Shown: positions 1 through 64,000 of the stretch, piece by piece | Numbering within the stretch: the first letter of the stretch is position 1 | How the letters are laid out: the number at the start of each line of letters is the position of its first letter | Source: Bryobacteraceae bacterium | GTDB taxonomy: Bacteria > Acidobacteriota > Terriglobia > Bryobacterales > Bryobacteraceae | Length of the DNA stretch: 64,000 nucleotides | Reading direction: 5' to 3' | NCBI GenBank assembly: GCA_030041495.1 | Contig: JASHNT010000002.1 | Location: 62,001 to 126,000, forward strand | Position numbers and translations under genes: made by a program | The notes under the pieces: generated by a model | What the model saw: the letters and a program-made list of their open reading frames with translations, nothing else | Databases searched by the model: none | Told to the model about the DNA's origin: nothing

Positions 1-1
1 C

Positions 2-925
2 ACCTACGCGCAGGCCATGCGCAGTTACGGCATCGATAAGCCGGATCTTCGCATTCCGCCCTTCCACTGCGTCGAAGATTTATTCCAGGGCCAGAATCTG
101 ACGCTGGAGGGATTACCTCTGGTGGCGATCGCGATCCCGAAAACGGGAACGGTGTCGCGCAAGGAGCGTGACGATTTGAAAGCCTTCGGAAGCGAGCGCG
201 GGCTGCGCGTCTACGACGACGTCAAGCGGCTGGATCGCGATTTTCCGGAAGCGATGGCCGAGGTTCGCAAGCGCGCAACCGCAACCGAAGAAGACTTGCT
301 GCTGCTCGCCGGATGGGCTGGCGAGCCGAAGGGCCAGCGGCCCGATGAGAGCGTGCTGATGGCTTGCGGCCAGCTTCGCTTGCACGCCGCGCAAAAGTAC
401 AACGACCGCCATAAGCTGCTGGACCCCAAAAATTTCCAATTCCTCTGGGTGGTCGATTTCCCGATGTTCGAATGGGACGACGAAGAAAACCGCTGGAACG
501 CCGCGCACCATCCCTTCACTTCCGTCCACGACGAAGATATCGATAAGCTCACCTCCGATCCGGCGCACTGCCGCGCCAAATCCTACGACCTGGTGTTGAA
601 CGGAACGGAGCTCGGTTCGGGCTCCATTCGTATCCACCGCCGTGACGTGCAGTCCAAGGTTTTCTCGGCCCTCAGCTTCACCGAGGAAGAAGCTCGCAAG
701 CGCTTCGGCTTCCTGCTCGAAGCCCTGGAATACGGTGCTCCGCCCCACGGCGGCATCGCGCTCGGCCTCGATCGTCTGGTAATGATCCTGGCCGGGGAAA
801 CTTCCATCCGCGAGGTCATTCCGTTCCCCAAAACCGCCAAGGGCACCGATCTCATGTGCGAAGCCCCGGCGGAGGTTCCGGAACGCCAGTTGCGCGAGCT
901 CGGAATCAGCATCCGCAAAAGCTAG
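2..925 (+). CDS. aspS: Aspartyl-tRNA synthetase, C-terminal part (5' end outside window)
   Basis: This is a class II aminoacyl-tRNA synthetase that charges tRNA-Asp (or Asp/Asn) with aspartate in the cytoplasm. The frame is already open at the first bases of the window, reading [10 protein letters not shown], so the gene starts upstream and only about 307 C-terminal residues are seen. The bacterial insertion domain lies in the first half. It is followed by the catalytic signatures [18 protein letters not shown] and the motif 3 region [13 protein letters not shown], with the usual AspRS tail [17 protein letters not shown]. The gene is followed by a convergent small zinc-ribbon gene. Identification is secure; discriminating versus non-discriminating specificity cannot be told from this part. 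Confidence 0.97.
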
Positions 926-960
926 CCCGCGGAGCTCTGATCGCCGGCCGCATGCGTCGC

Positions 961-1221
961 TCAGTTCACCCTGGTGGTCCAGCTCGCGCTTCCACAACCG
1001 CTACATTGCCGGGCGTTCCGGTTTAGCGGCGCGCCACAGCGAAGGCATACGTTGGAAGAGGGCTTCGCGGCGCGGATACGCTCGAGAAACACGAACACGC
1101 CGATGGCTGCCAGAAACAGCGCGACCATCACCCAAGAACCGGTGTAATAGTACAAGGTGAGCGTCGCCGCAACCGCCGCCGTTGCGATCAGCCACCGCTT
1201 TGGCCTTCGGGAATCTTCCAT
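961..1221 (-). CDS. Small membrane protein with C-terminal zinc ribbon
   Basis: An 86-residue protein of unknown function. Residues about 10-45 are hydrophobic and contain two closely spaced membrane segments (LIATAAVAATLTLYYYTGSW and VMVALFLAAIGVFVFL). The tail has two CxxC pairs, CLRCGAPLN and CSGCGSASW, typical of a short zinc ribbon facing the cytoplasm. It is convergent with aspS and has no obvious operon partner. The ATG at 1221 has only a weak ribosome site. The zinc-ribbon architecture supports a real protein; no role is assigned. Confidence 0.6.
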   Translation of the reverse strand: MEDSRRPKRWLIATAAVAATLTLYYYTGSWVMVALFLAAIGVFVFLERIRAAKPSSNVCLRCGAPLNRNARQCSGCGSASWTTRVN

Positions 1222-1366
1222 GGTGCGAGGTACAGTCTCAAACTAGCAGATGGCGGACGCTCCAATGCCCGCCGCGACTTTGTCTGCTCTGTGGCCAGGT
1301 GCCAGTCAAACCCTTGCCGGGCTCCTAAGCTAGCGGTCTGGCTCTGAAGGGCAGCCCGTTTCATAG

Positions 1367-1640
1367 CTACAGCGGCTTCACGAGAAGGCCCGGAATATTG
1401 CGCAGGCCGCGACGATTCAGGCCCGCGAGCGGGAGGTTTACTATTCCGATCTACCCAATGACGGCGAAGCTGAAGTGTTAGAGCGCGTCCGAGGCGGGAT
1501 TGAGGTCCTTGTGGAACAAGGAATGAAACCCGTTGCGGTGATCAGGGTTCCGTCAATCCTCGGCCGGAACATATCGGGCGTCATAGGTCAGATGGATTTG
1601 CGCGATATGCTTCGATCGTATGTCGGCTCAATGTTAGCGG
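1367..1640 (+). pseudogene. Possible remnant of a Phd/YefM-like antitoxin
   Basis: An open frame running from a stop at 1364 encodes a coding-like stretch containing VYYSDLPNDGEAEVLERV, then GGIEVLVEQGMKPVAVIRV and GRNISGVIG. The order 'ERV..G.E.(I/V)(L/V)..G.KPVAVIR' resembles the core of Phd-type antitoxins. There is no convincing start codon with a ribosome site, and the rest of the frame runs antisense into the HTTM gene, so the C-terminus is not natural. No toxin follows. I treat it as a decayed fragment, with a chance meaning remaining possible. The surrounding interval 1222-1633 holds nothing else I can support. Confidence 0.3.
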
Positions 1641-3055
1641 CTACTCCTGAGCAGCGACTTGCGCCGCGGGGCCGTCAACTTCGTAATCCACGACGCCGGC
1701 AGCAGCGAGCGCTGCACGGTACCCAGATCTACGTTGGGATCGATCATCGGCTGCTCGCGCCGCCCGTTCAGCGATAAATTGATCTCCGCGCGCACCTCCA
1801 GGCGGCGATGCCCGGGCTTGGTCTCCTGATCGGCCAGGTAATGCGCGAACTGCAGAATCATGTCCGGGCGCAGAGCCATCTCCATGTACTGCCAGTGCGG
1901 CAGGTAGCGAGGAATGTTGGCTTCCCAGGACGTACCCGTCTCGGGATCGGTCAGCAGGAACGCCATACTCCCCTCCTTCGCGTGCAGCTTCATGCGCCAG
2001 GAAAAACGATGCCCCTGCTCGGTCCAGGCGACATTGCCGGGATACAGCCAGTGGCGCAGTGGAACCAGCACTTGGATCGCGAAGTACACGGTCAGGGCTG
2101 CGGTTGTCGCGGCTCGAAACTGCACCGCGAAGGCCGCGGGCGCGGCTGGAGCAGACGCCGGACTGCCTCCCAGACGTCGCACGATCCAGGCGATCGCGCG
2201 CCGCGGCCAATCCGGCTCGAAGTAGAGAGCCGTCATCGCCGTCGCGAACCACGGAAAAATTCCGATGTCGAACAGGTTCAGATTGGTCAGATGGAACAGC
2301 GCCAGAGCGGCGAACATCCACGGGCGCGTCTTGCGCCACAGCAGCAGCGGCACCGCGAACAGGTCCAGAAACAGGCCAGAATAACTGAAGAACATTGCCA
2401 GCCAAACCTCGTTGCGGAACGCCGCCAGAATCGGGAAGTTGCGCAGATCGTTAGGCAGCCAGATCCGCAGCGGCCAGCCTTGCAGCCAATCGAAATTGAG
2501 TTTGGCGATGCCGCCGTAGAAGTAGACGAAGCCCATTTGCGCACGCAGAATCCACAGGCTCCACGCTGGCGCGAAGTCCGAGCCGATTTCCGGGCGCAAC
2601 CACGCATCCACCGATAGCTTCCGGTTTGCTGGAACAAAAATCATGAGGAAGCTGACCAGCGACACGAAATAGTAATGGTTCAGGTACAGCGCTTCCTCCA
2701 GCAGAAACATGTAAGTGAAGCCGAGGAAGAAGACGACGGCGCTGATGCGGTAAGCGAAACCGATCAGGATGAAGAAAGCCGCCATACCCAGGACCCCGAA
2801 CAGCGCGTACATGCCGGCCGGGGGCAGGGGATGCAGCCACTCGAAACCGTAGTAGGTGAAGTGGAAGCGCGGGCGGATGAACTCCATCTCGATCCAGCCG
2901 TTCTTGAAGAAAGCAATGACGTCGGCCAGCAAAATCGCGCCGAACAGAACGCGAATGTAGACCAGCGAGGCGATGTCGACAGGAGCGAACAGCTGCGCGG
3001 CGAAGGCACGGGTGTTCGAGCGTTCTAAAGAGCCTGCTGTATCCGCGGGGGTCAA
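1634..3055 (-). CDS. HTTM-domain membrane protein (vitamin K-dependent gamma-carboxylase-like)
   Basis: A 473-residue integral membrane protein of the HTTM family, the bacterial relatives of vitamin K-dependent gamma-glutamyl carboxylase. The N-terminal half has several membrane helices (from about residue 30 to 300) and family hallmarks: YLNHYYFVSLVSFLM, then GFVYFYGGIAKLNFDWLQGW. The C-terminal third is a soluble domain (about residues 330-473) with the pattern FSWRMKLHAKEG. In bacteria the reaction is mostly unproven; the fold suggests quinol-linked chemistry on a protein or small substrate. No peptide substrate gene is adjacent. The gene stands alone, 62 bases from the neighbouring seven-helix protein gene. 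Confidence 0.85.
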   Translation of the reverse strand: MTPADTAGSLERSNTRAFAAQLFAPVDIASLVYIRVLFGAILLADVIAFFKNGWIEMEFIRPRFHFTYYGFEWLHPLPPAGMYALFGVLGMAAFFILIGFAYRISAVVFFLGFTYMFLLEEALYLNHYYFVSLVSFLMIFVPANRKLSVDAWLRPEIGSDFAPAWSLWILRAQMGFVYFYGGIAKLNFDWLQGWPLRIWLPNDLRNFPILAAFRNEVWLAMFFSYSGLFLDLFAVPLLLWRKTRPWMFAALALFHLTNLNLFDIGIFPWFATAMTALYFEPDWPRRAIAWIVRRLGGSPASAPAAPAAFAVQFRAATTAALTVYFAIQVLVPLRHWLYPGNVAWTEQGHRFSWRMKLHAKEGSMAFLLTDPETGTSWEANIPRYLPHWQYMEMALRPDMILQFAHYLADQETKPGHRRLEVRAEINLSLNGRREQPMIDPNVDLGTVQRSLLPASWITKLTAPRRKSLLRSSR

Positions 3056-3089
3056 CGAGGCATGCTACCACTGTCGGCAAGCGCCGGGC

Positions 3090-3119
3090 AAGACTCGAAA
3101 GTTTAAGACTCGAAAGTTT
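3090..3119. repeat. Two perfect 15-bp direct repeats
   Basis: The unit AAGACTCGAAAGTTT occurs twice in immediate succession in the short gap between the HTTM gene start and the end of the 240-residue membrane protein gene. It is a small local duplication with no assigned role. Confidence 0.8.
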
Positions 3120-3840
3120 AAGAAGGAGTCGTCAACGCGTCCGGCGGGGCAGCGTTTTGGGGAGGCGCCCTTCGCGCCGTCTTTGGACGGAATAACCAGC
3201 ACCACAGAGCAAATGCCGCAATATGCGCCATCGCCGCAAATATATCCACTGGCCAGCGGTTTTGTTCCGAGAGCCACTGGCGCGCGCCCCAGGCGATTGC
3301 GGCGCTGGAGGTGAGGATCCCGAGCCCGATGCTGAGCGTAACTAGCTGTGGATCACGGCGGCGCCGGCTCGCCAGTAGTGCCGCCCACAAGACCAGATTC
3401 ATGATCGCCGCACCGAAGTTCCAGATCTGGCTGGCATGGTTGAACCACTGGCTGTCAAAGTACCCGTGCACCCTGCCGTGGTGATAACGCAGGAGGGCGA
3501 AGGGCAGCAGCAAGGCCACACTGACGATTCCGCCGATGGTCTTGGACGCCTTGCCTCGCATCGGGCTCTCCCGGAGAGCCTCAAAGGTGAGCACAATCAC
3601 CAATAGGAAGAGGAGTAAATCAAGGGCGACCCTATCGGTCCAATACAAGGTGCGATAAGCAGGACTCCTCCAACCAAGGCGGTAGTACGCTGCTGACTCA
3701 ATTACATCCAGTAATGCCGTCGCAGCAATGTAGGTTGAAAAAAGAATTCGCTTACGGAACGGCCCACATATGAGCAGGGCCAGCAGAACCAACTCTAGGG
3801 CGGTGTCGAGGTGATAGAGGGCTTGGGTGAAGGAACTCAT
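3118..3840 (-). CDS. Multi-pass membrane protein of unknown function
   Basis: A 240-residue protein with about seven hydrophobic segments (near residues 12-30, 33-52, 70-88, 105-122, 143-160, 168-186 and 200-218) and an alanine/proline-rich cytoplasmic-looking tail. I recognise no catalytic motif. It lies 42 bases downstream of the repeat-peptide gene (3883-4227) on the same strand, so the two are probably co-transcribed. A role in handling, sensing or exporting that peptide is possible but is only inferred from neighbourhood. Confidence 0.65.
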   Translation of the reverse strand: MSSFTQALYHLDTALELVLLALLICGPFRKRILFSTYIAATALLDVIESAAYYRLGWRSPAYRTLYWTDRVALDLLLFLLVIVLTFEALRESPMRGKASKTIGGIVSVALLLPFALLRYHHGRVHGYFDSQWFNHASQIWNFGAAIMNLVLWAALLASRRRRDPQLVTLSIGLGILTSSAAIAWGARQWLSEQNRWPVDIFAAMAHIAAFALWCWLFRPKTARRAPPQNAAPPDALTTPS

Positions 3841-3882
3841 GACCCGGCCCCCGGATAGCCCGAGAGCCGGGTGGAATCTTGA

Positions 3883-4227
3883 TTACTGCAACGAAAGGTG
3901 AGAGGGTACGAAGGCGATGCGGATGTTGGTACCATCCTCTTCGTCATCCGGGGGAGGAGGATTCCCGGCAAGCCTGATGTTGGTACCATCCTCTTCGTCA
4001 TCCGGGGGAGGAGGATTCCCGGCAAGCTTGACGTTGGTACCATCTTCTTCATCATCGGGCGGCGGAGGATTACCCGCCAAAGTCGTTCCGCTCGGTGCGG
4101 TCGTCACGCTCGGTACGGTCGCTTTCGACACATCACTGCGGTAAGCCATGGCGCTAACTGCAAGCGCCAAAACAAACGCCAAGGAAATTGTAGCACAAAT
4201 CGCGAACAGCCCACGGGGCTTAGTCAT
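3883..4227 (-). CDS. Small exported protein with three 18-residue tandem repeats
   Basis: A 114-residue protein of unknown function. MTKPRG followed by a long hydrophobic stretch ending SAMAYR forms a clear signal peptide or membrane anchor (about residues 6-29). A Thr/Ser/Ala linker follows (about 35-49). Then come three back-to-back 18-mers at residues 50-67, 68-85 and 86-103: LAGNPPPPDDEEDGTNVK once and the same unit ending NIR twice. A short tail IAFVPSHLSLQ closes the protein. Each unit has a GN turn, a tetra-proline run, a DDEED acid patch and a GTN end. I chose ATG 4227; the frame is open four codons further to a TTG at 4239. Divergent Phe/Val-rich alternatives on the opposite strand are artefacts of the repeat. 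It could be a secreted structural, metal-binding or signalling peptide, or a multi-core modified peptide precursor, but no modifying enzyme is adjacent. Confidence 0.7.
   Translation of the reverse strand: MTKPRGLFAICATISLAFVLALAVSAMAYRSDVSKATVPSVTTAPSGTTLAGNPPPPDDEEDGTNVKLAGNPPPPDDEEDGTNIRLAGNPPPPDDEEDGTNIRIAFVPSHLSLQ
3919..4080 (-). repeat. Three 54-bp in-frame tandem repeats inside the repeat-peptide gene
   Basis: The DNA coding for the three 18-residue units is itself repeated. The two units nearest the 3' end are almost base-for-base identical. The first unit differs at several synonymous third positions yet keeps 16 of 18 residues, with conservative V/I and K/R changes at the end. This pattern suggests an old duplication held by selection on the protein plus a recent duplication. 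Confidence 0.85.
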
Positions 4228-4292
4228 TCCAAACACCAACCTTTACCGTTCCGCGAGGAACTAAACTTACTGCGTTCTAAAAAGAACATCCT

Positions 4293-4345
4293 AATAGTAC
4301 TAAGGCGTCGCCTAGGTAAGAATATAGGATTTTCCCTTAGTACCA
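4293..4345 (-). promoter_or_regulatory. Candidate operator region with nested palindromes upstream of the repeat-peptide gene
   Basis: The 143-base gap upstream of the repeat-peptide gene is AT-richer than its surroundings. It holds an inverted pair GTACTAAGG (4297-4305) and CCTTAGTAC (4335-4343). Between them lie the 11-base palindrome AGGCGTCGCCT (4303-4313), the CCTAGG palindrome (4311-4316) and a near-palindrome TAGGATTTTCCCTTA (4325-4339). Such packed symmetry suggests binding of a dimeric regulator, for example of LuxR type. This is inference from symmetry alone; no promoter boxes are claimed. Confidence 0.45.
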
Positions 4346-4382
4346 ACTTGGTTCTAGTTCCGATTGGATTCTTGCGGAAGGT

Positions 4383-4715
4383 TCAGTTCTTGCGGAAGGC
4401 GTGGACCGCCAGCAGGCAGGCGATGTAAATGTTGACGAAGCCCAGGCCGGTGATGGCACCCTTGAAGGCGCCTTGCTGCCAGAGGTTTTGGAGGAATGGC
4501 GTAAGTGTTTGAAACCAATTTAGATTCCAGCTCTCGGTCCAGGGGAAGAGGGTCAGGAAAATGCCGATCTCAAAAGTAAACAGCGCCACTGAGATGCGCA
4601 GCAAGCGCCGCTGCCAGCCGATCATGGGCCTCGGATTCGGCGCAGCGCCTGGGTCCGAGTGCGAATTCGAATCAGGGGCCGTGAGCCCGCTGGGAGGTTG
4701 CGGGCTTAGGGACAT
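4383..4715 (-). CDS. Small two-helix membrane protein, unknown function
   Basis: A 110-residue protein with a Pro/Ser-rich soluble N-terminus (about residues 1-30) and two hydrophobic segments (LLRISVALFTFEIGIFLTLF and GAITGLGFVNIYIACLLAV). Its ATG overlaps the rnhB stop region by 10 bases, so it is translationally linked to the ribosomal/tRNA-modification operon. I recognise no family; it may be a lineage-specific conserved hypothetical protein. Confidence 0.6.
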   Translation of the reverse strand: MSLSPQPPSGLTAPDSNSHSDPGAAPNPRPMIGWQRRLLRISVALFTFEIGIFLTLFPWTESWNLNWFQTLTPFLQNLWQQGAFKGAITGLGFVNIYIACLLAVHAFRKN

Positions 4716-5383
4716 GCAAACAACTCACATTGTTGAAGTTGTGGAGGGCCGGCGGGGGTGGGATAGCCGCTCCAAAAGGTCAACCGATGGCGGCTGCGCA
4801 CCGGCTCGAAACTGAAACGATGGATGGCGGTTGGCCCCAGACGGTCGAGCGCCGCAAGATGGTCCGGTGTCCCATATCCCTTATTTTGTCCTAGAGCGTA
4901 TTCAGGGAAAACCCTATCCCACGATAAAAGGACGCGGTCGCGTGCGACTTTGGCCAGGATCGACGCGGCGGCGATGGAGAAGGAAAGGGCATCGCCGCGA
5001 ATCAGGGCGACCTGGGGCAGAGCGACATCGATACGAATGGCGTCGATAAGCAGATGATCGCACCGGCCCGAAATCCGTTCCACGGCACGGCGCATGGCCA
5101 GGCGCGAGGCCTCCAGGATGTTCCAGCGGTCGATCTCGAACGCGTCCGCCGCCCCGATCGCCCAGGCGCGGGCGCGTTCGCGAATGCGCTCGGCCAAAAT
5201 CTCACGCCGCTCCGGATCCAGCGCTTTGCTGTCGTCCAGCCCGCGGATCGGCCGCTCCGGGTCGAGCACCACGGCCGCCGCGAACACCGGTCCGAATAAG
5301 GCTCCCCTTCCGGCTTCATCGACCCCCGCGACGGCGCAAAAGCCGGCGCGCCGCAGGGCTCGCTCATGGCGGCTGGTGGGCAT
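4706..5383 (-). CDS. rnhB: Ribonuclease HII
   Basis: A 225-residue cytoplasmic nuclease that removes ribonucleotides and RNA from RNA/DNA hybrids. The N-terminus shows the family signature VDEAGRGALFGPVFAAAV with catalytic Asp and Glu at about residues 21-22; LLIDAI further on carries another catalytic Asp, and DRVLLSWD follows in the usual position. Length is normal. It lies downstream of rplS, an order (trmD-rplS-rnhB) common in many bacteria. The C-terminal 25 residues extend beyond the usual end and overlap the next gene. Confidence 0.95.
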   Translation of the reverse strand: MPTSRHERALRRAGFCAVAGVDEAGRGALFGPVFAAAVVLDPERPIRGLDDSKALDPERREILAERIRERARAWAIGAADAFEIDRWNILEASRLAMRRAVERISGRCDHLLIDAIRIDVALPQVALIRGDALSFSIAAASILAKVARDRVLLSWDRVFPEYALGQNKGYGTPDHLAALDRLGPTAIHRFSFEPVRSRHRLTFWSGYPTPAGPPQLQQCELFACP

Positions 5384-5402
5384 GGAGACGGGAGCTCGAG
5401 GC

Positions 5403-5765
5403 CTATTTCTGTTCCGGCTTCGATTCCCGCTCGCGCAGACGTGCTGCCTTGCCCTTCAGATCCCGCAGGTAATACAGCTTGGCGCGGCGCACGCGTCCGG
5501 TGCGCACCACATCGATGTGATCCACTACTGGAGCCTGCAGCGGGAAGATGCGCTCCACGCCCTGCCCGAAGCTGACCTTGCGTACGGTGACGGACTTGCC
5601 CATGCCGGTGTTGTGTTGGGCGATGACGGTGCCTTCAAACGCCTGCAAGCGTTCCTTGTCTCCTTCCTTGATCTTGACGTGGACGCGGATGGTGTCTCCC
5701 GGGCGGAAATCCGGATGGTTGCGCTGGTTCTTCACCAGAATCTTGTTCAACAGGGGGTGGTTCAT
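5403..5765 (-). CDS. rplS: 50S ribosomal protein L19
   Basis: A 120-residue ribosomal protein at the 30S-50S interface. The sequence matches L19 along its length: [43 protein letters not shown] and [18 protein letters not shown]. The ATG at 5765 is chosen because it gives the standard N-terminus and is preceded by GAGGACAAGCAA. An upstream in-frame extension to 5849 would run into trmD and is not expected. It is 17 bases downstream of trmD in the same operon. Confidence 0.97.
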
Positions 5766-5782
5766 TTGCTTGTCCTCAACTC

Positions 5783-6469
5783 TTAAGAAACTTGTAATAA
5801 ATCCGGCCTCAGCCGCGCCGTCTTTTCGATCGCGGCGCTCCTTCGCCATTTCCGGATCGCTTCATGGTTGCCGCTCAACAGAGTCTCCGGAACCTTCCAG
5901 CCCCGGAACTCCGCCGGCCGCGTGTATTGCGGGCAATCCAGCAAGCCTTCCTCTCCAAAACTCTCGAACACGGCCGAGTCCTGGTTTCCCAGGACGCCTT
6001 CCTGCAGCCGCGCCACAACGTCGATGACCACGGCCGCGGCCAGCTCCCCGCCGCTCAGCACGAAGTCTCCGATCGACAACTCCTCGTCGGCCAGATGCTC
6101 GGCTACGCGCTCATCCACGCCTTCGTACCGGCCGCAGATCAGCAACAACTCCTTCGCGCGAGCCAGTTCACGCGCCCGCGCCTGATCGAACTTCCGGCCC
6201 TGGGCCGAGAGCAGGATCACCCTCCGGTCCGGTGTTCGTTCCGGCCAGATGGACTCAACCGCTTCAAACAAGGGCTCCGGCTTCAGCACCATTCCTTCGC
6301 CGCCGCCGAAGGGGCGGTCGTCAACGGTCCGGTGCCGGTCGCGGGTCCATTGCCGGAGGTCGTGAATCTCGATTCCGATCCGGCCGGATTCCCTTGCTCT
6401 TTGAATGATACCGTGATCCAGGGGTCCGTGGAAAAACTCGGGGAAGATGGTGAGAATGTGGAAGGTCAT
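5783..6469 (-). CDS. trmD: tRNA (guanine-N1)-methyltransferase
   Basis: This enzyme methylates G37 of tRNAs with S-adenosylmethionine and prevents frameshifting. The 228-residue product begins [13 protein letters not shown], the normal TrmD start. It shows the SPOUT/trefoil-knot signatures [14 protein letters not shown] and [20 protein letters not shown], and [18 protein letters not shown]. The frame is open upstream to 6529, but the family N-terminus fixes ATG 6469. It sits between rimM and rplS in the standard rpsP-rimM-trmD-rplS order. Confidence 0.97.
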
Positions 6470-6573
6470 CGCTGCCCGAGGCTCGCCGGCACAGGGCCGG
6501 AGCGGCACCTCAATCAAAGTAGGAGCCACCTTCTGTCCCGCCGCTCCAGGCTCCGTTGTGCCGGCGGTTCCTA

Positions 6574-7071
6574 TTAAAGTTCTGTTAATCCCTCTGGCAG
6601 CTTAGCACGGATGATTTTATGCGCGATATCGATTTCCCGGCAGATGGAGCGCGCCAAGGGAACCAGCACCTCGCGGCCATCCGCATCCACTTCGAGCAGC
6701 GGTGCGCCGCCGTATTCCTGAATCCCGCGCACCGTGCCCAGCAGCCGGCTTTTCTCTTCGTCCCACACCGTGCAGCCAATCAGTTCCGTGTGCAGATACT
6801 CGCCCACTTCCGGCTGCACCAGGTCAGCCGGCGGCACAAGTATATCCGCGCCTTCCCACGCTTCGGCTTGGGAAATGGAATCGATACCGGCGAGCTTCAG
6901 CACCGGCGTGCCGTCATGCAGCCAAACGGATTCCACGCGCGTAATACGAGCGTGCGGGCCCTTTTGCAGCTTTACCTCGCCCAGCCGCTCCGCGCGTCCC
7001 GCTTGCCTGCTAAAGATTTCAGCCTTGAGCTCGCCCAGCCTTCCTCGCGTCCGGCCCAGGCGCCCGACCAA
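6574..7071 (-). CDS. rimM: 16S rRNA processing protein RimM
   Basis: A 165-residue ribosome-maturation factor that helps assemble the 30S head domain. The N-terminus GRLGRTRGRLGELKAEIF matches the RimM start. The C-terminal PRC-barrel region includes EYLHTELIGCTVWDEE, LGTVRGIQEYGGAPLLEV and REVLVPLARSI. No ATG is available at the right place; TTG 7071 with nearby GGGGA is taken, and the true N-terminus may be a few residues longer. It lies 20 bases after khpA. Confidence 0.93.
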   Translation of the reverse strand: MVGRLGRTRGRLGELKAEIFSRQAGRAERLGEVKLQKGPHARITRVESVWLHDGTPVLKLAGIDSISQAEAWEGADILVPPADLVQPEVGEYLHTELIGCTVWDEEKSRLLGTVRGIQEYGGAPLLEVDADGREVLVPLARSICREIDIAHKIIRAKLPEGLTEL

Positions 7072-7091
7072 TCCCCACGCAGCGTCCTCGG

Positions 7092-7331
7092 TTATTCGAG
7101 AATCTCCAGCGTGAACCGGCGGTTCAATTTCATGCCGGCGGCGCCCAGCAAAGTCCGGATGGACCGCGCCGTTCGCCCCTGCTTGCCAATGACCTTGCCG
7201 AGATCGGTTGGCGCCACACGCAACTCGAGGACTGTGACCTGTTCGCCTTGTACTTCGCGAACCGACACTTCATCTGGAATATCCACAAGCGCTTTGGCGA
7301 TCTCTGTCACCAAGTCTTTCACCCGTTTCAC
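7092..7331 (-). CDS. khpA: KH-domain RNA-binding protein KhpA
   Basis: A 79-residue single KH-domain protein (YlqC/KhpA family) that binds RNA, probably with a KhpB partner, in RNA metabolism. The conserved GxxG loop is seen as [19 protein letters not shown], followed by the short C-terminal strand FTLEILE. Its position between rpsP and rimM is the usual one for this family. Confidence 0.93.
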
Positions 7332-7391
7332 CCTCCTGTTGCACTGATTCTAACAGATCAGGCGAGCTTTGTATGCAGGGCGGCGCTTTTT

Positions 7392-7637
7392 TTACGCTGC
7401 CGGGGCAGGATTGGTCTTGAGCAGGCGAGCCACGGTGTCCGAAGGCCGCGCACCGCTCTTGATCCAGTGCGCAATGCGCTCATGATTCAAGCTCACGGCC
7501 TTGGGCTTGGCTACTGGGTTATATGTGCCCACTACTTCCACAGCGCGGCTGTCGCGTGCGCGTTCCTTATCGATCACCACCACGCGGTAGGCGGGACTTT
7601 TCTTGGCGCCGAACCGCGCCAGACGAATCATCAGCAT
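7392..7637 (-). CDS. rpsP: 30S ribosomal protein S16
   Basis: An 81-residue ribosomal protein needed for 30S assembly. IRLARFGAKKSPAYRVVV, RDSRAVEVVGTYNP and HWIKSGARPSDTVARLL are the classical S16 blocks in order. Two ATGs lie two codons apart (7637 and 7631); either is possible. It follows ffh by 52 bases and starts the rpsP-khpA-rimM-trmD-rplS run. Confidence 0.97.
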   Translation of the reverse strand: MLMIRLARFGAKKSPAYRVVVIDKERARDSRAVEVVGTYNPVAKPKAVSLNHERIAHWIKSGARPSDTVARLLKTNPAPAA

Positions 7638-7689
7638 TTGGTCGAGTTACTCCTTGAATGGATCAGTAACCATTATTGCCCAAAAACAG

Positions 7690-9051
7690 TTATTGTCCAA
7701 AACCGGGCATTCCTGGGAGCTTGAATTTGCCCAGGCGCTTGCCCAGGAATCCGCCCGCCCCGGTGATGCTCTTCATCATCTTGCGCGTCTGGGCGTATTG
7801 CTTCAGCAGGTTGTTGACATCCTGCACGCTGGTGCCGCTCCCTTTGGCGATGCGGCGGCGGCGCGCGCCGTTGATGATCATGTGATTGGCGCGTTCCCTC
7901 GCGGTCATCGAATCCACAATCGCGACGATCTTGGTGATCTCGCTCTCTTCCACTTTCGCGTTCTTCAAATCCTTGAGCGGGCCGACTTGCGGCATCATCC
8001 CCAGAATCGATTCCAGCGACCCCAGCTTGCGCAACTGCTTCATCTGATCGCGGAAATCGGCAAGCGTGAATTCGTCCTCGATCAGCTTGCGCTGCATCTC
8101 CTCGGCCGACTTCTGGTCGATGCTTTGCTCGACCTTCTCTATCAGGCTGAGCATGTCGCCCATGCCCAGGATGCGCTGCGCCACGCGGTCGGGATGGAAG
8201 GCTTCGAGGGCGTCCGGCTTCTCGCCCATTCCGACAAACTTGAGCGGCTGGCCCGTGACCGAGCGGATCGACAGCGCCGCGCCGCCGCGCGCATCGCCAT
8301 CCATCTTGGTGAGAATCGCGCCGGTGATGCCAAGCCGCTTATGGAACTCGTCGGCGGATTTCACCGCGTCCTGGCCGGTCATGGCGTCGGCGACGAAGAG
8401 AATCTCGGTCGGGTTGAGCAGCTCCTTGAGCGAGCTGAGCTCGGTCATCAGCTCGTCATCGATGTGCAGTCGCCCGGCGGTATCGACCAGCAGAATGTCG
8501 CGCCCGGTCTGCACCGCTTCTTTACGCGCGGAGCGGGCCAGATCCAGCGGCTTGGCTTCCTCAGGCGTGCCTTCATAAATCGGCAGCTTCAAATCCTTCG
8601 CAAGAATGCTCAACTGCTTTCGCGCCGCCGGCCGGTAGACGTCGACCGACACCATGATCGGCGCGTGCTTTTCTTTGGCCAGATACCGCGCGAGCTTTGC
8701 GGTCGACGTGGTCTTGCCGGAGCCTTGCAAGCCGACGATCAGGAACACGCTGGGAGGCTCGGTTGCCGTGCGCAGGCGCGCCTGATGCTGGCCCAGCATC
8801 TTGACCATTTCGTCGCGGACGATTTTGATCACCTGCTGGGTGGGCGAAAGCGCGGTGAGCACTTCCTGCCCCATGGCCTTTTCTTTGACCGCTTCAATGA
8901 ACTGCTTGACGACGCGGAAATGCACGTCGGCCTCGAGCAGCGCCACGCGGATCTCGCGCAGCGCGGCCTCCATATTGGCCTCGCTGAGTTTTCCTTCCCC
9001 GCGGAGGTTTTTGAAGACTCGCTGGAGTTTGTCGCTTAAGGTGTCAAACAT
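7690..9051 (-). CDS. ffh: Signal recognition particle GTPase Ffh
   Basis: A 453-residue SRP54 homologue that, with 4.5S RNA, targets nascent membrane proteins to FtsY and the translocon. The N domain spans about residues 1-85. The G domain has the P-loop GLQGSGKTTSTAKLA (G1), DVYRPAA, DTAGR (G3) and TKMDGD (G4). The Met-rich M domain fills the C-terminus and ends in the flexible KFKLPGMPGFGQ. Length is normal. The gene precedes rpsP on the same strand, a common bacterial order. Confidence 0.98.
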   Translation of the reverse strand: MFDTLSDKLQRVFKNLRGEGKLSEANMEAALREIRVALLEADVHFRVVKQFIEAVKEKAMGQEVLTALSPTQQVIKIVRDEMVKMLGQHQARLRTATEPPSVFLIVGLQGSGKTTSTAKLARYLAKEKHAPIMVSVDVYRPAARKQLSILAKDLKLPIYEGTPEEAKPLDLARSARKEAVQTGRDILLVDTAGRLHIDDELMTELSSLKELLNPTEILFVADAMTGQDAVKSADEFHKRLGITGAILTKMDGDARGGAALSIRSVTGQPLKFVGMGEKPDALEAFHPDRVAQRILGMGDMLSLIEKVEQSIDQKSAEEMQRKLIEDEFTLADFRDQMKQLRKLGSLESILGMMPQVGPLKDLKNAKVEESEITKIVAIVDSMTARERANHMIINGARRRRIAKGSGTSVQDVNNLLKQYAQTRKMMKSITGAGGFLGKRLGKFKLPGMPGFGQ

Positions 9052-9104
9052 GTTGGGACTTGGGAAGCAGGTGCAGCTTCATTCTAGCGCACGGGCTCAG
9101 GCGC

Positions 9105-10040
9105 TCAACGTTGCGGGATATCTGAAACTTCCACAGCAACACCCTCGTAACCGAGGTCGGCTAGTAGCATCTCGATGCCTTTTTGAGCAGATTCCCGATC
9201 GGCGGTTGGTCCCTGCGTGATCTTTACTACAGGTAGCTTTTGTCCGTTGGGCGATTTCAAGTCCAAGTAGGGTGTGATCCCGAATCTGCCGGCCCTGAAC
9301 TCGGGCTTGGGCCGGCCTTGCTTCCGTCTGGCGATAAGTCGGAACTCCTGCTCCTCCTTAAAACCGGGATGTTTAAACGCGGTGCACTCCGTCACAAGAA
9401 GCGAGACTAAGTTGATCTGGCAGTACTGATCTATCCTCTTTTGCAAGGTCGGCCACTTGCTGACAGCGCGCTCGCGCACCCTCCAGTGTCCGTTGATTTC
9501 GGTCGCCAGTATCTGTTTATGGACCTTCGGGTCGTAGGTCACGGGCAGCACTCTCGCAACCACAATCTCACGGAACTGGTGTCTCAGCTTCTCATATTCG
9601 AAGCCAGTCGAGAAACCCTCCCCACGATCCCCGTAGATCATCCATTGGCTGAGGCGGTTTCCGCCATCGGAAGAAAAAGAGACGATGTACGGCTCGGAAT
9701 CGGGATCCCCAAGCCAAGTTTCCAGAAGTTCCATCACAAGGCACAAAAAGGAGTCCTTGCGTCCGACCACGGACAGAAGTTTGCGCACTAGTCTGATTCC
9801 GTAACGGAACTCGGTTCTGTCGCTCAAGAACTGCGCATGGGTCGCCCAGAGAGACTTCGACGTCAGGATCTTCCTTATCGCCTCGGCGCTCGTGTAGTGG
9901 AATAACGTGGGTAACGGGCCGTCGGGCTCTAGCCCTCGGCTCTTTAGCTTGAGCCGAGTACAGCGCGTATCGATCTTGGCGAGCTCCGCGTCGAGGCCCC
10001 TCTTGATATCTGGCGTAAGGCCGTAATCAGATTCGTCCAT
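9105..10040 (-). CDS. DUF2971 family protein
   Basis: A 311-residue cytoplasmic protein with the DUF2971 pattern: LFHYTSAEAIRKILTSKSLWATH near residue 46, SDRTEFRYG, then VSFSSDGGNRLSQWMIYGD and a GEGFSTGF block near the middle, and EEQEFRLIARRK toward the end. The biochemical role is not established; members often occur in accessory and defence-associated regions. It is 5 bases upstream-adjacent to vapC on the same strand, which suggests an accessory gene block inserted between ffh and fmdB. Confidence 0.8.
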   Translation of the reverse strand: MDESDYGLTPDIKRGLDAELAKIDTRCTRLKLKSRGLEPDGPLPTLFHYTSAEAIRKILTSKSLWATHAQFLSDRTEFRYGIRLVRKLLSVVGRKDSFLCLVMELLETWLGDPDSEPYIVSFSSDGGNRLSQWMIYGDRGEGFSTGFEYEKLRHQFREIVVARVLPVTYDPKVHKQILATEINGHWRVRERAVSKWPTLQKRIDQYCQINLVSLLVTECTAFKHPGFKEEQEFRLIARRKQGRPKPEFRAGRFGITPYLDLKSPNGQKLPVVKITQGPTADRESAQKGIEMLLADLGYEGVAVEVSDIPQR

Positions 10041-10045
10041 ACTCT

Positions 10046-10453
10046 CTAAATTCCCGGCGTCACAAGCGCCAGGTTCCCGATTCCGGAGAAGCCGCTATCC
10101 CGGCTGACCAGCGTCGCGCCCAACGCGAGTGCCGTGGCTGCGATCCATAGATCGTTCTCGTCCAGCGCAAGGCCGCCCTGGTAGCGAGCCAGCTTCACGG
10201 CCGCGTAGAAGTCCGCAGCTTGCGGGGGAACTGGTTCGCAATGGAAGAGCGCCAGAAACCGTCCTGCGGTCTGCTCTAGCTCGGTCCGCCGCCGCCCGAA
10301 GGGTAGTCTCGACACCCCGAATAGGATCTCCCCACGCACGATCGGGCAAATAACCAGCCGATCTCCTTGATTCAGTCCCGCGATCCAGTTCTCTACCTTG
10401 GCATCCGACCTCATCAGGCCGCTGACGATGTTGGTGTCGAGAAGGTGAGTCAA
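10046..10453 (-). CDS. vapC: VapC-type PIN-domain ribonuclease toxin
   Basis: A 135-residue type II toxin expected to cleave RNA (in many VapCs tRNA) when released from its antitoxin. The acidic PIN residues are visible: D6 in LLDTNIVSGL, E42 in VRGEILFG, D101 in ENDLWIAATALALG and D119 in VSRDSGF. Its start lies 6 bases after the vapB stop, the normal antitoxin-toxin order. All key residues are intact. Confidence 0.92.
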   Translation of the reverse strand: MTHLLDTNIVSGLMRSDAKVENWIAGLNQGDRLVICPIVRGEILFGVSRLPFGRRRTELEQTAGRFLALFHCEPVPPQAADFYAAVKLARYQGGLALDENDLWIAATALALGATLVSRDSGFSGIGNLALVTPGI

Positions 10454-10459
10454 TTCAGG

Positions 10460-10708
10460 TTAGGGCTGGAGAGGGGACGTGTCTGCCACCGGCAGCCTCG
10501 CGGCGGCAATAGCAGCATCCAGATCGTCCACCGCCGCTGCGCTCGGATGCTCCATTCTGCGAACGACGTCGAGCAGGTCCGCCGGAGTCTCCGGCACTTT
10601 AACGAGAGTTTCCAAACGTTCGATCGCCAATTGCTGGACGCTCTTGTGGGAAGCAGCGGCAATAGACTCAAGATTCCGCGCCAATTCGTCAGGAATCTGG
10701 ATGGTCAT
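10460..10708 (-). CDS. vapB: VapB-like antitoxin
   Basis: An 82-residue protein with an N-terminal ribbon-helix-helix-like segment (MTIQIPDELARNLESIA.. SVQQLAIERLETLV) and an acidic, flexible C-terminus suited to occlude a PIN toxin. It immediately precedes vapC and is expected to autoregulate the pair. Assigned mainly by fold pattern and position. Confidence 0.8.
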   Translation of the reverse strand: MTIQIPDELARNLESIAAASHKSVQQLAIERLETLVKVPETPADLLDVVRRMEHPSAAAVDDLDAAIAAARLPVADTSPLQP

Positions 10709-10767
10709 CGACTACATTGTGACAGCTTTCGTGGGGCCCGCGTGACCAGGGAGTTCCACCACGCGGT

Positions 10768-10966
10768 TCATCCAACCTCGACCAGGTCGAACCTCGACGG
10801 CTTCGGGATCTCATCCCCGTCCCGGCGCATCGCCGCGAGGTGCATCTCGATGGCCTTCGTCATGCGCCGCTTGGTTTGTTCAAGGGTCTTGCCAGTCGCT
10901 ATGCAGCCGGGCAGGTCCGGGGCGTACGCGCTGTAGCCAGTTTAGGAGCTCTCGTAAAATGACCAA
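10768..10966 (-). pseudogene. Broken hicB-like copy
   Basis: Translation gives YAPDLPGCIATGKTLEQTK and KRRMTKAIEMHLAAMRRDGD, nearly identical to the intact orphan hicB at 11550-11759. Near the 5' end, at about 10945, the spacing between the matching ATT.. and GGCTAC segments is one base longer than in the intact copy. This shifts the frame, and no start codon is in frame. It is a duplicated, frameshifted HicB fragment in the same orientation as the intact copy, on the other side of hicBA. Confidence 0.8.
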
Positions 10967-11003
10967 ATCTTGTGCACCCTTTCTCTTGGCGTACCCTAAG
11001 AGC

Positions 11004-11219
11004 ATGGAACTGATCTTCGAAGTCCGCGAGGCCGAGGAAGGAGGGTACTACGCTCGGGCGCTTGGCCAGCCCATCTTCACCGAAGGGGACACCTGGGACC
11101 AACTCCGGGCGAACGTCCTAGAGGCCGTCTCGCTCCACTTCGAGGAAGCTGCCGTTCGCCCGCGCATCGTGCAGCTCCACTACGTGAAGGACGAACTGAT
11201 TCCCATCGAAGCCGCATGA
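11004..11219 (+). CDS. hicB: HicB-like antitoxin
   Basis: A 71-residue protein with a partial RNase H-like HicB fold: MELIFEVREAEEGGYYARAL, then a helix TWDQLRANVLEAVSLHF. It lacks a DNA-binding C-terminal domain. Its stop overlaps the hicA start (ATGA at 11216-11219), so it is co-translated with the toxin. The antitoxin-first order is the reverse of the classical hicAB. The frame opens upstream to 10959, but ATG 11004 gives the expected N-terminus. Confidence 0.8.
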   Translation: MELIFEVREAEEGGYYARALGQPIFTEGDTWDQLRANVLEAVSLHFEEAAVRPRIVQLHYVKDELIPIEAA

Positions 11220-11452
11220 GGCTCCCGCGGGGCGTGTCCGGGGAGCGGCTCGTCCGCGCTTTAGACCGGTTCGGATACAGTGTCGTTCGCCAAAAAGGAA
11301 GCCACGTCAGGTTGCGCTACGAAGGCCCACCTGCGCACTCCGTCACCGTCCCGATGCATGATCCCTTGAAGGTCGGAACATTGCACGGAATCATCGCGGA
11401 AGTAGCGGCGACTCGCTCGATTACGGTAAAGTCGATTCTCGAAATCCTCTAA
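11216..11452 (+). CDS. hicA: HicA-type mRNA interferase toxin
   Basis: A 78-residue double-stranded-RNA-binding-fold toxin expected to cleave mRNA. The signature is present: SGERLVRALDRFGYSVVRQ then KGSHVRLRYEG with the catalytic His in GSH, followed by VTVPMHDPLKVGTLHGIIAE. It overlaps hicB by four bases. It appears intact and complete. Confidence 0.92.
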   Translation: MRLPRGVSGERLVRALDRFGYSVVRQKGSHVRLRYEGPPAHSVTVPMHDPLKVGTLHGIIAEVAATRSITVKSILEIL

Positions 11453-11549
11453 CGTGAGTTTGCCCACGATCCTCGAGTCTCTGCTTTAACGGCAGCGACC
11501 GACCGGCTCGCCTCCGGCGTTGGTCCAGTTCCAGGTTGGCGCTGGCACG

Positions 11550-11759
11550 CTAAGCGACCTCGACCAAATCGAATCTCGACGGCTTCGGGATCTCATCCCC
11601 ATCCTGACGCATCGCAGCGATGTGCATCTCGATTGCCTTGGTCATCCGCCGCTTGGTTCGTTCCAACGTCCTGCCGGTGGCCGCGCAGCCCGGGAGGTCA
11701 GGGGCGTAGGCTCCGTAGCCCGTGCTGGATCTTTCATAAATGATCAGGTACTTGCTCAT
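11550..11759 (-). CDS. Orphan HicB-family protein
   Basis: A 69-residue HicB-like protein, MSKYLIIYERSSTGYGAYAP then LPGCAATGRTLERTKRR, ending IPKPSRFDLVEV. The frame opens to 11816, but ATG 11759 gives the family start. No hicA accompanies it. It is convergent with hicBA and is the intact version of the broken copy at 10768-10966. It may act as a stand-alone antitoxin or be a relic. Confidence 0.75.
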   Translation of the reverse strand: MSKYLIIYERSSTGYGAYAPDLPGCAATGRTLERTKRRMTKAIEMHIAAMRQDGDEIPKPSRFDLVEVA

Positions 11760-11886
11760 GGCAGGCCCGCCTGTTTCAGTATGGAGGGTCCTGCGAGGGC
11801 AAATCATCGGACTCATTGTGCGCGTGCCGCCAGAACCTTCTCACGGCAGTTGACCGGCGCACGCTCAAGATCAACACTAGAAAGGT

Positions 11887-12108
11887 ATGCCGATCTTCGA
11901 GTACCGCTGTCTGGACTGTGGAAAAAGATTTGAGAAGCTGGTGCTGAAGCCGGCCACTGAAAAGGTCGCTTGCCCCAAATGCGGCAAGCGCAAGCTGGAG
12001 CAGTTGATCTCTTCGTTCCTCGCGCCGGTGGAGGGCAGGCACAAGCCCAAGCCGGTGCCGCATCCGGAATATCCGGACGGCTACCTCGGCAAGCACGACG
12101 ACGACTGA
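11887..12108 (+). CDS. FmdB-type zinc-ribbon protein
   Basis: A 73-residue protein beginning MPIFEYRCLDCGKRFEKL, the classic FmdB putative regulatory zinc ribbon, with a second pair CPKCGKRKLEQL. The C-terminus is basic then acidic (YLGKHDDD). Such proteins are small, cytoplasmic and of uncertain role. It stands alone. Confidence 0.85.
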   Translation: MPIFEYRCLDCGKRFEKLVLKPATEKVACPKCGKRKLEQLISSFLAPVEGRHKPKPVPHPEYPDGYLGKHDDD

Positions 12109-12198
12109 AGCCGCGAGTCTATTTCTCCAACCCGCTCCGCCACTTCCCATTCCCCTCGACCTCGCGCCCGGCGCTCGCCCGTCATCCTGGTCGCGTAG

Positions 12199-12428
12199 TT
12201 ACTTCCTGGCCAGGAAGCGTTGCACAGTGCGGTCCACAAGGCCGTAATCAATTAACTGGACTTTTGTGCGGGATAAGCGCGTATCGCCCGGCGGAAGACC
12301 TTGGGATCGATCCTGAAAACATCCGGAGGGTGATTGCCGTCGCGGATCTTCAGTGACTCATCTTCCGTCTGGATTGGCTTCAGCGCCTCATAAGCCTTCG
12401 TCCAATCCTCCCGGAAGGCGGTCGATTA
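12199..12428 (-). pseudogene. C-terminal fragment of a decayed gene
   Basis: Reading the minus strand gives a coding-like run with EDWTKAYEALKPIQTEDES and RIDPKVFRRAIRAYP. Near 12255 one base appears to be missing, after which another frame continues LIDYGLVDRTVQRFLARK to a stop at 12199. No start codon or upstream domain is found, so this is the tail of a lost gene whose family I do not recognise. A 16-base perfect palindrome CTTCCTGGCCAGGAAG lies at 12202-12217. The rest of 12109-12522 holds nothing else I can support. Confidence 0.4.
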
Positions 12429-12522
12429 ATTGGCGGCCGGTACGCGCGATGAACAGTCGCAGCCCCGGCCGCCGCAACGAATGCGTTCGCACTGCGCTCC
12501 TACGGCCGTAGTGTGTCCTTGC

Positions 12523-13494
12523 TTACTTGGTTGCCGCCAGCAGTTCCAGCATCGCCGACGAAACTGCCTCCGGTTTTTCGCGCGGCAGGAAATGGCCGCA
12601 ACCTGGAATCACCCGGCGGTCGACCAGATTCGGGAACAAATTCTTTTCTCCCGGAGCTTGTGCTGCCGGGCGCGCGATGCCGTCGTCGGCTCCGTACATC
12701 GTGATGCACGGGACCTCAATCTTGGGCCGTTGCGCAAGCTGCTGCTCGACGGCTTTAAAACGTTCTTCCCCTGCCGCGTTTCCGATGCGATGGCGATAGG
12801 AGTGAATCACGACATCCACGAAATCGGGATTGTCGAAAGAAGCCGCGGTGCGGTCGTAAGTTTCGTCGGTGAAGTGCCAGGTCGGAGACCAGAGCTGCCA
12901 CAGCAACTTGCACAGCCCCTTGCGATTCGCCTCCAGAGTCGCCCGTCCGGATTCGGTGTTGAAGAACCACTGATACCAGATATTGTGCGCGGCCTCTGGC
13001 GAAGTGGCTCGCTGCGGCGCGAGAACGTTCTGGATGGAGTAACCGTGAACGAAAACGGCGGCGCGAACGCGCTCCGGATGCAGCGCGGCTGCAATATTGG
13101 CCGCGCGATTGCCCCAGTCGAATCCGCTGACGGCGAAGCGAGGAAGCGTGAGGGCGTCCGCGAAATCGACCAGGTCCTGAGCAATTGCCGCTTGCTCCGC
13201 CATGCGCGGAGCCGCGGCGTCAAGGAAGCGCGTCGGCCCATAGCCGCGCAGATACGGCACCAGCACGCGGTAGCCGGCTTTGGCGAGCGGCGGAGCGACA
13301 TCCTCGAAGGCGTGCGCATCGTCGGGGAAGCCGTGCAGCAGCACGATGGGGAAGCCGGTGGGCGAGCCCGATTCTTCGTAGCCAATTTCCAAGATAGGAG
13401 TGCGGACAGTTTTCATGGCGGTTTGCGCAGCTAGGGAACTCGCGAGAGCGGCGGCGGAAGCGCTTCGCAGAAAGCCGCGGCGCGTAATCGGCAT
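12523..13494 (-). CDS. Tat-exported alpha/beta hydrolase (epoxide hydrolase/dehalogenase-like)
   Basis: A 323-residue hydrolase with a twin-arginine signal, ITRRGFLRSASAAALASS. The alpha/beta core shows the oxyanion HGFPDD, an Asp nucleophile elbow SGFDWGNRAA (Asp rather than Ser, as in epoxide hydrolases and haloalkane dehalogenases), a cap region rich in Trp/Phe, and the C-terminal catalytic His in GCGHFLPREKPE. It probably acts outside the cytoplasm on an epoxide or ester-like substrate; the exact substrate is unknown. It is divergent from the GH127 gene. Confidence 0.85.
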   Translation of the reverse strand: MPITRRGFLRSASAAALASSLAAQTAMKTVRTPILEIGYEESGSPTGFPIVLLHGFPDDAHAFEDVAPPLAKAGYRVLVPYLRGYGPTRFLDAAAPRMAEQAAIAQDLVDFADALTLPRFAVSGFDWGNRAANIAAALHPERVRAAVFVHGYSIQNVLAPQRATSPEAAHNIWYQWFFNTESGRATLEANRKGLCKLLWQLWSPTWHFTDETYDRTAASFDNPDFVDVVIHSYRHRIGNAAGEERFKAVEQQLAQRPKIEVPCITMYGADDGIARPAAQAPGEKNLFPNLVDRRVIPGCGHFLPREKPEAVSSAMLELLAATK

Positions 13495-13541
13495 CAGTTC
13501 GGATGATACACCCGATGCCCAAAAAACGGTGACATACTGTT

Positions 13542-13576
13542 AGGCGCACAGGGCCGCCAAGCTCCGTTGTGCGCCT
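13542..13576. repeat. Dispersed hairpin repeat, single copy
   Basis: An inverted repeat AGGCGCACA ... TGTGCGCCT (13542-13550 and 13568-13576) lies just upstream of the GH127 gene. The same arms GGCGCACA/TGTGCGCC recur in the tandem array at 29939-30106, so this is a family of small dispersed REP-like hairpins. Confidence 0.7.
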
Positions 13577-13593
13577 GATTTGAAAGGAACGCC

Positions 13594-15555
13594 ATGAGGA
13601 GACGACACTTCACCGCACTGATCGCAGGATCTCCCGTTCTTCTTGCTCAGCAAACAACGGCGCCCGCTCCGACGGTCCCCGCTCCGCAAGGCCGCGGCCG
13701 CCCTCCGGAGACGGGCGCGTTCGACGCTCCGCTCGAATTCTCTCGGAAAGATATCGCCCTCAAAGCCGAGCCGTTCCCGATGACGCAAGTCCGCCTGCTC
13801 CCCGGTCCGTTCCATGACGCGCAGGATTGGAACCGCGGGTTCATGTCGCGTCTGCCGGTCGACAAACTGGTCTACAATTTCCGCGCCAACGCCGGATTGC
13901 CGGGAGCTCCGGAGCAACCGTTCGGTGGATGGGAGCAGCCCGCCAACGGCCAGCGCTCCAGCGAATTGCGCGGCCACTTCACCGGCCATTTTCTATCCGC
14001 CAGTGCGCAATTGTACGCCTCCACCGGCGACAATGACGCGAAGGCCAAGGGAGACGAGATCGTCGGCGAGTTGGCGAAGTGCCAGCAAGCGCTCGGCGGA
14101 AAATATTTGAGCGCGTTCCCTACTGAATTTTGGGATCGGCTGGACGCACGCAAAAATGTGTGGGCCCCCTTCTACACGATTCACAAAATTATGGCCGGCA
14201 TGTTTGACATGTACCGGCTCGCGGGAAACAGCCAAGCGTTGCAGGTGCTGGAAGGCATGGCCGCGTGGGCCGATGAGTGGACCGCGCCCAAGACTGAAGA
14301 GCACATGCAGCAGATTCTCCAGACCGAGTACGGCGGCATGAATGAAGTTCTCTACAACCTGGCCGCAGCCACCAACAACGATCATTGGGCCACGGTCGGC
14401 GACCGCTTCACGAAAAAAGTCTTCTTCAATCCACTGGCCGCGCGCCGGGATGAGCTGCGCGGCCTGCACGTGAACACGCACATTCCGCAAGTGACCGGCG
14501 CGGCGCGCCGGTATGAGATTTCGGGCGACATGCGCTTCCACGACGTTGCCGATTATTTCTTCTATGAAGTGAGCACCGCGCGATCCTACGTGACCAACGG
14601 AACCAGCAATGGCGAGTCCTGGCAAGTGGGGCCGCGCAGGCTCGCCGCGGAGCTGAAGCTGTCTTCAAATACAGCCGAGTGTTGCTGCGCCTACAACATG
14701 CTGAAGCTTTCGCGGCATTTGTATTCCTGGAATCCCTCGCCGCTGCTGGCGGATTATTATGAGCGCACGCTGTTCAATCATCGCCTGGGCACGATTCATC
14801 CGCAGACCGGGCACACGCAGTATTACCTGTCGCTGACGCCCGGCGCGTGGCGCACCTATTGCGATGACGATCATTGCTTCTGGTGTTGCACCGGAACGGG
14901 CGTCGAAGAATATTCGAAATTGAACGACAGCATTTATTGGCGCGACGCCGCGGGGCTGTTCGTGAATCAGTTCATCCCGTCGGAGTTGAATTGGGCCGAG
15001 CGCGGATTCCGTCTGAGGCAGGAAACGAAATTCCCTTCAGAAGAAGCCACGCGTTTCACCATCAATGTCGACAAGCCGGTGGAACTTGCCGTGCGCCTGC
15101 GCATCCCTTCCTGGATGGCGCAAGGGCCCACCGTCAAGCTGAACGGCAAAACCCTGGAGGCGACGGCGTCGCCGGGCAGCTACCTGACGATCAACCGAAC
15201 CTGGAAAAACGGCGACAAACTCGAAATGGAGTTGCCCATGCATTTGCATTCCGAAGCCATGCCGGACGATCCGCATACGCAGGCCTTCTTGTTCGGGCCT
15301 CTGGTGTTGGGGGGCGATCTCGGCTCGGACGGAGTGACCGAAACCGACTCGATCCGCGCCATGGGCCCGGCGCTGCGGCAGGCTCCGGCGCTGGAGATCC
15401 CCAGTTTCCGGGGCGCGGCAGAGTTGAGCTCCTGGATCCAACCCGCAGCAGCGCCGCTTACGTTCCGTACCGCCCGCCAATCGAAAGATGTGACGCTGGT
15501 CCCGTTCAACACGCTCATCGGCAGGCGCTACTCAATCTACTGGCAAGTCTCGTAA
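13594..15555 (+). CDS. Glycoside hydrolase family 127 (beta-L-arabinofuranosidase, DUF1680)
   Basis: A 653-residue exported enzyme expected to release beta-L-arabinofuranose from plant cell-wall or glycoprotein glycans. MRRRHFTALIAGSPVLLAQQ is a signal. The (alpha/alpha)6 barrel occupies about residues 60-430 and the beta domains the rest. The zinc/catalytic cysteine region typical of GH127 is present: SNTAECCCAYNMLKL, and about 60 residues later FWCCTGTGVEEYSKL with the vicinal Cys-Cys. AAAGGAA lies before ATG 13594. A glycosyltransferase follows 10 bases later on the same strand. Confidence 0.9.
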   Translation: MRRRHFTALIAGSPVLLAQQTTAPAPTVPAPQGRGRPPETGAFDAPLEFSRKDIALKAEPFPMTQVRLLPGPFHDAQDWNRGFMSRLPVDKLVYNFRANAGLPGAPEQPFGGWEQPANGQRSSELRGHFTGHFLSASAQLYASTGDNDAKAKGDEIVGELAKCQQALGGKYLSAFPTEFWDRLDARKNVWAPFYTIHKIMAGMFDMYRLAGNSQALQVLEGMAAWADEWTAPKTEEHMQQILQTEYGGMNEVLYNLAAATNNDHWATVGDRFTKKVFFNPLAARRDELRGLHVNTHIPQVTGAARRYEISGDMRFHDVADYFFYEVSTARSYVTNGTSNGESWQVGPRRLAAELKLSSNTAECCCAYNMLKLSRHLYSWNPSPLLADYYERTLFNHRLGTIHPQTGHTQYYLSLTPGAWRTYCDDDHCFWCCTGTGVEEYSKLNDSIYWRDAAGLFVNQFIPSELNWAERGFRLRQETKFPSEEATRFTINVDKPVELAVRLRIPSWMAQGPTVKLNGKTLEATASPGSYLTINRTWKNGDKLEMELPMHLHSEAMPDDPHTQAFLFGPLVLGGDLGSDGVTETDSIRAMGPALRQAPALEIPSFRGAAELSSWIQPAAAPLTFRTARQSKDVTLVPFNTLIGRRYSIYWQVS

Positions 15556-15564
15556 GATTGAAGT

Positions 15565-17046
15565 TTGTCCCAAGAGATCAGGGAGCTTCGCCGCCGCGTG
15601 GAGCGGTTGACCGCACTGCAGCGCGAGATGGAGGCCCGGCTATGGACTCTCGAAGATAGCCGTGTCTTCCGCGCCTTGCAGCGCATCGGGATCTTCACGG
15701 GTTCGATAAAAGCTTGGCTGCGGCCTGGAGCGGAGGCTGCGCGGCAGCGCAACGAGTATCGAAGCTGGCTGGAGAGCCGGACGTGGGGCGAGCTCGACAT
15801 CGCAGCGCTGAAGTGCCAGCCGAGGTTCCACGTTGTCCGGGATTCCCAGCGTGTGCCGGATGCCGACTACTTGGTGTTCCTGGCTCCGGGCGGAAAGCTT
15901 ACGTCCGGCGCTCTGTTCGACCTCGCCGAAGCGGTGCAGCAGGAGCGCTACGATGTGCTGTACGGCGACGAGGATTGCGGCTCCATGCCGCTGTTCAAGC
16001 CGGGTTGGTCGCCGGAGTTGCTTCGGTCGCCGACGTATCCTGGCCGAGTGCTTGCGGTCCGCAAAGACGCGCTAGACAAAGACGCGGCAGACACAGACGC
16101 GATGGCCGCCGCCGGCTGGTTCCGCGATCTGCCCGAACTCGCCCGGAAGTTGGCCGGGCAAGGCGCGCGATTCCAGCACGTGCCAAGCATGCTGGCGGAA
16201 TTCGATGAACCTCCTTCCGTGTTCCCCAAGCCGCGGCCGCGCCAGGTGCAAGGAACTCCGCTGGCCAGCATCATCATCTGCTCGCGCAATGCGAAGCTGC
16301 TCAAGAGCTGCCTCGATTCGATCGAGCGTCGAACCGGCTACGCGCATCGCGAGATCATCGTGGTCGAGCATGTGACGGGTGAGGCGCGCTTGTTGCCGGG
16401 CGCATCCTACACGCCCGTCCGCTATTCCGGGCGCTTCGATTTCGCGGCGATGAATAATCGCGGCGCTAAGGCTGCTAATGGTCAGGTGCTGGTCTTCCTC
16501 AACGACGATGTGCAGCCGCTCGAGAGCCAGTGGCTGGAGGCTCTGGTAGCCCAGGCGCAAAGGCCGGAGGTGGGCGCGGCGGGCGCTCTGCTGTTTTATC
16601 CCAACGGCACCATCCAGCACGCCGGAATCGTGCTGGGGATCAGCGGCTACGTGGGACATCCGCGCCGCGGAAAGTTCGACGGAGGATTCTGGCCGTGGAC
16701 TCTGGCGACCCGCAACGTGACTGCCGTTACCGGCGCGTGCCTGGCGATGCGGCGCGCGGTGTTTGAGGAGGTCGGCGGATTCGATCTCAAATTTCCGGTG
16801 AATTATAACGACGTCGATTTATGCCTGCGCGCGGGCAGGGCCGGATATCAGGTGATTCTGGAAGCGGCGGCGCGCCTGCGCCATGACGAATCGCGCAGCC
16901 GTGTACGCGGAGTCAAATGGGAAGAACTCGACCGGTTCGCCGAGCGCTGGGGCAATCAGATCGCCCAGGGCGATCCGTACTTCAATCCGAATTTGTCGCT
17001 GCGAAACGAGGATTGCGATCTTGCTGAGGTCTATGCAGAGGACTAA
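15565..17046 (+). CDS. Family 2 glycosyltransferase with N-terminal coiled coil
   Basis: A 493-residue GT-A transferase. The N-terminal 60 residues (MSQEIRELRRRVERLTALQR...) form a coiled coil. The first half is a degenerate GT-like domain with YGDEDCG. The second half is a standard GT2 domain with LASIIICSRN, RFDFAAMNNRGAKAANGQV and the DxD-like FLNDDVQPLE, then a conserved NYNDVDLCLRAGRAGYQV. It is likely to build cell-surface rhamnan/LPS-like glycans. It starts with TTG 15565 and ends overlapping the ABC-F gene by four bases, convergent. Confidence 0.88.
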   Translation: MSQEIRELRRRVERLTALQREMEARLWTLEDSRVFRALQRIGIFTGSIKAWLRPGAEAARQRNEYRSWLESRTWGELDIAALKCQPRFHVVRDSQRVPDADYLVFLAPGGKLTSGALFDLAEAVQQERYDVLYGDEDCGSMPLFKPGWSPELLRSPTYPGRVLAVRKDALDKDAADTDAMAAAGWFRDLPELARKLAGQGARFQHVPSMLAEFDEPPSVFPKPRPRQVQGTPLASIIICSRNAKLLKSCLDSIERRTGYAHREIIVVEHVTGEARLLPGASYTPVRYSGRFDFAAMNNRGAKAANGQVLVFLNDDVQPLESQWLEALVAQAQRPEVGAAGALLFYPNGTIQHAGIVLGISGYVGHPRRGKFDGGFWPWTLATRNVTAVTGACLAMRRAVFEEVGGFDLKFPVNYNDVDLCLRAGRAGYQVILEAAARLRHDESRSRVRGVKWEELDRFAERWGNQIAQGDPYFNPNLSLRNEDCDLAEVYAED

Positions 17047-18953
17047 CTCAGCTCGGCCGAGAGCTGCTCCCATTCGGCCATGCGGGCTTCCAGCGTCTTG
17101 CGGCGCTCGGCCACCAGATCGGTCAGCCGCATGGTCTCCTCCATGCTCTTGAAATCCGCCAGCGAGGCTTCGTGCGACGCGATTTCGGATTCCAGTGCGG
17201 CGACCTCTTTTTCCACCGTCCCCAGGCGGTCTTGAAGCTTTTTGAGCTTCATCGGATTCACGCGCCTTGCGCCGTTTTCCGATTCTTTGGGAGGAACAGG
17301 CGCGGGCGCTTCGACCGGCTCCGGAGCCTGCGCGGCCAGCGCTTCCGGCCCGCCTGACTTGCGCCACAAATAATCTTCGTAATTGCCCGGATAAATGTGG
17401 ACGTGGCCGTCTTCAATTTCGAAAATGCGCGTAGCCAGCTTATCGATGAAGTAGCGGTCGTGGGAAACAAACACCACGGTTCCGGTGTAGGAGTTCAGCG
17501 CCTCCAGCAGTACGTCCTTGGCTTGCATGTCGAGGTGATTGGTGGGCTCGTCCAGCAGTAGAAAATTCGCGGGCGCCAGCAGGATGCGCGCCAGGGCGTA
17601 GCGGTTGCGCTCGCCGCCGGAGAGCACGCCGATCTTCTTGAATACGTCGTCTTCGCTGAACAGGAAGCAGCCCAGCAGGGTGCGCAGCTCCGTGGTCTTG
17701 GCGCGCGGCGCGGCGGAGCTTAAATCGTCCAGCATGCGGGCGTTCGGATCGAGCTCCTTGTATTGATCCTGCGCGAAATAATCCGGCAGCACGTTGTGGC
17801 CCAGCGTGTAATCGCCGGAGGTGAGCGGCTCCGCGCCCGCCAGCAGCTTGATCATGGTGGATTTTCCCGCGCCGTTGACGCCGACCAGGGCGACGCGCTC
17901 GCCGCGCTCGATCACGAAGTTCGCGCCGCTGAACACGTGCTTGTCGCCGTAATTCTTCGCGACGTTCTTGAACTCGGCCACGATGCGCCCGCTGGGCTTG
18001 GGCTGAGGGAACGAGAAATGGATGGTCTGCTCTTCGTTCGGAATCTCGATGCGCTCGATTTTTTCCAGCTCCTTGATGCGCGATTGCACTTGCTTGGCCT
18101 TGGTGGCCTGGTAGCGGAAACGGTTGATGAAGGCTTTCAGTTGCTCGATGCGCTCGCGCTGGTTGCGGTAGGCGGATTCGAGCTGCGCCTTGCGATCGGC
18201 CTTCTGTACCAGATATTTCGAGTAGTTGCCGTGGTAGAAATTGACGCGCTTGTTCCACAACTCGACAATTTTGTTTGCGGTGACGTCCAGGAAATAACGG
18301 TCGTGGGAAATCAGCACGTAGCCGAACGGATAATTCAAGAGATAGGACTCGAGCCAATTGCGGGCTTCCAGATCCAGGTGATTGGTGGGCTCGTCGAGCA
18401 ACAGCAGGTTGGGTTTCTCGAGCAGCAGCTTGGCCAGCGCCAGACGCATTTGCCAGCCTCCCGAAAACTCTTCGGTGCGGCGATCCCAATCCTGCTTTCG
18501 GAAGCCCAGGCCGTCCAGCACCGCGCCCACCTGCGCCTCGATGGCATAACCGTCCCGATTGCGGAATTCGGTGTCGATGTAATGCATGCGGTCGGCGGCC
18601 GCGGCGTATTCGGCGCTGGAAGGATCGAGCTCGGCCAGGCTTTCATGCAGGGTTTCGAGCTCCTGCTCCATCTCGCGCAGGCCGGCGAAGACCGTCATGC
18701 ATTCGGCGAAGACCGTGCGGCCGGCGAGCGTGAGGCCGTCCTGCGGAAGATAGCCGAGACGGACGCCCTTGGGAAAACTAATCGCTCCGTAATCCAGGCT
18801 CTCCATGCCGCACAGGATTTTGAGCAGCGTGGATTTGCCGGTGCCGTTGGCGCCGACAAGTCCGGTGCGCTCCTTGGAAGTGATCAACCAGTCGCAATTT
18901 TCGAAGAGAAGCTTAGGGCCGAAACGTTTTCCGGCCCCTTGGAGTTGAATCAT
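17043..18953 (-). CDS. ABC-F family ATPase (Uup/EttA/YdiF-type)
   Basis: A 636-residue soluble protein with two ABC cassettes and no membrane domain. First Walker A GLVGANGTGKST, first signature FSGGWQMRLALAKLLL with DEPTNHLD; second Walker A GVNGAGKST, signature LSGGERNRYALARILL with DEPTNHLD. A charged linker with RFRYQATKAKQVQSRI and a C-terminal coiled coil complete the ABC-F pattern. ABC-F proteins act on the ribosome E site in translation or antibiotic protection. ATG 18953 gives MIQLQGAGKRFG; the open frame to 19106 is not expected to be coding. Confidence 0.95.
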   Translation of the reverse strand: MIQLQGAGKRFGPKLLFENCDWLITSKERTGLVGANGTGKSTLLKILCGMESLDYGAISFPKGVRLGYLPQDGLTLAGRTVFAECMTVFAGLREMEQELETLHESLAELDPSSAEYAAAADRMHYIDTEFRNRDGYAIEAQVGAVLDGLGFRKQDWDRRTEEFSGGWQMRLALAKLLLEKPNLLLLDEPTNHLDLEARNWLESYLLNYPFGYVLISHDRYFLDVTANKIVELWNKRVNFYHGNYSKYLVQKADRKAQLESAYRNQRERIEQLKAFINRFRYQATKAKQVQSRIKELEKIERIEIPNEEQTIHFSFPQPKPSGRIVAEFKNVAKNYGDKHVFSGANFVIERGERVALVGVNGAGKSTMIKLLAGAEPLTSGDYTLGHNVLPDYFAQDQYKELDPNARMLDDLSSAAPRAKTTELRTLLGCFLFSEDDVFKKIGVLSGGERNRYALARILLAPANFLLLDEPTNHLDMQAKDVLLEALNSYTGTVVFVSHDRYFIDKLATRIFEIEDGHVHIYPGNYEDYLWRKSGGPEALAAQAPEPVEAPAPVPPKESENGARRVNPMKLKKLQDRLGTVEKEVAALESEIASHEASLADFKSMEETMRLTDLVAERRKTLEARMAEWEQLSAELS

Positions 18954-19109
18954 CGGAGGGTCTACTCCAAGTTTAGCGGAGCGGGCGCGGGCTGGTGGTG
19001 TATTTCGGCTTGCTTTTTTAGGAGCCTTGAGCCAGCGCGGCGTCGAGCGAAGTGAAATCGCCGTCTGCGTAAACGAAGGCCTCCCACCGAGGGCCTCTGT
19101 ATCCAAAGA

Positions 19110-19553
19110 TCACGATTGGCCGGCGGTGGTGGTCGCGTTCCCGAACACGTCCGCGGCTTTAATGATAGCGGCGTATTTCTTGAGGATCCGCTCGCCGATC
19201 TCGGGACGCCCGGGGTAGGTGATGAGAACTGTCAATGGGGCGTTAAATCGCTGGAGCTTGTACATTTCCTCTACCGCTGTGGAGTAATCATTTTCGTGCT
19301 CTATGGCGACCGAGAGGTACCTGGCCCACGTCTCCCCCGTAGCCTGGAAGAACGCCGCGTCAAGGGTTTGGCATTCGAGATGGAATCCCATGTTCAGTTC
19401 CGCTGCCATCGCCGGCAGGATCACATCGCGAATGACATCGGTATAGCTGTGACTGTCGGTCCACTTTTGAAGCAGTAGCTCGCTATTCGCGCCAACCACA
19501 CGGCGAAACGCCGAGTAGAAGCTGCTTGGCGAGGGATCTGTTTGGGCGGCCAT
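19110..19553 (-). CDS. Hypothetical protein, 147 residues
   Basis: A soluble, mostly helical protein with no motif I recognise. It has FYSAFRRVVGANSELLLQKW near the N-terminus and LTVLITYPGRPEIGERILKK near the end. Composition and codon use look like a real gene. It is separated from the ABC-F gene by about 155 bases and is divergent from the small gene at 19621. Confidence 0.6.
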   Translation of the reverse strand: MAAQTDPSPSSFYSAFRRVVGANSELLLQKWTDSHSYTDVIRDVILPAMAAELNMGFHLECQTLDAAFFQATGETWARYLSVAIEHENDYSTAVEEMYKLQRFNAPLTVLITYPGRPEIGERILKKYAAIIKAADVFGNATTTAGQS

Positions 19554-19620
19554 TGTCCTCCTATCGATCGTTGCGCGGAGCGTGACGTTCTCCCGCGATT
19601 ATCCCTGATAACATGGACGC

Positions 19621-19836
19621 ATGTCTGCGTTGCTCGAAAAGGCGCTGGAGAAAGTCGCCGCGCTGCCTCAAGACGAGCAGGATGCGATCGCATCACAAAT
19701 CCTCGCCTCGATCGAGGACCAGAATGAGTGGAAAAAGCGCTTCGCTGAAAAGCGCGACGTGATCCTTCGCATGGCGCGCGAAGCGCTTGAGGAAAACGCT
19801 CGGGGCGAGACACAGCCGCTGGACGACCTCCTCTAG
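19621..19836 (+). CDS. Small antitoxin-like protein
   Basis: A 71-residue helical protein, MSALLEKALEKVAALPQDEQ then ILASIEDQNEWKKRFAEKRD, with an acidic tail ending LDDLL. The pattern 'LEKALEKVAALP.EEQD.IAS.IL..IEDE..W' is common among small proteins annotated as addiction-module components. No toxin gene is adjacent, so the role is uncertain. Confidence 0.65.
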   Translation: MSALLEKALEKVAALPQDEQDAIASQILASIEDQNEWKKRFAEKRDVILRMAREALEENARGETQPLDDLL

Positions 19837-19858
19837 CTGACGTGATCCTTCCTCTCCT

Positions 19859-20652
19859 CTAGAACAGCGCCCGACGGGAGATGTCGAGTGCGGCGGTGCG
19901 CACGGAGCTCACCAGTTTTTCGAGATCGCCCCACACCGCATCATTCGGGCTGCCGTTGACCGAGACCGCGGCTCGCACGGCGCCCGAGCCATCGAACACG
20001 GGAGCGGCCAGCGCGCGCAGGTCAGAGTACGCTTCGCCGTCAGCGATCGAGTAGCCCCGCTCGCGAACCTGCGCTAGCTCCGCAAAGAGGCGAGCCGCAC
20101 TGATATTGGTCTTGCGGGTGTACGCCGCAGGCCGCTCTGCGTGATCACGGCGTTCACCTGCTCGCGCGGAAGGTAGGCCAGCAGAGCCTTGCCCAGCGCA
20201 GTCGAATGCGCGGGCAGCTCGCGGCCGATGTCGCGTAGGGCACGCGCCGGGTAGGGGCGTTTTTCGATGGCGCGGTTCACCAGGCCGGGTCCTTCCACGC
20301 GATCCACCAGCAGAACGCAGCCGCGTTGCAGCACGCCGATGCCCGCGGAGAGGCCGGTTTCGCTGGTCAGGCGATACAGAGCCGGCTCAGCCGCGGCGTG
20401 GATTCCGGTTTCGCGTAACGCTCCGTAAGCCAGGGCGAGAGTCGCCAAGCCGATCCGGTAGCGCGCGGATTCTGCGTCACGAAACAGGTAGCCTTCGCGC
20501 TCCAGCCGGCTGAGGATATAGGAGCAGGTGCTCTTGGGGATCTTGAGGCGGCGGCTGATTTCGGCATGGCGCAGGCCGCCGGGGGTCTGCTCCACGGTCT
20601 TGAGGAGCAACAGGGCGCGGTCCAGCGAATTGGTGGCGGAAGTCGTGGCCAA
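19859..20652 (-). pseudogene. IclR-family transcriptional regulator, frameshifted
   Basis: The N-terminal winged helix is intact: NSLDRALLLLKTVEQ, LRHAEISRRLKIPKSTCSYI, LEREGYLFRD. The effector domain follows with TGLSAGIGVLQRGCVLLVDR and ELPAHSTALGKALLAYL. At about 20120-20128 the frame changes by one base; the second frame continues TRKTNISAARLFAELAQVRE, then GYSIADGEAYSDLRALAAPV and VSVNGSPNDAVW to a stop at 19859, the normal IclR C-terminus. A single-base error in the assembly would restore the gene. TTG 20652 is the likely start. It is divergent from the DUF6152 gene. Confidence 0.85.
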
Positions 20653-20733
20653 AACCCATTGTCCAATAGATTGAACGCGCGGTTGACGCGGCGCGAGGCG
20701 CGGTCTAAGGTGGATGGCGGAGGGTTTGCGCCC

Positions 20734-21165
20734 ATGAAACTCTGGATCGGCTTGGCTGGGTTGGTTGCAGCGGCGTTGCCGCTCGCGGCGCACCACTCCT
20801 TCGGCGCGGAATACGACTCGAATGCGCCGATCACGCTCACCGGCACGGTGACCAACGTGGAGTGGACCAATCCGCATACGTTCCTGTACCTGGACGTGAA
20901 GGACAAATACGGCAACCTGGTCCATTGGAAGTTGGAGGGATTTCCGCCGGTGGTGCTGTATCGCACCGGATGGACGCGCAACACCTTGAAGGTCGGCGAC
21001 ACGATCACGGTCACCGGCTGGCGCGCGCGCGACGGCGGCGATTGGGGTCACTCGCGCGAAGTCACGTTCCAGGACGGCAAGAAGCTATTCCTTGGACCTC
21101 CCGCCGGAACCGGCGACGGCGGCAACACTCCCGCCGTGGCGGTTCCGCAGCAAGCCGCGAAGTAA
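20734..21165 (+). CDS. DUF6152 family exported protein
   Basis: A 143-residue periplasmic protein with signal MKLWIGLAGLVAAALPLAA and then HHSFGAEYDSNAPITLTGTV and VEWTNPHTFLYLDVKD, the DUF6152 core with an OB-like beta fold. The C-terminus is Gly/Ala-rich. Function unknown. ATG 20734 is chosen for the signal peptide and preceding GGCGGAGGG. It is followed 13 bases later by the next gene and probably co-transcribed. Confidence 0.82.
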   Translation: MKLWIGLAGLVAAALPLAAHHSFGAEYDSNAPITLTGTVTNVEWTNPHTFLYLDVKDKYGNLVHWKLEGFPPVVLYRTGWTRNTLKVGDTITVTGWRARDGGDWGHSREVTFQDGKKLFLGPPAGTGDGGNTPAVAVPQQAAK

Positions 21166-21178
21166 CGGGAGGCGCACC

Positions 21179-21976
21179 GTGAAGCATTCTTTCGCGATTT
21201 TCGGAGTCAGTGCCGCATTGGCCGCGAGCGCTTTCGCGCAGACGCAAAACTATCCTCCGGTGCCGCGCGCCTCCGACGGCAAGCCCGACCTCACCGGAGT
21301 CTGGCAGGCGGGCAGCGATCGCATCGGCACTTGGGAGGAAGTGAACGGCGCAAGCGGCGGGCGCAACGCTCCGCGCACTGCGCATCCGGTGGAACCCTCG
21401 CGAGGGCCCGCGCCGTATCAGGATTGGGCCGCGGCCAAAGTGCTGGAGTCGTTCAACCGGCGCGGCATTGACGATCCCGACGCGCGCTGCCTCCCTCCCG
21501 GAGTTCCGCGCACCACCACCATGGGTCTGTTCCCCATGCAGATCGTCCAGACTCCGAAGCAGATCATCATGCTGTTCGAGGTGTACCACGTGTTCCGGGT
21601 GATCCCCATCGATCAGCCGCATCCGGACGATGCGGAGCCGACCTACATGGGCAATTCGGTCGGGCACTGGGACGGCGACACGCTGGTGGTGGACGTGACG
21701 AATTTCAACGACGAAACCTGGCTGGCCGGAACCGGGACGTTCCATAGCGACCAGCTTCACGTCGTGGAGAAATTCACCCGCGTGGATTACAACACCATTC
21801 AGTACGAGGCCACGCTCACAGATCCCAAAGTCCTGACCAAGCCGTGGGTGATCCGCACCACCATCATGCTACGCCCGGGGACCCGCCTGCGCGAGTATGA
21901 GTGCGAGCAGAATAACACCGACCTGAAGCGTTACGAGAAGCTGCTCGAAGACGAGTCCGTCTTCCGGCGGAAGTAG
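21179..21976 (+). CDS. Exported protein of the 'GKPDLTGVW' family
   Basis: A 265-residue secreted protein of unknown function. GTG 21179, preceded by GGGAGG, gives a signal peptide ending ASAFAQ. Conserved blocks are SDGKPDLTGVWQAG, CLPPGVPRTTTMGLFPMQIV, VGHWDGDTLVVDVTNFNDET and FHSDQLHVVEKF, ending ECEQNNTDLKRYEKL. The protein at 59836-60684 is a paralogue with the same blocks. Such proteins are numerous in Solibacter-like genomes. It pairs with the DUF6152 gene upstream. Confidence 0.8.
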   Translation: MKHSFAIFGVSAALAASAFAQTQNYPPVPRASDGKPDLTGVWQAGSDRIGTWEEVNGASGGRNAPRTAHPVEPSRGPAPYQDWAAAKVLESFNRRGIDDPDARCLPPGVPRTTTMGLFPMQIVQTPKQIIMLFEVYHVFRVIPIDQPHPDDAEPTYMGNSVGHWDGDTLVVDVTNFNDETWLAGTGTFHSDQLHVVEKFTRVDYNTIQYEATLTDPKVLTKPWVIRTTIMLRPGTRLREYECEQNNTDLKRYEKLLEDESVFRRK

Positions 21977-21984
21977 AAGCCGCT

Positions 21985-22842
21985 TCAATCGCAAAAGAAA
22001 CGCAGCGCGCGGGCGATGTAGCCTTTCAGCTCGGCGCGCTTCACCACCGCGTCCAGGAAGCCGTGGTCCAGTAGGAACTCGCTACGCTGGAAACCTGCAG
22101 GGAGCTTGGTGCGCATGCTCTGCTCAATCACGCGCGGGCCGGCGAAGCCGATCAGCGCGCCCGGCTCGGCGATGTTGAGGTCACCCAGCATGGCGAAGCT
22201 GGCGGTGACGCCTCCGGTGGTGGGATCGGTGAGGACGCTGACGTAAGGGATGCGCGCGTCGTCCAGGCGCATCAGAGCCGCGGAAATCTTGGCCATTTGC
22301 ACCAGGCTGATCGCGCCCTCCTGCATGCGCGCGCCGCCGGTGGCGGAGACGACGATCAGGGGCTGGCGCGAGGCCAGGCTGCGCTCGATGGTTCGCGTGA
22401 TCTTTTCGCCGACCACAGCGCCCATGCTTCCACCGATGAACTTGGATTCCATGGAGCAGATTTGCACGGGCCTTCCGTCAAGGCTTCCGGCAGCGGCGAC
22501 CACGGCGTCGGAAAGCTGGGTGGAGGATTGCGCGGCTTTCAACTTCTCGGCATACGGCCGCGAATCGACGAACTTGAGGGGGTCGGTGGATGAAAGGCCC
22601 TGGTCGAATTCCTGGTACTCGCCGTCAAGCAACAGCGCGATTCGCGCCCGCGCGTCCAGCCGAAAGTGATGGTTGCACTTAGGGCAGCACTGAAAGTTTT
22701 CGTCCAGTGCCTTCTTCCAGATGATCTGGGAACAACTCTCGCACTTCTGCCACAAGCCTTCGGTGCGTACACGCTTTTCCTCGCCTTCGGGCGAGCCTTC
22801 GACTCCGGGCTTTTGCCGCGTGAACCACGCCATAGCGAACAT
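21985..22842 (-). CDS. accD: Acetyl-CoA carboxylase carboxyltransferase subunit beta
   Basis: A 285-residue subunit that, with AccA, transfers carboxyl from biotin carrier to acetyl-CoA to make malonyl-CoA. The N-terminal four-cysteine zinc finger (KCESC ... CPKCNHHF, about residues 33-58) and the crotonase core are present: GSMGAVVGEKITRTIE, SATGGARMQEGAISL and PTTGGVTASFAMLGDL, GFAGPRVIEQ. Start at 22842 or 22833 (MAWFTRQ) cannot be separated. It is convergent with the gene at 21179. Confidence 0.96.
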   Translation of the reverse strand: MFAMAWFTRQKPGVEGSPEGEEKRVRTEGLWQKCESCSQIIWKKALDENFQCCPKCNHHFRLDARARIALLLDGEYQEFDQGLSSTDPLKFVDSRPYAEKLKAAQSSTQLSDAVVAAAGSLDGRPVQICSMESKFIGGSMGAVVGEKITRTIERSLASRQPLIVVSATGGARMQEGAISLVQMAKISAALMRLDDARIPYVSVLTDPTTGGVTASFAMLGDLNIAEPGALIGFAGPRVIEQSMRTKLPAGFQRSEFLLDHGFLDAVVKRAELKGYIARALRFFCD

Positions 22843-22914
22843 CTACCTACCCTAACAGAGCAAGCAGCGGCGTTGCCCGCTACGCGGGGCACGCGCGCGC
22901 TTCGTGCGGGAACG

Positions 22915-25900
22915 TTACTGCACGGCGATGGTAGTCCCAGCCGGGCTGGCGATGCCGCCGACTGAGATCGTGACCGGCACGGCGCCGCCGGGAGTGACAC
23001 CGGACGGAATCATGATGTTCACCTGTATCACGCCGGTGACTAAGCCGGGCGCCGCTCCGGCGAAGGTGACCGGCGCGGAAACGCCGCTGATGGTTGCCGT
23101 CACGCCCGCAATGTTGAGCAACTGCGAAGCATTCTGCGGGATCGGCGTGACGCTTCCGGTTACGCTGGGGGGACTGGTTTGCCCACCGCCAGTGCCGTAC
23201 AGGGAGATGACGGTGCCGCGCGGCGCGGCTTCGACTCCGCTTCCGGAAGAGCCATTGAAACTGCCGTCCTGATTGACCGCGGCCACCTGGCCGGCGCCGG
23301 TGAAGTTATCCGTGAAGAGCCCCGGGGCTGCCGGCTCCACGGCGAGCGGAAATGGAGAGGACATTCCGCCATCGAATTCCACCACCATGTTGGTGCTGAT
23401 CCGCCCATTGATCTCGTAGGGAACCATTACGTTGATCTGGTTCTGAGAGACGTAGATGGGCGTGCCTGGAATGCTGTCGAACAACACTTGCACGCCTGCG
23501 AGCGTGTTGCTCACCGTGCCGTTGGAGACCGAGAACAGCGTTCCGTTGGCCGGAGTCGCCGGGCCCAGGAAGGTGCCCTTGATGGCAATTTCCTCTCCCG
23601 GCGCAATCGCGCTGGAGACGCCGGTGGCGTTGTTGATGATGTAGACCGGCTGCGGACCCGGAGGCGTGCTCACGTTGAAGGAAACCGGGATGTTGATGGG
23701 CGAGCTCAACGCTCCGGGAGCGGTCACCGCGATTGAGCCGGCGTAGTTTTGTTGCGCGAGCCCCTGCGGGTTCACCGAGACGGTAATGGTCTGGGGCGTC
23801 GTGCCTCCCGAGGAATTCACCGCAAGCCAGCCGCTGGAGCTCGGCATAACCGCGACCGTCGCGGAGCCGCTAGTGCTGGTGATGGTCAGCGTCTGGCTGG
23901 CGGGAGTCGCCCCTCCGATCTGATAGGTGAAGTTCAGCGAGGACGGCGAGACCGAGATGGTCTGCGCCGGGAGTACGTTTAGCGTGACATCGACGATCTG
24001 GGAAGTGGTGGCCGAGTTCTGGAACGAGAACAGAATTTGCGCATTGTACTGGCCCACGGAAAGCGTGTTTTGCGGCACGGTGACCGTCATGGGTCCGCTG
24101 GCGTTGCCGCTATTGGGCGAAATCTGCAGCCATCCGGTGTTGTTCAGGTAGTTGAGCACGGCGGTGTATGTCGCCGTGCCGGGACTGGTAGCCAGGGTCA
24201 GCGTCTGTGCGGCGGGCGGCGATCCGCCCTGGTTTTCGGAGAAGGTCAATGCCGTGGGCGTGACGGTGACGGTGGTGGCGGTGGTGACCGTGAGCGTCAC
24301 CTCGAGGGAGAGCTGCGCCGCACCCAGCGTGCTGGAACTGATTACCAGAGTTCCCGTGTAGGTGCCGGGGATGGACAGCGCTCCGGGCGTGAACTGAATG
24401 TTCAGGTTCTGCGGCGTGTTTCCGGTGGTAGCCCCGGAGATACCCAGCCACGCTCCGCCGCCGACGTTGATCACGTTGGCGCTGAAATCGACGGGCGTGT
24501 TGGGATCCGTGCTGGTGAGCGAGATCTGCTGCACGAACTGCCCGTTGCCCAATTCTACCGGTTGGGGCAGGCCAAACCCCGGCGCCATGTTGATGGTGAG
24601 CACAGCCGTATTGCTCACCACCAGCGTCACGGGAATCACCAGCGTGGCGGGGCCGGTTCCGGAGGTATAACTCAAACTTACGTTGCCGGAGCAGGTGCCC
24701 GGCGAAAGCCCGGCAGTCACGACTCCAATAGAAATGCTGGTGGTGCTGGTTCCCGAAGGCGGCGTTACCGTGAGCCAGTTGGACCCGCAATTGGTGGGGT
24801 TGGCCGTGGCCAGAAACTGCAAGGGCTGGCCGGTGCTGGTGATCTCGATGGTCTGCGAGCCGGGCGGAGCTTCTCCCGTCTCGTAGCTGAACAGCACCGC
24901 GTTCGGCGCCGCTTCCAACTGGCTGGGACTGGTCACGTTGAGCGTGACGGTAATGGTCTCCGTGTAATTGTCGCCGTTGGTGGGCGCCAAGGTTAGCGTG
25001 CCGGTATAAGTTTGGATGCTCAGGCCCGTCGGGTTCACCTGCACGGTGAGCGTGGCCGGGGTGGTAGTGGCGGAGGCGCTGGCTGTCAGCCAACTCTGGC
25101 TCGATGTGACGGTGAAGCCGACCTGAGTGGCTCCGGAGCTGGCGACAATCGCCGTCTGCGCGGCCACCGGAGCTCCGGCGAACGCCGCCGTGAAGGAAAG
25201 CGTGTTGGTGGAGAGCCTCAGCAGCGGATGGGCGGCCACGTACAGTGTGATGGGAATAGGCGTGAGCGCCTGCTCGTCGGTGGGAGTCACGATCAGGCTG
25301 GTGGTGTAGGTCCCGGGTTGCAGGCTCTGCTCAAACGGAGTCGCGTTGAGGGTGATGGTGCTGGGCGTGGTGCTGGCTGTTCCGCCCAGCGCGCTTAATA
25401 CCAGCCAAGTGACCGGAGGACTTTCCTGGATCGAGTAGGTGAGCGGGCCTTCGTTCGTGCTGAGGCTTAGTTGCTGCGGCGGAGGGTCCGATGTGGTTCC
25501 CGCTTGGTAGAGAAATGGCTGCGGATTTGCGGGTGTGACCGTGAGCGTCGCGGCGGAAGTGATGGTAAGCTGCACGCCGATCACCACGGAATCGGCAGTG
25601 GTGGTGCTAGAGGCGACAAGGTTCGCCTGGAACGTGGCCGGATACTGCGTCGCCGCCACGACGGAGGGATTCACGCTCACCGTAAACGGAGGTCCAGTGG
25701 TGGCTCCCGCGGTGGTGCTTAGCAACAGCCAGTTCCCCGAGGGCTGAAGGTAGTTGACCGCCAGGGTGTAGTTGAGCGGATTGGTGCTACTGGCAATCTG
25801 GACCGTGGCCGAAGTCGGCGTGCCGCTGGTGGCTCCCGCCTGCGCGGTGAACTGCAGGGTGGGAGGCGTGGCGGAGAGAGCGGAGATTCCGCTGACCGTG

Positions 25901-26289
25901 AGGCTGACATACACCGTGACTTGGTCCTGCGGAGCACCGTCCACGGTGATGGTGAAGGAGCCGTTATAGGTGCCGGAATTCAACAGCGTGGTGTTGCACG
26001 CGACGCTGAGCGTGGCGGGAATATTCACGCTGGCGCTGGGCGTCACCTGCAGCCACGGCGAGGCAGGGCTGACCTGAATGATGACCGTGGAGGTGGTCGA
26101 GTCTTGAGTGGCGACGGTCACGGATTGTGACTGGCTCACACCTCCCGCGGGAACATCGTTGAACGCCAGCGGACTCACTGCACTGGTGGCGGGCATGACA
26201 ATGAGTTGCGGCTGCGCAGAAGCTGTGTCGGAACAACCCAAGACCGCCAGTGCGGCCAGGGTCGTGAACATCCAGTGCCTGGGTTTCAT
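22915..26289 (-). CDS. Large exported BACON/Ig-repeat protein with TIGR03437-type C-terminal domain
   Basis: An about 1,124-residue surface or periplasmic protein. The signal is MKPRHWMFTTLAALAVLGCS..SAQ. From about residue 30 to 880 there are some nine to ten repeats of about 85-95 residues with the BACON-like core 'P.SL.FTYQ.GG..P..QTL....SG....' and 'WL..S...G.TP..ITVSVNP.GL..G.Y.G.I.'. The last about 230 residues (from PVYIINNATGVSSAIAPGEE, with NQINVMVPYEI and VEPAAPGLFTDN) match the TIGR03437 domain described in Solibacter. Such proteins are thought to bind glycans or mediate surface interactions. The frame is open across its whole length, with no frameshift. The upstream extension to 26352 lacks a ribosome site. 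Confidence 0.88.
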   Translation of the reverse strand: MKPRHWMFTTLAALAVLGCSDTASAQPQLIVMPATSAVSPLAFNDVPAGGVSQSQSVTVATQDSTTSTVIIQVSPASPWLQVTPSASVNIPATLSVACNTTLLNSGTYNGSFTITVDGAPQDQVTVYVSLTVSGISALSATPPTLQFTAQAGATSGTPTSATVQIASSTNPLNYTLAVNYLQPSGNWLLLSTTAGATTGPPFTVSVNPSVVAATQYPATFQANLVASSTTTADSVVIGVQLTITSAATLTVTPANPQPFLYQAGTTSDPPPQQLSLSTNEGPLTYSIQESPPVTWLVLSALGGTASTTPSTITLNATPFEQSLQPGTYTTSLIVTPTDEQALTPIPITLYVAAHPLLRLSTNTLSFTAAFAGAPVAAQTAIVASSGATQVGFTVTSSQSWLTASASATTTPATLTVQVNPTGLSIQTYTGTLTLAPTNGDNYTETITVTLNVTSPSQLEAAPNAVLFSYETGEAPPGSQTIEITSTGQPLQFLATANPTNCGSNWLTVTPPSGTSTTSISIGVVTAGLSPGTCSGNVSLSYTSGTGPATLVIPVTLVVSNTAVLTINMAPGFGLPQPVELGNGQFVQQISLTSTDPNTPVDFSANVINVGGGAWLGISGATTGNTPQNLNIQFTPGALSIPGTYTGTLVISSSTLGAAQLSLEVTLTVTTATTVTVTPTALTFSENQGGSPPAAQTLTLATSPGTATYTAVLNYLNNTGWLQISPNSGNASGPMTVTVPQNTLSVGQYNAQILFSFQNSATTSQIVDVTLNVLPAQTISVSPSSLNFTYQIGGATPASQTLTITSTSGSATVAVMPSSSGWLAVNSSGGTTPQTITVSVNPQGLAQQNYAGSIAVTAPGALSSPINIPVSFNVSTPPGPQPVYIINNATGVSSAIAPGEEIAIKGTFLGPATPANGTLFSVSNGTVSNTLAGVQVLFDSIPGTPIYVSQNQINVMVPYEINGRISTNMVVEFDGGMSSPFPLAVEPAAPGLFTDNFTGAGQVAAVNQDGSFNGSSGSGVEAAPRGTVISLYGTGGGQTSPPSVTGSVTPIPQNASQLLNIAGVTATISGVSAPVTFAGAAPGLVTGVIQVNIMIPSGVTPGGAVPVTISVGGIASPAGTTIAVQ

Positions 26290-26425
26290 GACGATCCTCG
26301 TTTCTCGCTGAATCTTGGCGTGCAATCGGGATTCCATCCGATCATAAAACAAATTGTGTAGGAAATGTTTCGGAGCCCGTGCCCGCTGCGGTGAGGGAAA
26401 GTCAGACCTTGATTATGATGGAGGC

Positions 26426-26683
26426 ATGAAAAATCACCCCAAAGGGCAGAGGCTCGAAGAGACCGACTTACCTATGGATTTGAAATTGGGGCTGAAACGG
26501 TTCTGGCCAAATCGGACACACGAGTCGAGCGTGCTGAGGGATGCGATTTGCGCCCTCGGATTCCATCGCTGGCACTTGATCGAAGTGAAGGCCGTCACTC
26601 CTGCGCTTAAGTGCAACTACTGCCGTTGGTGCTCTGAAATCAGGGTGCAGCAGTGCAGCACCGATGACGGTACGCGGCCCTAA
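26426..26683 (+). CDS. Small Cys/Trp-containing hypothetical protein
   Basis: An 85-residue ORF starting at ATG 26426 after a good GGAGG. The C-terminal part has CALGFHRWHLIE and LKCNYCRWCSEIRV, suggestive of a small metal-binding or zinc-finger-like motif. It is convergent with the PQQ dehydrogenase gene. I recognise no family; the ribosome site and cysteine pattern favour a real gene. Confidence 0.45.
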   Translation: MKNHPKGQRLEETDLPMDLKLGLKRFWPNRTHESSVLRDAICALGFHRWHLIEVKAVTPALKCNYCRWCSEIRVQQCSTDDGTRP

Positions 26684-26700
26684 ATCGGCGCGCTCATCCC

Positions 26701-28596
26701 CTACTGCTTGTCTTGGCCGTGCAGTCCGTCGCCCGCTGGAGGAGGAGGCGGAGGAGGCGCAGCGCCACCCCTCGGGCCGCCTCTGCCACGTCCGAAGCCG
26801 GCGCCGCGCGGAGGAGCATCCGGCATTTTCTCCGTGCCCCCGACCTTCAGAGCCATGAACCGGGTGCCGGTGGCGAAGCCGATGTACTGCGTGCCATCGA
26901 CCATATAAGTGATCGGCGGAGCGCCGCCAGGGAGGTTGAACGGCAGCGCCAGGAGCTCGTCACCCGAATCCGCTTTGTAAGCGTACAGCGCAGTGCCGGC
27001 GATCTGGAAGAGCAGGTTGCTGGCCGTGGTCAGTGTGCCGCCACCGGTCGAGCTACCTCGCCCGGGTTTCACCCACTTGATGGTATTCGTCTTGGGATCG
27101 CGCGCCTGCAGACCGCTGCGGCCTACGTTCTCAGGGCCCCAGATAGGCATCGGCGTCGACTTGTGGTCCTGTCCGCCGCGGCCCAACCCGTGCGCACCGC
27201 CGCCGGCGTGCGGATCGGGCTCGGCTGCCGCGTTGAAGGTGTAGCTGCCCGCGGCGTACGGAAGGTACACTAAGCCGGTGTTCGGGTTGTAGGACATGGG
27301 CGCCCAATTGTGCGCGCCGCCTCCGCCCGGATAGATCACGACGGAATTCTCCTGGTTGTAGTAAGCGTCCTGATTGATGATCGGCTTGCCGTTGTTCTTC
27401 TTATCGAAGCCCGTCACCCAGTTCACCGGGACGAAAGGCTGGGCCGAGATGAACTGTCCGTTGGTGCGGTCCAGGATGTAGAACACGCCGCTCTTAGGAG
27501 CCTGCATGATGACCTTGCGGGTCTTGCCGTCGATCGGAATATCGGCCATGATGAAGCCGCCCACCGAGTCGAAGTCCCAACTGTCGGTGGGGACCGTCTG
27601 GTAATACCACTTCAGCTTGCCCGTGTTCGCATCCACGGCCACGATGGAGCAGGTATAGAGGTTGTCCCACTTGCCCCACTCGGATTTCGGGATGCCGCGC
27701 ATTTCCTGCGGCCACGGTTCGGCGTTGCCGGTTCCGGCGATCACCAGGTTATCTTCGGGGTCGTACACCAGGCCGTCCCACACCGGGCCGCCGCCGCCGT
27801 ACTTGGCCCAATCGCCGGTCCAGGTCTTGGCCGCAGCCTCCTGAGCCTTGTCCTCAAACGGCTCGCCCGGCTTGGGAGGAACCGTGTGGAACTTCCACGC
27901 CAGCGACCCGTCTTTGAGATTGTAGGCCGCGAAGAAGCCGCGGATGAAGAACTCGCCGCCGCCCACGCCGACGATCACCTTGTCGCCGGCGATGCGCGGC
28001 GCGATGGTCATCGAGTAATACTGATTGATGTCGGCGACCTTGCTCTGCCACAGCTCCTTGCCGGTAATCGCGTCGAGCGCGATCAGCCGAGCGTCGTTGG
28101 CGGCCAGGATGAGCTTGCCTTCGGAAAGCGCGAGCCCGCGGTTATGCGTGCCGCAGCACATATGGGTCGAGGTAGCGGGATCGATCTTGGCGTCGTACAT
28201 CCACTTCTGCTCGCCGGTGCGCGCGTCGAGCGCGTAGACGATGCTATTGTCCATGGATTGATAGATCGTGTTGTTCCACATCAACGGCGTGCCTTCAGTG
28301 CCCCCGCGGCCTCCCCGTGCGCCGGCCGCCGCAGGCAGCGGAGCCGACCAGGCCAAGCCGAGCTTGGCGACGTTCGATTCATCGATCTGCTTGAGCTGGC
28401 TGTAGCGCTGTTCGTTTTGCGACAGGCCGTAGGTGAGCCAGGTGCCCGGCATCGCGTCCTTGGCCGTGCCGGCGGTTCTGAGGATTTTCGCGTCGACCGT
28501 GCGCGGCTGCTGCGCGATGCCCGCGGAAATGAGAGTGAGACCGGCGACGAGGCCAAAGGCCCATAAGGGAGTCTTTTTGATGTTGAAGGTAGTCAA
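26701..28596 (-). CDS. PQQ-dependent alcohol/methanol dehydrogenase-like quinoprotein
   Basis: A 631-residue periplasmic beta-propeller dehydrogenase. TTG 28596 gives a signal MTTFNIKKTPLWAFGLVAGL..AGIAQQ. It has the vicinal disulphide C147-C148 (HMCCGTHNRGLAL), metal ligand Glu215 in GGGEFFIRGF, Asn291 in AGTGNAEPWP, and Asp341 in DSWDFDSVG as the catalytic base. Asp343, two residues on, is the extra acid used by lanthanide-dependent XoxF/PedH enzymes, whereas calcium enzymes have Ala/Ser there. No cytochrome domain is fused; the C-terminus is Gly/Pro-rich. The electron acceptor is not adjacent. Substrate is unknown. Confidence 0.9.
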   Translation of the reverse strand: MTTFNIKKTPLWAFGLVAGLTLISAGIAQQPRTVDAKILRTAGTAKDAMPGTWLTYGLSQNEQRYSQLKQIDESNVAKLGLAWSAPLPAAAGARGGRGGTEGTPLMWNNTIYQSMDNSIVYALDARTGEQKWMYDAKIDPATSTHMCCGTHNRGLALSEGKLILAANDARLIALDAITGKELWQSKVADINQYYSMTIAPRIAGDKVIVGVGGGEFFIRGFFAAYNLKDGSLAWKFHTVPPKPGEPFEDKAQEAAAKTWTGDWAKYGGGGPVWDGLVYDPEDNLVIAGTGNAEPWPQEMRGIPKSEWGKWDNLYTCSIVAVDANTGKLKWYYQTVPTDSWDFDSVGGFIMADIPIDGKTRKVIMQAPKSGVFYILDRTNGQFISAQPFVPVNWVTGFDKKNNGKPIINQDAYYNQENSVVIYPGGGGAHNWAPMSYNPNTGLVYLPYAAGSYTFNAAAEPDPHAGGGAHGLGRGGQDHKSTPMPIWGPENVGRSGLQARDPKTNTIKWVKPGRGSSTGGGTLTTASNLLFQIAGTALYAYKADSGDELLALPFNLPGGAPPITYMVDGTQYIGFATGTRFMALKVGGTEKMPDAPPRGAGFGRGRGGPRGGAAPPPPPPPAGDGLHGQDKQ

Positions 28597-28788
28597 GGTG
28601 TGTTCCCTATCAAATGCAGTATGACCGATTTGGAGCCGCTAAGGAAGCTCCTGGCAGACACCGTACATTTTATTCCACGGCGCGGGCAAATGCCCGCCTC
28701 AGGCGGCGCGGACTGCCTCAAAGCCGGATCATATCATTCGGCGCACGCCGCTAACGTGCGACAATTGTGCCTACAAGGAGCCTGGGTT

Positions 28789-29940
28789 ATGAATCGTGTG
28801 ATCCGACTGCTGATCGCTCTGTGCGCACTCTTCACCTTGCCGTTGCTGGCCCAGAACGTTACGGGCACCTGGCAGGGAACCTTGAAAGTCAACGGTCCCC
28901 AAGGGGCCGTCAACCTTCGTACCGTGTTCAAGATTTCGCGAGCCGACGATGAAAGCCTGAAAGCCACGTTTTACAGCATCGATCAGAATCCGAGGCCCCT
29001 CAATGCCAGCACCGTGACGCTGAAGGGTTCGGCGTTGAAAATTACGATCGCTCCGCTGAACGGCACTTATGAGGGGACGGTAAGCTCGGACAGCAATTCG
29101 ATCACTGGCACCTGGACTCAAGGCGGGCCGGCGCTTCCGTTGAACTTTGCCCGCGCGACCCCCGAAACCGCGTGGACCATTCCGGAGCCTCCTCCTCCGC
29201 CGACGCCGATGGCGGCCAAGGCCGATCCATCGTTCGCCGTCGCCACGATCAAGCCTAGCGATCCGAACCGGCCCGGAAAATTGTTCACGCGCCAAGGCCA
29301 GGACCTGATGACGATCAACACGACGCTGAATGACTTGATTATCTTCTCCTACGGCCTCCACTCCAAGCAGGTGGTTGGGGCGCCGTCGTGGGCTGACTCG
29401 AACAAGTTCGACATTACCGGCCGCCCGGATACGCCCGGAGCGCCGAACAATGCCCAGTCTAAGATCATGTACCAGAAGCTGCTCGCCGACCGCTTTCAGC
29501 TCAAGTTCCACAACGAGAAGAAGGAGATGGGCGCCTACATCATTACGGTGCTCAAGAGCGGATCGAAGCTGAAGGCGAGCGCTCCGGATAGCCCTCCGCA
29601 TGCGTTGTTCGGCGGATCTCCCGACGGCGGCGTGAACTTTAACGTCGGCAATCAGACGCTTGAAGACGTCGCGAACGTCCTGCAGGGGGTCGTTTTGGAT
29701 AAGCCGGTAGTGGATCAAACGGGGCTCGAGGGAAAGTTCGATTTCATTCTGAAGTTCACGCCGGACGCAACCCAGATGTTGGGCTTGCGGCCTCCCGGTC
29801 CCGCTCCCGAGCCGGGGCCGGACGCCCCGCCGGATATTTTCGCGGCGTTTCAGGAGCAACTGGGGCTGAAGCTGGAATCGAGCAAGGCGATGGTCGATGT
29901 CATGGTCATCGATAAGGTGGAGAAGCCTTCGGATAACTGA
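28789..29940 (+). CDS. TIGR03435 family exported protein
   Basis: A 383-residue secreted protein. The signal is MNRVIRLLIALCALFTLPLLA; an N-terminal lipocalin-like domain (VTGTWQGTLKV ... ITGTWTQGGPALPLNF) precedes the TIGR03435 domain, which has the hallmark FAVATIKPSDPNRPGKLF, NDLIIFSYGLHSKQVVGAP and the tail VVDQTGLEGKFDFILKFTPD. The family is a Solibacter-expanded paralogous group of unknown role. ATG 28789 has AAGGAGCC upstream. The stop codon runs directly into a 42-bp repeat array. Confidence 0.92.
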   Translation: MNRVIRLLIALCALFTLPLLAQNVTGTWQGTLKVNGPQGAVNLRTVFKISRADDESLKATFYSIDQNPRPLNASTVTLKGSALKITIAPLNGTYEGTVSSDSNSITGTWTQGGPALPLNFARATPETAWTIPEPPPPPTPMAAKADPSFAVATIKPSDPNRPGKLFTRQGQDLMTINTTLNDLIIFSYGLHSKQVVGAPSWADSNKFDITGRPDTPGAPNNAQSKIMYQKLLADRFQLKFHNEKKEMGAYIITVLKSGSKLKASAPDSPPHALFGGSPDGGVNFNVGNQTLEDVANVLQGVVLDKPVVDQTGLEGKFDFILKFTPDATQMLGLRPPGPAPEPGPDAPPDIFAAFQEQLGLKLESSKAMVDVMVIDKVEKPSDN

Positions 29941-30106
29941 TCTGGCGCACAGGCGCCAGCCGTTGTGCGCCGGCGAAACTGATCTGGCGCACAGGCGCCA
30001 GCCGTTGTGCGCCGGCGAAACTAATCTGGCGTACAGGCGCCAGCCGTTGTGCCCCAGCGAAACTGATCTGGGGCACAGACGCCAGCCGTTGTGCGCCAGC
30101 GAAACT
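29939..30106. repeat. Four 42-bp imperfect tandem repeats with internal hairpin
   Basis: Units at 29939-29980, 29981-30022, 30023-30064 and 30065-30106, the first beginning inside the stop codon of the TIGR03435 gene. Each unit has arms GGCGCACA and TGTGCGCC around a 12-base loop GGCGCCAGCCGT. Units 1 and 2 are identical; units 3 and 4 carry substitutions in both arms that partly keep pairing (GGGGCACA in unit 4 faces GTGCCCC at the end of unit 3). A single related hairpin is at 13542-13576. Confidence 0.9.
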
Positions 30107-30108
30107 AT

Positions 30109-30131
30109 ATGGAGCGGCGTGTCCGCTCCAT
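30109..30131. repeat. Hairpin after the 42-bp array
   Basis: A 9-bp inverted repeat ATGGAGCGG ... CCGCTCCAT with a 5-base loop follows the last 42-bp unit. It may act with the array as an mRNA 3' stabiliser or terminator, but there is no T-tract. Confidence 0.6.
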
Positions 30132-30229
30132 GGTGACTTATAAGGCGGCGACCCCGTAAGAACGCGATGGCCAGCAATCCGGACGTAGGACCTCGCCAAA
30201 CGAATTTGCAGCGGCTGGATCGCTTCCCG

Positions 30230-31167
30230 TTAGCGGTAGAACACTTCGTAAGGAACCATCCGGTTTTGGTTCCCTAAGCGGTCTGGGGAGCAGAGAGCGC
30301 AGGAGGCGCGATAGGCAGGGTTGTCCGCATGAATCACCCGCGGAAGGACAACGTTGTCGTCGGAGCGATGGTAGGAATCGATCATCAGCGTCGGCTTCCA
30401 GCGCGCCAGAGTGCCCGCGGCTCCCTTGAGCGCCTCGCGTTCGGCCCCCTCGATGTCCATCTTGAGATAGGTCACCCGTTGGATCCCTAGCGTAGAGACC
30501 ATTTCGTCGATGGGGCGGACAGGAACTTTGATGATTTTTGCGCCTTCCTCGTGCAGGACGAAACTGCCTGTTCCGGAATTGCCAACGTCCTCCGAAAAAT
30601 CGAGAGTCGAGTCAGAACTCCAAGCGCCTTCCGGAATGATCACGATCTTGCCTTCCGCGATCTCACGGGGGAAATTCCGGCGGATGCACTCCACATTCAC
30701 AGGGTCCGGCTCGACCAGGATGCACTTGGCCGCGCCGCGCCGTAAAGCATCGGCGTCAAACGTGCCAATGTGTGCCCCGACGTCCATGACGATGTCTCCA
30801 GGACGGACGGTGTCCTCGGGGGCCGCTTCCGCGATCCAGGTCTGCTCCGCCAGCACATAAGCGAGGGTGGCTTTCCCGTCCATATCTTCGCCGTTTTTCT
30901 TGATCCAGAATGACCGGCCTGCGGTGGCGATGAGCTCGATTCCCAGACTGGGGTCCTGACTCCGACCTTGAGTTGTTTTGCCGCTTCCCGTTGGAGTTCA
31001 GCGAACCGTGCCTCCGCCCACGGATAGTCTGCCAGCTTGGCCCAGGGGCACGGCTCGTCGCCGCCAAACGCTTTCGTGACCATGGCCGTGGCCAGTTGCC
31101 GTTGAAGTACCGCGGCGTATATACAGAGGCCGACAATAGCTGCAATGGCCATTTTCAGGATCCGCAT
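30230..31167 (-). pseudogene. FkbM-family methyltransferase, frameshifted
   Basis: The C-terminal 217 residues form an FkbM SAM-dependent O-methyltransferase: DIVMDVGAHIGTFDADALRR, CILVEPDPVNVECIRRNFPRE, then VTYLKMDIEGAEREALKGA and PTLMIDSYHRSDD. Upstream in a different frame lies a proper N-terminus with a membrane anchor (MRILKMAIAAIVGLCIYAAV) running to AAKQLKVG; the linking residues QDPSLGIELIATAGRSFWI are read only in the first frame. One base is gained or lost near 30955-30966. Either the gene is broken or the assembly has a single-base error. It probably methylates a sugar or secondary metabolite. Confidence 0.8.
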
Positions 31168-31267
31168 GGGTGCCCTCTACTGACAACTTCGGCAAAATGT
31201 TTGAATAACTTCACGCCGCCGTGGGACTGGAGGTGGCTGAGTCGCAACGAAGTGTTGCTGGGGGAAG

Positions 31268-31319
31268 TGGTAGGCCCGAGAGGATTCGAACCTCTGAGCT
31301 TTTGCTCCGGAGCCAAAGC
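31268..31319 (-). tRNA. 3' fragment of a tRNA-Arg(CCG)-like gene
   Basis: The minus strand reads an anticodon-arm-like segment with loop CTCCGGA (anticodon CCG), then a perfect T arm AGAGG-TTCGAAT-CCTCT, the acceptor half CGGGCCT, A and CCA. Upstream sequence does not supply the matching AGGCCCG acceptor strand or a D arm, and the anticodon stem has one mismatch. It is therefore a 3'-half tRNA copy, the kind of scar left as an att site by integrases that use tRNA 3' ends. Confidence 0.7.
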
Positions 31320-31496
31320 GTCATGATCCCGTTCCAGGCTTTCCCGGAATCGTTATTCACCATTTCCGGGCACGCCTCTTCACATTTCCCTGGATTCCGC
31401 AAGTAAGCAAGGAAGCGCCCTCGGCGCAAACCGAAGGCGGTGCCGAAGGTGAGCTGGCCGCGCCGATTCGCAACGCGGTGAGCGCTGACCCTTTCG

Positions 31497-32161
31497 CTAC
31501 TGCGGGTTGAGCGCGGCCTGTGCGGAATTGAAGTAGGAAATAATGTTGTTCACGAAGGCGTCGACGATATCCGCGTTGAGCGTGGCGATGAAGGGCGCGC
31601 CGGGGTACTGCGCGGTGAGGTAGTTGGTGAGTACCTCCGGGTCGCCGATGGGGAACGTGTCGAAGAGGCTCATCGCCTTGTAGACCAGGACGTCGGAAAA
31701 GATCTCGGCGTTGGAATTCACGTGCGGCCACTGGAGGATGCCCTTAATCGGAACGGAGCCCAGCACCTGGCTATTGCCGTTTTATCGTGCTGCGCTTCCG
31801 CTACGGTAAATGCGCTGTTTCCCCGGCGAAGACGCCGTTGCCGCTGACCCTGGGTTCCGAGGTCATGCCGGCGCTTGCGCCGGAGACGAGTTAGTAGCGC
31901 CACTCGTCGCCAGGGTTGGTGGCGGGGTCGTAGTCGCGGGGCCGGCGCTGCCCGGGAGTTGGAAGAGGAAGTTCGCGGCCGGGTTGGCGACGGGAACCGC
32001 CATGACCGGCGTGATCTGCGGAACGGCGGCGGAGGCGTTGGAGATGGGCGGCAGGAAGCGCTGTGAGTAGGTGACGCGGTACATGAGGCGCCACGGGACA
32101 GAGGTGTTGCCCTGTGCCGAGCGCATGGCGATGGCGTCGGCGTCCAACGCCTTCGCGACAA
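31497..32161 (-). pseudogene. Decayed gene with at least two frame changes
   Basis: Coding-like segments on the minus strand are split over frames: VPWRLMYRVTYSQRFLPPIS and PVMAVPVANPAANFLFQLPG (31863-32147); AFTVAEAQHDK near 31780; then LGSVPIKGILQWPHVNSNAE and FVNNIISYFNSAQAALNPQ ending at 31497. They read as the C-terminal part of one larger lost protein. I cannot name the family. The tRNA fragment lies just downstream; together they suggest a degraded insertion. 31168-31496 otherwise holds nothing recognisable. Confidence 0.5.
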
Positions 32162-32397
32162 CGATTATCTAGGCCTGCCCGGGGCGTGCTGTCTCGTGCT
32201 TACCCAGCCCCCGCCCCAACTAGGGCGAGGCCGATGGTGCGCTCAAACCGGCGTTCGCTAGACCGCAACAGTGAAGTCCGTGATCGAGGCCGGTGTGGAT
32301 GATTCAGACTGTCGAGTTTGTGTTATGATCTCACCAATTCGAGGGGCTCGCGACGCGCTCGGTAACAGCGTAACGAGCAGGAGGAGGCATAACTCAG

Positions 32398-33432
32398 ATG
32401 CGGATTCCCCTATCGAAAAGTCTGCTCTTCGCTTTGCCTTTGGTCAACTTGATCGCTCAGACGCCGGCCCTGCAGATGAACACGATATACATCTGTAACG
32501 ACGGCGTGGCGTTCAAAGTCTTTTCGTGCACTAGCACGCAGGATCAGGCTGCGTGCGAGCTTCAGAATTACCGGAACGGACAAGCTTTCCAGCGAGGCCA
32601 GTTGTTGCGCAAGCAGCTCACCGATTTGTTGGTGTCGAAGTGCCACGTGCAGACTCCGGCGGAGGCGCGGGCCAATCCGCAGCGCGGCGAGATCCCGCCG
32701 CCCGCGGGGCGTGCTGGCGTGCGGGCTGCCCAGCCGGCGGCCCAAGCTGGCGCGCAAGTCGGAGCAGGCGGATTCAAAGTGGGGGACACGGTGCGCGTGC
32801 TCTTTAACGGGTGGGTGGAAGCAAGAATCCTCGAAGTCCACGGCAGTGCATACCTCGTGCACATGCCCAATGGAGTGGATGTTTCGAAGATGTGGCCCGT
32901 GGAGGTCCGGAGAGTCGGAAAACTCACGGCGCAGGATCACGCCGTTGGGCAATACGACGCGGGCGATCGCGTGCAAGTACTGGTGAACGGCCGCTGGATG
33001 GAAGGCGAGGTACGGGGGCAGAACCTCAATCTCTACGACGTTAGGGTTCCCGGCTATCGCGGGGACTTCGATAGCGACTTGGTTTCGGCGACGCCCGATA
33101 AGATCCGCATCTCCAACACGCCCCCGCCCCCTGCTCCGGCAAAGCGCGCTGCAGGGCAAGCGCCCAAGGCAGGCATGACCAGTTGCGGAAACAAGTACGA
33201 CGGACGCTGGGAGCAAAACCCCGCCCTTACGCGCATCGTTTTCCGCGGCGGAAAAGCGACCATCAGCGATCCCACCGGCTTCAGCAAACAGTACGATTGT
33301 TTCATCGTGGACGGTCAGGTCCAGTTTTTCGAGGAGGGCGAATTCAAGCCCGTCGATTACCTCACGCTCCTACCCAACAATGACGGCACGCTGCAATCGG
33401 AACTCGGACCGTTGAAAAAGATGGGCAACTGA
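32398..33432 (+). CDS. Exported protein with two Tudor/agenet-like repeats
   Basis: A 344-residue protein with signal MRIPLSKSLLFALPLVNLIA, an N-terminal region with four cysteines (ICNDGVAFKVFSCTS ... CELQNY ... CHVQTP), a Pro/Ala linker, and two related beta-strand repeats: FKVGDTVRVLFNGWVEARIL and YDAGDRVQVLVNGRWMEGEV. The C-terminal domain begins CGNKYDGRWEQNP. AGGAGGCATAACTCAG precedes the ATG. Function is unknown; the repeats resemble SH3-like/Tudor barrels. It stands alone. Confidence 0.7.
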   Translation: MRIPLSKSLLFALPLVNLIAQTPALQMNTIYICNDGVAFKVFSCTSTQDQAACELQNYRNGQAFQRGQLLRKQLTDLLVSKCHVQTPAEARANPQRGEIPPPAGRAGVRAAQPAAQAGAQVGAGGFKVGDTVRVLFNGWVEARILEVHGSAYLVHMPNGVDVSKMWPVEVRRVGKLTAQDHAVGQYDAGDRVQVLVNGRWMEGEVRGQNLNLYDVRVPGYRGDFDSDLVSATPDKIRISNTPPPPAPAKRAAGQAPKAGMTSCGNKYDGRWEQNPALTRIVFRGGKATISDPTGFSKQYDCFIVDGQVQFFEEGEFKPVDYLTLLPNNDGTLQSELGPLKKMGN

Positions 33433-33868
33433 TTCGCACCTAACGAACCCAAGAGCTCACTCCCGCCGCTGTGGTTTGCGCGGCCGCCGTATAGTTGCTG
33501 GCGTAATCCAAACAGTTCCATGGCAGTTCGCCGCGTGGCTGCAATGACAACGTCAAGCTCGAAATTATCTGTTTGCGCCGATGCACGTTGGGGCTAGCGG
33601 CACCGCCTGCTGCTCTTAGGGTTATGCCGAGACTCTCGGAGCGATAGCATCCCGCTACCAATCCACATAACTACGCGTCCGCAGTCCCTCGCCTCCCCGG
33701 CTCTAGCCTGGAGCGCATGACATCGCTGTTCAATCTCGCAAAAAACATTCAATGCAGAGCATTATCTCGATTAAGCACCAGCCACGGCGTTGACCAGCCA
33801 GACTAACCGGCTCGACCATTCTCTTAAAGTCTTCGAGCCCGAAAGGGCCCGGAATGATGCCGGTGGAC
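33433..33868. other. Intergenic region, nothing supported
   Basis: About 430 bases between the Tudor-like gene and the ankyrin operon. The open frames here are short and lack coding character and ribosome sites. The region probably carries the promoter of the ankyrin operon, but I see no convincing boxes. Confidence 0.5.
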
Positions 33869-33919
33869 CAAGACATGGGTGGACACAAGACATGGCTTGA
33901 CACAAGACATGGGTGGACC
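33869..33919. repeat. Three 17-bp tandem repeats upstream of the ankyrin gene
   Basis: Units CAAGACATGGGTGGACA, CAAGACATGGCTTGACA and CAAGACATGGGTGGACC follow each other at 33869, 33886 and 33903. They lie 46 bases before the chosen start of the ankyrin gene. They could be regulator sites or a simple slippage product. Confidence 0.8.
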
Positions 33920-33964
33920 TTGCACGCCTCGTGCTCACGCTATATCTTTATTGCGAGGGTTATC

Positions 33965-35734
33965 GTGACGCAATCGACGAAAAAAGCGACTGTAAGACTC
34001 ACGTGGCAGCTACGCTCCCTTCCTCTGATCCTTGGGTTCGTTTTTTTAAGTCCCCAAGCGCTGCCGCAAACGGCGTCCAACAGGACGGCCGTGGTGGACG
34101 CGGCCAAGGCCGACGATTTTCCTGCTGTCGCGAAGCTGCTGAAGGAACACGCGGACGTGAATGCGGCCGCCAATGACGGTTCCACGGCGCTGTTGTGGGC
34201 GGCCTATCATTCCGACCTGGAAATGACGAAGGCGCTGCTTTCAGCCGGAGCCCTGGTGGACGCCGAAAACCATTACGGTGTGACCCCTCTTCTTCAAGCG
34301 AGCCGAAACGGCGACGCCGGAGTAATCCGTGCGCTGCTCGATGCCGGCGCGGAACCTACACGTTGGCACGCGGAGGGTGAGACGCCTCTCATGGCGGCCT
34401 CGCGCACGGGCCACCTGGAAGCGGTCCAATTGCTGCTTTCTCATGGGTCGTTTGTTAATGCCTCGGATCCCTATCAGGAAGAGACGGCGCTGATGTGGGC
34501 ATCCGCGGAAGGCCATTTGGAGGTTGTGAAGGCGCTGCTGGCCGCGGGAGCGGATCCGAACCTCAAGGCGCACGTATCGTTGCTAACGGACCGCAAGGAT
34601 GAGGACCATCCTTCGGGCGGGTTTACGGCGCTGATGTTCGCCGTTCGCAATGGGCACGTGGACGTAGTGGAGGCGCTGGTCAAAGGCGGCGCGGATCTGA
34701 AGCTGACCAATGCCGACGGGGTGACCGCGACTATCATTGCCATCGCCAACGACCGGTTCGATCTGGCCAAAGAGCTGCTCGACCTTGGCGCGGACCCCAA
34801 TGACGGATCTTTGTATTTCGCCGTGGACATGCACGACGCGACCACGGATATGCGGGCGCATGACGGTTCCCGGCTGCAGCCCACCCATCCGAACAAGCTC
34901 ACTTCCTTGGACCTGGTCAAGGCGCTGCTCGACCTGAAGGCGGACGTGAACAAACCGTTTGTGGGCGCATTACACTCGACCACTTTATGCTGCGGCGCAG
35001 CAATCAACAGTTCCCCGTTGTACCGTGCCGCGACGGCAGCCGACGTCGAAGTCCTGAAGCTGCTGCTGGCGCACGGCGCGCAAATGGAGTGGACCCCGAC
35101 TGACGTTAAGCCCAAGGACGGCAAGGCTCCGGCGCGTCCGAATCCGAACGCCGGCCGGACGCCGCTCATGGTGGCCATAAAGGGCGGACAAGGTGCGCCG
35201 ATCGCGGGAGGGCCCGGCTTCACCCGCATCGGTCCGCCGCAGTTCCGCGAGCCCGGCAGCCGCGACCCGCTGGAAGCTCTTCAACTCCTTCTGGCAGCGG
35301 GCGCAAATCCGAACGCGAAGGCGGCTGACGGTTCGACGCCGCTTCACCAAGCCGTAGTGGAGAAGCACGTGGGGATGATTCGTGCGCTCGCCGCGGCGGG
35401 CGGGAAACTGGACGCCGTTAATAAGGACAATCTGACGCCGTTGCTGTTAGCCGAAGCGCCCGAAAAGCCGAATCCCGCCGACATGGGCGATTTGGACGTA
35501 TACAAACCAAAGCGAAATTCGAAGCAAGAGGTGATCGCTGCCTTGCGCGAGTTGATGCACCTGGGTCCCAACGATCCGGCTCCTCAGCCTCCGCCGCTGG
35601 CGAAGGACGAGAAGAAAGGCGGCGACGCGAAAGCTGGTGATAAGGAGGCGGGAGCCGGTCCCAAGAAAGTCAGTTCGGATCAGAACGGGAAGAAGGACGC
35701 CAGCGCAGCAGCCGTGGCGGTGAGCGAGCAATGA
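33965..35734 (+). CDS. Exported ankyrin-repeat protein
   Basis: A 589-residue protein. GTG 33965 gives a signal (MTQSTKKATVRLTWQLRSLP ... LSPQALPQ); the frame is open to 33854 but that part is the 17-bp repeat. From about residue 45 to 500 there are ten or more ankyrin repeats, e.g. DGSTALLWAAYHSDLEMTKA, EGETPLMAASRTGHLEAVQL and GFTALMFAVRNGHVDVVEAL. The C-terminus is Lys/Asp/Ala-rich and probably disordered. ATGA overlap links it to the DUF1592 cytochrome gene. Ankyrin repeats bind proteins; a scaffold for the cytochrome/DUF1552 partners is likely but unproven. Confidence 0.92.
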   Translation: MTQSTKKATVRLTWQLRSLPLILGFVFLSPQALPQTASNRTAVVDAAKADDFPAVAKLLKEHADVNAAANDGSTALLWAAYHSDLEMTKALLSAGALVDAENHYGVTPLLQASRNGDAGVIRALLDAGAEPTRWHAEGETPLMAASRTGHLEAVQLLLSHGSFVNASDPYQEETALMWASAEGHLEVVKALLAAGADPNLKAHVSLLTDRKDEDHPSGGFTALMFAVRNGHVDVVEALVKGGADLKLTNADGVTATIIAIANDRFDLAKELLDLGADPNDGSLYFAVDMHDATTDMRAHDGSRLQPTHPNKLTSLDLVKALLDLKADVNKPFVGALHSTTLCCGAAINSSPLYRAATAADVEVLKLLLAHGAQMEWTPTDVKPKDGKAPARPNPNAGRTPLMVAIKGGQGAPIAGGPGFTRIGPPQFREPGSRDPLEALQLLLAAGANPNAKAADGSTPLHQAVVEKHVGMIRALAAAGGKLDAVNKDNLTPLLLAEAPEKPNPADMGDLDVYKPKRNSKQEVIAALRELMHLGPNDPAPQPPPLAKDEKKGGDAKAGDKEAGAGPKKVSSDQNGKKDASAAAVAVSEQ

Positions 35735-38340
35735 GACCTTCGATGATCACACCGGCGCCGGTTTGTGCCAGCATTGCCTGCCTGGGAATCGCGGCAGTGC
35801 TCGCCGGGCAGACCGGAAGCGCGGGCAGAGCCCAAGCTCCCGCGCCGGCTAGGACCGCAGCCACCGCGGCCCCCAACACGAATGCAAACGCGGCCGCGGC
35901 CGACGCCGTCAAGTACAAGGCGCTGGTGGATACGTACTGCGTTGGGTGTCACAACAAAAAAGGATTGTTGCCGGCGGATGCCCCCGTCAATCTGGAGGGA
36001 GGCTTTGACGATCTGCTTTCGCGCGCCGACACCTGGGAGAGAGTCCTCCGGAAGCTGAGCGTGAGGGCCATGCCGCCGCCGGGCATGCCTCGTCCCTCCG
36101 AGGCCGAGTACGCGGGATTTACCGATTGGCTCGCGGCGTCGCTCGATCGCGCCTGGGAAGGCAAGAGCACGCCGGGCCGCTATGTGCTGCATCGCCTGAA
36201 TCGCGCCGAGTACGCGAATGCCATTCGTGACCTGCTTGACGTCGACATTGACGTATCCGACTTGCTGCCGACCGACGGCGCCGAGTTTGGATTCGACAAT
36301 ATCGCCAGCGCGCTGAAGACTTCGCCGCTGCTGCTGGAGGGGTACGTGAACGCGGCGCAGCGAGTCAGCGACATGGCGGTGGGCGATCCGCAGGTCAATC
36401 CCGGGACCACCGAGTATTCGATCAGCCGGGAATTCAGCCAGAATGGCTACGTCGAGGGGCTGCCGCTGGGGACCGTTGGCGGCACGGTGGTCCATCACGT
36501 GTTTCCGGCTGACGCCGAATATAAACTTTCTGGGCGGCTGGTGCGTGGCGTTCAGGAAGGCTACGCCGGCGTGGAAGGAAATGATGTTCCGTACACCTTT
36601 GTCATCACGGTAGACGGCACGGAAGTTTATTCGGCTCCGATCGGCGGTCCCAAGGACCACGAGATGCAAGCCGCCGATCTGGCGGCCGCGCAGCCCATCA
36701 TCGACAAAAGGATGACGGGACGAGTGCGGGTGACGGCCGGTCCGCACGACGTCGGCTTTACCTGGATCGGGCGGCCGTTCCAGTTGCAGGACGTCTGGGA
36801 GCCTGCGGCGCGCCAAAGCCAGGAAGTGCATATGGTCGGCGGCCTTCCGAAATTGAGGAACGTGTCGATAGACGGCCCTTACAACGTGTATGGACTTAGC
36901 GAGGGCCCGAGCCGGCGGCGCCTGTATGTGTGCCATCCCGTGGCCGCTTCAGAGGAGACGGCCTGCGCCACTAAGATCCTCGGGACTCTCGCGCGCCGGG
37001 CTTACCGCCGGCCGGTTGGCAGCTCCGATCTGGAAGCTCCGCTATCCTTCTACAAACAGGCAAGGCAAAACGGCGGCAGTTTTGACGACGGCATTCGCGC
37101 CGGTGTTGCACGGGTTCTTTCGAGCCCTTACTTTTTATATCGAATCGAAACGGACCCGCCGGCTGAGCGGCCCGGCACGGCCCATCCCGTGAGCGATCTC
37201 GAACTGGCGTCTCGCCTCTCTTTCTTCCTGTGGAGCAGCATCCCCGATGATAAGCTGCTGGACCTGGCGATCGCGGGGCGGCTGCGGGAACCGGCAATCC
37301 TGGCGGCGCAGGCGGAACGCATGCTGTCCGATGAGCGCGCGGACGCGCTGGTCGAAAATTTCACCGGGCAATGGCTGCAACTTCGCAATCTGGAAGCGAA
37401 GGTAGTTCCGGACCTGCTCATGTTTCCGGATTTCGACGACAACATCCGCAAGGGATTCCGCAAGGAAACCGAGATGCTGTTCGGCTATATCTTGCGCCAG
37501 AATCGCAGCGCGCTTGAGCTGATGAGCGCGGATTATACGTTCGTCGACGAAAGGCTCGCCCGGCACTACGGCATTCCCGGCGTCTACGGTCCGCAGTTCC
37601 GGAGGGTGAAGATTCCCGACCCCAACCGCCGCGGTCTGCTGGGAGATGGGAGCATCCTGGCGATGACTTCCGTCGCCAACAGAACTTCGCCGGTGTTCCG
37701 CGGCAAATACGTGCTGAGCACGTTCCTTAACACGCCGCCGCCTCAGCCGCCGCCGAATGTTCCCACTCTCGACGAAAGCAATAAGGGCGCGAAATCGGTT
37801 CCCAAGACCGTGCGCGCGCAACTGGAATTGCACCGGAGCAGCCCGGTTTGCGCATCCTGCCATCGCGTGATCGATCCGGCGGGTTTCGCGCTCGAGAATT
37901 TCGATCCCGTGGGACGCTGGCGCGATACCGGTGCGGATGGCGCGCCGCTCGACGTGGCGGGCACGCTCGCAGACGGATCGCACGTCAACGGTCCGGCGGA
38001 GCTGCGGGAAGCGATTCTTAGCCGGCCCAACGCCTTCGTTACGGTGATTACAGAGAAGATGCTGACCTACGCGCTGGGCCGCGGTCTGGAAGCGAGTGAC
38101 ATGCCGGTGGTTCGCCGGATTGTAAAGAAAGCCGCCCAGAACGATTATCGGCTTTCCTCGATCGTCCTGGGTATTATCGAGAGCGCTCCGTTCCAGATGC
38201 GGACGAAACTGGAATCCACGGAGGCCGCGAATGAGCCGGCCGGGACCGGTACCGTCGTGCAAGCAAAAGATGTAGCATCAAGCAAAGGTGTAATATCAAG
38301 CAAGACAGGATCGAGGCAGGTAGGCTCAAGCAAGGAGTAG
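35731..38340 (+). CDS. DUF1592-type cytochrome c-like protein (PSD family)
   Basis: An 869-residue periplasmic protein. After an Ala-rich signal it has a haem motif DTYCVGCHNKKGLLPADAP (about residue 71), MPPPGMPRP as the likely axial Met region, then DUF1587 (YVLHRLNRAEYANAIRDLLD), DUF1595/DUF1592 (LASRLSFFLWSSIPDDKLLD), DUF1588 with a second CxxCH (VCASCHRVIDPAGFALENFD) and DUF1585 at the C-terminus. These fused families are common in Planctomycetes and Solibacter. The pairing with a DUF1552 gene is characteristic. A redox function on polymeric substrates is suspected but not shown. Confidence 0.93.
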   Translation: MRPSMITPAPVCASIACLGIAAVLAGQTGSAGRAQAPAPARTAATAAPNTNANAAAADAVKYKALVDTYCVGCHNKKGLLPADAPVNLEGGFDDLLSRADTWERVLRKLSVRAMPPPGMPRPSEAEYAGFTDWLAASLDRAWEGKSTPGRYVLHRLNRAEYANAIRDLLDVDIDVSDLLPTDGAEFGFDNIASALKTSPLLLEGYVNAAQRVSDMAVGDPQVNPGTTEYSISREFSQNGYVEGLPLGTVGGTVVHHVFPADAEYKLSGRLVRGVQEGYAGVEGNDVPYTFVITVDGTEVYSAPIGGPKDHEMQAADLAAAQPIIDKRMTGRVRVTAGPHDVGFTWIGRPFQLQDVWEPAARQSQEVHMVGGLPKLRNVSIDGPYNVYGLSEGPSRRRLYVCHPVAASEETACATKILGTLARRAYRRPVGSSDLEAPLSFYKQARQNGGSFDDGIRAGVARVLSSPYFLYRIETDPPAERPGTAHPVSDLELASRLSFFLWSSIPDDKLLDLAIAGRLREPAILAAQAERMLSDERADALVENFTGQWLQLRNLEAKVVPDLLMFPDFDDNIRKGFRKETEMLFGYILRQNRSALELMSADYTFVDERLARHYGIPGVYGPQFRRVKIPDPNRRGLLGDGSILAMTSVANRTSPVFRGKYVLSTFLNTPPPQPPPNVPTLDESNKGAKSVPKTVRAQLELHRSSPVCASCHRVIDPAGFALENFDPVGRWRDTGADGAPLDVAGTLADGSHVNGPAELREAILSRPNAFVTVITEKMLTYALGRGLEASDMPVVRRIVKKAAQNDYRLSSIVLGIIESAPFQMRTKLESTEAANEPAGTGTVVQAKDVASSKGVISSKTGSRQVGSSKE

Positions 38341-38342
38341 CC

Positions 38343-39668
38343 ATGTTCATCACGAAGAAGCGTCTTTCTCGCCGAACGTTAATGCGTGGTGCTTTGGGCG
38401 CCACGGTCGCGCTTCCTTTCCTGGACGCGATGGCGCCGGCGCTCTCCGCCGCGCCGGTTTCGCCGTTCCGGTTCGGCGCGGTCTATTTTCCCTGCGGCGT
38501 GTGGCCCGCTACATGGCATCCGGATAAAGAAGGCAGCGATTTCGAGTTCAAGCCGGTCATGCAGCCGCTGGAGCCCTTCCGCAATCAACTGGTCACGATC
38601 AGCAAGATGAAGGCGCCATGGGGATCGTCGGTGCATCTCGGCGCCAGCTCGGCGTTCCTGAACGGCATCGGGCCCGCCAATGGCCGGGCCGACGGAGCGT
38701 CCTCCGCTTTTGGAAAAATCCAATCCAAAAAGACCATCGACCAGTTTATTGCCGACCGCGTGGAGGGCGACACGCCGCTGCGGTCGATCGAAGTTGGTAC
38801 CGAGGATATGGGCACTGCCGTCGGCGCATGCGACGGTTTTGCCTGCACCTTCTTTAATACGCTGGCTTGGCGCGACGACGTGAGTCCGCTGCCGGTCGGG
38901 ATCAATCCGCGCGTCACCTTCGAGCGGATGTTCGGCGAGACCGATTCGAAGGAGCGGCGCTTTGCCCGCCTCAAGCAGAAGCAGAGCCTGCTCGATTCGG
39001 TGACCGAGGAAACCGCCAAGCTGAAGAAATCGCTGGGAGCACCCGATCGCGCCATCCTGGACGAGTATCTCGGGAACATTCGCGACGTGGAACAGCAGCT
39101 TGAACGCATGGAAAGCCGTCTGGGAACCATCACGGGTAATCCGGAGGCGCCTGTGGGTTTGCCGGAAGCGTTCGACGATCACATGAACGTGACGTTCAAC
39201 CTGATGCATCTGGCGTATCAAGGCGACATCAGCCGCGTCTTTACGTTCATGACCGGTCATGAGGCCAGCGACCGCGCCTACACGTTCATCGGCATTCCGG
39301 AGCAGCACCACACCATCTCGCATCACGGCAACGATCCGGAGAAGCTGGCGAAGTACGCGAAAATCGCGACGTACCAGATCCAGAAGTTTGCGGACTTCTG
39401 CGCGAAGTTGAAAGCGACCAAAGAGGGCGACGGAACGTTGCTGGATCGCGCCGTTCTGTACTGGGGCAGCGGCATGAGCAACGGCAATGCGCATGACCGG
39501 AACAATCCGCCCGCGGTGCTGGTAGGCGGCGGCTGCGGCAGGCTCAAGGGCAACCGTCACATCGTCGCGAAGGACACGCCGACCGCCAACCTGCTGCTGG
39601 CGATAGCGCACGTCGGCGGCGTGGAGATCGACAGTCTGCCGGAGAGCACGGGCAGAGTCGATCTGTAA
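38343..39668 (+). CDS. DUF1552 family protein
   Basis: A 441-residue protein, two bases after the DUF1592 gene stop. The N-terminus KKRLSRRTLMRGALGATVAL is a Tat-like signal. Family blocks are FGAVYFPCGVWPATWHPDKE, ITGNPEAPVGLPEAFDDHMN, YTFIGIPEQHHTISHHGNDP and LYWGSGMSNGNAHDRNNPPA. It belongs to the alkaline-phosphatase-like/DUF1501-related exported group. With the ankyrin and DUF1592 genes it forms a three-gene operon. Confidence 0.92.
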   Translation: MFITKKRLSRRTLMRGALGATVALPFLDAMAPALSAAPVSPFRFGAVYFPCGVWPATWHPDKEGSDFEFKPVMQPLEPFRNQLVTISKMKAPWGSSVHLGASSAFLNGIGPANGRADGASSAFGKIQSKKTIDQFIADRVEGDTPLRSIEVGTEDMGTAVGACDGFACTFFNTLAWRDDVSPLPVGINPRVTFERMFGETDSKERRFARLKQKQSLLDSVTEETAKLKKSLGAPDRAILDEYLGNIRDVEQQLERMESRLGTITGNPEAPVGLPEAFDDHMNVTFNLMHLAYQGDISRVFTFMTGHEASDRAYTFIGIPEQHHTISHHGNDPEKLAKYAKIATYQIQKFADFCAKLKATKEGDGTLLDRAVLYWGSGMSNGNAHDRNNPPAVLVGGGCGRLKGNRHIVAKDTPTANLLLAIAHVGGVEIDSLPESTGRVDL

Positions 39669-39779
39669 CTAACAGCCCGCAAAAGCTAGCAGCCCGCAAA
39701 ACGGGGCCTGGGTCGCGCAGAACCGACATGAACGCGCGTCGCGGGCCGCGAGCGGCTCTTTGCGGGCCCCCTAAACCTT

Positions 39780-40544
39780 TCAGGGGCACTTGGGAGCGAC
39801 GCGGTGTACCTCGGTTACGTTCAGTCCGTCTACGCCATCCGCTCCGATCAGGAGCCCGCTCACGGCGATGCGCGATCCGGCCAAGGAATCCAGCTTGGTT
39901 ACGACGAACTTGAGCGCCACGGTACGCGTGCCGAGGGGCCGAGTGGCATCTTTCAGAGCCGCGTCTTCTGCGTCCGCGGAGGCGCGTTCGGCACGCTCCG
40001 GCACGGTTGCGTTGGTGACGACCCAGTCGGCTCCGCTGCGAGCCAGGCAGCCCACCACGCGGGCGAGCGCGTTGGACGGCAGCGAAGTGCTTCCGTCCTT
40101 CGGGACAATCTGCACGCCGGCGCTGGTTTTGGGGTTAAGCTCCGCCGTTCCCGCAGGGAAGCCGTTGGATTTCAGAATCAGCGCGACAACATCCTGATAC
40201 GTCTCCGCGCTTAGGGTGCCGGGAGCGCCGTTTGGCATGTAAGTGCTGACGAACTCCAGCAAATCGCCTGCGGTTTTTTGCGAGAAGCTCTTCCAGAATT
40301 GGTCACCCACGAGCGGCGCCTTACCGTCAGCTGCCAGCGCGTGACAGCCCGCGCAGCTTTGGCTGAACTCCGCCGTACCTCGAGAGGATTGAGCCTCGGT
40401 GTAAACGCCACCCCAGACAGTTTGTCGCGAGACGCTGGTCTGAGCGTGCATAACAGAAGCGGTGGCCAACGCGAGAAACAGAACGGCGGCGGGAGACGAA
40501 GCCCTCGCAGCCGGTCGCTTGGCGTGCGCAGCCTTGGTCTGCAT
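39780..40544 (-). CDS. Exported mono-haem cytochrome c
   Basis: A 254-residue periplasmic protein. A basic N-terminus and signal end VMHAQ. One haem site CAGCHALAADGKAPLVGD lies at about residue 64, with axial Met in STYMPNGAPGTL. The domain is close to the N-terminal haem domain of the PQQ fusion at 60799 (both have 'FVSTYMPNGAPGTLS' or 'YVSTKMPPGSPGSL'). The C-terminal 110 residues are a beta-rich domain of unknown role (KFVVTKLDSLAGSRIAVSGL). It is divergent from the hydrolase operon at 40808. Confidence 0.85.
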   Translation of the reverse strand: MQTKAAHAKRPAARASSPAAVLFLALATASVMHAQTSVSRQTVWGGVYTEAQSSRGTAEFSQSCAGCHALAADGKAPLVGDQFWKSFSQKTAGDLLEFVSTYMPNGAPGTLSAETYQDVVALILKSNGFPAGTAELNPKTSAGVQIVPKDGSTSLPSNALARVVGCLARSGADWVVTNATVPERAERASADAEDAALKDATRPLGTRTVALKFVVTKLDSLAGSRIAVSGLLIGADGVDGLNVTEVHRVAPKCP

Positions 40545-40807
40545 CTCGTGATGCTGTCAACTAACCGGAACCGTGTCAAGCGGGTGACCGAGCCAGCGTG
40601 CAGGATTTACACTCGCCGCGTCTTGCGAGAGCAGCCCCTTTTCCGGACTAATCTAACGTGTTATGCGCAGGGCATCGCCGGACCTTCGGCGTGGAAGAGG
40701 CTGTGCTATGATGCTTTCCGTTAATGGAGCGCTGGCATCCGCGGGCGCTGCGCCTGGGATTCAAAATCCAGCGTCATTGCAATCCAGCATCAAGGAGGAG
40801 GCTGACT

Positions 40808-41632
40808 ATGGGTTCGACCAGACGCACGATTCTGGCAGCCGGAGCCGCCGCGGCGGCAACGGCCGCTGTGCCCCGCGTGCTTGCCCAGCAAAAATCGACG
40901 GGCCGGTTGTACGAACGAGGCTCCGTACGCATCTATTACGACGAAGCCGGTTCCGGCATCCCGCTGATGCTGATCCCGGGCGGCGGCTTGAATTCGACCA
41001 TTTCCTTCTTCGCCGGCAACTCGCCCTTTAACGCCATTGAGGAATTCAAGGGAGAGTACCGCTGTATCACCGCGGACTTGCGCAACGCCCCAAGCGGGCA
41101 GTCCACCGGCCCTGTCGAAGTCGACCGGCCCTGGGAATCCTATGCTGACGACCAACTCGGCTTGATGGATCATCTGGGAATCGATAAGTTCATGGTCATG
41201 GGTTTCTGCATCGGCGGTCCCTTCATCTGGAGTCTTTTGAAGCGCGCGCCCAATCGGATTACCGCAGCCGTGCTGGCGCAGCCGGTGGGCTGGCGGCCGG
41301 AGATGCGCGACCCCGCCTACGCAGGCGTCTTCTGGCGGACCTGGGGCGCCACGCTGGTCGCGAAGCGGCCCGAGATCCCCCTCCAGACGACCAATCAATT
41401 CGTCACCAGAATGTTTGAGACCAACCCCGATTTTGTCTTCACGGTGACGCGCGATTTCGTCCGGAATTGCCAGAACCCGGTCCTGATCCTGCCGGACGAA
41501 GTCCCCGCGCACCCCTACGCCGTCGCCATGGAGTGCGCGATGCTCGCTCCAAAGGCCGAGGTGAGCATGTTTCCCTGGAAAGAACCCAAGGAGCGGATAG
41601 AGAAACGCGGGGGGGTAGGAGGAATTCCATGA
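40808..41632 (+). CDS. Tat-exported alpha/beta hydrolase
   Basis: A 274-residue hydrolase. ATG 40808 with AAGGAGGAGG upstream gives MGSTRRTILAAGAAAAATAA, a Tat-like signal. The fold shows PLMLIPGGGLNSTISF, the nucleophile elbow MGFCIGGPFIWSLL (Cys in place of Ser, GxCxG, as in dienelactone-hydrolase-like enzymes) and a final acidic region. The C-terminus lacks an obvious catalytic His near the end, and the last residues KRGGVGGIP read through the ribosome site of the next gene. The frame may therefore be truncated or altered there. ATGA overlap with the amidohydrolase. Confidence 0.8.
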   Translation: MGSTRRTILAAGAAAAATAAVPRVLAQQKSTGRLYERGSVRIYYDEAGSGIPLMLIPGGGLNSTISFFAGNSPFNAIEEFKGEYRCITADLRNAPSGQSTGPVEVDRPWESYADDQLGLMDHLGIDKFMVMGFCIGGPFIWSLLKRAPNRITAAVLAQPVGWRPEMRDPAYAGVFWRTWGATLVAKRPEIPLQTTNQFVTRMFETNPDFVFTVTRDFVRNCQNPVLILPDEVPAHPYAVAMECAMLAPKAEVSMFPWKEPKERIEKRGGVGGIP

Positions 41633-42942
41633 ACTGGCGCATCAAATTGTCCGCTCTGTTCCTCGCTGCGCTGGCGGCTCTCCCAGGGCTCGCTCAAACC
41701 GAGGGAAAGTACCTCGCGCCGCCGAATCAGGTGATCGCCATCCGTGCCGGCCGGCTGTTCGACGCGCGTAACGGCACGCTGCTCACCAGTCAAATCGTCA
41801 TCGTGCGAGGCGATCGCATTGCGGAGGCCGGTTCGGGACTGGCCATTCCTGTTGGCGCGAAGGTGATCGACCTCTCCAACGCCACCGTCATGCCCGGCAT
41901 GATCGACGCCCATGTCCACATCAACACGGGAGGAGACACCGAAGCGCAACGCACGTTGATCGCGCTGGCCAACGCCCAGATCGACCTCGCCGCTGGATTC
42001 ACCACCCTTCTCGATATGGATTCGCGCGGCGGCTACAACACGGTGGACATTCGCGACCAGATCAGTACCGGGCGCGTTCAGGGGCCGCGCATGCAGGTGG
42101 TGGGCGAATCGCTCAACCCTCGTGCGACCAACTACTACCCGGATATCCGTACAGGCCGCTTTCAGGAAGGCTTCATCGAAAATAAGAACGTCAATGGCCC
42201 GTGGCTGGCGCGTGCGGCCGTGCGCGAAGCCAAGCTGCACGGCGTGGACTGGGTGAAAATTTACACCACGCAGGATTTCGCCGGAACCATGCATATGTGG
42301 ACGCCGGAAGCGAAGCTGGTCAATTCCCCTTCGCTGACTTTCGAAGAAGTGCAGGCTATTGTGGACGAAGCGCACCGGCTGGGCTTGAAAGTCGCGTGTC
42401 ACGCCTACGGAGGCGAAGGCATGGCCAGTTGCATCAATGCGGGCGTGGACGCTCCCAACCATCTGCTCGAACTCGACCAGGATGGGATCAAGGTCCTGCT
42501 GCAAAAAAAACTGCCGTTCGTGCCCACACTGGACGATCTGATTTCTCTCGAGAAAAGCGACCTGGAGATGACCGGCGGCCGGAACTCGCGCATGAAGCTG
42601 GCCGAGCAGGCCGTACGGCGGGCGGTTGCCGCGGGCGTGCCGATCGTGTTTGGCAGCGGCGCAACTTCGGCCGTCATCCCGCACGGCAAGCAGGCCAATC
42701 AATTTGCGTTTTACGCCAAATGGGGATTAACGCCGGCACAGGCGCTCCAAACCGCTTATCTCAACGCCGCCCACATGCTGAATTACGGAATCGAAAAGGA
42801 CATCGGGACGGTCGAAAAGGGCAAGTTCGCAGACATCATCGCGGTTTCGGGAAATCCGCTCACCGATATCACCGAAATGGAGCGCGTACGCTTCGTGATG
42901 AAGGGCGGCACGGTGATACGGGACGATTTCGCAGAGCGCTAA
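41629..42942 (+). CDS. Exported imidazolonepropionase-like amidohydrolase
   Basis: A 437-residue metal-dependent hydrolase with signal MNWRIKLSALFLAALAALPG. It has the amidohydrolase pattern: IRAGRLFDARNGTLLTSQIV, MPGMIDAHVHIN with the HxH metal pair, VKIYTTQD (carboxylated Lys site), KVACHAYGGEGMASCINAGV, and EKGKFADIIAVSGNPLTDIT. A strong GGTAGGAGGAATTCC precedes ATG 41629. It probably cleaves a cyclic or linear amide, or a dipeptide, in the periplasm. Confidence 0.9.
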   Translation: MNWRIKLSALFLAALAALPGLAQTEGKYLAPPNQVIAIRAGRLFDARNGTLLTSQIVIVRGDRIAEAGSGLAIPVGAKVIDLSNATVMPGMIDAHVHINTGGDTEAQRTLIALANAQIDLAAGFTTLLDMDSRGGYNTVDIRDQISTGRVQGPRMQVVGESLNPRATNYYPDIRTGRFQEGFIENKNVNGPWLARAAVREAKLHGVDWVKIYTTQDFAGTMHMWTPEAKLVNSPSLTFEEVQAIVDEAHRLGLKVACHAYGGEGMASCINAGVDAPNHLLELDQDGIKVLLQKKLPFVPTLDDLISLEKSDLEMTGGRNSRMKLAEQAVRRAVAAGVPIVFGSGATSAVIPHGKQANQFAFYAKWGLTPAQALQTAYLNAAHMLNYGIEKDIGTVEKGKFADIIAVSGNPLTDITEMERVRFVMKGGTVIRDDFAER

Positions 42943-43009
42943 GATAGACGGGTCTGCCGCCGGCCTGGATTCGCCGGGCCCGGCTTGCGGTTCTCAGGAG
43001 AAGGAAACG

Positions 43010-44089
43010 TTGCGCTTCGGAATCTTCGATCACTTGGATGACAGCGGTTTGCCGCTAACTGAGCATTTCGAGAACCGGCTGCGTCTAGTCGAAGCTTATG
43101 ACCGGTGCGGCTTCGAGTCGTACCACATAGCCGAGCATCACGGTACGTCGCTCGGCTTCGCTCCCTCTCCTGGCATTTTTCTGGCGGCCGTCGCTCAGCG
43201 CAGCCGGCGTCTTCGCCTTGGTCCTCTGGTATTCCTGCTGCCGCTGTATCATCCACTCCGGCTGATTGAAGAAATCTGCATGTTGGACCAGATGAGCGGC
43301 GGACGCTTGGAACTGGGCGTAGGCCGCGGCGTCTCGCCGATCGAACAGGGTTTCTATGGTATCGATTCCGCCGAAGGCATGGCCCGGTATCAGGAGGTGC
43401 TCGATATCGTTCTGAAGGGACTGGCCGGTGAAGTCCTGACGTACCGCGGCAAATTCTATTCTCTAGACCGCGTGCCGATGGTCATGAAGCCGGCACAGCG
43501 ACCGCATCCACCACTGTGGTATGGTACCGGCAACCCCGATACAGCGCTGTGGGCTGCCGCCAACGACGTAAATATCATGGGGCTCCTACCCGCAGCGCGC
43601 CTGCGGACGATCACGGATCGATATCGCGCCGAATGGCAGCGTCTCGGAAAGAGGGAAGCCGCGCTGCCGAAACTCGGTGCAGCGCGGCACATCGTCCTCG
43701 CCGAAAACGAAGACGAGGCCCAGGCTGAGGCTCGCCAAGCGTATCCCGCGTGGCGCACGAATATGGAACTGCTCTGGATACAGCGCGGCGTTCCGTTTAC
43801 GCTCCCGCTCCCAACTCAGTTCGACGAATACCAGCGAGCTGGCTTAGGATTTGCCGGGACCGCGGCCGGAGCGCGCGACTTCATTCGCCAACAGATCGCC
43901 GGCGCCGGCGTAAATTATATTGCCTGCGGCATTGCCTTCGGAACTCTTCCGGCGGCCGCCTCTCTCCGAACCACAGAATTGTTGGCCCGAGAGGTCATGC
44001 CAGCCTTCCAGGACGGCGAGAAGCACCTTGAATCTTCCACCTCAGCGGTCGCGACACTCAATGCCGATCTTTCGTTCCGCACCCCGTAG
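43010..44089 (+). CDS. LLM-class flavin-dependent oxidoreductase
   Basis: A 359-residue bacterial-luciferase-like monooxygenase that would use reduced FMN supplied by a partner reductase. TTG 43010 is preceded by GGAGAAGGAAAC. Family blocks are RLVEAYDRCGFESYHIAEHH, LRLIEEICMLDQMSGGRLEL, GVGRGVSPIEQGFYG and FYSLDRVPMVMKPAQRPHPP. The last about 20 residues are atypical and overlap a minus-strand ORF. It is 67 bases after the amidohydrolase, possibly in the same operon. Confidence 0.88.
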   Translation: MRFGIFDHLDDSGLPLTEHFENRLRLVEAYDRCGFESYHIAEHHGTSLGFAPSPGIFLAAVAQRSRRLRLGPLVFLLPLYHPLRLIEEICMLDQMSGGRLELGVGRGVSPIEQGFYGIDSAEGMARYQEVLDIVLKGLAGEVLTYRGKFYSLDRVPMVMKPAQRPHPPLWYGTGNPDTALWAAANDVNIMGLLPAARLRTITDRYRAEWQRLGKREAALPKLGAARHIVLAENEDEAQAEARQAYPAWRTNMELLWIQRGVPFTLPLPTQFDEYQRAGLGFAGTAAGARDFIRQQIAGAGVNYIACGIAFGTLPAAASLRTTELLAREVMPAFQDGEKHLESSTSAVATLNADLSFRTP

Positions 44090-44308
44090 CATCGTTCTCC
44101 AGCCTCGCTTGGTATCTTTCGGGAGAACTTTCATGAACGCCTCATACACGACCAGCGCGTCGCCTTCGCCATGGGCGCCCGCGTCCCCGAAGTTCATCCA
44201 CTTCGGGCTGATCAGTTCGATAAGCCGCGCGGATAAGTCACTCGGAGTTAATTTCAGGGTTTTGCGACACGTCAAAGGGGAGGGGGGCAATCTTGAAACC
44301 GGCCTCAC
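44042..44308 (-). CDS. Possible small protein, unknown
   Basis: An 88-residue ORF convergent with the luciferase-like gene. It contains a coding-like segment ELISPKWMNFGDAGAHGEGD followed by ALVVYEAFMKVLPKDTKRGW. No ribosome site stands out and I know no family. It may be a small gene or the tail of a lost one; it is the only plausible content of the 44.1-44.3 kb gap. Confidence 0.3.
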   Translation of the reverse strand: MRPVSRLPPSPLTCRKTLKLTPSDLSARLIELISPKWMNFGDAGAHGEGDALVVYEAFMKVLPKDTKRGWRTMLRGAERKIGIECRDR

Positions 44309-44332
44309 GTTCGAAAGGTTTCCGCGCTGTTC

Positions 44333-45685
44333 CTATGTCTTGTGCAACTCAATCAGAGCCTGCTCTAACACCTCTAGCCCTTCCGCGATCTGACCGTCGG
44401 TCGCGGTCAGGGGAACCAGCAAACGAATTACATTACCGAACGTGCCGGCCGAAATCACTAACAACCCGCGGCTGTGACAGGCAGCGAGGATATCTTTCGT
44501 CTCGGTCTCCGCGGGTTCCTTTGTAATGCGATCCCGGACAAGTTCGATGGCTCGCATGGCGCCAACGCCTCGAATGTCGCCGATCAAAGAAAAACGAACC
44601 GGCCACGAGCGAGTAGCCGATTCAAAGAGCCTGCCAATTCTCTCAGAACACTCCGAAAGATGCAGCGAGTCGACGGCCTTGAGTATCTCGATCGCGGCCC
44701 GGCACGCAACCGGGTTGCCGCCGAATGTGCCTCCCAGCCCGCCCGGCCCGGGCGAATCCATGATTTCAGCCCTCCCCGTAACCGCGGCCAGCGGCAATCC
44801 TCCCGCAATGGACTTCGCACTCAAGATGAGATCCGGCTCGACGCCGAATTTTTCGCAGGCGAACAGCGGACCGGTCCGGCAGAAACCGGTCTGAATTTCA
44901 TCGGCGATGACGAGGATGCCGTGCTCCCTGCACAAGCTGGTTATGGCCTGAAACCAATCAGGCGGCGGAACCACGAACCCGCCTTCGCCGAGCACCGGTT
45001 CGAAAATCACTGCGGCAACTGCTTCTGCCTCGATATGCCGTTTGAAAATGCTTTCCATTTCCTGAGCGCACTTCACTTCGCAAGCGGGATGCGTGAGGTT
45101 GTAAGGGCATCGGTAACAGTAGGCATACGGCATCCGGTAGATTTCCGCTGCAAACGGGCCAAACCCGGATTTGTAGGGCCTCGATTTTCCGGTGAGGCTC
45201 AACGCAAGCTGAGTGCGTCCGTGAAAGGCATCTTCAAATGCGATCACCGCCTGACGGCGGGTAAAATGGCGCGCGATCTTGACTGAATTCTCCACTGCCT
45301 CCGCGCCGCTGCTCACAAGGAATGTCTTCTTCGGGAAATCGCCGGGTGTGCGCCGGTTCAGTTCTTCGGCGAGCTGGACGTAGCCTTCATAAGGGGTCAC
45401 CATGAAGCAGGTATGAACGAACTGTTCGGTTTGTTCGCGGATCGCGGCGGTCACTTCGGGTGCGCAGTGTCCGGCATTCTGACATCCGATTCCACCGGCG
45501 AAATCGAGCAGACGGTTTCCATCGACGTCCTCAATCGTCGCGCCGTGGGCGCGCCGCACAAATATGGGCAGCGTGGATGCGACTCCCCGCGGGACGCAGG
45601 CTTCGCGCCGCCGCTGGAGTTCCCTCGAAACCGGGCCGGGAATGGGAGTAACCAGATGAATGGATGATTCAGTTGTCGGCTTCAT
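44333..45685 (-). CDS. gabT: Class III aminotransferase (4-aminobutyrate aminotransferase-like)
   Basis: A 450-residue PLP enzyme. Blocks: LLDFAGGIGCQNAGHCAPEV, FLVSSGAEAVENSVKIAR, GRTQLALSLTGKSRPYK, PVLGEGGFVVPP, LVIADEIQTGFCRTG and the PLP-lysine region DLILSAKSIAGGLPLAAVTG, all typical of GabT/PuuE. It would pass an omega-amino group to 2-oxoglutarate or pyruvate. ATG 45685 is chosen; it overlaps the permease end by 17 bases. It is the last gene of the long minus-strand run that begins at qhpA, which suggests use of amine- or aminoacid-derived products. Confidence 0.92.
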   Translation of the reverse strand: MKPTTESSIHLVTPIPGPVSRELQRRREACVPRGVASTLPIFVRRAHGATIEDVDGNRLLDFAGGIGCQNAGHCAPEVTAAIREQTEQFVHTCFMVTPYEGYVQLAEELNRRTPGDFPKKTFLVSSGAEAVENSVKIARHFTRRQAVIAFEDAFHGRTQLALSLTGKSRPYKSGFGPFAAEIYRMPYAYCYRCPYNLTHPACEVKCAQEMESIFKRHIEAEAVAAVIFEPVLGEGGFVVPPPDWFQAITSLCREHGILVIADEIQTGFCRTGPLFACEKFGVEPDLILSAKSIAGGLPLAAVTGRAEIMDSPGPGGLGGTFGGNPVACRAAIEILKAVDSLHLSECSERIGRLFESATRSWPVRFSLIGDIRGVGAMRAIELVRDRITKEPAETETKDILAACHSRGLLVISAGTFGNVIRLLVPLTATDGQIAEGLEVLEQALIELHKT

Positions 45686-47234
45686 CAGGGAAAGCAGCCT
45701 TGACGGTGGCAAGTTGGAAGGCAGCGCCGCGCCGGAAAGCGAAGAATACAGGAATGCCGATCAAAACGATGATCATGCCGGGAAACGTAGTCAACGGCCG
45801 GTAGACAAAAAGGACCGCTAAGATGAGTGACGCGCCCATCAGGTAAAGCGCGGGGATCACCGGATATCCGAAGGCACGGTACGGCCGGTCTGCTTGCGGA
45901 CGCAGGGCGCGAAGGCGGAACAATCCAGCGATGGTGAGGATGTAGAACAATAGCGCGGCGGAAACGACGTAGTCGAGCAGATTGCTGTACAGATTCCCGT
46001 ATTCGCCGGTGGCCGGATTATAAGTACGGAGCAAAACCAGGAATGCGGCCCAAGCTCCTTGCATCGCCAGCGACGCGCCCGGAACGCGCGCCCGATTCAG
46101 CGTCGCAGCGCGGCGGAAGAACAGGCCGTCCCTGGCCATGGCGTAGTAGGCACGCGCGCCGGACATCAGCATGCCGTTGATGCATCCGAACGCTGAAATC
46201 ATGATCGCCAGGGCCATGAGCGCGGCGCCCGCCGCAGGAAGCGCTGCAGCAAGCATGGCGCCGGCCACCCGATCGGCAAACGCATGTTGTATTTGGTCCA
46301 ACGGAAGGACCACAAGATAGGCGAAATTTACGCAGATATACAGACCGATGACAATCAGCGTTCCGAACAGCAGCGACAACGGAAGATTGCGTTGCGGATG
46401 CTTGACCTCTCCGGCTGTAAACGTAATGTTATTCCACGCATCCGCCGCGAACAGCGAACCGACCTGCGCCACGCAGAGGGCAACGAAGAGACCAAGGGCA
46501 GTCTCGGGCGAGAGTCCGGGCGCGGGAGGAGTAAAGCCGCGCGGGGTCCACGCTCCGGTGAAATTCTCGCGCACTGCCATCGCGCTCCACCCTGCTACGA
46601 GTCCCACGCCGATCACGCCTAACAGCGAACCGATCTTGGCGGACGTGAACACATTTTGAATAATTCTTCCGTAATAGATGCCCCGCGCGTTGCTCCAGGT
46701 GAGTAGTCCCAGCAAGAGGATTCCCACCAACTGGGCGGTGGATAGAGACACCGCATAGGTACGGGTGATGTGTATCGGCGCAACCAGGTAATTCTGTTCT
46801 GAAATTTGCGGCCAAAGAATGCCGAGGTAGCGCGCAAAACCCACGCCAACTGCGGCGACCGTGCCGGTTTGAATGACCAGAAACAAAGTCCAGCCGTACA
46901 GGAATCCCCAAAGCGGGGACCAGGCCTCGCGGAGGTACACATATTGCCCTCCGGCATGAGGCATCATGGCGGCCAGTTCCCCGTAGGATAGCGCCGCCGC
47001 GATGGTCAGCAGACCGGTGATAACCCAGGAGGCCAGTAGCCAACCAGCACTGCCGACCTGCCGCGCCATCTCCGCGGCAACGATAAATATGCCGGTGCCG
47101 ATCATGGATCCGGCGACGATCATGGTCGAATCCAGGAGGCTCAGGCTGCGAACCAGACCGTGGCCCGGATCGGCGCGCTGGTCTGCTGCCGGATTGTCAG
47201 GCGTTCCGATCGTAGAGGATCCTTCCGCCGACAA
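45669..47234 (-). CDS. APC-superfamily amino acid/polyamine permease
   Basis: A 521-residue inner-membrane transporter with about 12 hydrophobic segments. The first helix has the APC signature STMIVAGSMIGTGIFIVAAE; LSYGELAAMMPHAGGQYVYL and PQRNLPLSLLFGTLIVIGLY follow. The only upstream start is TTG 47234, overlapping the amidohydrolase stop by 38 bases; a later start is possible. It is likely to import an amine, amino acid or oxidation product. It sits between the amidohydrolase and gabT in the QHNDH-associated operon. Confidence 0.9.
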   Translation of the reverse strand: MSAEGSSTIGTPDNPAADQRADPGHGLVRSLSLLDSTMIVAGSMIGTGIFIVAAEMARQVGSAGWLLASWVITGLLTIAAALSYGELAAMMPHAGGQYVYLREAWSPLWGFLYGWTLFLVIQTGTVAAVGVGFARYLGILWPQISEQNYLVAPIHITRTYAVSLSTAQLVGILLLGLLTWSNARGIYYGRIIQNVFTSAKIGSLLGVIGVGLVAGWSAMAVRENFTGAWTPRGFTPPAPGLSPETALGLFVALCVAQVGSLFAADAWNNITFTAGEVKHPQRNLPLSLLFGTLIVIGLYICVNFAYLVVLPLDQIQHAFADRVAGAMLAAALPAAGAALMALAIMISAFGCINGMLMSGARAYYAMARDGLFFRRAATLNRARVPGASLAMQGAWAAFLVLLRTYNPATGEYGNLYSNLLDYVVSAALLFYILTIAGLFRLRALRPQADRPYRAFGYPVIPALYLMGASLILAVLFVYRPLTTFPGMIIVLIGIPVFFAFRRGAAFQLATVKAAFPDEADN

Positions 47235-48894
47235 TCGTCATGTCCACCTTCATCGTCAGGAGCTTCTCTGGCGAAACGGCCAGCAAATCTTCCGGCAGCA
47301 CGATCATATCCGCGAGTTTTCCAGGCTCCAGCGTGCCTTTTATTTTCTCCTCGCGGGTCAGGAATGCCCCATTGCGGGTGTACATCTTAATGGCGTCTTT
47401 CATGCTGACGGCTTCTTCGCGTCCGTATACCTTGCCGCTTTCGCCCTTGCGCGTGACAGCGGCATAGAGACCTACGAACGGCCCGATGGGCAAATTGTCG
47501 CTGCCGAAGGCCATGAAGATTCCGTGCTTGATGGGAGTGGTTAAGGAGTTGTTTGTCGCCAGCCGCTTGCCCTCCAGCGCTTCAACGTAGCGGCCTTCCA
47601 GATTGTAAGTGAAGTTGGGCTGCTGAGCGATCAGGATCTTGTCCTTCACCATGAGTTGCATGGTCCGCTCCGGCGGAAGAACCGTGAAGTGGCACAGGTA
47701 ATGACGGTGATCCGCCCGGGGATATTTTTCGAGCACCTGATCGAGCGCGTCCACGGTCATGGCGATCGAAGCATCGCCGATGGCGTGGATTCCGAATTGC
47801 CAGCCCAATAGATGACCGGCCTCGATGTTCGCGTGGATCTGCTCCGGCGTGAAAAATGCGCGCCCGCGGAATCCAGGCTGGCCTTTGTAGTCTTCCAGCA
47901 CCCACGCCGTGGGGCCCGTGAATCCGCCGTCCGCCGCCATTTCGCCGATCGAGCCTACGCGCAGCCGCTCATCGCCATCCCCGGTCTTTTTCCCGAACTC
48001 CCTCAATTTGGCGGCGCCTTCTTTCGCCTGTCCCGCGGGAGAAGGGTAGCCGACCTGGACCGACGCCCGCGGCAGCTCCGTTCCGTGCTTCTGGTACAGG
48101 AGCTCCCATTCCGCAAACGAGCCGACAACGCCGGGATCGACTGAAGAACCCGCCTCAATCACGCTGGTGATTCCCAGCTTTAACTGCTCTCGCACGTTTT
48201 CGAGCAGACTATCGCGAACGTCGGCCGGCTTGTCCTTCGGAACCAGGCGGGTGTAGAGGTCATTGCGCTCGCGAATGACGCCGTTCGGTTCACCCGATGC
48301 ATCGTGCTCGATCAGACCGCGATCCGGGTCAGGCGTGGCCTTGTTGACGTCTGCCAATTGAAGCGCCTTGCTGTTGCCGACGGAACTGTGGCCGCCCGCT
48401 CGCGTAAGCACCACGGGGTTATTGGGCGCGGCTGCGTCGAGGTCGCCGCGCAACGGCTTCCTCAGCTCAGTGAAGTGATACTCGTCCCATCCACTGCCGG
48501 TGATCCACTCGCCGGGACCCAGTTCCTTGGCCTTATCCGCGACCTGCTGCTTCAACTGAGCCAACGACGTGGTGTCGTTAAGATCGATGTAGCGCCGGGA
48601 GTGGCCGCCCAAGTGGATGTGGGTGTCATGGAATCCCGGGATCACCATTCGTCCGCGCAGATCGATGGCCCGCGCTCCCGCGTAGCGGTTTCGCAACTCA
48701 TTCCCGCCGACCGCCAGGATGCGGCCATCTTTGATGACGATCGCCTCACGGATGGAAAACGCGTCGTCGGCAGTGACGATTTTTCCGTTGAAAAGCACCA
48801 AATCGGCGCCGGGAGCCTGCGCGTACAGGCGCGACACGCCCGCCACGGACACCGCACCCACTGCGCCCAGAAATTCACGTCTGGAGTAATTCAT
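47197..48894 (-). CDS. Tat-exported amidohydrolase (YtcJ-like, amidohydrolase_3)
   Basis: A 565-residue hydrolase with a Tat signal (MNYSRREFLGAVGAVSVAGV ... YAQ). Family blocks are GADLVLFNGKIVTADDAFSI, MVIPGFHDTHIHLGGHSRRY with the HxH pair, WQFGIHAIGDASIAMTVDAL, and LTREEKIKGTLEPGKLADMI. It starts 28 bases after qhpB with GGAGGAAACCG upstream, so it is probably co-expressed with the dehydrogenase. It may hydrolyse N-acyl amines or amides in the periplasm; substrate unknown. Confidence 0.9.
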   Translation of the reverse strand: MNYSRREFLGAVGAVSVAGVSRLYAQAPGADLVLFNGKIVTADDAFSIREAIVIKDGRILAVGGNELRNRYAGARAIDLRGRMVIPGFHDTHIHLGGHSRRYIDLNDTTSLAQLKQQVADKAKELGPGEWITGSGWDEYHFTELRKPLRGDLDAAAPNNPVVLTRAGGHSSVGNSKALQLADVNKATPDPDRGLIEHDASGEPNGVIRERNDLYTRLVPKDKPADVRDSLLENVREQLKLGITSVIEAGSSVDPGVVGSFAEWELLYQKHGTELPRASVQVGYPSPAGQAKEGAAKLREFGKKTGDGDERLRVGSIGEMAADGGFTGPTAWVLEDYKGQPGFRGRAFFTPEQIHANIEAGHLLGWQFGIHAIGDASIAMTVDALDQVLEKYPRADHRHYLCHFTVLPPERTMQLMVKDKILIAQQPNFTYNLEGRYVEALEGKRLATNNSLTTPIKHGIFMAFGSDNLPIGPFVGLYAAVTRKGESGKVYGREEAVSMKDAIKMYTRNGAFLTREEKIKGTLEPGKLADMIVLPEDLLAVSPEKLLTMKVDMTIVGGRILYDRNA

Positions 48895-48922
48895 CGGTTT
48901 CCTCCTTCGGAAGGTCCTCGAT

Positions 48923-50008
48923 TTACGGAACCACGATGATTCCGCCCATGGTCACGTCATTCTGAAGGTCCATCACGTGCTCGAGCTTGAGCGTTGCGGC
49001 ATCCCAAACCTCGATCTCGAAACCGGCGCCATACACATACAGGTGCTTGCCGTCGCTTGAAATGCCGAAGCTGAAGCGCGGGCGGCAAGGGAATTCGGAA
49101 GTCATTGTTCGCTGGTTCCTGGCGATATCGAACGCCCAAAACTCGCAGCGGCGATTGCCGTGCTCCCCGTTTACGACCACGCTGTAGCCGGTCTTGCGGT
49201 CGGGCGACACCTGCAGGCCGATCATGCCGGTGGGAGCGGGGCCGATCTCCGTGAATTGGAATTGCCGCGAATTCAAATCGAAATGCGCGATTCCGAAAAG
49301 ATTTCGATGCACCACCGGGTCCTGGGCGTTAAAAACCGAGACATAAGCGCCGCGTTCATCCAGCGTATTCAACGCGGCTCCCATACCGACGTCCTCCAGG
49401 TCCGGGAAATCGGGCTTGGCCAGCTCGATCCGGTCGACGACGTGGAAATCGCTGGAATCGAGAATCGTTACTTTGTCGCGAAACTGGTAGATGTACTTGC
49501 CGCCGGGAGAAACGTAAAACGGGCTGCGTCCGTAATAGGAGCCATTCGCCTCCTGATCCTCCGGAGTCATGTCAGCCGTGCGCACGATCTTTTGCTGCGC
49601 CAGATCGATCACCCCGTATTTGAGCTTGCCGACCACATAACGATCGGCCTGCTTTTCCACTTCCCTCACCACCGTGTACAGCACCTTGTCTTCCGGGTCC
49701 GGCGCAACGCCGTTGATGCGGAATTTGTGGCTCCCGCTGTTGAGGACGAAATGCTGCAGGACTTTGTGCGTTGCGATATCGATCACTGCAACGCCGTCGT
49801 TATCGTTCGAGGTAACGTAGATCTTCTTCCGATCGTAAGACCGCGTCACACCGGTAGGGATTCCGATCTCGCTCGGGATCTTGTCGACGATTTTTTGGGT
49901 TGCTTCGTCGATGACAAGAATACGGTCGGGATAGCCGGGGAGGAAGATTGTGCCGGCGATCGCCTTGCTGCAGAGCGCCGCAAGAATAGCCAGGGAGGAC
50001 ACTTTCAT
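48923..50008 (-). CDS. qhpB: Quinohemoprotein amine dehydrogenase, beta subunit
   Basis: A 361-residue periplasmic seven-bladed beta-propeller that, with alpha and gamma, forms QHNDH, which oxidises primary amines to aldehydes and ammonia. A signal MKVSSLAILAALCSKAIAG is followed by YVTN-type repeats such as PDRILVIDEATQKIVDKIPS, KKIYVTSNDNDGVAVIDIAT and GKYIYQFRDKVTILDSSDFH. The size fits the known 36-40 kDa subunit. AAAGG precedes ATG 50008, 13 bases after qhpC. The order A-D-C-B matches that of Paracoccus. Confidence 0.93.
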   Translation of the reverse strand: MKVSSLAILAALCSKAIAGTIFLPGYPDRILVIDEATQKIVDKIPSEIGIPTGVTRSYDRKKIYVTSNDNDGVAVIDIATHKVLQHFVLNSGSHKFRINGVAPDPEDKVLYTVVREVEKQADRYVVGKLKYGVIDLAQQKIVRTADMTPEDQEANGSYYGRSPFYVSPGGKYIYQFRDKVTILDSSDFHVVDRIELAKPDFPDLEDVGMGAALNTLDERGAYVSVFNAQDPVVHRNLFGIAHFDLNSRQFQFTEIGPAPTGMIGLQVSPDRKTGYSVVVNGEHGNRRCEFWAFDIARNQRTMTSEFPCRPRFSFGISSDGKHLYVYGAGFEIEVWDAATLKLEHVMDLQNDVTMGGIIVVP

Positions 50009-50021
50009 GACGATTGAGCCT

Positions 50022-50360
50022 TTACGGAAAGATCAGGTCCAGATTCCGCCAATCCTTGGTCGCGCTGGCGCACTTGGCTGCCCAATCCGGAGCGTTGTTG
50101 AGATGGTCCGGAACCTGCGCGGGCCAGTAGCAATCGACGTAGCAATCGTAGATATCGCGCTCCACCGGCTGGCACAGGCCGGCTGAGCCGCCCGCGGAGT
50201 CAACCTCCCAACCCGGAGTAAAGATAAAGGTGCAACCCATGGGCACATGCATCTTCGGCGGCGGGGGCGCGCCCTGAAGCGCGACAACGTCTTTCTCTGG
50301 CGACTCGGAAATTTGGTCGATGCGGTGCGCCTTCTTGTTGATGGCTCTCAAATGTTTCAC
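50022..50360 (-). CDS. qhpC: Quinohemoprotein amine dehydrogenase, gamma subunit precursor (CTQ peptide)
   Basis: A 112-residue precursor of the small catalytic subunit carrying cysteine tryptophylquinone. GTG 50360, one base after the qhpD stop and preceded by AGGAAGT, is chosen; longer frames run antisense to qhpD sense codons. By the known gamma numbering, mature Cys7-Glu16, Cys27-Asp33, Cys37-Trp43 and Cys41-Asp49 correspond here to C43/E52 in GCTFIFTPGWE, C63/D69 in CQPVERD, and C73/W79 plus C77/D85 in CYVDCYWPAQVPD. Every spacing (9, 6, 6, 8) is kept. Residues 1-36 are a leader, predicted to be cut near K36-M37 by QhpE. C97 is an extra cysteine near the C-terminus. Confidence 0.95.
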   Translation of the reverse strand: MKHLRAINKKAHRIDQISESPEKDVVALQGAPPPPKMHVPMGCTFIFTPGWEVDSAGGSAGLCQPVERDIYDCYVDCYWPAQVPDHLNNAPDWAAKCASATKDWRNLDLIFP

Positions 50361-50361
50361 T

Positions 50362-51801
50362 TTAGGACTTCCTTTCAGTGAATCGATCCAGGAACTCAGG
50401 GTTCTGCGCGGCAATCGCGCCATAAATGCGGAGACATTTGTCAGTCCAATCGCGAATCCAGTCGCAGTAGTGCAGGTTGGGATGACCGGTGTCGCCGTAG
50501 CGCACGAACGCCTCATGGTGACAGCCTCCCGCGCAGAGCGGCCGCGCCCAGCACTGGTGGCAATCGTATTTAGTGTTAATGTTGCCGCGCCGCAAAAAGT
50601 CCCCCTGCCGGTCGCGATCAATGCCGGTCGACACGTGGCCGATCGCATGCCGGTCGGAATCGACGAAGCGGTGACAGGGAGCGATGTCGCCCGAAGGCCC
50701 CACGCCAACCAAGCCCAGACCCGCACCGCACGGATGCGACTTACTGACGCCCTGGTGCAACTCCGCCAGCGTGTCGCTGACGTTCGAGAAACCATGCATT
50801 TCGCCACGCAGAGCGGATTCCAGATATTCGTCGGCGAGGACATGGAACTGTTCCAGGACGTGATCCATCCCGCGTTCATTGATGGCGTAGAGGCGATCCG
50901 GCGAGGTGGTCACTAGGGCGAAGCCCACCTCATGAAATCCGAGATCATTCTTCAGATGGCGAAAGATCCGCGCGACGTCGGTCACGCCGGAAGTCAGCGT
51001 GACGCGCGCGGTGATAGGCCGCGTGCGGTGATTCTGGATCAACGCCCGGACCCTTGGCTCGACCAGATCGTAACTGCCGCGGCCATTCGAGAAGACGCGT
51101 AGCTTGTCCTGCATGTCCTTGGGGCCGTCCATGCTGACCGTGACGCCGATCCGGTTGTCAGAAAGGAACTCGATGATCGCGGGCGTCAGTAGCGTGGCGT
51201 TGGTGGTGAGGCTGAAGTCGATGGAGCGCTGTTGCGCGAGCGCTTGCTCCGTAGCGTAGCCGACCACCCGCTTGAGCAGCGGGAAGTTCATCAGCGTTTC
51301 ACCGCCAAAAAAGGTGATGTGAACATGGCGCCGGCCCGCCGATTGCTTCAGAAGGAAATCGACCGAGCCTTTCGCCGTCTCGAAATCCATGAACTTCGGC
51401 TTGCCCTCCGGCGTGGCGACCTTGTCATCGCCGAACTCATAACAGTACTGACACGCCAGGTTGCATTGGTTGGTGAGATTCAGAACCAGCGTCTGGAGCG
51501 GGAAATCGGCGGGCGGAGATTGAGCATTGTCGAGAAAGACTTCACCGTTTGACAGCGCCCGGGTTCGATGCATCTCATCGATCGCCTCGCTAGCCTCAAC
51601 GCTCGGGAAACCGCGGGCGGTCAGATCGGCCAGAAGCCGGTCACGGGATGCCTCACCCTGCTCGAGACGCTCGATCATGGCAGCGGCGATCTCATCCAAC
51701 GCGAAGATTCCGCCGCTCGGGACCAGGTAAAGGAATCGCGTTCCTGCCGCATCGAATGAATGAAACTCGCCCAAGCGGTAGATGGATTCCGTCGCGGTCA
51801 C
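50362..51801 (-). CDS. qhpD: QHNDH radical SAM/SPASM maturase
   Basis: A 479-residue iron-sulfur enzyme that forms the Cys-to-Asp/Glu thioether cross-links in the gamma peptide. An N-terminal 90-residue segment resembles a peptide-recognition (RRE-like) domain. The radical SAM cluster is C113-C117-C120 in LTNQCNLACQYCYEFG. The SPASM region has CGAGLGLVGVGPSGDIAPCH, then YDCHQCWARPLCAGGCHHEA and HYCDWIRDW. GTG 51801 overlaps the qhpA stop (GTGA) with CAGGAGG upstream; the longer frame to 51822 is less likely. It is directly upstream of its substrate gene qhpC. Confidence 0.95.
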   Translation of the reverse strand: MTATESIYRLGEFHSFDAAGTRFLYLVPSGGIFALDEIAAAMIERLEQGEASRDRLLADLTARGFPSVEASEAIDEMHRTRALSNGEVFLDNAQSPPADFPLQTLVLNLTNQCNLACQYCYEFGDDKVATPEGKPKFMDFETAKGSVDFLLKQSAGRRHVHITFFGGETLMNFPLLKRVVGYATEQALAQQRSIDFSLTTNATLLTPAIIEFLSDNRIGVTVSMDGPKDMQDKLRVFSNGRGSYDLVEPRVRALIQNHRTRPITARVTLTSGVTDVARIFRHLKNDLGFHEVGFALVTTSPDRLYAINERGMDHVLEQFHVLADEYLESALRGEMHGFSNVSDTLAELHQGVSKSHPCGAGLGLVGVGPSGDIAPCHRFVDSDRHAIGHVSTGIDRDRQGDFLRRGNINTKYDCHQCWARPLCAGGCHHEAFVRYGDTGHPNLHYCDWIRDWTDKCLRIYGAIAAQNPEFLDRFTERKS

Positions 51802-53519
51802 GGCGCCACCTCCTGATCCCAAATAATGAAGAGCGGCACGCTGACCACCAGGTAGGATCGCGCGCTGAGCGGCCTCCCGTTCTGGTCTTTTTCGCTCTTC
51901 GCTGTCGCCACCACCCAGACCGTCCCGTAATTGTTGCGCATCTGCTTGCGCTGCGGATTGGGACCGTCAAGCGCCGGCGTGAACAGGCCGGATGGATTCA
52001 GCGTACCGACAAATTCTTTGTCATCGTCGCCGAATGTCTCATAGAACTCTTCCATCGACCAAGCCACCTCGACTGGTCCAAGCTCGACATCGTCCGCGGT
52101 TCCCGGTTTGCCGTCCGCGCCGCGATTGTATGCCATCACTTCAAACTGCTGGTATCCTTTGGGACGTTGTGACGCGCCGCCGAGCCTGGCGATCGAAGTT
52201 CCGGGAATAACCTTGATGGAATCGATCCGGTCGTAGACCGCGATGGCGTTCGGCAGTACCGCCTGTCCAACAGAAATGTCCCGTCTGCCGTTGATCGCAT
52301 TCGCTGCTACATCCACTTCTACGACCACCTCGCGAGGCGTGTGCGAAACAACCCGCCGGATGCTGACGCCCGAGCCGAAGTCGACATCGGCGGGAGATAA
52401 CTGAGCGGGGAAACTGTCGCCCACGATACGAATGCGCTGGGTCTGCGAACCCGCTTTCAGCGACGGCCGGTCCAGCCCCACGATAGAAGCAACGCCCGTC
52501 GCTTTCCACAATTTCACGTCAACGCCGAATTCGCCGTAGGAGCCCCAGAACCAGCGGCCCTGGGCCTGCGATTGGTCCGGATCGATCATCATCGACTCGC
52601 GCATCTCCGCCGGTATATCGCCGGGAGCGGAGCCGGAGGCCGCGCCAGTGGATCGCCCTCGCCACGCATAGCCGTTGAATACCGCAACTTTGCCGGAACG
52701 TTCAATGACTGGTCCCCCTCCGATCGGCTCCAGCCTGATGGTGGTTGTGAATTCGTCCGGCGCGGCGCCCGCGCCGATGTTGACTTCTCCCCAATAAGCG
52801 CCCTTGCCTGCGATGTGCGCTGAAGCCAGCCACTTCCCGGCGAGCTTGGGAGGACGCGAGCGCGCCCGCCAGGCTGCCCATTCCGGCGTCTCTAAAGGAT
52901 AGGTCTTGGTCAGGTATTCGATGGCCTGGTCGACTGGTTGCGGCGGCGGCGGTCCTGCCGGAGTCGCGCTGTTATCTCCTGGTGCAGCCGCGCCCGGGCT
53001 GCGGCGGCGATGGAAGGCGGTCAGATCCGTGACCGGATACAAAGCCTCGTGCATGTCAACCAGCAGCTTCCATTCTTCCGGCGACCGCCGGAAGGAGGCG
53101 ACTCGACCGAAGGGGTGGCAGGAGGCGCAGGCCGAGTGAATGACCTCGCTGGGATAAGCCTCATCGACGATGCGATGCTCCGGCATGTAAGCGACCGGTT
53201 TGGCCTCCTCCGGAGCAAGTCCGTGGCTCGCACTTAGGGATTTGATGATGCTCCGGGCCTCATCGGGCGTCAGGGTCAGCCCGTTGAGGCGGACCATCCG
53301 CTTGATGACTTCTTCCCAGCCCTCCGGCGTCGTCCGCTCCCACGAAATTCGCGACAGATTCCCCTTGTCGTCTTTCTTGTGGCAGGTGCTGCACTTCGCG
53401 ATCACCAGCGGATCGGTGACGGGAAGGCCTTCGGTGGGCTTGGGCTCGCTGGACTGCCCACGCGCGTCGGGCGGGCAGAAAACGGCTACCAGGGCAACCG
53501 CTATCGAAAGCCTGATCAC
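51798..53519 (-). CDS. qhpA: Quinohemoprotein amine dehydrogenase, di-haem alpha subunit
   Basis: A 573-residue periplasmic subunit that carries electrons from CTQ to an external acceptor. GTG 53519 with AAGGAGG upstream gives a signal MIRLSIAVALVAVFCPPDARG. Two c-haem sites are present, C43STCH47 and C131ASCH135, followed by beta-sandwich domains (GKWLASAHIAGKGAYWGEV, RIVGDSFPAQLSPADVDFGS). The C-terminal part includes WSMEEFYETFGDDDKEFVG. It is longer than the about 60 kDa proteobacterial subunit, partly from a Pro/Ala-rich insert near residue 175. First gene of the operon. Confidence 0.94.
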   Translation of the reverse strand: MIRLSIAVALVAVFCPPDARGQSSEPKPTEGLPVTDPLVIAKCSTCHKKDDKGNLSRISWERTTPEGWEEVIKRMVRLNGLTLTPDEARSIIKSLSASHGLAPEEAKPVAYMPEHRIVDEAYPSEVIHSACASCHPFGRVASFRRSPEEWKLLVDMHEALYPVTDLTAFHRRRSPGAAAPGDNSATPAGPPPPQPVDQAIEYLTKTYPLETPEWAAWRARSRPPKLAGKWLASAHIAGKGAYWGEVNIGAGAAPDEFTTTIRLEPIGGGPVIERSGKVAVFNGYAWRGRSTGAASGSAPGDIPAEMRESMMIDPDQSQAQGRWFWGSYGEFGVDVKLWKATGVASIVGLDRPSLKAGSQTQRIRIVGDSFPAQLSPADVDFGSGVSIRRVVSHTPREVVVEVDVAANAINGRRDISVGQAVLPNAIAVYDRIDSIKVIPGTSIARLGGASQRPKGYQQFEVMAYNRGADGKPGTADDVELGPVEVAWSMEEFYETFGDDDKEFVGTLNPSGLFTPALDGPNPQRKQMRNNYGTVWVVATAKSEKDQNGRPLSARSYLVVSVPLFIIWDQEVAP

Positions 53520-53579
53520 GAAGCTGCCTCCTTGCGCCCAGGACGGAATCGACGAGTAAGGCCATGGTATCATCGCGCC
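53520..53579. promoter_or_regulatory. Divergent intergenic region between qhpA and qhpF
   Basis: Only 60 bases separate the two divergent starts, with AAGGAGG (minus strand) serving qhpA. The promoters for both directions must overlap here or lie inside the opposite gene. I cannot define -35/-10 boxes. Shared regulation of subunits and maturation genes is likely; no qhpR-like AraC regulator gene is in the window. Confidence 0.45.
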
Positions 53580-55268
53580 GTGGATCGTGCTGCCACACCG
53601 GCCCGATGGAGTGAGTATCGCCGGCTCAAGGGTTTCCTGCGTCCGTACTCCGGCCGTCTCGCTTTCATTCTGTTGACCGGCCTGTTGGCGACCGGACTCG
53701 GCTTGGCGCAGCCGTACATCTCCAAACTTCTGATCGACGTTGCCCTCATGCGGCGCGATTGGCGGGCGCTGTGCTGGATTGCGGCTCTAATGTTCGGCGC
53801 CGCAATTCTCAGTTTCGCGCTCAATATTCTTTCCAGCTACCAGTACATCCGGGTTGCGGCGGCGATGCTTTTCGATATGCGCGTGGCGCTGTACCGCCAT
53901 CTTCAGAAGCTTTCTCCACGCTTCTACGCGAAATGGCGGCTGGGGGACCTGGTGTCACGGCTGAATAACGACATCGGCGAGGTGCAGCGTGTGTCAGCCG
54001 ACACCCTTCTCGCTGTCGTGAGCAATGTGGTTTTCCTCCTTGGGAGCATCGCCATGATGCTGTGGCTGAATTGGCGCTTGTTCGTGTTGAGCGTCGTGCT
54101 GGTGCCGTTGTCTCTGCTCACGTTCCACCATTACCAGCAAAAACTCACCGGATTCGCGCGGCAATTGCGCGAGCGCGCCGCGGACGTGGGGAGCCTGTTC
54201 GTAGAAACTCTGATCGGCATACGAACGGTGATCTCCTCTAATGCCGCAGAATACGAAGTCCAAAGGTTCAGCCAGCGTAATCACGCCTTTGTCGATGCTC
54301 TCCTAAGACTCCAGGTTGCTTCCTTTCTCAGCGGAGCCCTTCCCGGAACGATTCTGACTGCATCTGCCGCGGTGGTGCTTCTTTACGGCGGCCGGATGAT
54401 CATCGATGGCCGGATGACCATCGGGACCTTGGTGGCGTTTATGGCCTACCAGCTCCAGTTGCTGTCTCCGGTGCAGAAAATGATGAGCATGGCCGCCAAC
54501 CTCGCATCGGCTCGCGCCGCGCTGGCGCGCATGTTTGAGATCCTGGATAGTCCCATCGAGGTTGCGGAGCGCGCTGATGCTTTACCCCTCGGCCCCGTTC
54601 GCGAGAAAATCGCCTTTGAAAATGTCACCCTTCGGCATGATCGTGAGAACGTCCTGAATGGCGTCTCGTTCGAAGTGCAAGCGGGTACTTTTTGCGCGAT
54701 CGCCGGCCCAAGCGGCGCAGGCAAGTCGACCATTGCCGATTTGCTGGTTCGCTTCCTCGATCCGGATTCCGGCAGGATCACGATCGACGGGCACGATATT
54801 CGCGACGTCCGGCTTGAAGACCTGCGCCGCGAAGTCGTTTTGGTTGACCAGGTGCCTCATTTGTTCAATGCAACCATCGCCGAGAATATCTCCTACGCCA
54901 ATCCAGATACCTCACGATCGGAGATCGAGACAGCCGGGCAGCGGGCCGGCCTGGATGAGTTGATCGCCCGGCTCCCCCAGGGATACGACACTCCGACCGG
55001 CGAACGCGGATTAGCGCTTTCCGCGGGCGAACGGCAGCGCATCGCACTGGCGCGCGCGCTGCTGCGGAAGCCAAGCCTCTTACTTCTGGACGAGCCGACT
55101 TCGGCGCTCGATCCGGAGACGGAAGCAGTTGTTGCCCGCCATCTGCGCCAGTCTCTCCGCGGATCGACCGTCATTGTCATCACACACCGGCCGGCCCTGT
55201 CCGAGATTGCAGACCAGGTGGTGAATCTTCGGGAAGGGAAAGTATGGACTGCGCTCGAAATGGTATGA
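53580..55268 (+). CDS. qhpF: ABC transporter (fused permease-ATPase) of the QHNDH cluster
   Basis: A 562-residue half-transporter with an N-terminal six-helix domain (about residues 15-310) and a C-terminal nucleotide-binding domain: Walker A GPSGAGKSTIADLL, signature LSAGERQRIALARALLRKPS, Walker B LLLDEPTSALDPE and the switch His in ITHRPALSE. In the known system QhpF moves the cross-linked gamma peptide to the periplasm. GTG 53580 is chosen because the transmembrane domain begins at once; a longer frame overlaps qhpA antisense. Stop overlaps qhpE. Confidence 0.92.
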   Translation: MDRAATPARWSEYRRLKGFLRPYSGRLAFILLTGLLATGLGLAQPYISKLLIDVALMRRDWRALCWIAALMFGAAILSFALNILSSYQYIRVAAAMLFDMRVALYRHLQKLSPRFYAKWRLGDLVSRLNNDIGEVQRVSADTLLAVVSNVVFLLGSIAMMLWLNWRLFVLSVVLVPLSLLTFHHYQQKLTGFARQLRERAADVGSLFVETLIGIRTVISSNAAEYEVQRFSQRNHAFVDALLRLQVASFLSGALPGTILTASAAVVLLYGGRMIIDGRMTIGTLVAFMAYQLQLLSPVQKMMSMAANLASARAALARMFEILDSPIEVAERADALPLGPVREKIAFENVTLRHDRENVLNGVSFEVQAGTFCAIAGPSGAGKSTIADLLVRFLDPDSGRITIDGHDIRDVRLEDLRREVVLVDQVPHLFNATIAENISYANPDTSRSEIETAGQRAGLDELIARLPQGYDTPTGERGLALSAGERQRIALARALLRKPSLLLLDEPTSALDPETEAVVARHLRQSLRGSTVIVITHRPALSEIADQVVNLREGKVWTALEMV

Positions 55269-55984
55269 GAAGGCGTAGAGTCCGCATCGCCGTCATCGAT
55301 AGCGGCGTACACGCTTCTCATCCGCACATCAGAGGCGTCGCCGGTGGAGCGACCGTCACGGATGACTCCGAGGAAAGCTCCTACGTCGACCTCCTGGGGC
55401 ACGGAACAGCCGTCATGGCGGCCATCCAGGAAAAGGCTCCGGATGCCGAATACTTTGCCGTTCGCGTGTTCCAACGGGAACTGCGCACTAGCTTGGGCGT
55501 CCTTCTTCGAGCTATCGAGTGGTGCGCGGCGCAGCGCGTGGATATCATCAACCTCAGCCTGGGTACTGCCAATCCCGCGCATGCTGAAGCGTTCGCACCG
55601 CTGATCCCCAGGGCCGGCTTGCTGGTTTCGGCGCTGGAAGTGAACGGATGCCCATCTTTTCCGGGAACTCTGCCGGAAGTCGTTGGCGTGGGCGTGGACT
55701 GGGATCTGCCGCGCGACTCGTATGTCTGCCGGAATGGAACTGAATTCTACGCGTCCGGCTACCCTCGCCCGATTCCGGGAGTCTCACCGGAGCGAAATCT
55801 GAACGGCATCAGTTTCGCCGTCGCCAACATGACCGGATTTGCCGCTAGAGTTTTCGAAAGGCTCCGCGATGATCCACCGGGCGCGGAAGTCAAACGCCGT
55901 GTAATTCAAACCCTTGCAGCCGGTAGCGGAACGGCGATGCCTTCCGACTTTCGCGCTCGCAGTATTCAAGGCCTCGCGCGATAA
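55244..55984 (+). CDS. qhpE: Subtilisin-like leader protease of the QHNDH cluster
   Basis: A 246-residue S8 peptidase expected to remove the gamma-subunit leader. The catalytic triad is D19 (VIDSGV), H53 (LLGHGTAV) and S190 (NGISFAVANMTG); N134 in LEVNG is the likely oxyanion residue. No signal peptide is visible, so it acts inside the cell, as for known QhpE. ATG 55244 has GGGAAGGGAAAGT upstream; ATG 55265 (ATGA overlap with qhpF) is an alternative. The 3' end overlaps qhpG by 95 bases in convergent orientation. Confidence 0.92.
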   Translation: MDCARNGMRRRRVRIAVIDSGVHASHPHIRGVAGGATVTDDSEESSYVDLLGHGTAVMAAIQEKAPDAEYFAVRVFQRELRTSLGVLLRAIEWCAAQRVDIINLSLGTANPAHAEAFAPLIPRAGLLVSALEVNGCPSFPGTLPEVVGVGVDWDLPRDSYVCRNGTEFYASGYPRPIPGVSPERNLNGISFAVANMTGFAARVFERLRDDPPGAEVKRRVIQTLAAGSGTAMPSDFRARSIQGLAR

Positions 55985-56897
55985 GCTCAAGCTCAGCGTC
56001 CCACCACGGTCCCTGGCGAGCCGACGTATAGAAGTCGTTGCAGAGCTGGAGATGGCGACGAAAGGCGTACAGCAGCCGGGTTCGATAATGGTCGAGAAGC
56101 TCCGCCTCCGGCTCGCCCCGGAATGCGGCGCGAATGACTGCCGACGCCAGGATCGCTTCCCGGAGCGCGTTGCCCGTGCCATCCCCGCACAAGGGATCGA
56201 AGGCCAACGCGGCGCTTCCGCACGCCAGCCAGCGGGTTTGATCAAAGAGTCCGCAGAATGGGTCGGCGATGACCGGACAGGCCGGGAACTGCCCTGCGGG
56301 AGGACCCAAGGACCGAATCTGCCGGGCAACCAAGCGACTCGCAGACAGGAGGGTGTCGTGCGCGGCGCCCACGGCAAGTAGCCAGCCTTTTCTCGAAGGA
56401 GCGGGCAGGAGGAACAGCCAACCATTCGAGAGCGACTCAATCCAACATGCCGCGGATTCTAAATCGTCCGCAAGATCAGCCGGCAGTACGGTCGCAACCC
56501 GCGAGCCAAAGCGGTGCTCTGCGATTGGCGACGGAAGGGGACGCGACGCGAAGACGGTCCAGCTTGGCTGATAATCCGAGCTTCGTTGGTGGCCCGCTGA
56601 AAAATTCAGTCTCCCTAGAAGCTCATCTTCTGAAATAACAACCGCCGAGTGTGGAATGCGAACTGGGCTGGAAGATTTCTCCCATTGAACGATGCGCGCT
56701 TCAACTCGCGCAAAGCCATCGAACAGATCTGCTTTGTCAAAGACATCGCACATGAGCCGTTGCGTGCGGCGGCTCAGCATGAGCGCCGGCACAGGCGTTC
56801 GGCCGGTCTCTTCGCGCATGACCGCGAATCCGGCGGAGCCGAGTAACTGCCCGCAGCAGCAAGCTGCAATCCCGTCACCACGAATGACGATTCCCAT
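55890..56897 (-). CDS. qhpG: FAD-dependent monooxygenase of the QHNDH cluster
   Basis: A 335-residue flavoprotein expected to hydroxylate the gamma-subunit Trp during CTQ formation. The N-terminal Rossmann motif is IVIRGDGIAACCCGQLLGSA. The second FAD motif is LACGSAALAFDPLCGDGTGN, typical of tryptophan-halogenase/monooxygenase-like enzymes. Length is somewhat short for the group. It is convergent with qhpE, overlapping 95 bases, and lies 7 bases after the amidase stop... that is, immediately downstream of the amidase gene on the minus strand. Confidence 0.88.
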   Translation of the reverse strand: MGIVIRGDGIAACCCGQLLGSAGFAVMREETGRTPVPALMLSRRTQRLMCDVFDKADLFDGFARVEARIVQWEKSSSPVRIPHSAVVISEDELLGRLNFSAGHQRSSDYQPSWTVFASRPLPSPIAEHRFGSRVATVLPADLADDLESAACWIESLSNGWLFLLPAPSRKGWLLAVGAAHDTLLSASRLVARQIRSLGPPAGQFPACPVIADPFCGLFDQTRWLACGSAALAFDPLCGDGTGNALREAILASAVIRAAFRGEPEAELLDHYRTRLLYAFRRHLQLCNDFYTSARQGPWWDAELELIARGLEYCERESRKASPFRYRLQGFELHGV

Positions 56898-56904
56898 TCC
56901 GGCT

Positions 56905-58404
56905 CTAAACCACTAGCGGCTTGCGAAATCCTTGCTTTGTGGCCTGCTCAAACGCGTACGCCAACTGGAGAACGCTGAATTCGTCCCGGTGGCGGCCAAC
57001 GATTTGAAGTCCCACCGGCAAACCCTCGCTGGAAAAGCCGCAGGGTACTGAGATGGCTGGATTTTCGAGAGCGGAAATCAGGATGCACGACTTCTGCCAC
57101 TCAATATAGGTCGACATCTTCACTCCCTCGATCTCGGTGGGATATGGCTGGTTCACGTCATACGGCAGGACCTGGCATGTGGGCGCGATAAAGTATTCGT
57201 ATTTCTCCTGGAAGGTCCGCATTCGCTCCCACGCCTGGCTGCGAAGTGCATTGGCCCGGGCAACATCGGCTCCCGATAGCTTGGAGCCGCGTTCAACCTC
57301 CCAGATGTTCGTGTCTTTCATCAACTCGCGGTGAAGGCGAACGTTCTCGGACTGCGTCGCGGCGTAGTTCCAGGCGCGTAGTGTGTCATAACCTTCATGG
57401 GCTCCGGTCCAATCGGGTTCAGCTTCTTCGACGATGCATCCCAGGCTCTCGAACACCTTCCTCTGCGCGTTCACCGCCTCGACCACTTTTCGGTCGAACG
57501 GGATTCCACCCATGTCTTTGAACCACGCTACCCGTACACCCTTAAAGCCGCGATCCAACCGCCCCGCAAAGCGTGATCCGGGTTCGCTAATCGCAATCGG
57601 ACTGCGGGAGTCGGGGCCGGCAATAACGCTGAGGAGCAGCGCCAGATCCGACACCGTGCGCGCCATCGGCCCTTGCACAGCGATGGTCAGCCATGCATTC
57701 CCTTGGGCAAACGTGGGAACTCGGCCCGGCGAAGTTCGAATCCCGACCACGTTGCAGAATGACGCTGGATTCCTCAGCGACCCGCCACTGTCGCTGCCAT
57801 CGGCAATAGGGACCATCCCGCAAGCCAGGCTCACTGCGGCGCCCCCACTCGAACCGCCGCACGTCTTGCTCAGATCGTAGGGATTTTTGGTCGAGCCAAA
57901 AACGGCGTTGAACGTCTGGGATCCGGTGCCGAATTCGGGCGTATTGCTTTTACCAATGCAAATCGCGCTAGCCTTGTTGATTCGTTCCACGATGATTGCG
58001 TCGCGTTTGGGAACATTGTCGGCGAAGATTCGCGAGCCGAAGGTGGTGCGAATCCCCGCAGTTTCGAAGAGGTCTTTGTGCACCACTGGCAGTCCGTGCA
58101 ATGGTCCGAGCGCAGCCCCATGACTCTGCATTTCATCCGCGCGCCGCGCGCTCTCCTTGGCCTGCTCTGCCACCAGTGTCACAATGGCATTGACTTTCGG
58201 ATTCACTCGATCAATTTGCTTCAGGTGAGCATCCAGGAGCTCTCGGGCACTGAGCTTTTTGCGCCGGATCAGCGAGACCATTTCGACAGCCGTCAGAAAG
58301 CAGAGATCTTGGCCCGAAGCTGCGCTTAACCGCGCGGACTGAACCGCGGCCGCCGCGCTGAGCGTCTGCATAGCCTGCCGCCTGGTGATTTCAGGATTGG
58401 GCAT
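56905..58404 (-). CDS. Tat-exported amidase (amidase-signature family)
   Basis: A 499-residue enzyme with a Tat-like start MPNPEITRRQAMQTLSAAAA. The amidase-signature triad is K110 (VVHKDLFETAG), S185 (CGGSSGGAA) and S209 (GSDSGGSLRNPASF). It hydrolyses amides to acids and ammonia or amines. ATG 58404 fits the signal; an upstream frame to 58644 does not. qhpG follows after 7 bases, so the two are co-transcribed. This neighbourhood suggests that it supplies amines to QHNDH; the substrate itself cannot be read. Confidence 0.92.
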   Translation of the reverse strand: MPNPEITRRQAMQTLSAAAAVQSARLSAASGQDLCFLTAVEMVSLIRRKKLSARELLDAHLKQIDRVNPKVNAIVTLVAEQAKESARRADEMQSHGAALGPLHGLPVVHKDLFETAGIRTTFGSRIFADNVPKRDAIIVERINKASAICIGKSNTPEFGTGSQTFNAVFGSTKNPYDLSKTCGGSSGGAAVSLACGMVPIADGSDSGGSLRNPASFCNVVGIRTSPGRVPTFAQGNAWLTIAVQGPMARTVSDLALLLSVIAGPDSRSPIAISEPGSRFAGRLDRGFKGVRVAWFKDMGGIPFDRKVVEAVNAQRKVFESLGCIVEEAEPDWTGAHEGYDTLRAWNYAATQSENVRLHRELMKDTNIWEVERGSKLSGADVARANALRSQAWERMRTFQEKYEYFIAPTCQVLPYDVNQPYPTEIEGVKMSTYIEWQKSCILISALENPAISVPCGFSSEGLPVGLQIVGRHRDEFSVLQLAYAFEQATKQGFRKPLVV

Positions 58405-58499
58405 GGCTTCATGGTTGCACGTTCCTGACTTGATTTCTCGTTCGAGTATATTGAAGGAACGGCGCAGCCTAATAGTCATCCACGAGGAGAATTGCACCG

Positions 58500-59573
58500 A
58501 TGAAGCTACTTTCTGCCGCCTTGCTAATAGCACCGATCGTTCTACGTGCCGCGGAAGCGGATAACTCAGGCTGGAATCCGGCGAGCGCCTGGGCGTATCT
58601 CGATGCGCGGGCGGGGTGGTGGATCGGTTGGAAACCGGCGGCACGCGACCAGGGGACGTTTTGCATCTCCTGTCACACTGCGCTTCCGTACGCTCTCGGC
58701 CGGCCCGCGTTGCGAGCTTCTGGAGAGGAAGTGCCCTCCCCGAACGAACAGAAGATCTTAGATAACGCGGCGAAGCGTGTGCGGCTCTGGAACGAAGTAC
58801 AACCCATCTATAGCGACGAAAAGAACGGCGCGCCGAAGACAGCGGAAGCGCGAGGCACGGAGTCCGTCATTTACGCGTTAGTTCTCAGCAACTATGATGC
58901 GCCGAGGGGTAACCTGAGCGCCGATACTAAACTCGCGTTTGACAATATGTGGTCCATGCAGTTGAAGAGTGGCGCATGGAATTGGCTCAACTTTCATAAT
59001 GAGCCGTGGGAGGCAGATGATTCTCAGTTTTGGGGAGCGGCGCTCGCTGCCATCGCCGCTGGAAACGCTCCTGGGGATTACAATTTGTCTCCCCATGTTG
59101 TGGCCGGCATCCAGGCTCTTAACGGCTATCTGCAGCGTAACCAGCGGGACCAATCATTGTTGAATCGAGCCTTCCTTCTTTGGGCCTCAGCCAGCCTTCC
59201 GAACCTGTTGACGCGCGTTGAACAGGAGGCGATCATCAGCGCTATCGTGGAAAAACAACAGCCGAATGGCGGCTGGAGCACGGCGTCACTATTGCCCGCC
59301 GGATGGAAGCGGAGCGATTCCACGGCACTGGAAACCAAGAGCGACGGATATGCGACGGGTCTTGTCACCTTCGTGTTGCAGAAGGTGGGCTTAGCGCGCA
59401 CGGATCCTCGGGTGAAGCAGGGGTTGGCGTGGCTGATGGCCAACCAAGACCCGAATGCCGGTTCATGGGAGGCTGTGTCGCCGAACAAGCAGCGCGATCC
59501 CGCATCCGACGCAGGCCGGTTCATGACAGACGCGGCAACAGCATACGCCGTGATGGCTCTGGAAAGGCGCTGA
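58500..59573 (+). CDS. Exported alpha-toroid (squalene-cyclase-like) protein with a CxxCH site
   Basis: A 357-residue periplasmic protein. The signal is MKLLSAALLIAPIVLRAA. One haem-type motif C55ISCH59 (GTFCISCHTALPYALGRPAL) is followed by repeats of the prenyltransferase/squalene-oxidase type, such as EKQQPNGGWSTASLLPAGW and LAWLMANQDPNAGSWEA. The QW-type repeats lack the cyclase DxDD motif, so it is not a hopene cyclase. GAGGAG precedes ATG 58500. It is divergent from the amidase and could be an electron-transfer or binding partner; that is unproven. Confidence 0.8.
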   Translation: MKLLSAALLIAPIVLRAAEADNSGWNPASAWAYLDARAGWWIGWKPAARDQGTFCISCHTALPYALGRPALRASGEEVPSPNEQKILDNAAKRVRLWNEVQPIYSDEKNGAPKTAEARGTESVIYALVLSNYDAPRGNLSADTKLAFDNMWSMQLKSGAWNWLNFHNEPWEADDSQFWGAALAAIAAGNAPGDYNLSPHVVAGIQALNGYLQRNQRDQSLLNRAFLLWASASLPNLLTRVEQEAIISAIVEKQQPNGGWSTASLLPAGWKRSDSTALETKSDGYATGLVTFVLQKVGLARTDPRVKQGLAWLMANQDPNAGSWEAVSPNKQRDPASDAGRFMTDAATAYAVMALERR

Positions 59574-59835
59574 GCGCTGCCAGGATACGGTCTGCCGCCC
59601 GCAACCGGAAGCACGAACTCGGTTTCGACGCGCGCGTAGACCGCGTGGCGGCGTTTCGTATTGCTCTCAGCCTCAAGTGCCCGAAGGTGCCTGTTATCTC
59701 GCATACCGGAATCTAAGTCACATGGGCACCGGCTCACCGAAAAACGGGCTTGTGTCGCGTGAGAACCCACAGCGTCGGAGCCGGCTGCGCCGTGCCGCTT
59801 AAGACATCCGCAAGCCCTAAAATAAAGGTTCTGCT
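59574..59835. other. Intergenic region, nothing supported
   Basis: About 260 bases between two plus-strand genes. Overlapping frames are continuations of shadow frames and lack coding character. It presumably holds the promoter for the gene at 59836. Confidence 0.5.
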
Positions 59836-60684
59836 ATGAGCACTCGCACCGCCTGGGTTTCCGCCGTTTTCGGAGCAGCGACGGTGTGCGCGCCGGCTCA
59901 ATGGTTGGACCACGCCACGCCGGGCACGCCGCGGACGCCGGATGGGAAAGCCAACCTTTCGGCCAAGGCGCCTCGCACCTCCGTCGGCAAGCCGGATCTT
60001 TCCGGAGTTTGGCGGACGGCGCTGACGCCACCCGCTGAGAACGAGCGGATTTTTGGCGGCAAGGTCAGCGACTTTGTCGTGCCCGGCGACGACCCACGCA
60101 CTTTCTCCAAGTACTTCCTGGACATCCTCTCAGACTTCAAACCTGAAGATTCGCCAATGCTCCCGGCGGCGGCGGAGATCCTTGCAACGAACATTGAAAA
60201 GCGGGGAACCTTGAGTCCGGCGGCCCGGTGCTTGCCGCAGGGGCTGCCGCGCGCCGATATCTTCTCCTACGCTCCTTTTAAGATCATTCAGACTAGCACC
60301 GAACTCGCCTTCCTTTACGAGGTCGACGACACTTATCGCCAGATTTACATCGATGGCCGCAAACTTCCCCTGGATCCTCAACCGGCGTGGCTAGGGTACT
60401 CCGTCGGAAAATGGGAGGGCGAGGTCCTGGTGGTCGATGCCGCTGGCTTCAATGACAAGACGTGGCTGGACTCTATCGGTCACCCGCACAGCGAGCGGTT
60501 GCAGGTTCATGAGCGTTTCCACCGCCGCGATTTTGGTCACATGGATCTGACAGTGACAGTCACCGACCCCGTCTATTACTCCAAGCCGATCACGTTCCAA
60601 GTTACCGAGGTTCTGATCCCGGACTCCGACGTTCTAGAGAACATCTGCAATGAGAACGAGAAGGATCAAGCTCACCTGAAGTGA
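59836..60684 (+). CDS. Exported protein of the 'GKPDLSGVW' family
   Basis: A 282-residue secreted protein of unknown function and paralogue of the protein at 21179-21976. Shared blocks: VGKPDLSGVWRTAL, ARCLPQGLPRADIFSYAPFK, YSVGKWEGEVLVVDAAGFND, HSERLQVHERFHRRDFGHMD and ENICNENEKDQAHLK. Signal MSTRTAWVSAVFGAATVCAP. It precedes the PQQ/cytochrome gene by 114 bases on the same strand. Confidence 0.82.
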   Translation: MSTRTAWVSAVFGAATVCAPAQWLDHATPGTPRTPDGKANLSAKAPRTSVGKPDLSGVWRTALTPPAENERIFGGKVSDFVVPGDDPRTFSKYFLDILSDFKPEDSPMLPAAAEILATNIEKRGTLSPAARCLPQGLPRADIFSYAPFKIIQTSTELAFLYEVDDTYRQIYIDGRKLPLDPQPAWLGYSVGKWEGEVLVVDAAGFNDKTWLDSIGHPHSERLQVHERFHRRDFGHMDLTVTVTDPVYYSKPITFQVTEVLIPDSDVLENICNENEKDQAHLK

Positions 60685-60798
60685 CCTGCCGTAGACGGGA
60701 CGCTAAGGTGCGAATCACGCCGCTCGCTGTCAAACGTCGCGTGGAGGATTCAGTAGTACAATTTTGCAGGTAGCGATCGCTATGGAGGACCTTCCAAC

Positions 60799-62988
60799 AT
60801 GAGGCCGAGAAATGTTCAAAGGAGATGGAGACCCGCACTTTCTGCAGCTTTGTGTGCAGCGCTCGCAATCCTGATCACGGTTGAACCGCGCGGAAAACTG
60901 CATGCCCAGGCGCCGGTCGGTCAAGGGCGGGGCGGGACTCCACCAGCCGATGCGCTGTTCACATCAGCGCAAGCGGTCGCGGGGAGGGCAGCATACCAGC
61001 GAAACTGCGCCGACTGCCACGGCCCGAATGTCGATGATGGCGCCTCCGCTCCTCCGCTACGTGGCGCGGCTTTTCTCGGGAAATACGCCGGGAAACCTGC
61101 GGCGGACTTATTTGCGTATGTGAGTACGAAGATGCCCCCGGGCAGTCCTGGAAGTTTGGCCGGGACTGAGTACGCGCAAATCATCGCCTACGTGCTACAG
61201 CAGAACAATTTCGCCACCGGCCGGAAAGAGTTCGCATCGGACGCGGCAGCGCTCGCTTCCGTGACGATTCCCGCTCCGCCGGGTGGACGCGGCGGCGGCG
61301 GAGGCGCAGGTTTGGGCGGCGGCGTATCGGCCAGCGTGAAGCTGCCTCCCGCGCCGAAGAAGGCGAACCCGCTGGACAAAATCACTCCGGTCACCGATGC
61401 GATGCTCGAAAACCCGCCCGCAGGCGAGTGGCTTACCTGGCGCCGCAGCCTCGATGATCAGGGGTTCAGTCCACTGAAGCAGATCACGAAAGCGAACGTC
61501 AACAATCTGCGCGTGGCGTGGACCTGGACGCTCTCGCCCGGCGCGAATGAAGCAACTCCTTTGGTTCATGACGGCGTGATGTTCCTGCACAGCCCGGGCG
61601 ACAAACTGGAAGCGCTGGATGCCGCTACCGGGGACTTGCTGTGGCAGTACGCACGGCTCCTGCCCCCGGGCGTCAACGCCGGCAACAAGCGCGCCATCGC
61701 GATTTACGGCAACAAGGTCTACATGGCGACTTCCGACGTGCACGCGGTAGCGCTGGAGGTGAAGACCGGCAGGGTGGTCTGGGACCAGCCGCTGGTCGAA
61801 GAACGGGGCTTCAACGTCTCAGGCGGTCCATTGGTCGCCAAGGGCAAAGTGATGATCGGAACCAGTGGCCGGGTCGGCGGCAAGAACTACATCGTCGCGC
61901 TCGACGCGGAAAGCGGAGCCTTCGCGTGGCGATTCAATACCATCGCTCAGCCCGGCGAACCCGGCGGCGATACTTGGAACGATCATAAGGCCGAGGAGCG
62001 CAACGGTGGCTCCGTGTGGACTGCGGGAAGCTACGACTCCGCGCTCAACCTGGCGTTCTTCGGAGTTGCGCAGACTTATGACACGGCGCTGCTGGTGAAA
62101 CCCGTCCGGCCCGGCGCCAAAACCGACGGCCTCTACACGGACTGCACACTGGCCATCAATCCTGACACAGGGAAGCTCGTTTGGTATTACCAGCATTTAC
62201 CGAACGATCAGTGGGACCTCGACTGGGTGTTCGAACGCCAGATCGTGCGAATGCCCGTGAATGGCGTGGTTCGTCCGGTCATTATGACTTCGGGCAAGCA
62301 GGCGACCTATGACGTCCTCGACGCGGAGACCGGCAAGTACATTTTCTCGAAGGACCTCGGCCTGCAAAACATCGTTACCTCGATCGATCCCGTGACGGGC
62401 AAGAAGAACATCAATCCGCAGACGATGCCGGGCGACGGGCTAACGAAAATGGTCTGCCCCCATGTGGACGGCGCCAAGAGCTGGATTCCGAGCTCGTTCA
62501 ATCCCAATACGAAGATTCTGTACATACCGCTGGTCGAGGCATGTATGGATCTGACGCCGGTGACCGACGGCGGCCGAGGACTGTTATCCGCGGGTGGCCG
62601 TCCAAGCTTGCGGCCCCGTCCGGAATCGGATGGCAAGTATGGCCGGGTTGAAGCGGTCAACATGCTCACCCGTGAAGTGGTGTGGACGGAACGCCACCGC
62701 GCTCCGGTGTCGAGCGGTACGCTGGATACCGCCGGCGGAGTGATCTTCAACGGCTCGATCGACCGGTTCTTCCGCGCATACGACGATCAGACCGGCAAAC
62801 TGTTGTGGGAAACGCGCCTGACCGATGTGCCGAGCAACGCCCCGATCTCGTACACCGTGAACGGCAAGCAGTACATCGCGATCGGAGTCGGCAATGGCGG
62901 CGCGCAGGCGACCGGATTCGCGGCCCTGGTGCCCGAGATCCAAAACGTCGACAGGGCTCCGGCCGTGTGGGTCTTCCAACTTCCCTGA
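60799..62988 (+). CDS. Exported cytochrome c-PQQ beta-propeller fusion
   Basis: A 729-residue protein. A signal ends LHAQ; an N-terminal mono-haem domain has C70ADCH74 and the axial-Met region STKMPPGSPGSL. A Gly/Pro linker (about 157-190) leads to an eight-bladed PQQ-type propeller with W-docking repeats, e.g. LEALDAATGDLLWQYARLLP and LAINPDTGKLVWYYQHLPND. The active-site region reads QWDLDWVF (D473, D475). The vicinal Cys pair, the metal-binding Glu and the GTGN Asn of methanol dehydrogenases are not seen, so metal and PQQ use need testing. TGGAGG precedes the ATG. Confidence 0.88.
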   Translation: MRPRNVQRRWRPALSAALCAALAILITVEPRGKLHAQAPVGQGRGGTPPADALFTSAQAVAGRAAYQRNCADCHGPNVDDGASAPPLRGAAFLGKYAGKPAADLFAYVSTKMPPGSPGSLAGTEYAQIIAYVLQQNNFATGRKEFASDAAALASVTIPAPPGGRGGGGGAGLGGGVSASVKLPPAPKKANPLDKITPVTDAMLENPPAGEWLTWRRSLDDQGFSPLKQITKANVNNLRVAWTWTLSPGANEATPLVHDGVMFLHSPGDKLEALDAATGDLLWQYARLLPPGVNAGNKRAIAIYGNKVYMATSDVHAVALEVKTGRVVWDQPLVEERGFNVSGGPLVAKGKVMIGTSGRVGGKNYIVALDAESGAFAWRFNTIAQPGEPGGDTWNDHKAEERNGGSVWTAGSYDSALNLAFFGVAQTYDTALLVKPVRPGAKTDGLYTDCTLAINPDTGKLVWYYQHLPNDQWDLDWVFERQIVRMPVNGVVRPVIMTSGKQATYDVLDAETGKYIFSKDLGLQNIVTSIDPVTGKKNINPQTMPGDGLTKMVCPHVDGAKSWIPSSFNPNTKILYIPLVEACMDLTPVTDGGRGLLSAGGRPSLRPRPESDGKYGRVEAVNMLTREVVWTERHRAPVSSGTLDTAGGVIFNGSIDRFFRAYDDQTGKLLWETRLTDVPSNAPISYTVNGKQYIAIGVGNGGAQATGFAALVPEIQNVDRAPAVWVFQLP

Positions 62989-63144
62989 GGCAAAGACCCC
63001 GCGGAAGGTGAGGCGGCAGACTGGCGACAGCCGGAAGAACGGAGCCGTTCTTCTTCGAGGTTGTGTAACTACGGTTCCAAGATTGTGGAAGGTTGGCATC
63101 CTTCTCTCGGCCACGCCACAGGGAAGTCTTTAGAGCCGAAATTG

Positions 63145-63238
63145 ATCGCCAATCACGAAAGCTTGCGCACCCACGAAGCTCTACGACCGGCGGCAGGATG
63201 AGATTTCGCTCGATGAAGTGGAGCGCATTGCAATCTAG
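63145..63238 (+). pseudogene. Tyrosine recombinase (integrase) C-terminal remnant
   Basis: One frame gives IANHES; after a one-base shift the next gives TKLYDRRQDEISLDEVERIA and a stop at 63236-63238. The string TKLYDRR..DEISLDEVERI is the typical end of XerC/D-like phage integrases, with Tyr at 63182-63184 as the catalytic nucleophile. Nothing upstream in the window matches the rest of an integrase, so only the tail survives. Confidence 0.7.
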
Positions 63239-63239
63239 A

Positions 63240-63383
63240 TCATGCTGCGTCTAAGGCTTTGATTGTTCCGGCGAGCCGTTCGAACCTAAACCGGCGAGCC
63301 TTCCGGCGCAGGCTCTCGGTAGTCGGAACTTTCAATCGCGGTGGCTGAGATTGCCAGGCGGTCTGAATGTCGCTTAGTTCCAT
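63240..63383 (-). CDS. Truncated small protein downstream of the sigma factor
   Basis: A 47-residue product MELSDIQTAWQSQPPRLKVP ending in ERLAGTIKALDAA. The start resembles acidobacterial proteins encoded after ECF sigma factors, in which MELxxLKxxWxSQ is followed by membrane helices; here the frame stops before any helix. GAAGGAG precedes ATG 63383, which lies inside the sigma-factor frame. It is probably a truncated anti-sigma-like gene, cut near the integrase remnant. Confidence 0.45.
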   Translation of the reverse strand: MELSDIQTAWQSQPPRLKVPTTESLRRKARRFRFERLAGTIKALDAA

Positions 63384-63878
63384 ACGATGATTCTCCTTCG
63401 TGATACTGGCGTGTGAGGACGGCTTTAACACGGTGGACTTTTGCTGCCACGTTGGCAGCAGAAAGCCCAGTAACTTCGCCGATCTCAGACGCGTTTTGTC
63501 TTTCTAAGTAAAGCAGCATGACTTGCCGGTCGAGTGGTTGGAGCCGGTGAACCAGCCCCATGAGCCGCCAAGGGCCAAGAGACGATCCGCATCGTACCAG
63601 ATCGGCAACGGCCCGGCATCTTCAAGCGTCACCCAATCGTGGCGGACCGCACGGCGCACATGAGACGCCGCTGTGTTATGGGCCACTCGGTACACCCAAG
63701 TCTTAAGCGAGCAGCGATGGTCGAAAGTTTGCAAACTCCGCCAAACGGCGACGTGGAGTTCTTGAAGCAAATCCTGCCGCAAAGAAGAGTCGGATTCATA
63801 GGCCGCAGCAATGCGCTCCATGGCCGGGCCAAAATCGATGGCGCATTGAGAGTACAGGTCCGAGGGCTTTGATGCCAT
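63286..63878 (-). pseudogene. ECF-type RNA polymerase sigma factor, frameshifted
   Basis: Region 2 is in one frame (IAAAYESDSSLRQDLLQELH, AVWRSLQTFDHRCSLKTWVY with RVAHNTAASHVRR). Region 4 is in another (RLQPLDRQVMLLYLERQNAS, EIGEVTGLSAANVAAKVHRV). The join is at about 63562-63572, where CTTGGCGGCTCATGGGG would need one base change to read RLMGLVHRL. Either the gene is inactive or the assembly has an error. ATG 63878 starts it. The remaining 63879-64000 holds nothing I can support. Confidence 0.85.
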
Positions 63879-64000
63879 TCATATAGATAGTCGGCGGGCC
63901 GCGCCGCTTCTGACAAAAGAAAGGCCCTTACGTTCCTTCTAAGGGGTATGCCCTAGCTCTCTCTAGCGTCCGGCGCCAGGAATTAGCTGAGCCGCGCCCG

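Follow-up and report, generated by a model that had tools for sequence, protein, structure and literature searches.

The closest described counterparts of the locus analyzed here are the qhp operons (qhpABCDEFGR) of Paracoccus denitrificans and Pseudomonas putida, which comprise the QHNDH genes qhpA, qhpB and qhpC together with those for the maturase QhpD, the protease QhpE, the exporter QhpF and the flavoprotein QhpG. The available excerpt of one account of this system describes an enzyme that acts in the periplasm and a gene arrangement whose order and strands are variable (PMC7876137). Coupling of QHNDH to downstream amine catabolism is described, in the excerpt of PMC3644233, for the pea genes of Pseudomonas, through which phenylethylamine is converted to phenylacetate by QHNDH and PeaE. 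Polyamine pathways, as covered by the excerpt of PMC9397018, involve spermidine dehydrogenase (SpdH), an amine oxidase, GabT and GabD, and lead through an aldehyde to GABA and its transaminase.

The window, a stretch of 64,000 nucleotides from contig JASHNT010000002.1 of a Bryobacteraceae bacterium, contains a run of seven minus-strand genes in the order qhpA-D-C-B-AMH-APC-GABT (window coordinates are used throughout). The alpha subunit is encoded by qhpA (51798..53573, minus strand), whose product combines the haem-binding domain with the Qn_am_d domains II-IV, carries a CSTCH and a CASCH haem site, both of the CxxCH type, and matched the QH-alpha model TIGR03908 with 508.7 bits (cut-off 274) and PDB 1jmx chain A with E 5e-65. 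The radical SAM maturase gene qhpD (50362..51822, minus strand, TTG start) scored 620 bits with TIGR03906 (cut-off 453). The product of qhpC (50022..50360, minus strand, GTG start), a gamma subunit of 112 amino acids, matched 1jmx chain G with E 8e-24, its residues 40-112 aligning with residues 4-76 and the CTQ core being in place; the QH-gamma model, run on a slightly longer stretch, gave 138.7 bits (cut-off 50). Structure 1jmx, with which both QhpA and QhpC aligned, is that of Pseudomonas putida QHNDH. The next gene, qhpB (48923..50008, minus strand), lies between qhpC and AMH and its product fell below the model cut-off (TIGR03907, 62 bits vs 223); from the expected position and weak beta-propeller matches, it is kept as a predicted, divergent beta subunit.

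Other genes of the system were found beyond qhpA. A plus-strand gene for a qhpF-type ABC exporter (53580..55268) gave generic ABC exporter matches only; its reading frame opens at 53379, the GTG at 53580 being the likelier start. It is followed by a gene for a qhpE-type subtilisin-like protease (55244..55984, plus strand; NF049966, 155.7 bits, just under the cut-off of 165) and, convergent to it, one for a qhpG-type flavoprotein monooxygenase (55890..56897, minus strand; NF049967, 64 bits, cut-off 240). All three types recur in the QHNDH loci of relatives and, with E and G scoring below the cut-offs, these candidate genes would complete the known biogenesis set, regulator excepted: no qhpR-type regulator was found among the reading frames neighbouring the cluster. 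Upstream of qhpG, and ending 7 bp before it, lies an amidase gene (PF01425; 56905..58404, minus strand) whose product begins with a leader, TRRQAMQ, recognised by eye as Tat-type. In a sample of 200 genomes of the family, orthologues of this amidase with at least 69% identity were present in seven besides the window genome, each of which also has QhpD (the search query was two codons longer). The interval of the original prediction, 44333-53519, leaves out these neighbours, namely the qhpF-, qhpE- and qhpG-type genes and the amidase.

As had been claimed, three more minus-strand genes follow qhpB, and their coordinates, a 28-bp gap and two overlaps were all confirmed. AMH (47197..48894, minus strand) encodes an Amidohydro_3 protein matching PF07969 over the whole domain (303.9 bits, E 4e-90). 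The APC-superfamily permease gene (45669..47234, minus strand, TTG start; AA_permease_2, E 2e-49) was assigned to the superfamily only, its product scoring 178 against a cut-off of 701.8 with the L-type amino acid transporter subfamily TIGR00911. The product of GABT (44333..45685, minus strand), a class-III aminotransferase, exceeded the GABA transaminase equivalog cut-off (TIGR00700, 555.3 bits vs 506.65) and matched PDB 3r4t with E 3e-143.

The seven genes are tightly packed: qhpA and qhpD overlap by 25 bp, qhpD and qhpC are 1 bp apart, and qhpC and qhpB 13 bp. The 28-bp gap between qhpB and AMH has an AAGGAGG in front of the AMH start; AMH and APC overlap by 38 bp, APC and GABT by 17 bp. 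A terminator or separate promoter between qhpB and the amidohydrolase would have spoken against the original prediction. The consensus scan detected no terminator-like site in this gap, all the minus-strand terminator-like matches being intragenic, and promoter-like consensus sites over 43500-55000 were at chance level (3 found and 3.5 expected over both strands). The polycistron-like layout suggests that the run from qhpA to GABT is probably one transcription unit.

The AMH protein carries a leader, SRREFLG, which is Tat-type as recognised by eye; twin-arginine-type leaders were likewise seen by eye in its homologues from the family genomes G505, G428 and G478. Two proteins of amide-hydrolase families with export-type leaders, AMH and the amidase, flank the qhp cluster. 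Amidohydro_3 or YtcJ-like amidohydrolases often, but not always, have a carboxylatable bridging lysine. In AMH the corresponding column is occupied by E318, and glutamate was also found there in G505, G428, G478, G553 and Novosphingobium humi, while lysine was present in the homologues of G426, G464 and G458 and in a second copy of G428. The clade with glutamate may keep a two-metal site. Solved structures did not name the protein: of six matches, the best two were uncharacterised hydrolases (101 and 100 bits, E near 1e-27). PF07969 is functionally broad and contains proven amide hydrolases, some of them secreted, according to the excerpt of PMC13081902. Release of an amine by AMH would be plausible within this family, and deacylation of an oxidised product would be equally possible. 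AMH also matched 396 plasmid records; among the 25 listed, two Novosphingobium humi plasmids reached 50% identity and the others were near 33%. In the one N. humi plasmid stretch examined, no qhp gene lay within 15 kb of the 50% homologue; the two plasmid stretches retrieved came unannotated.

As a conserved unit, the set of seven genes did not survive comparison with relatives, the outcome that the original prediction itself had set as a ground for its rejection. Of the QHNDH loci fetched, 51 (32 non-proteobacterial and 19 proteobacterial) contain qhpB and extend 2.5 kb or more past it; in none of them did AMH, APC or GABT follow qhpB. AMH was found in the window genome alone among 23 genomes of the genus (0/22 others), in 10 of 200 family genomes at E<=1e-100 and in two of 297 genomes sampled across the phylum at E<=1e-120, the window genome being included in each count. 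QhpD was detected in 55 of the 200 family genomes at E<=1e-60 (51 if four matches of about 35% identity are set aside); across the phylum it was found in 31 of 396 genomes, a few of these matches being weak. The permease was uninformative as a marker, with a homologue in 188 of the 200 family genomes at E<=1e-80. The exact gene order therefore looks like a lineage-specific, local rearrangement of loosely linked genes and not a standard unit.

Looser clustering was observed in some relatives. In G505, qhpD-C-B, AMH and GABT lie on one contig and strand, with AMH 6 kb beyond qhpB. Going from qhpB to AMH, the interval holds first, on the other strand, a toxin-antitoxin-like pair (recognised by eye) and another gene, and then an outer-membrane barrel protein gene; after AMH comes a MerR-XRE-cupin regulator gene on the other strand, then GABT. 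In G478 (71% complete), a 30-kb contig carries qhp genes, AMH, GABT, two aldehyde dehydrogenase genes, SpdH and a copper amine oxidase gene, AMH adjoining qhpE and a second qhpB-like gene. The AMH gene of G553 starts at a contig edge, where adjacency to qhp is unreadable. In the remaining six of the nine other AMH genomes (G426, G428, G458, G464, G503 and G526), AMH is on a different contig from qhpD or 1.5 Mb away. The congener G532 has an APC-GABT-amidase run on a contig of its own; its qhp genes sit on a different contig, over 40 kb away from both ends.

In the 200-genome family sample, all nine other AMH genomes also had QhpD, vs 50 of 199 genomes overall (hypergeometric P 2e-6; about 9e-4 when counted by genus), and the sole other AMH match of the 297-genome phylum sample (G077) has QhpD too. 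Within four genera, the window's own not among them, that contain an AMH genome and are mixed for QhpD, AMH was present in 0/5 members without QhpD and in 5/9 with it, a comparison that is small and dependent on ancestry. As a control, amidases of any grade were also enriched with QhpD (34/81, P 7e-6), so part of the AMH signal may reflect ancestry or genome content. In the trees of QhpA and QhpB, the window sequences grouped with those of G505 and G553, which belong to another genus, with support of 0.99-1.0 and apart from the QHNDH of congeners; these two genomes also have AMH at 85-88% identity to that of the window. The QhpD tree placed the window with G505 (0.96) and not with G553, using a partial G505 sequence that is split over two contigs. 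Taken together, co-occurrence, a shared clade and loose clustering in a few genomes make it likely that QHNDH, the amidohydrolase and the transaminase are functionally linked.

The neighbourhoods of the transaminase in relatives were informative about the substrate. Of the 16 other genomes with a GABT orthologue, 10 also had SpdH (P 3e-10), and in seven (G409, G417, G478, G479, G487, G550 and G589; 56-63% identity) the gene lies in a polyamine-type run. The recurrent set comprises a HemL-like aminotransferase, an APC permease, SSADH-like and BADH/aminobutyraldehyde-like dehydrogenases, a PotD/PotA-like transporter and SpdH, not all of them in each genome; several contigs are cut. These neighbourhoods point to polyamines, and specifically to GABA formed from putrescine or spermidine. 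Neither GABT nor SpdH proved to be a general partner of QhpD: GABT was weakly associated (8/16, P 0.02), its distant orthologues at 48-63% identity were not enriched (4/12), and SpdH gave 6/14 (P 0.11). SpdH is nevertheless on the same contig as qhp genes in G478, G541 and G428. The MerR-XRE-cupin regulator was found in six of 72 chosen genomes at E<=1e-40, all six with GABT; its immediate neighbour is qhpE (G541) or GABT (G505 and G444), and in G428 it lies on another contig. No such regulator was detected in the window genome at the same threshold.

Of the proposal that the run forms a catabolic pathway from amine to transamination, the gene identities and the polycistron-like layout are upheld and a catabolic link is probable, but the pathway is incomplete. 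The product of QHNDH is an aldehyde, and no aldehyde dehydrogenase is encoded among the genes of the unit. With one query, the G478 enzyme, three homologues of 36-50% identity were found on other contigs of the window genome, two on contig C126 and one on C3.

The reading we prefer, to which we give a probability of about 0.5, is that genes for an amide hydrolase, a permease and a GABA transaminase have joined a QHNDH locus to form a lineage-specific cluster for the use of a diamine or an N-acyl-diamine. QHNDH would oxidise the amine in the periplasm, standing in for SpdH as entry oxidase. Given its twin-arginine-type leader and the periplasmic location of QHNDH, AMH would be exported to the same compartment, and could work at either of two points: ahead of QHNDH, by releasing the amine from an amide, or after it, by removing an acyl group. 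Acyl removal after oxidation is the option that matches the gene order. Since the unit lacks an aldehyde dehydrogenase, an enzyme encoded elsewhere would yield the omega-amino acid; with putrescine as the amine, this would be GABA. The permease may import the amino acid or the diamine, and the transaminase would pass the amino acid to succinate semialdehyde with transfer of its nitrogen. Substrate, co-transcription, order of steps and direction of transport are all deduced here from gene content and layout.

A rather unlikely alternative, though one with several observations behind it, is a chance neighbourhood, in which an independent AMH-APC-GABT or APC-GABT unit was inserted behind qhpB on the same strand, with no common function. 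The absence of this order from the 51 other loci, the separate contig of the APC-GABT-amidase run in G532 and the missing aldehyde dehydrogenase are what such an insertion would leave. Against it, AMH is confined to QhpD genomes in the family sample (9/9), and in G505, the nearest QHNDH relative, the cluster includes both AMH and GABT. It is quite improbable, in turn, that the locus serves a monoamine such as phenylethylamine or tyramine, released from an N-acyl form, in the manner of the Pseudomonas pea genes, with GABT and APC handling an unrelated amino acid. Phenylethylamine catabolism is indeed tied to QHNDH in Pseudomonas in the excerpt of PMC3644233, and QHNDH oxidises various amines, both aliphatic and aromatic, according to that of PMC5023235; however, GABT lies above the GABA transaminase cut-off, and several of its orthologues sit beside SpdH, PotD/PotA-like and succinate-semialdehyde dehydrogenase genes, which argues for diamines.

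We consider it very improbable that AMH, instead of being a catabolic amide hydrolase, cleaves another bond or supports QHNDH maturation. The breadth of PF07969 (PMC13081902, excerpt) and the glutamate in place of the bridging lysine would allow this, and co-occurrence with QhpD more than with GABT (3/9 AMH genomes) or SpdH (3/9) would suit a tie to the enzyme itself. However, AMH is missing from 41 of the other 50 genomes with QhpD in the family sample, which makes it dispensable for maturation in general, and the locus already has candidate genes for the known maturation functions.

Within the preferred reading of a diamine or N-acyl-diamine cluster, a bolder version can be formulated, which we regard as unlikely: the AMH clade, with its glutamate for lysine, its export and its restriction to QhpD genomes in the family sample, would be a dedicated QHNDH partner and a new secreted N-acyl-diamine amidohydrolase, soil Acidobacteriota would use amide-bound polyamines extracytoplasmically, and the gene order of the window would be the order of the pathway. 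If the link is true, QHNDH in soil Acidobacteriota gains a testable role in the use of polyamines or N-acyl-polyamines, and a subgroup of the large and mostly uncharacterised PF07969 family gains a testable function.

Compared with the qhp operons, the window locus shares the A to D gene types, has candidates for E, F and G, and carries in addition an amidohydrolase, an APC permease and a GABA transaminase, none of which is mentioned in the excerpt of PMC7876137. With the pea genes it has in common the coupling of QHNDH to downstream amine catabolism; those genes, however, use an aldehyde dehydrogenase, which is absent from the window locus, and neither a GABT-type transaminase nor an amidohydrolase is mentioned in the excerpt of PMC3644233. 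Amine oxidation, the conversion of an aldehyde to GABA and a GABA transaminase would be shared with the polyamine pathways, but these start with SpdH or an amine oxidase, whereas the window pathway would start with QHNDH, in a genome with no SpdH match at E<=1e-80. AMH belongs to the same family as the N-substituted formamide deformylase NfdA, aminoacylases and metallo bile salt hydrolases and likely shares metal-dependent amide hydrolysis with them, a likeness at the level of the family; it differs in the glutamate that replaces the bridging lysine. In the open-licence papers searched, no description tied QHNDH to GABA, to putrescine or to a gene run of this kind. The qhp system is known, its extension by an amidohydrolase, a permease and a GABA transaminase is undescribed in the open-licence literature searched, and both the association of AMH with QHNDH and the link to polyamines are testable.

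The qhpE-type (subtilisin-like protease) and qhpG-type (flavoprotein monooxygenase) ORFs of the window (55244-56897) were found to be convergent, with an overlap of 95 bp. In some relatives, two QHNDH gene sets, or a surplus qhpA or qhpB, were observed within a single locus (L047, L090 and L077/L078). A gene encoding an outer-membrane barrel protein (PF25183 combined with a carboxypeptidase-regulatory domain) directly precedes qhpA in many relatives; one copy is L078:145-3717, and homologues (at least 35%) were detected in 20 of the 61 loci, among them L032, L036-L041, L044 and L097-L100. No PF25183 barrel gene directly precedes qhpA in the window. One locus, L058 (CALQCC020000025.1), belongs to a MAG record titled Bordetella parapertussis and contains a qhp cluster of the Acidobacteriota type; this title is probably a mislabel.

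A MerR-XRE-cupin regulator (L075:9630-10460, also found at the L079/L080 junction and in L107, L125 and L127) accompanies GABA transaminase genes and, in the genome of one relative (G541), qhpE. This protein is a candidate regulator of amine use.

The window also encodes, at 58500-59573 on the plus strand, a protein of 357 aa with the N-terminal haem-type motif CISCH, for which the Pfam search returned no match. Homologues (at least 35%) lie near QHNDH in Acidobacteriota, in 12 of the 61 loci, and in none of the 18 sphingomonad loci. The predicted structure is helical for the most part (pLDDT 85), and structure comparison identified squalene-hopene cyclases as the closest folds (E 4e-5, TM ~0.5). 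This CISCH protein is possibly an electron-transfer partner, and is put forward as a candidate for that role.
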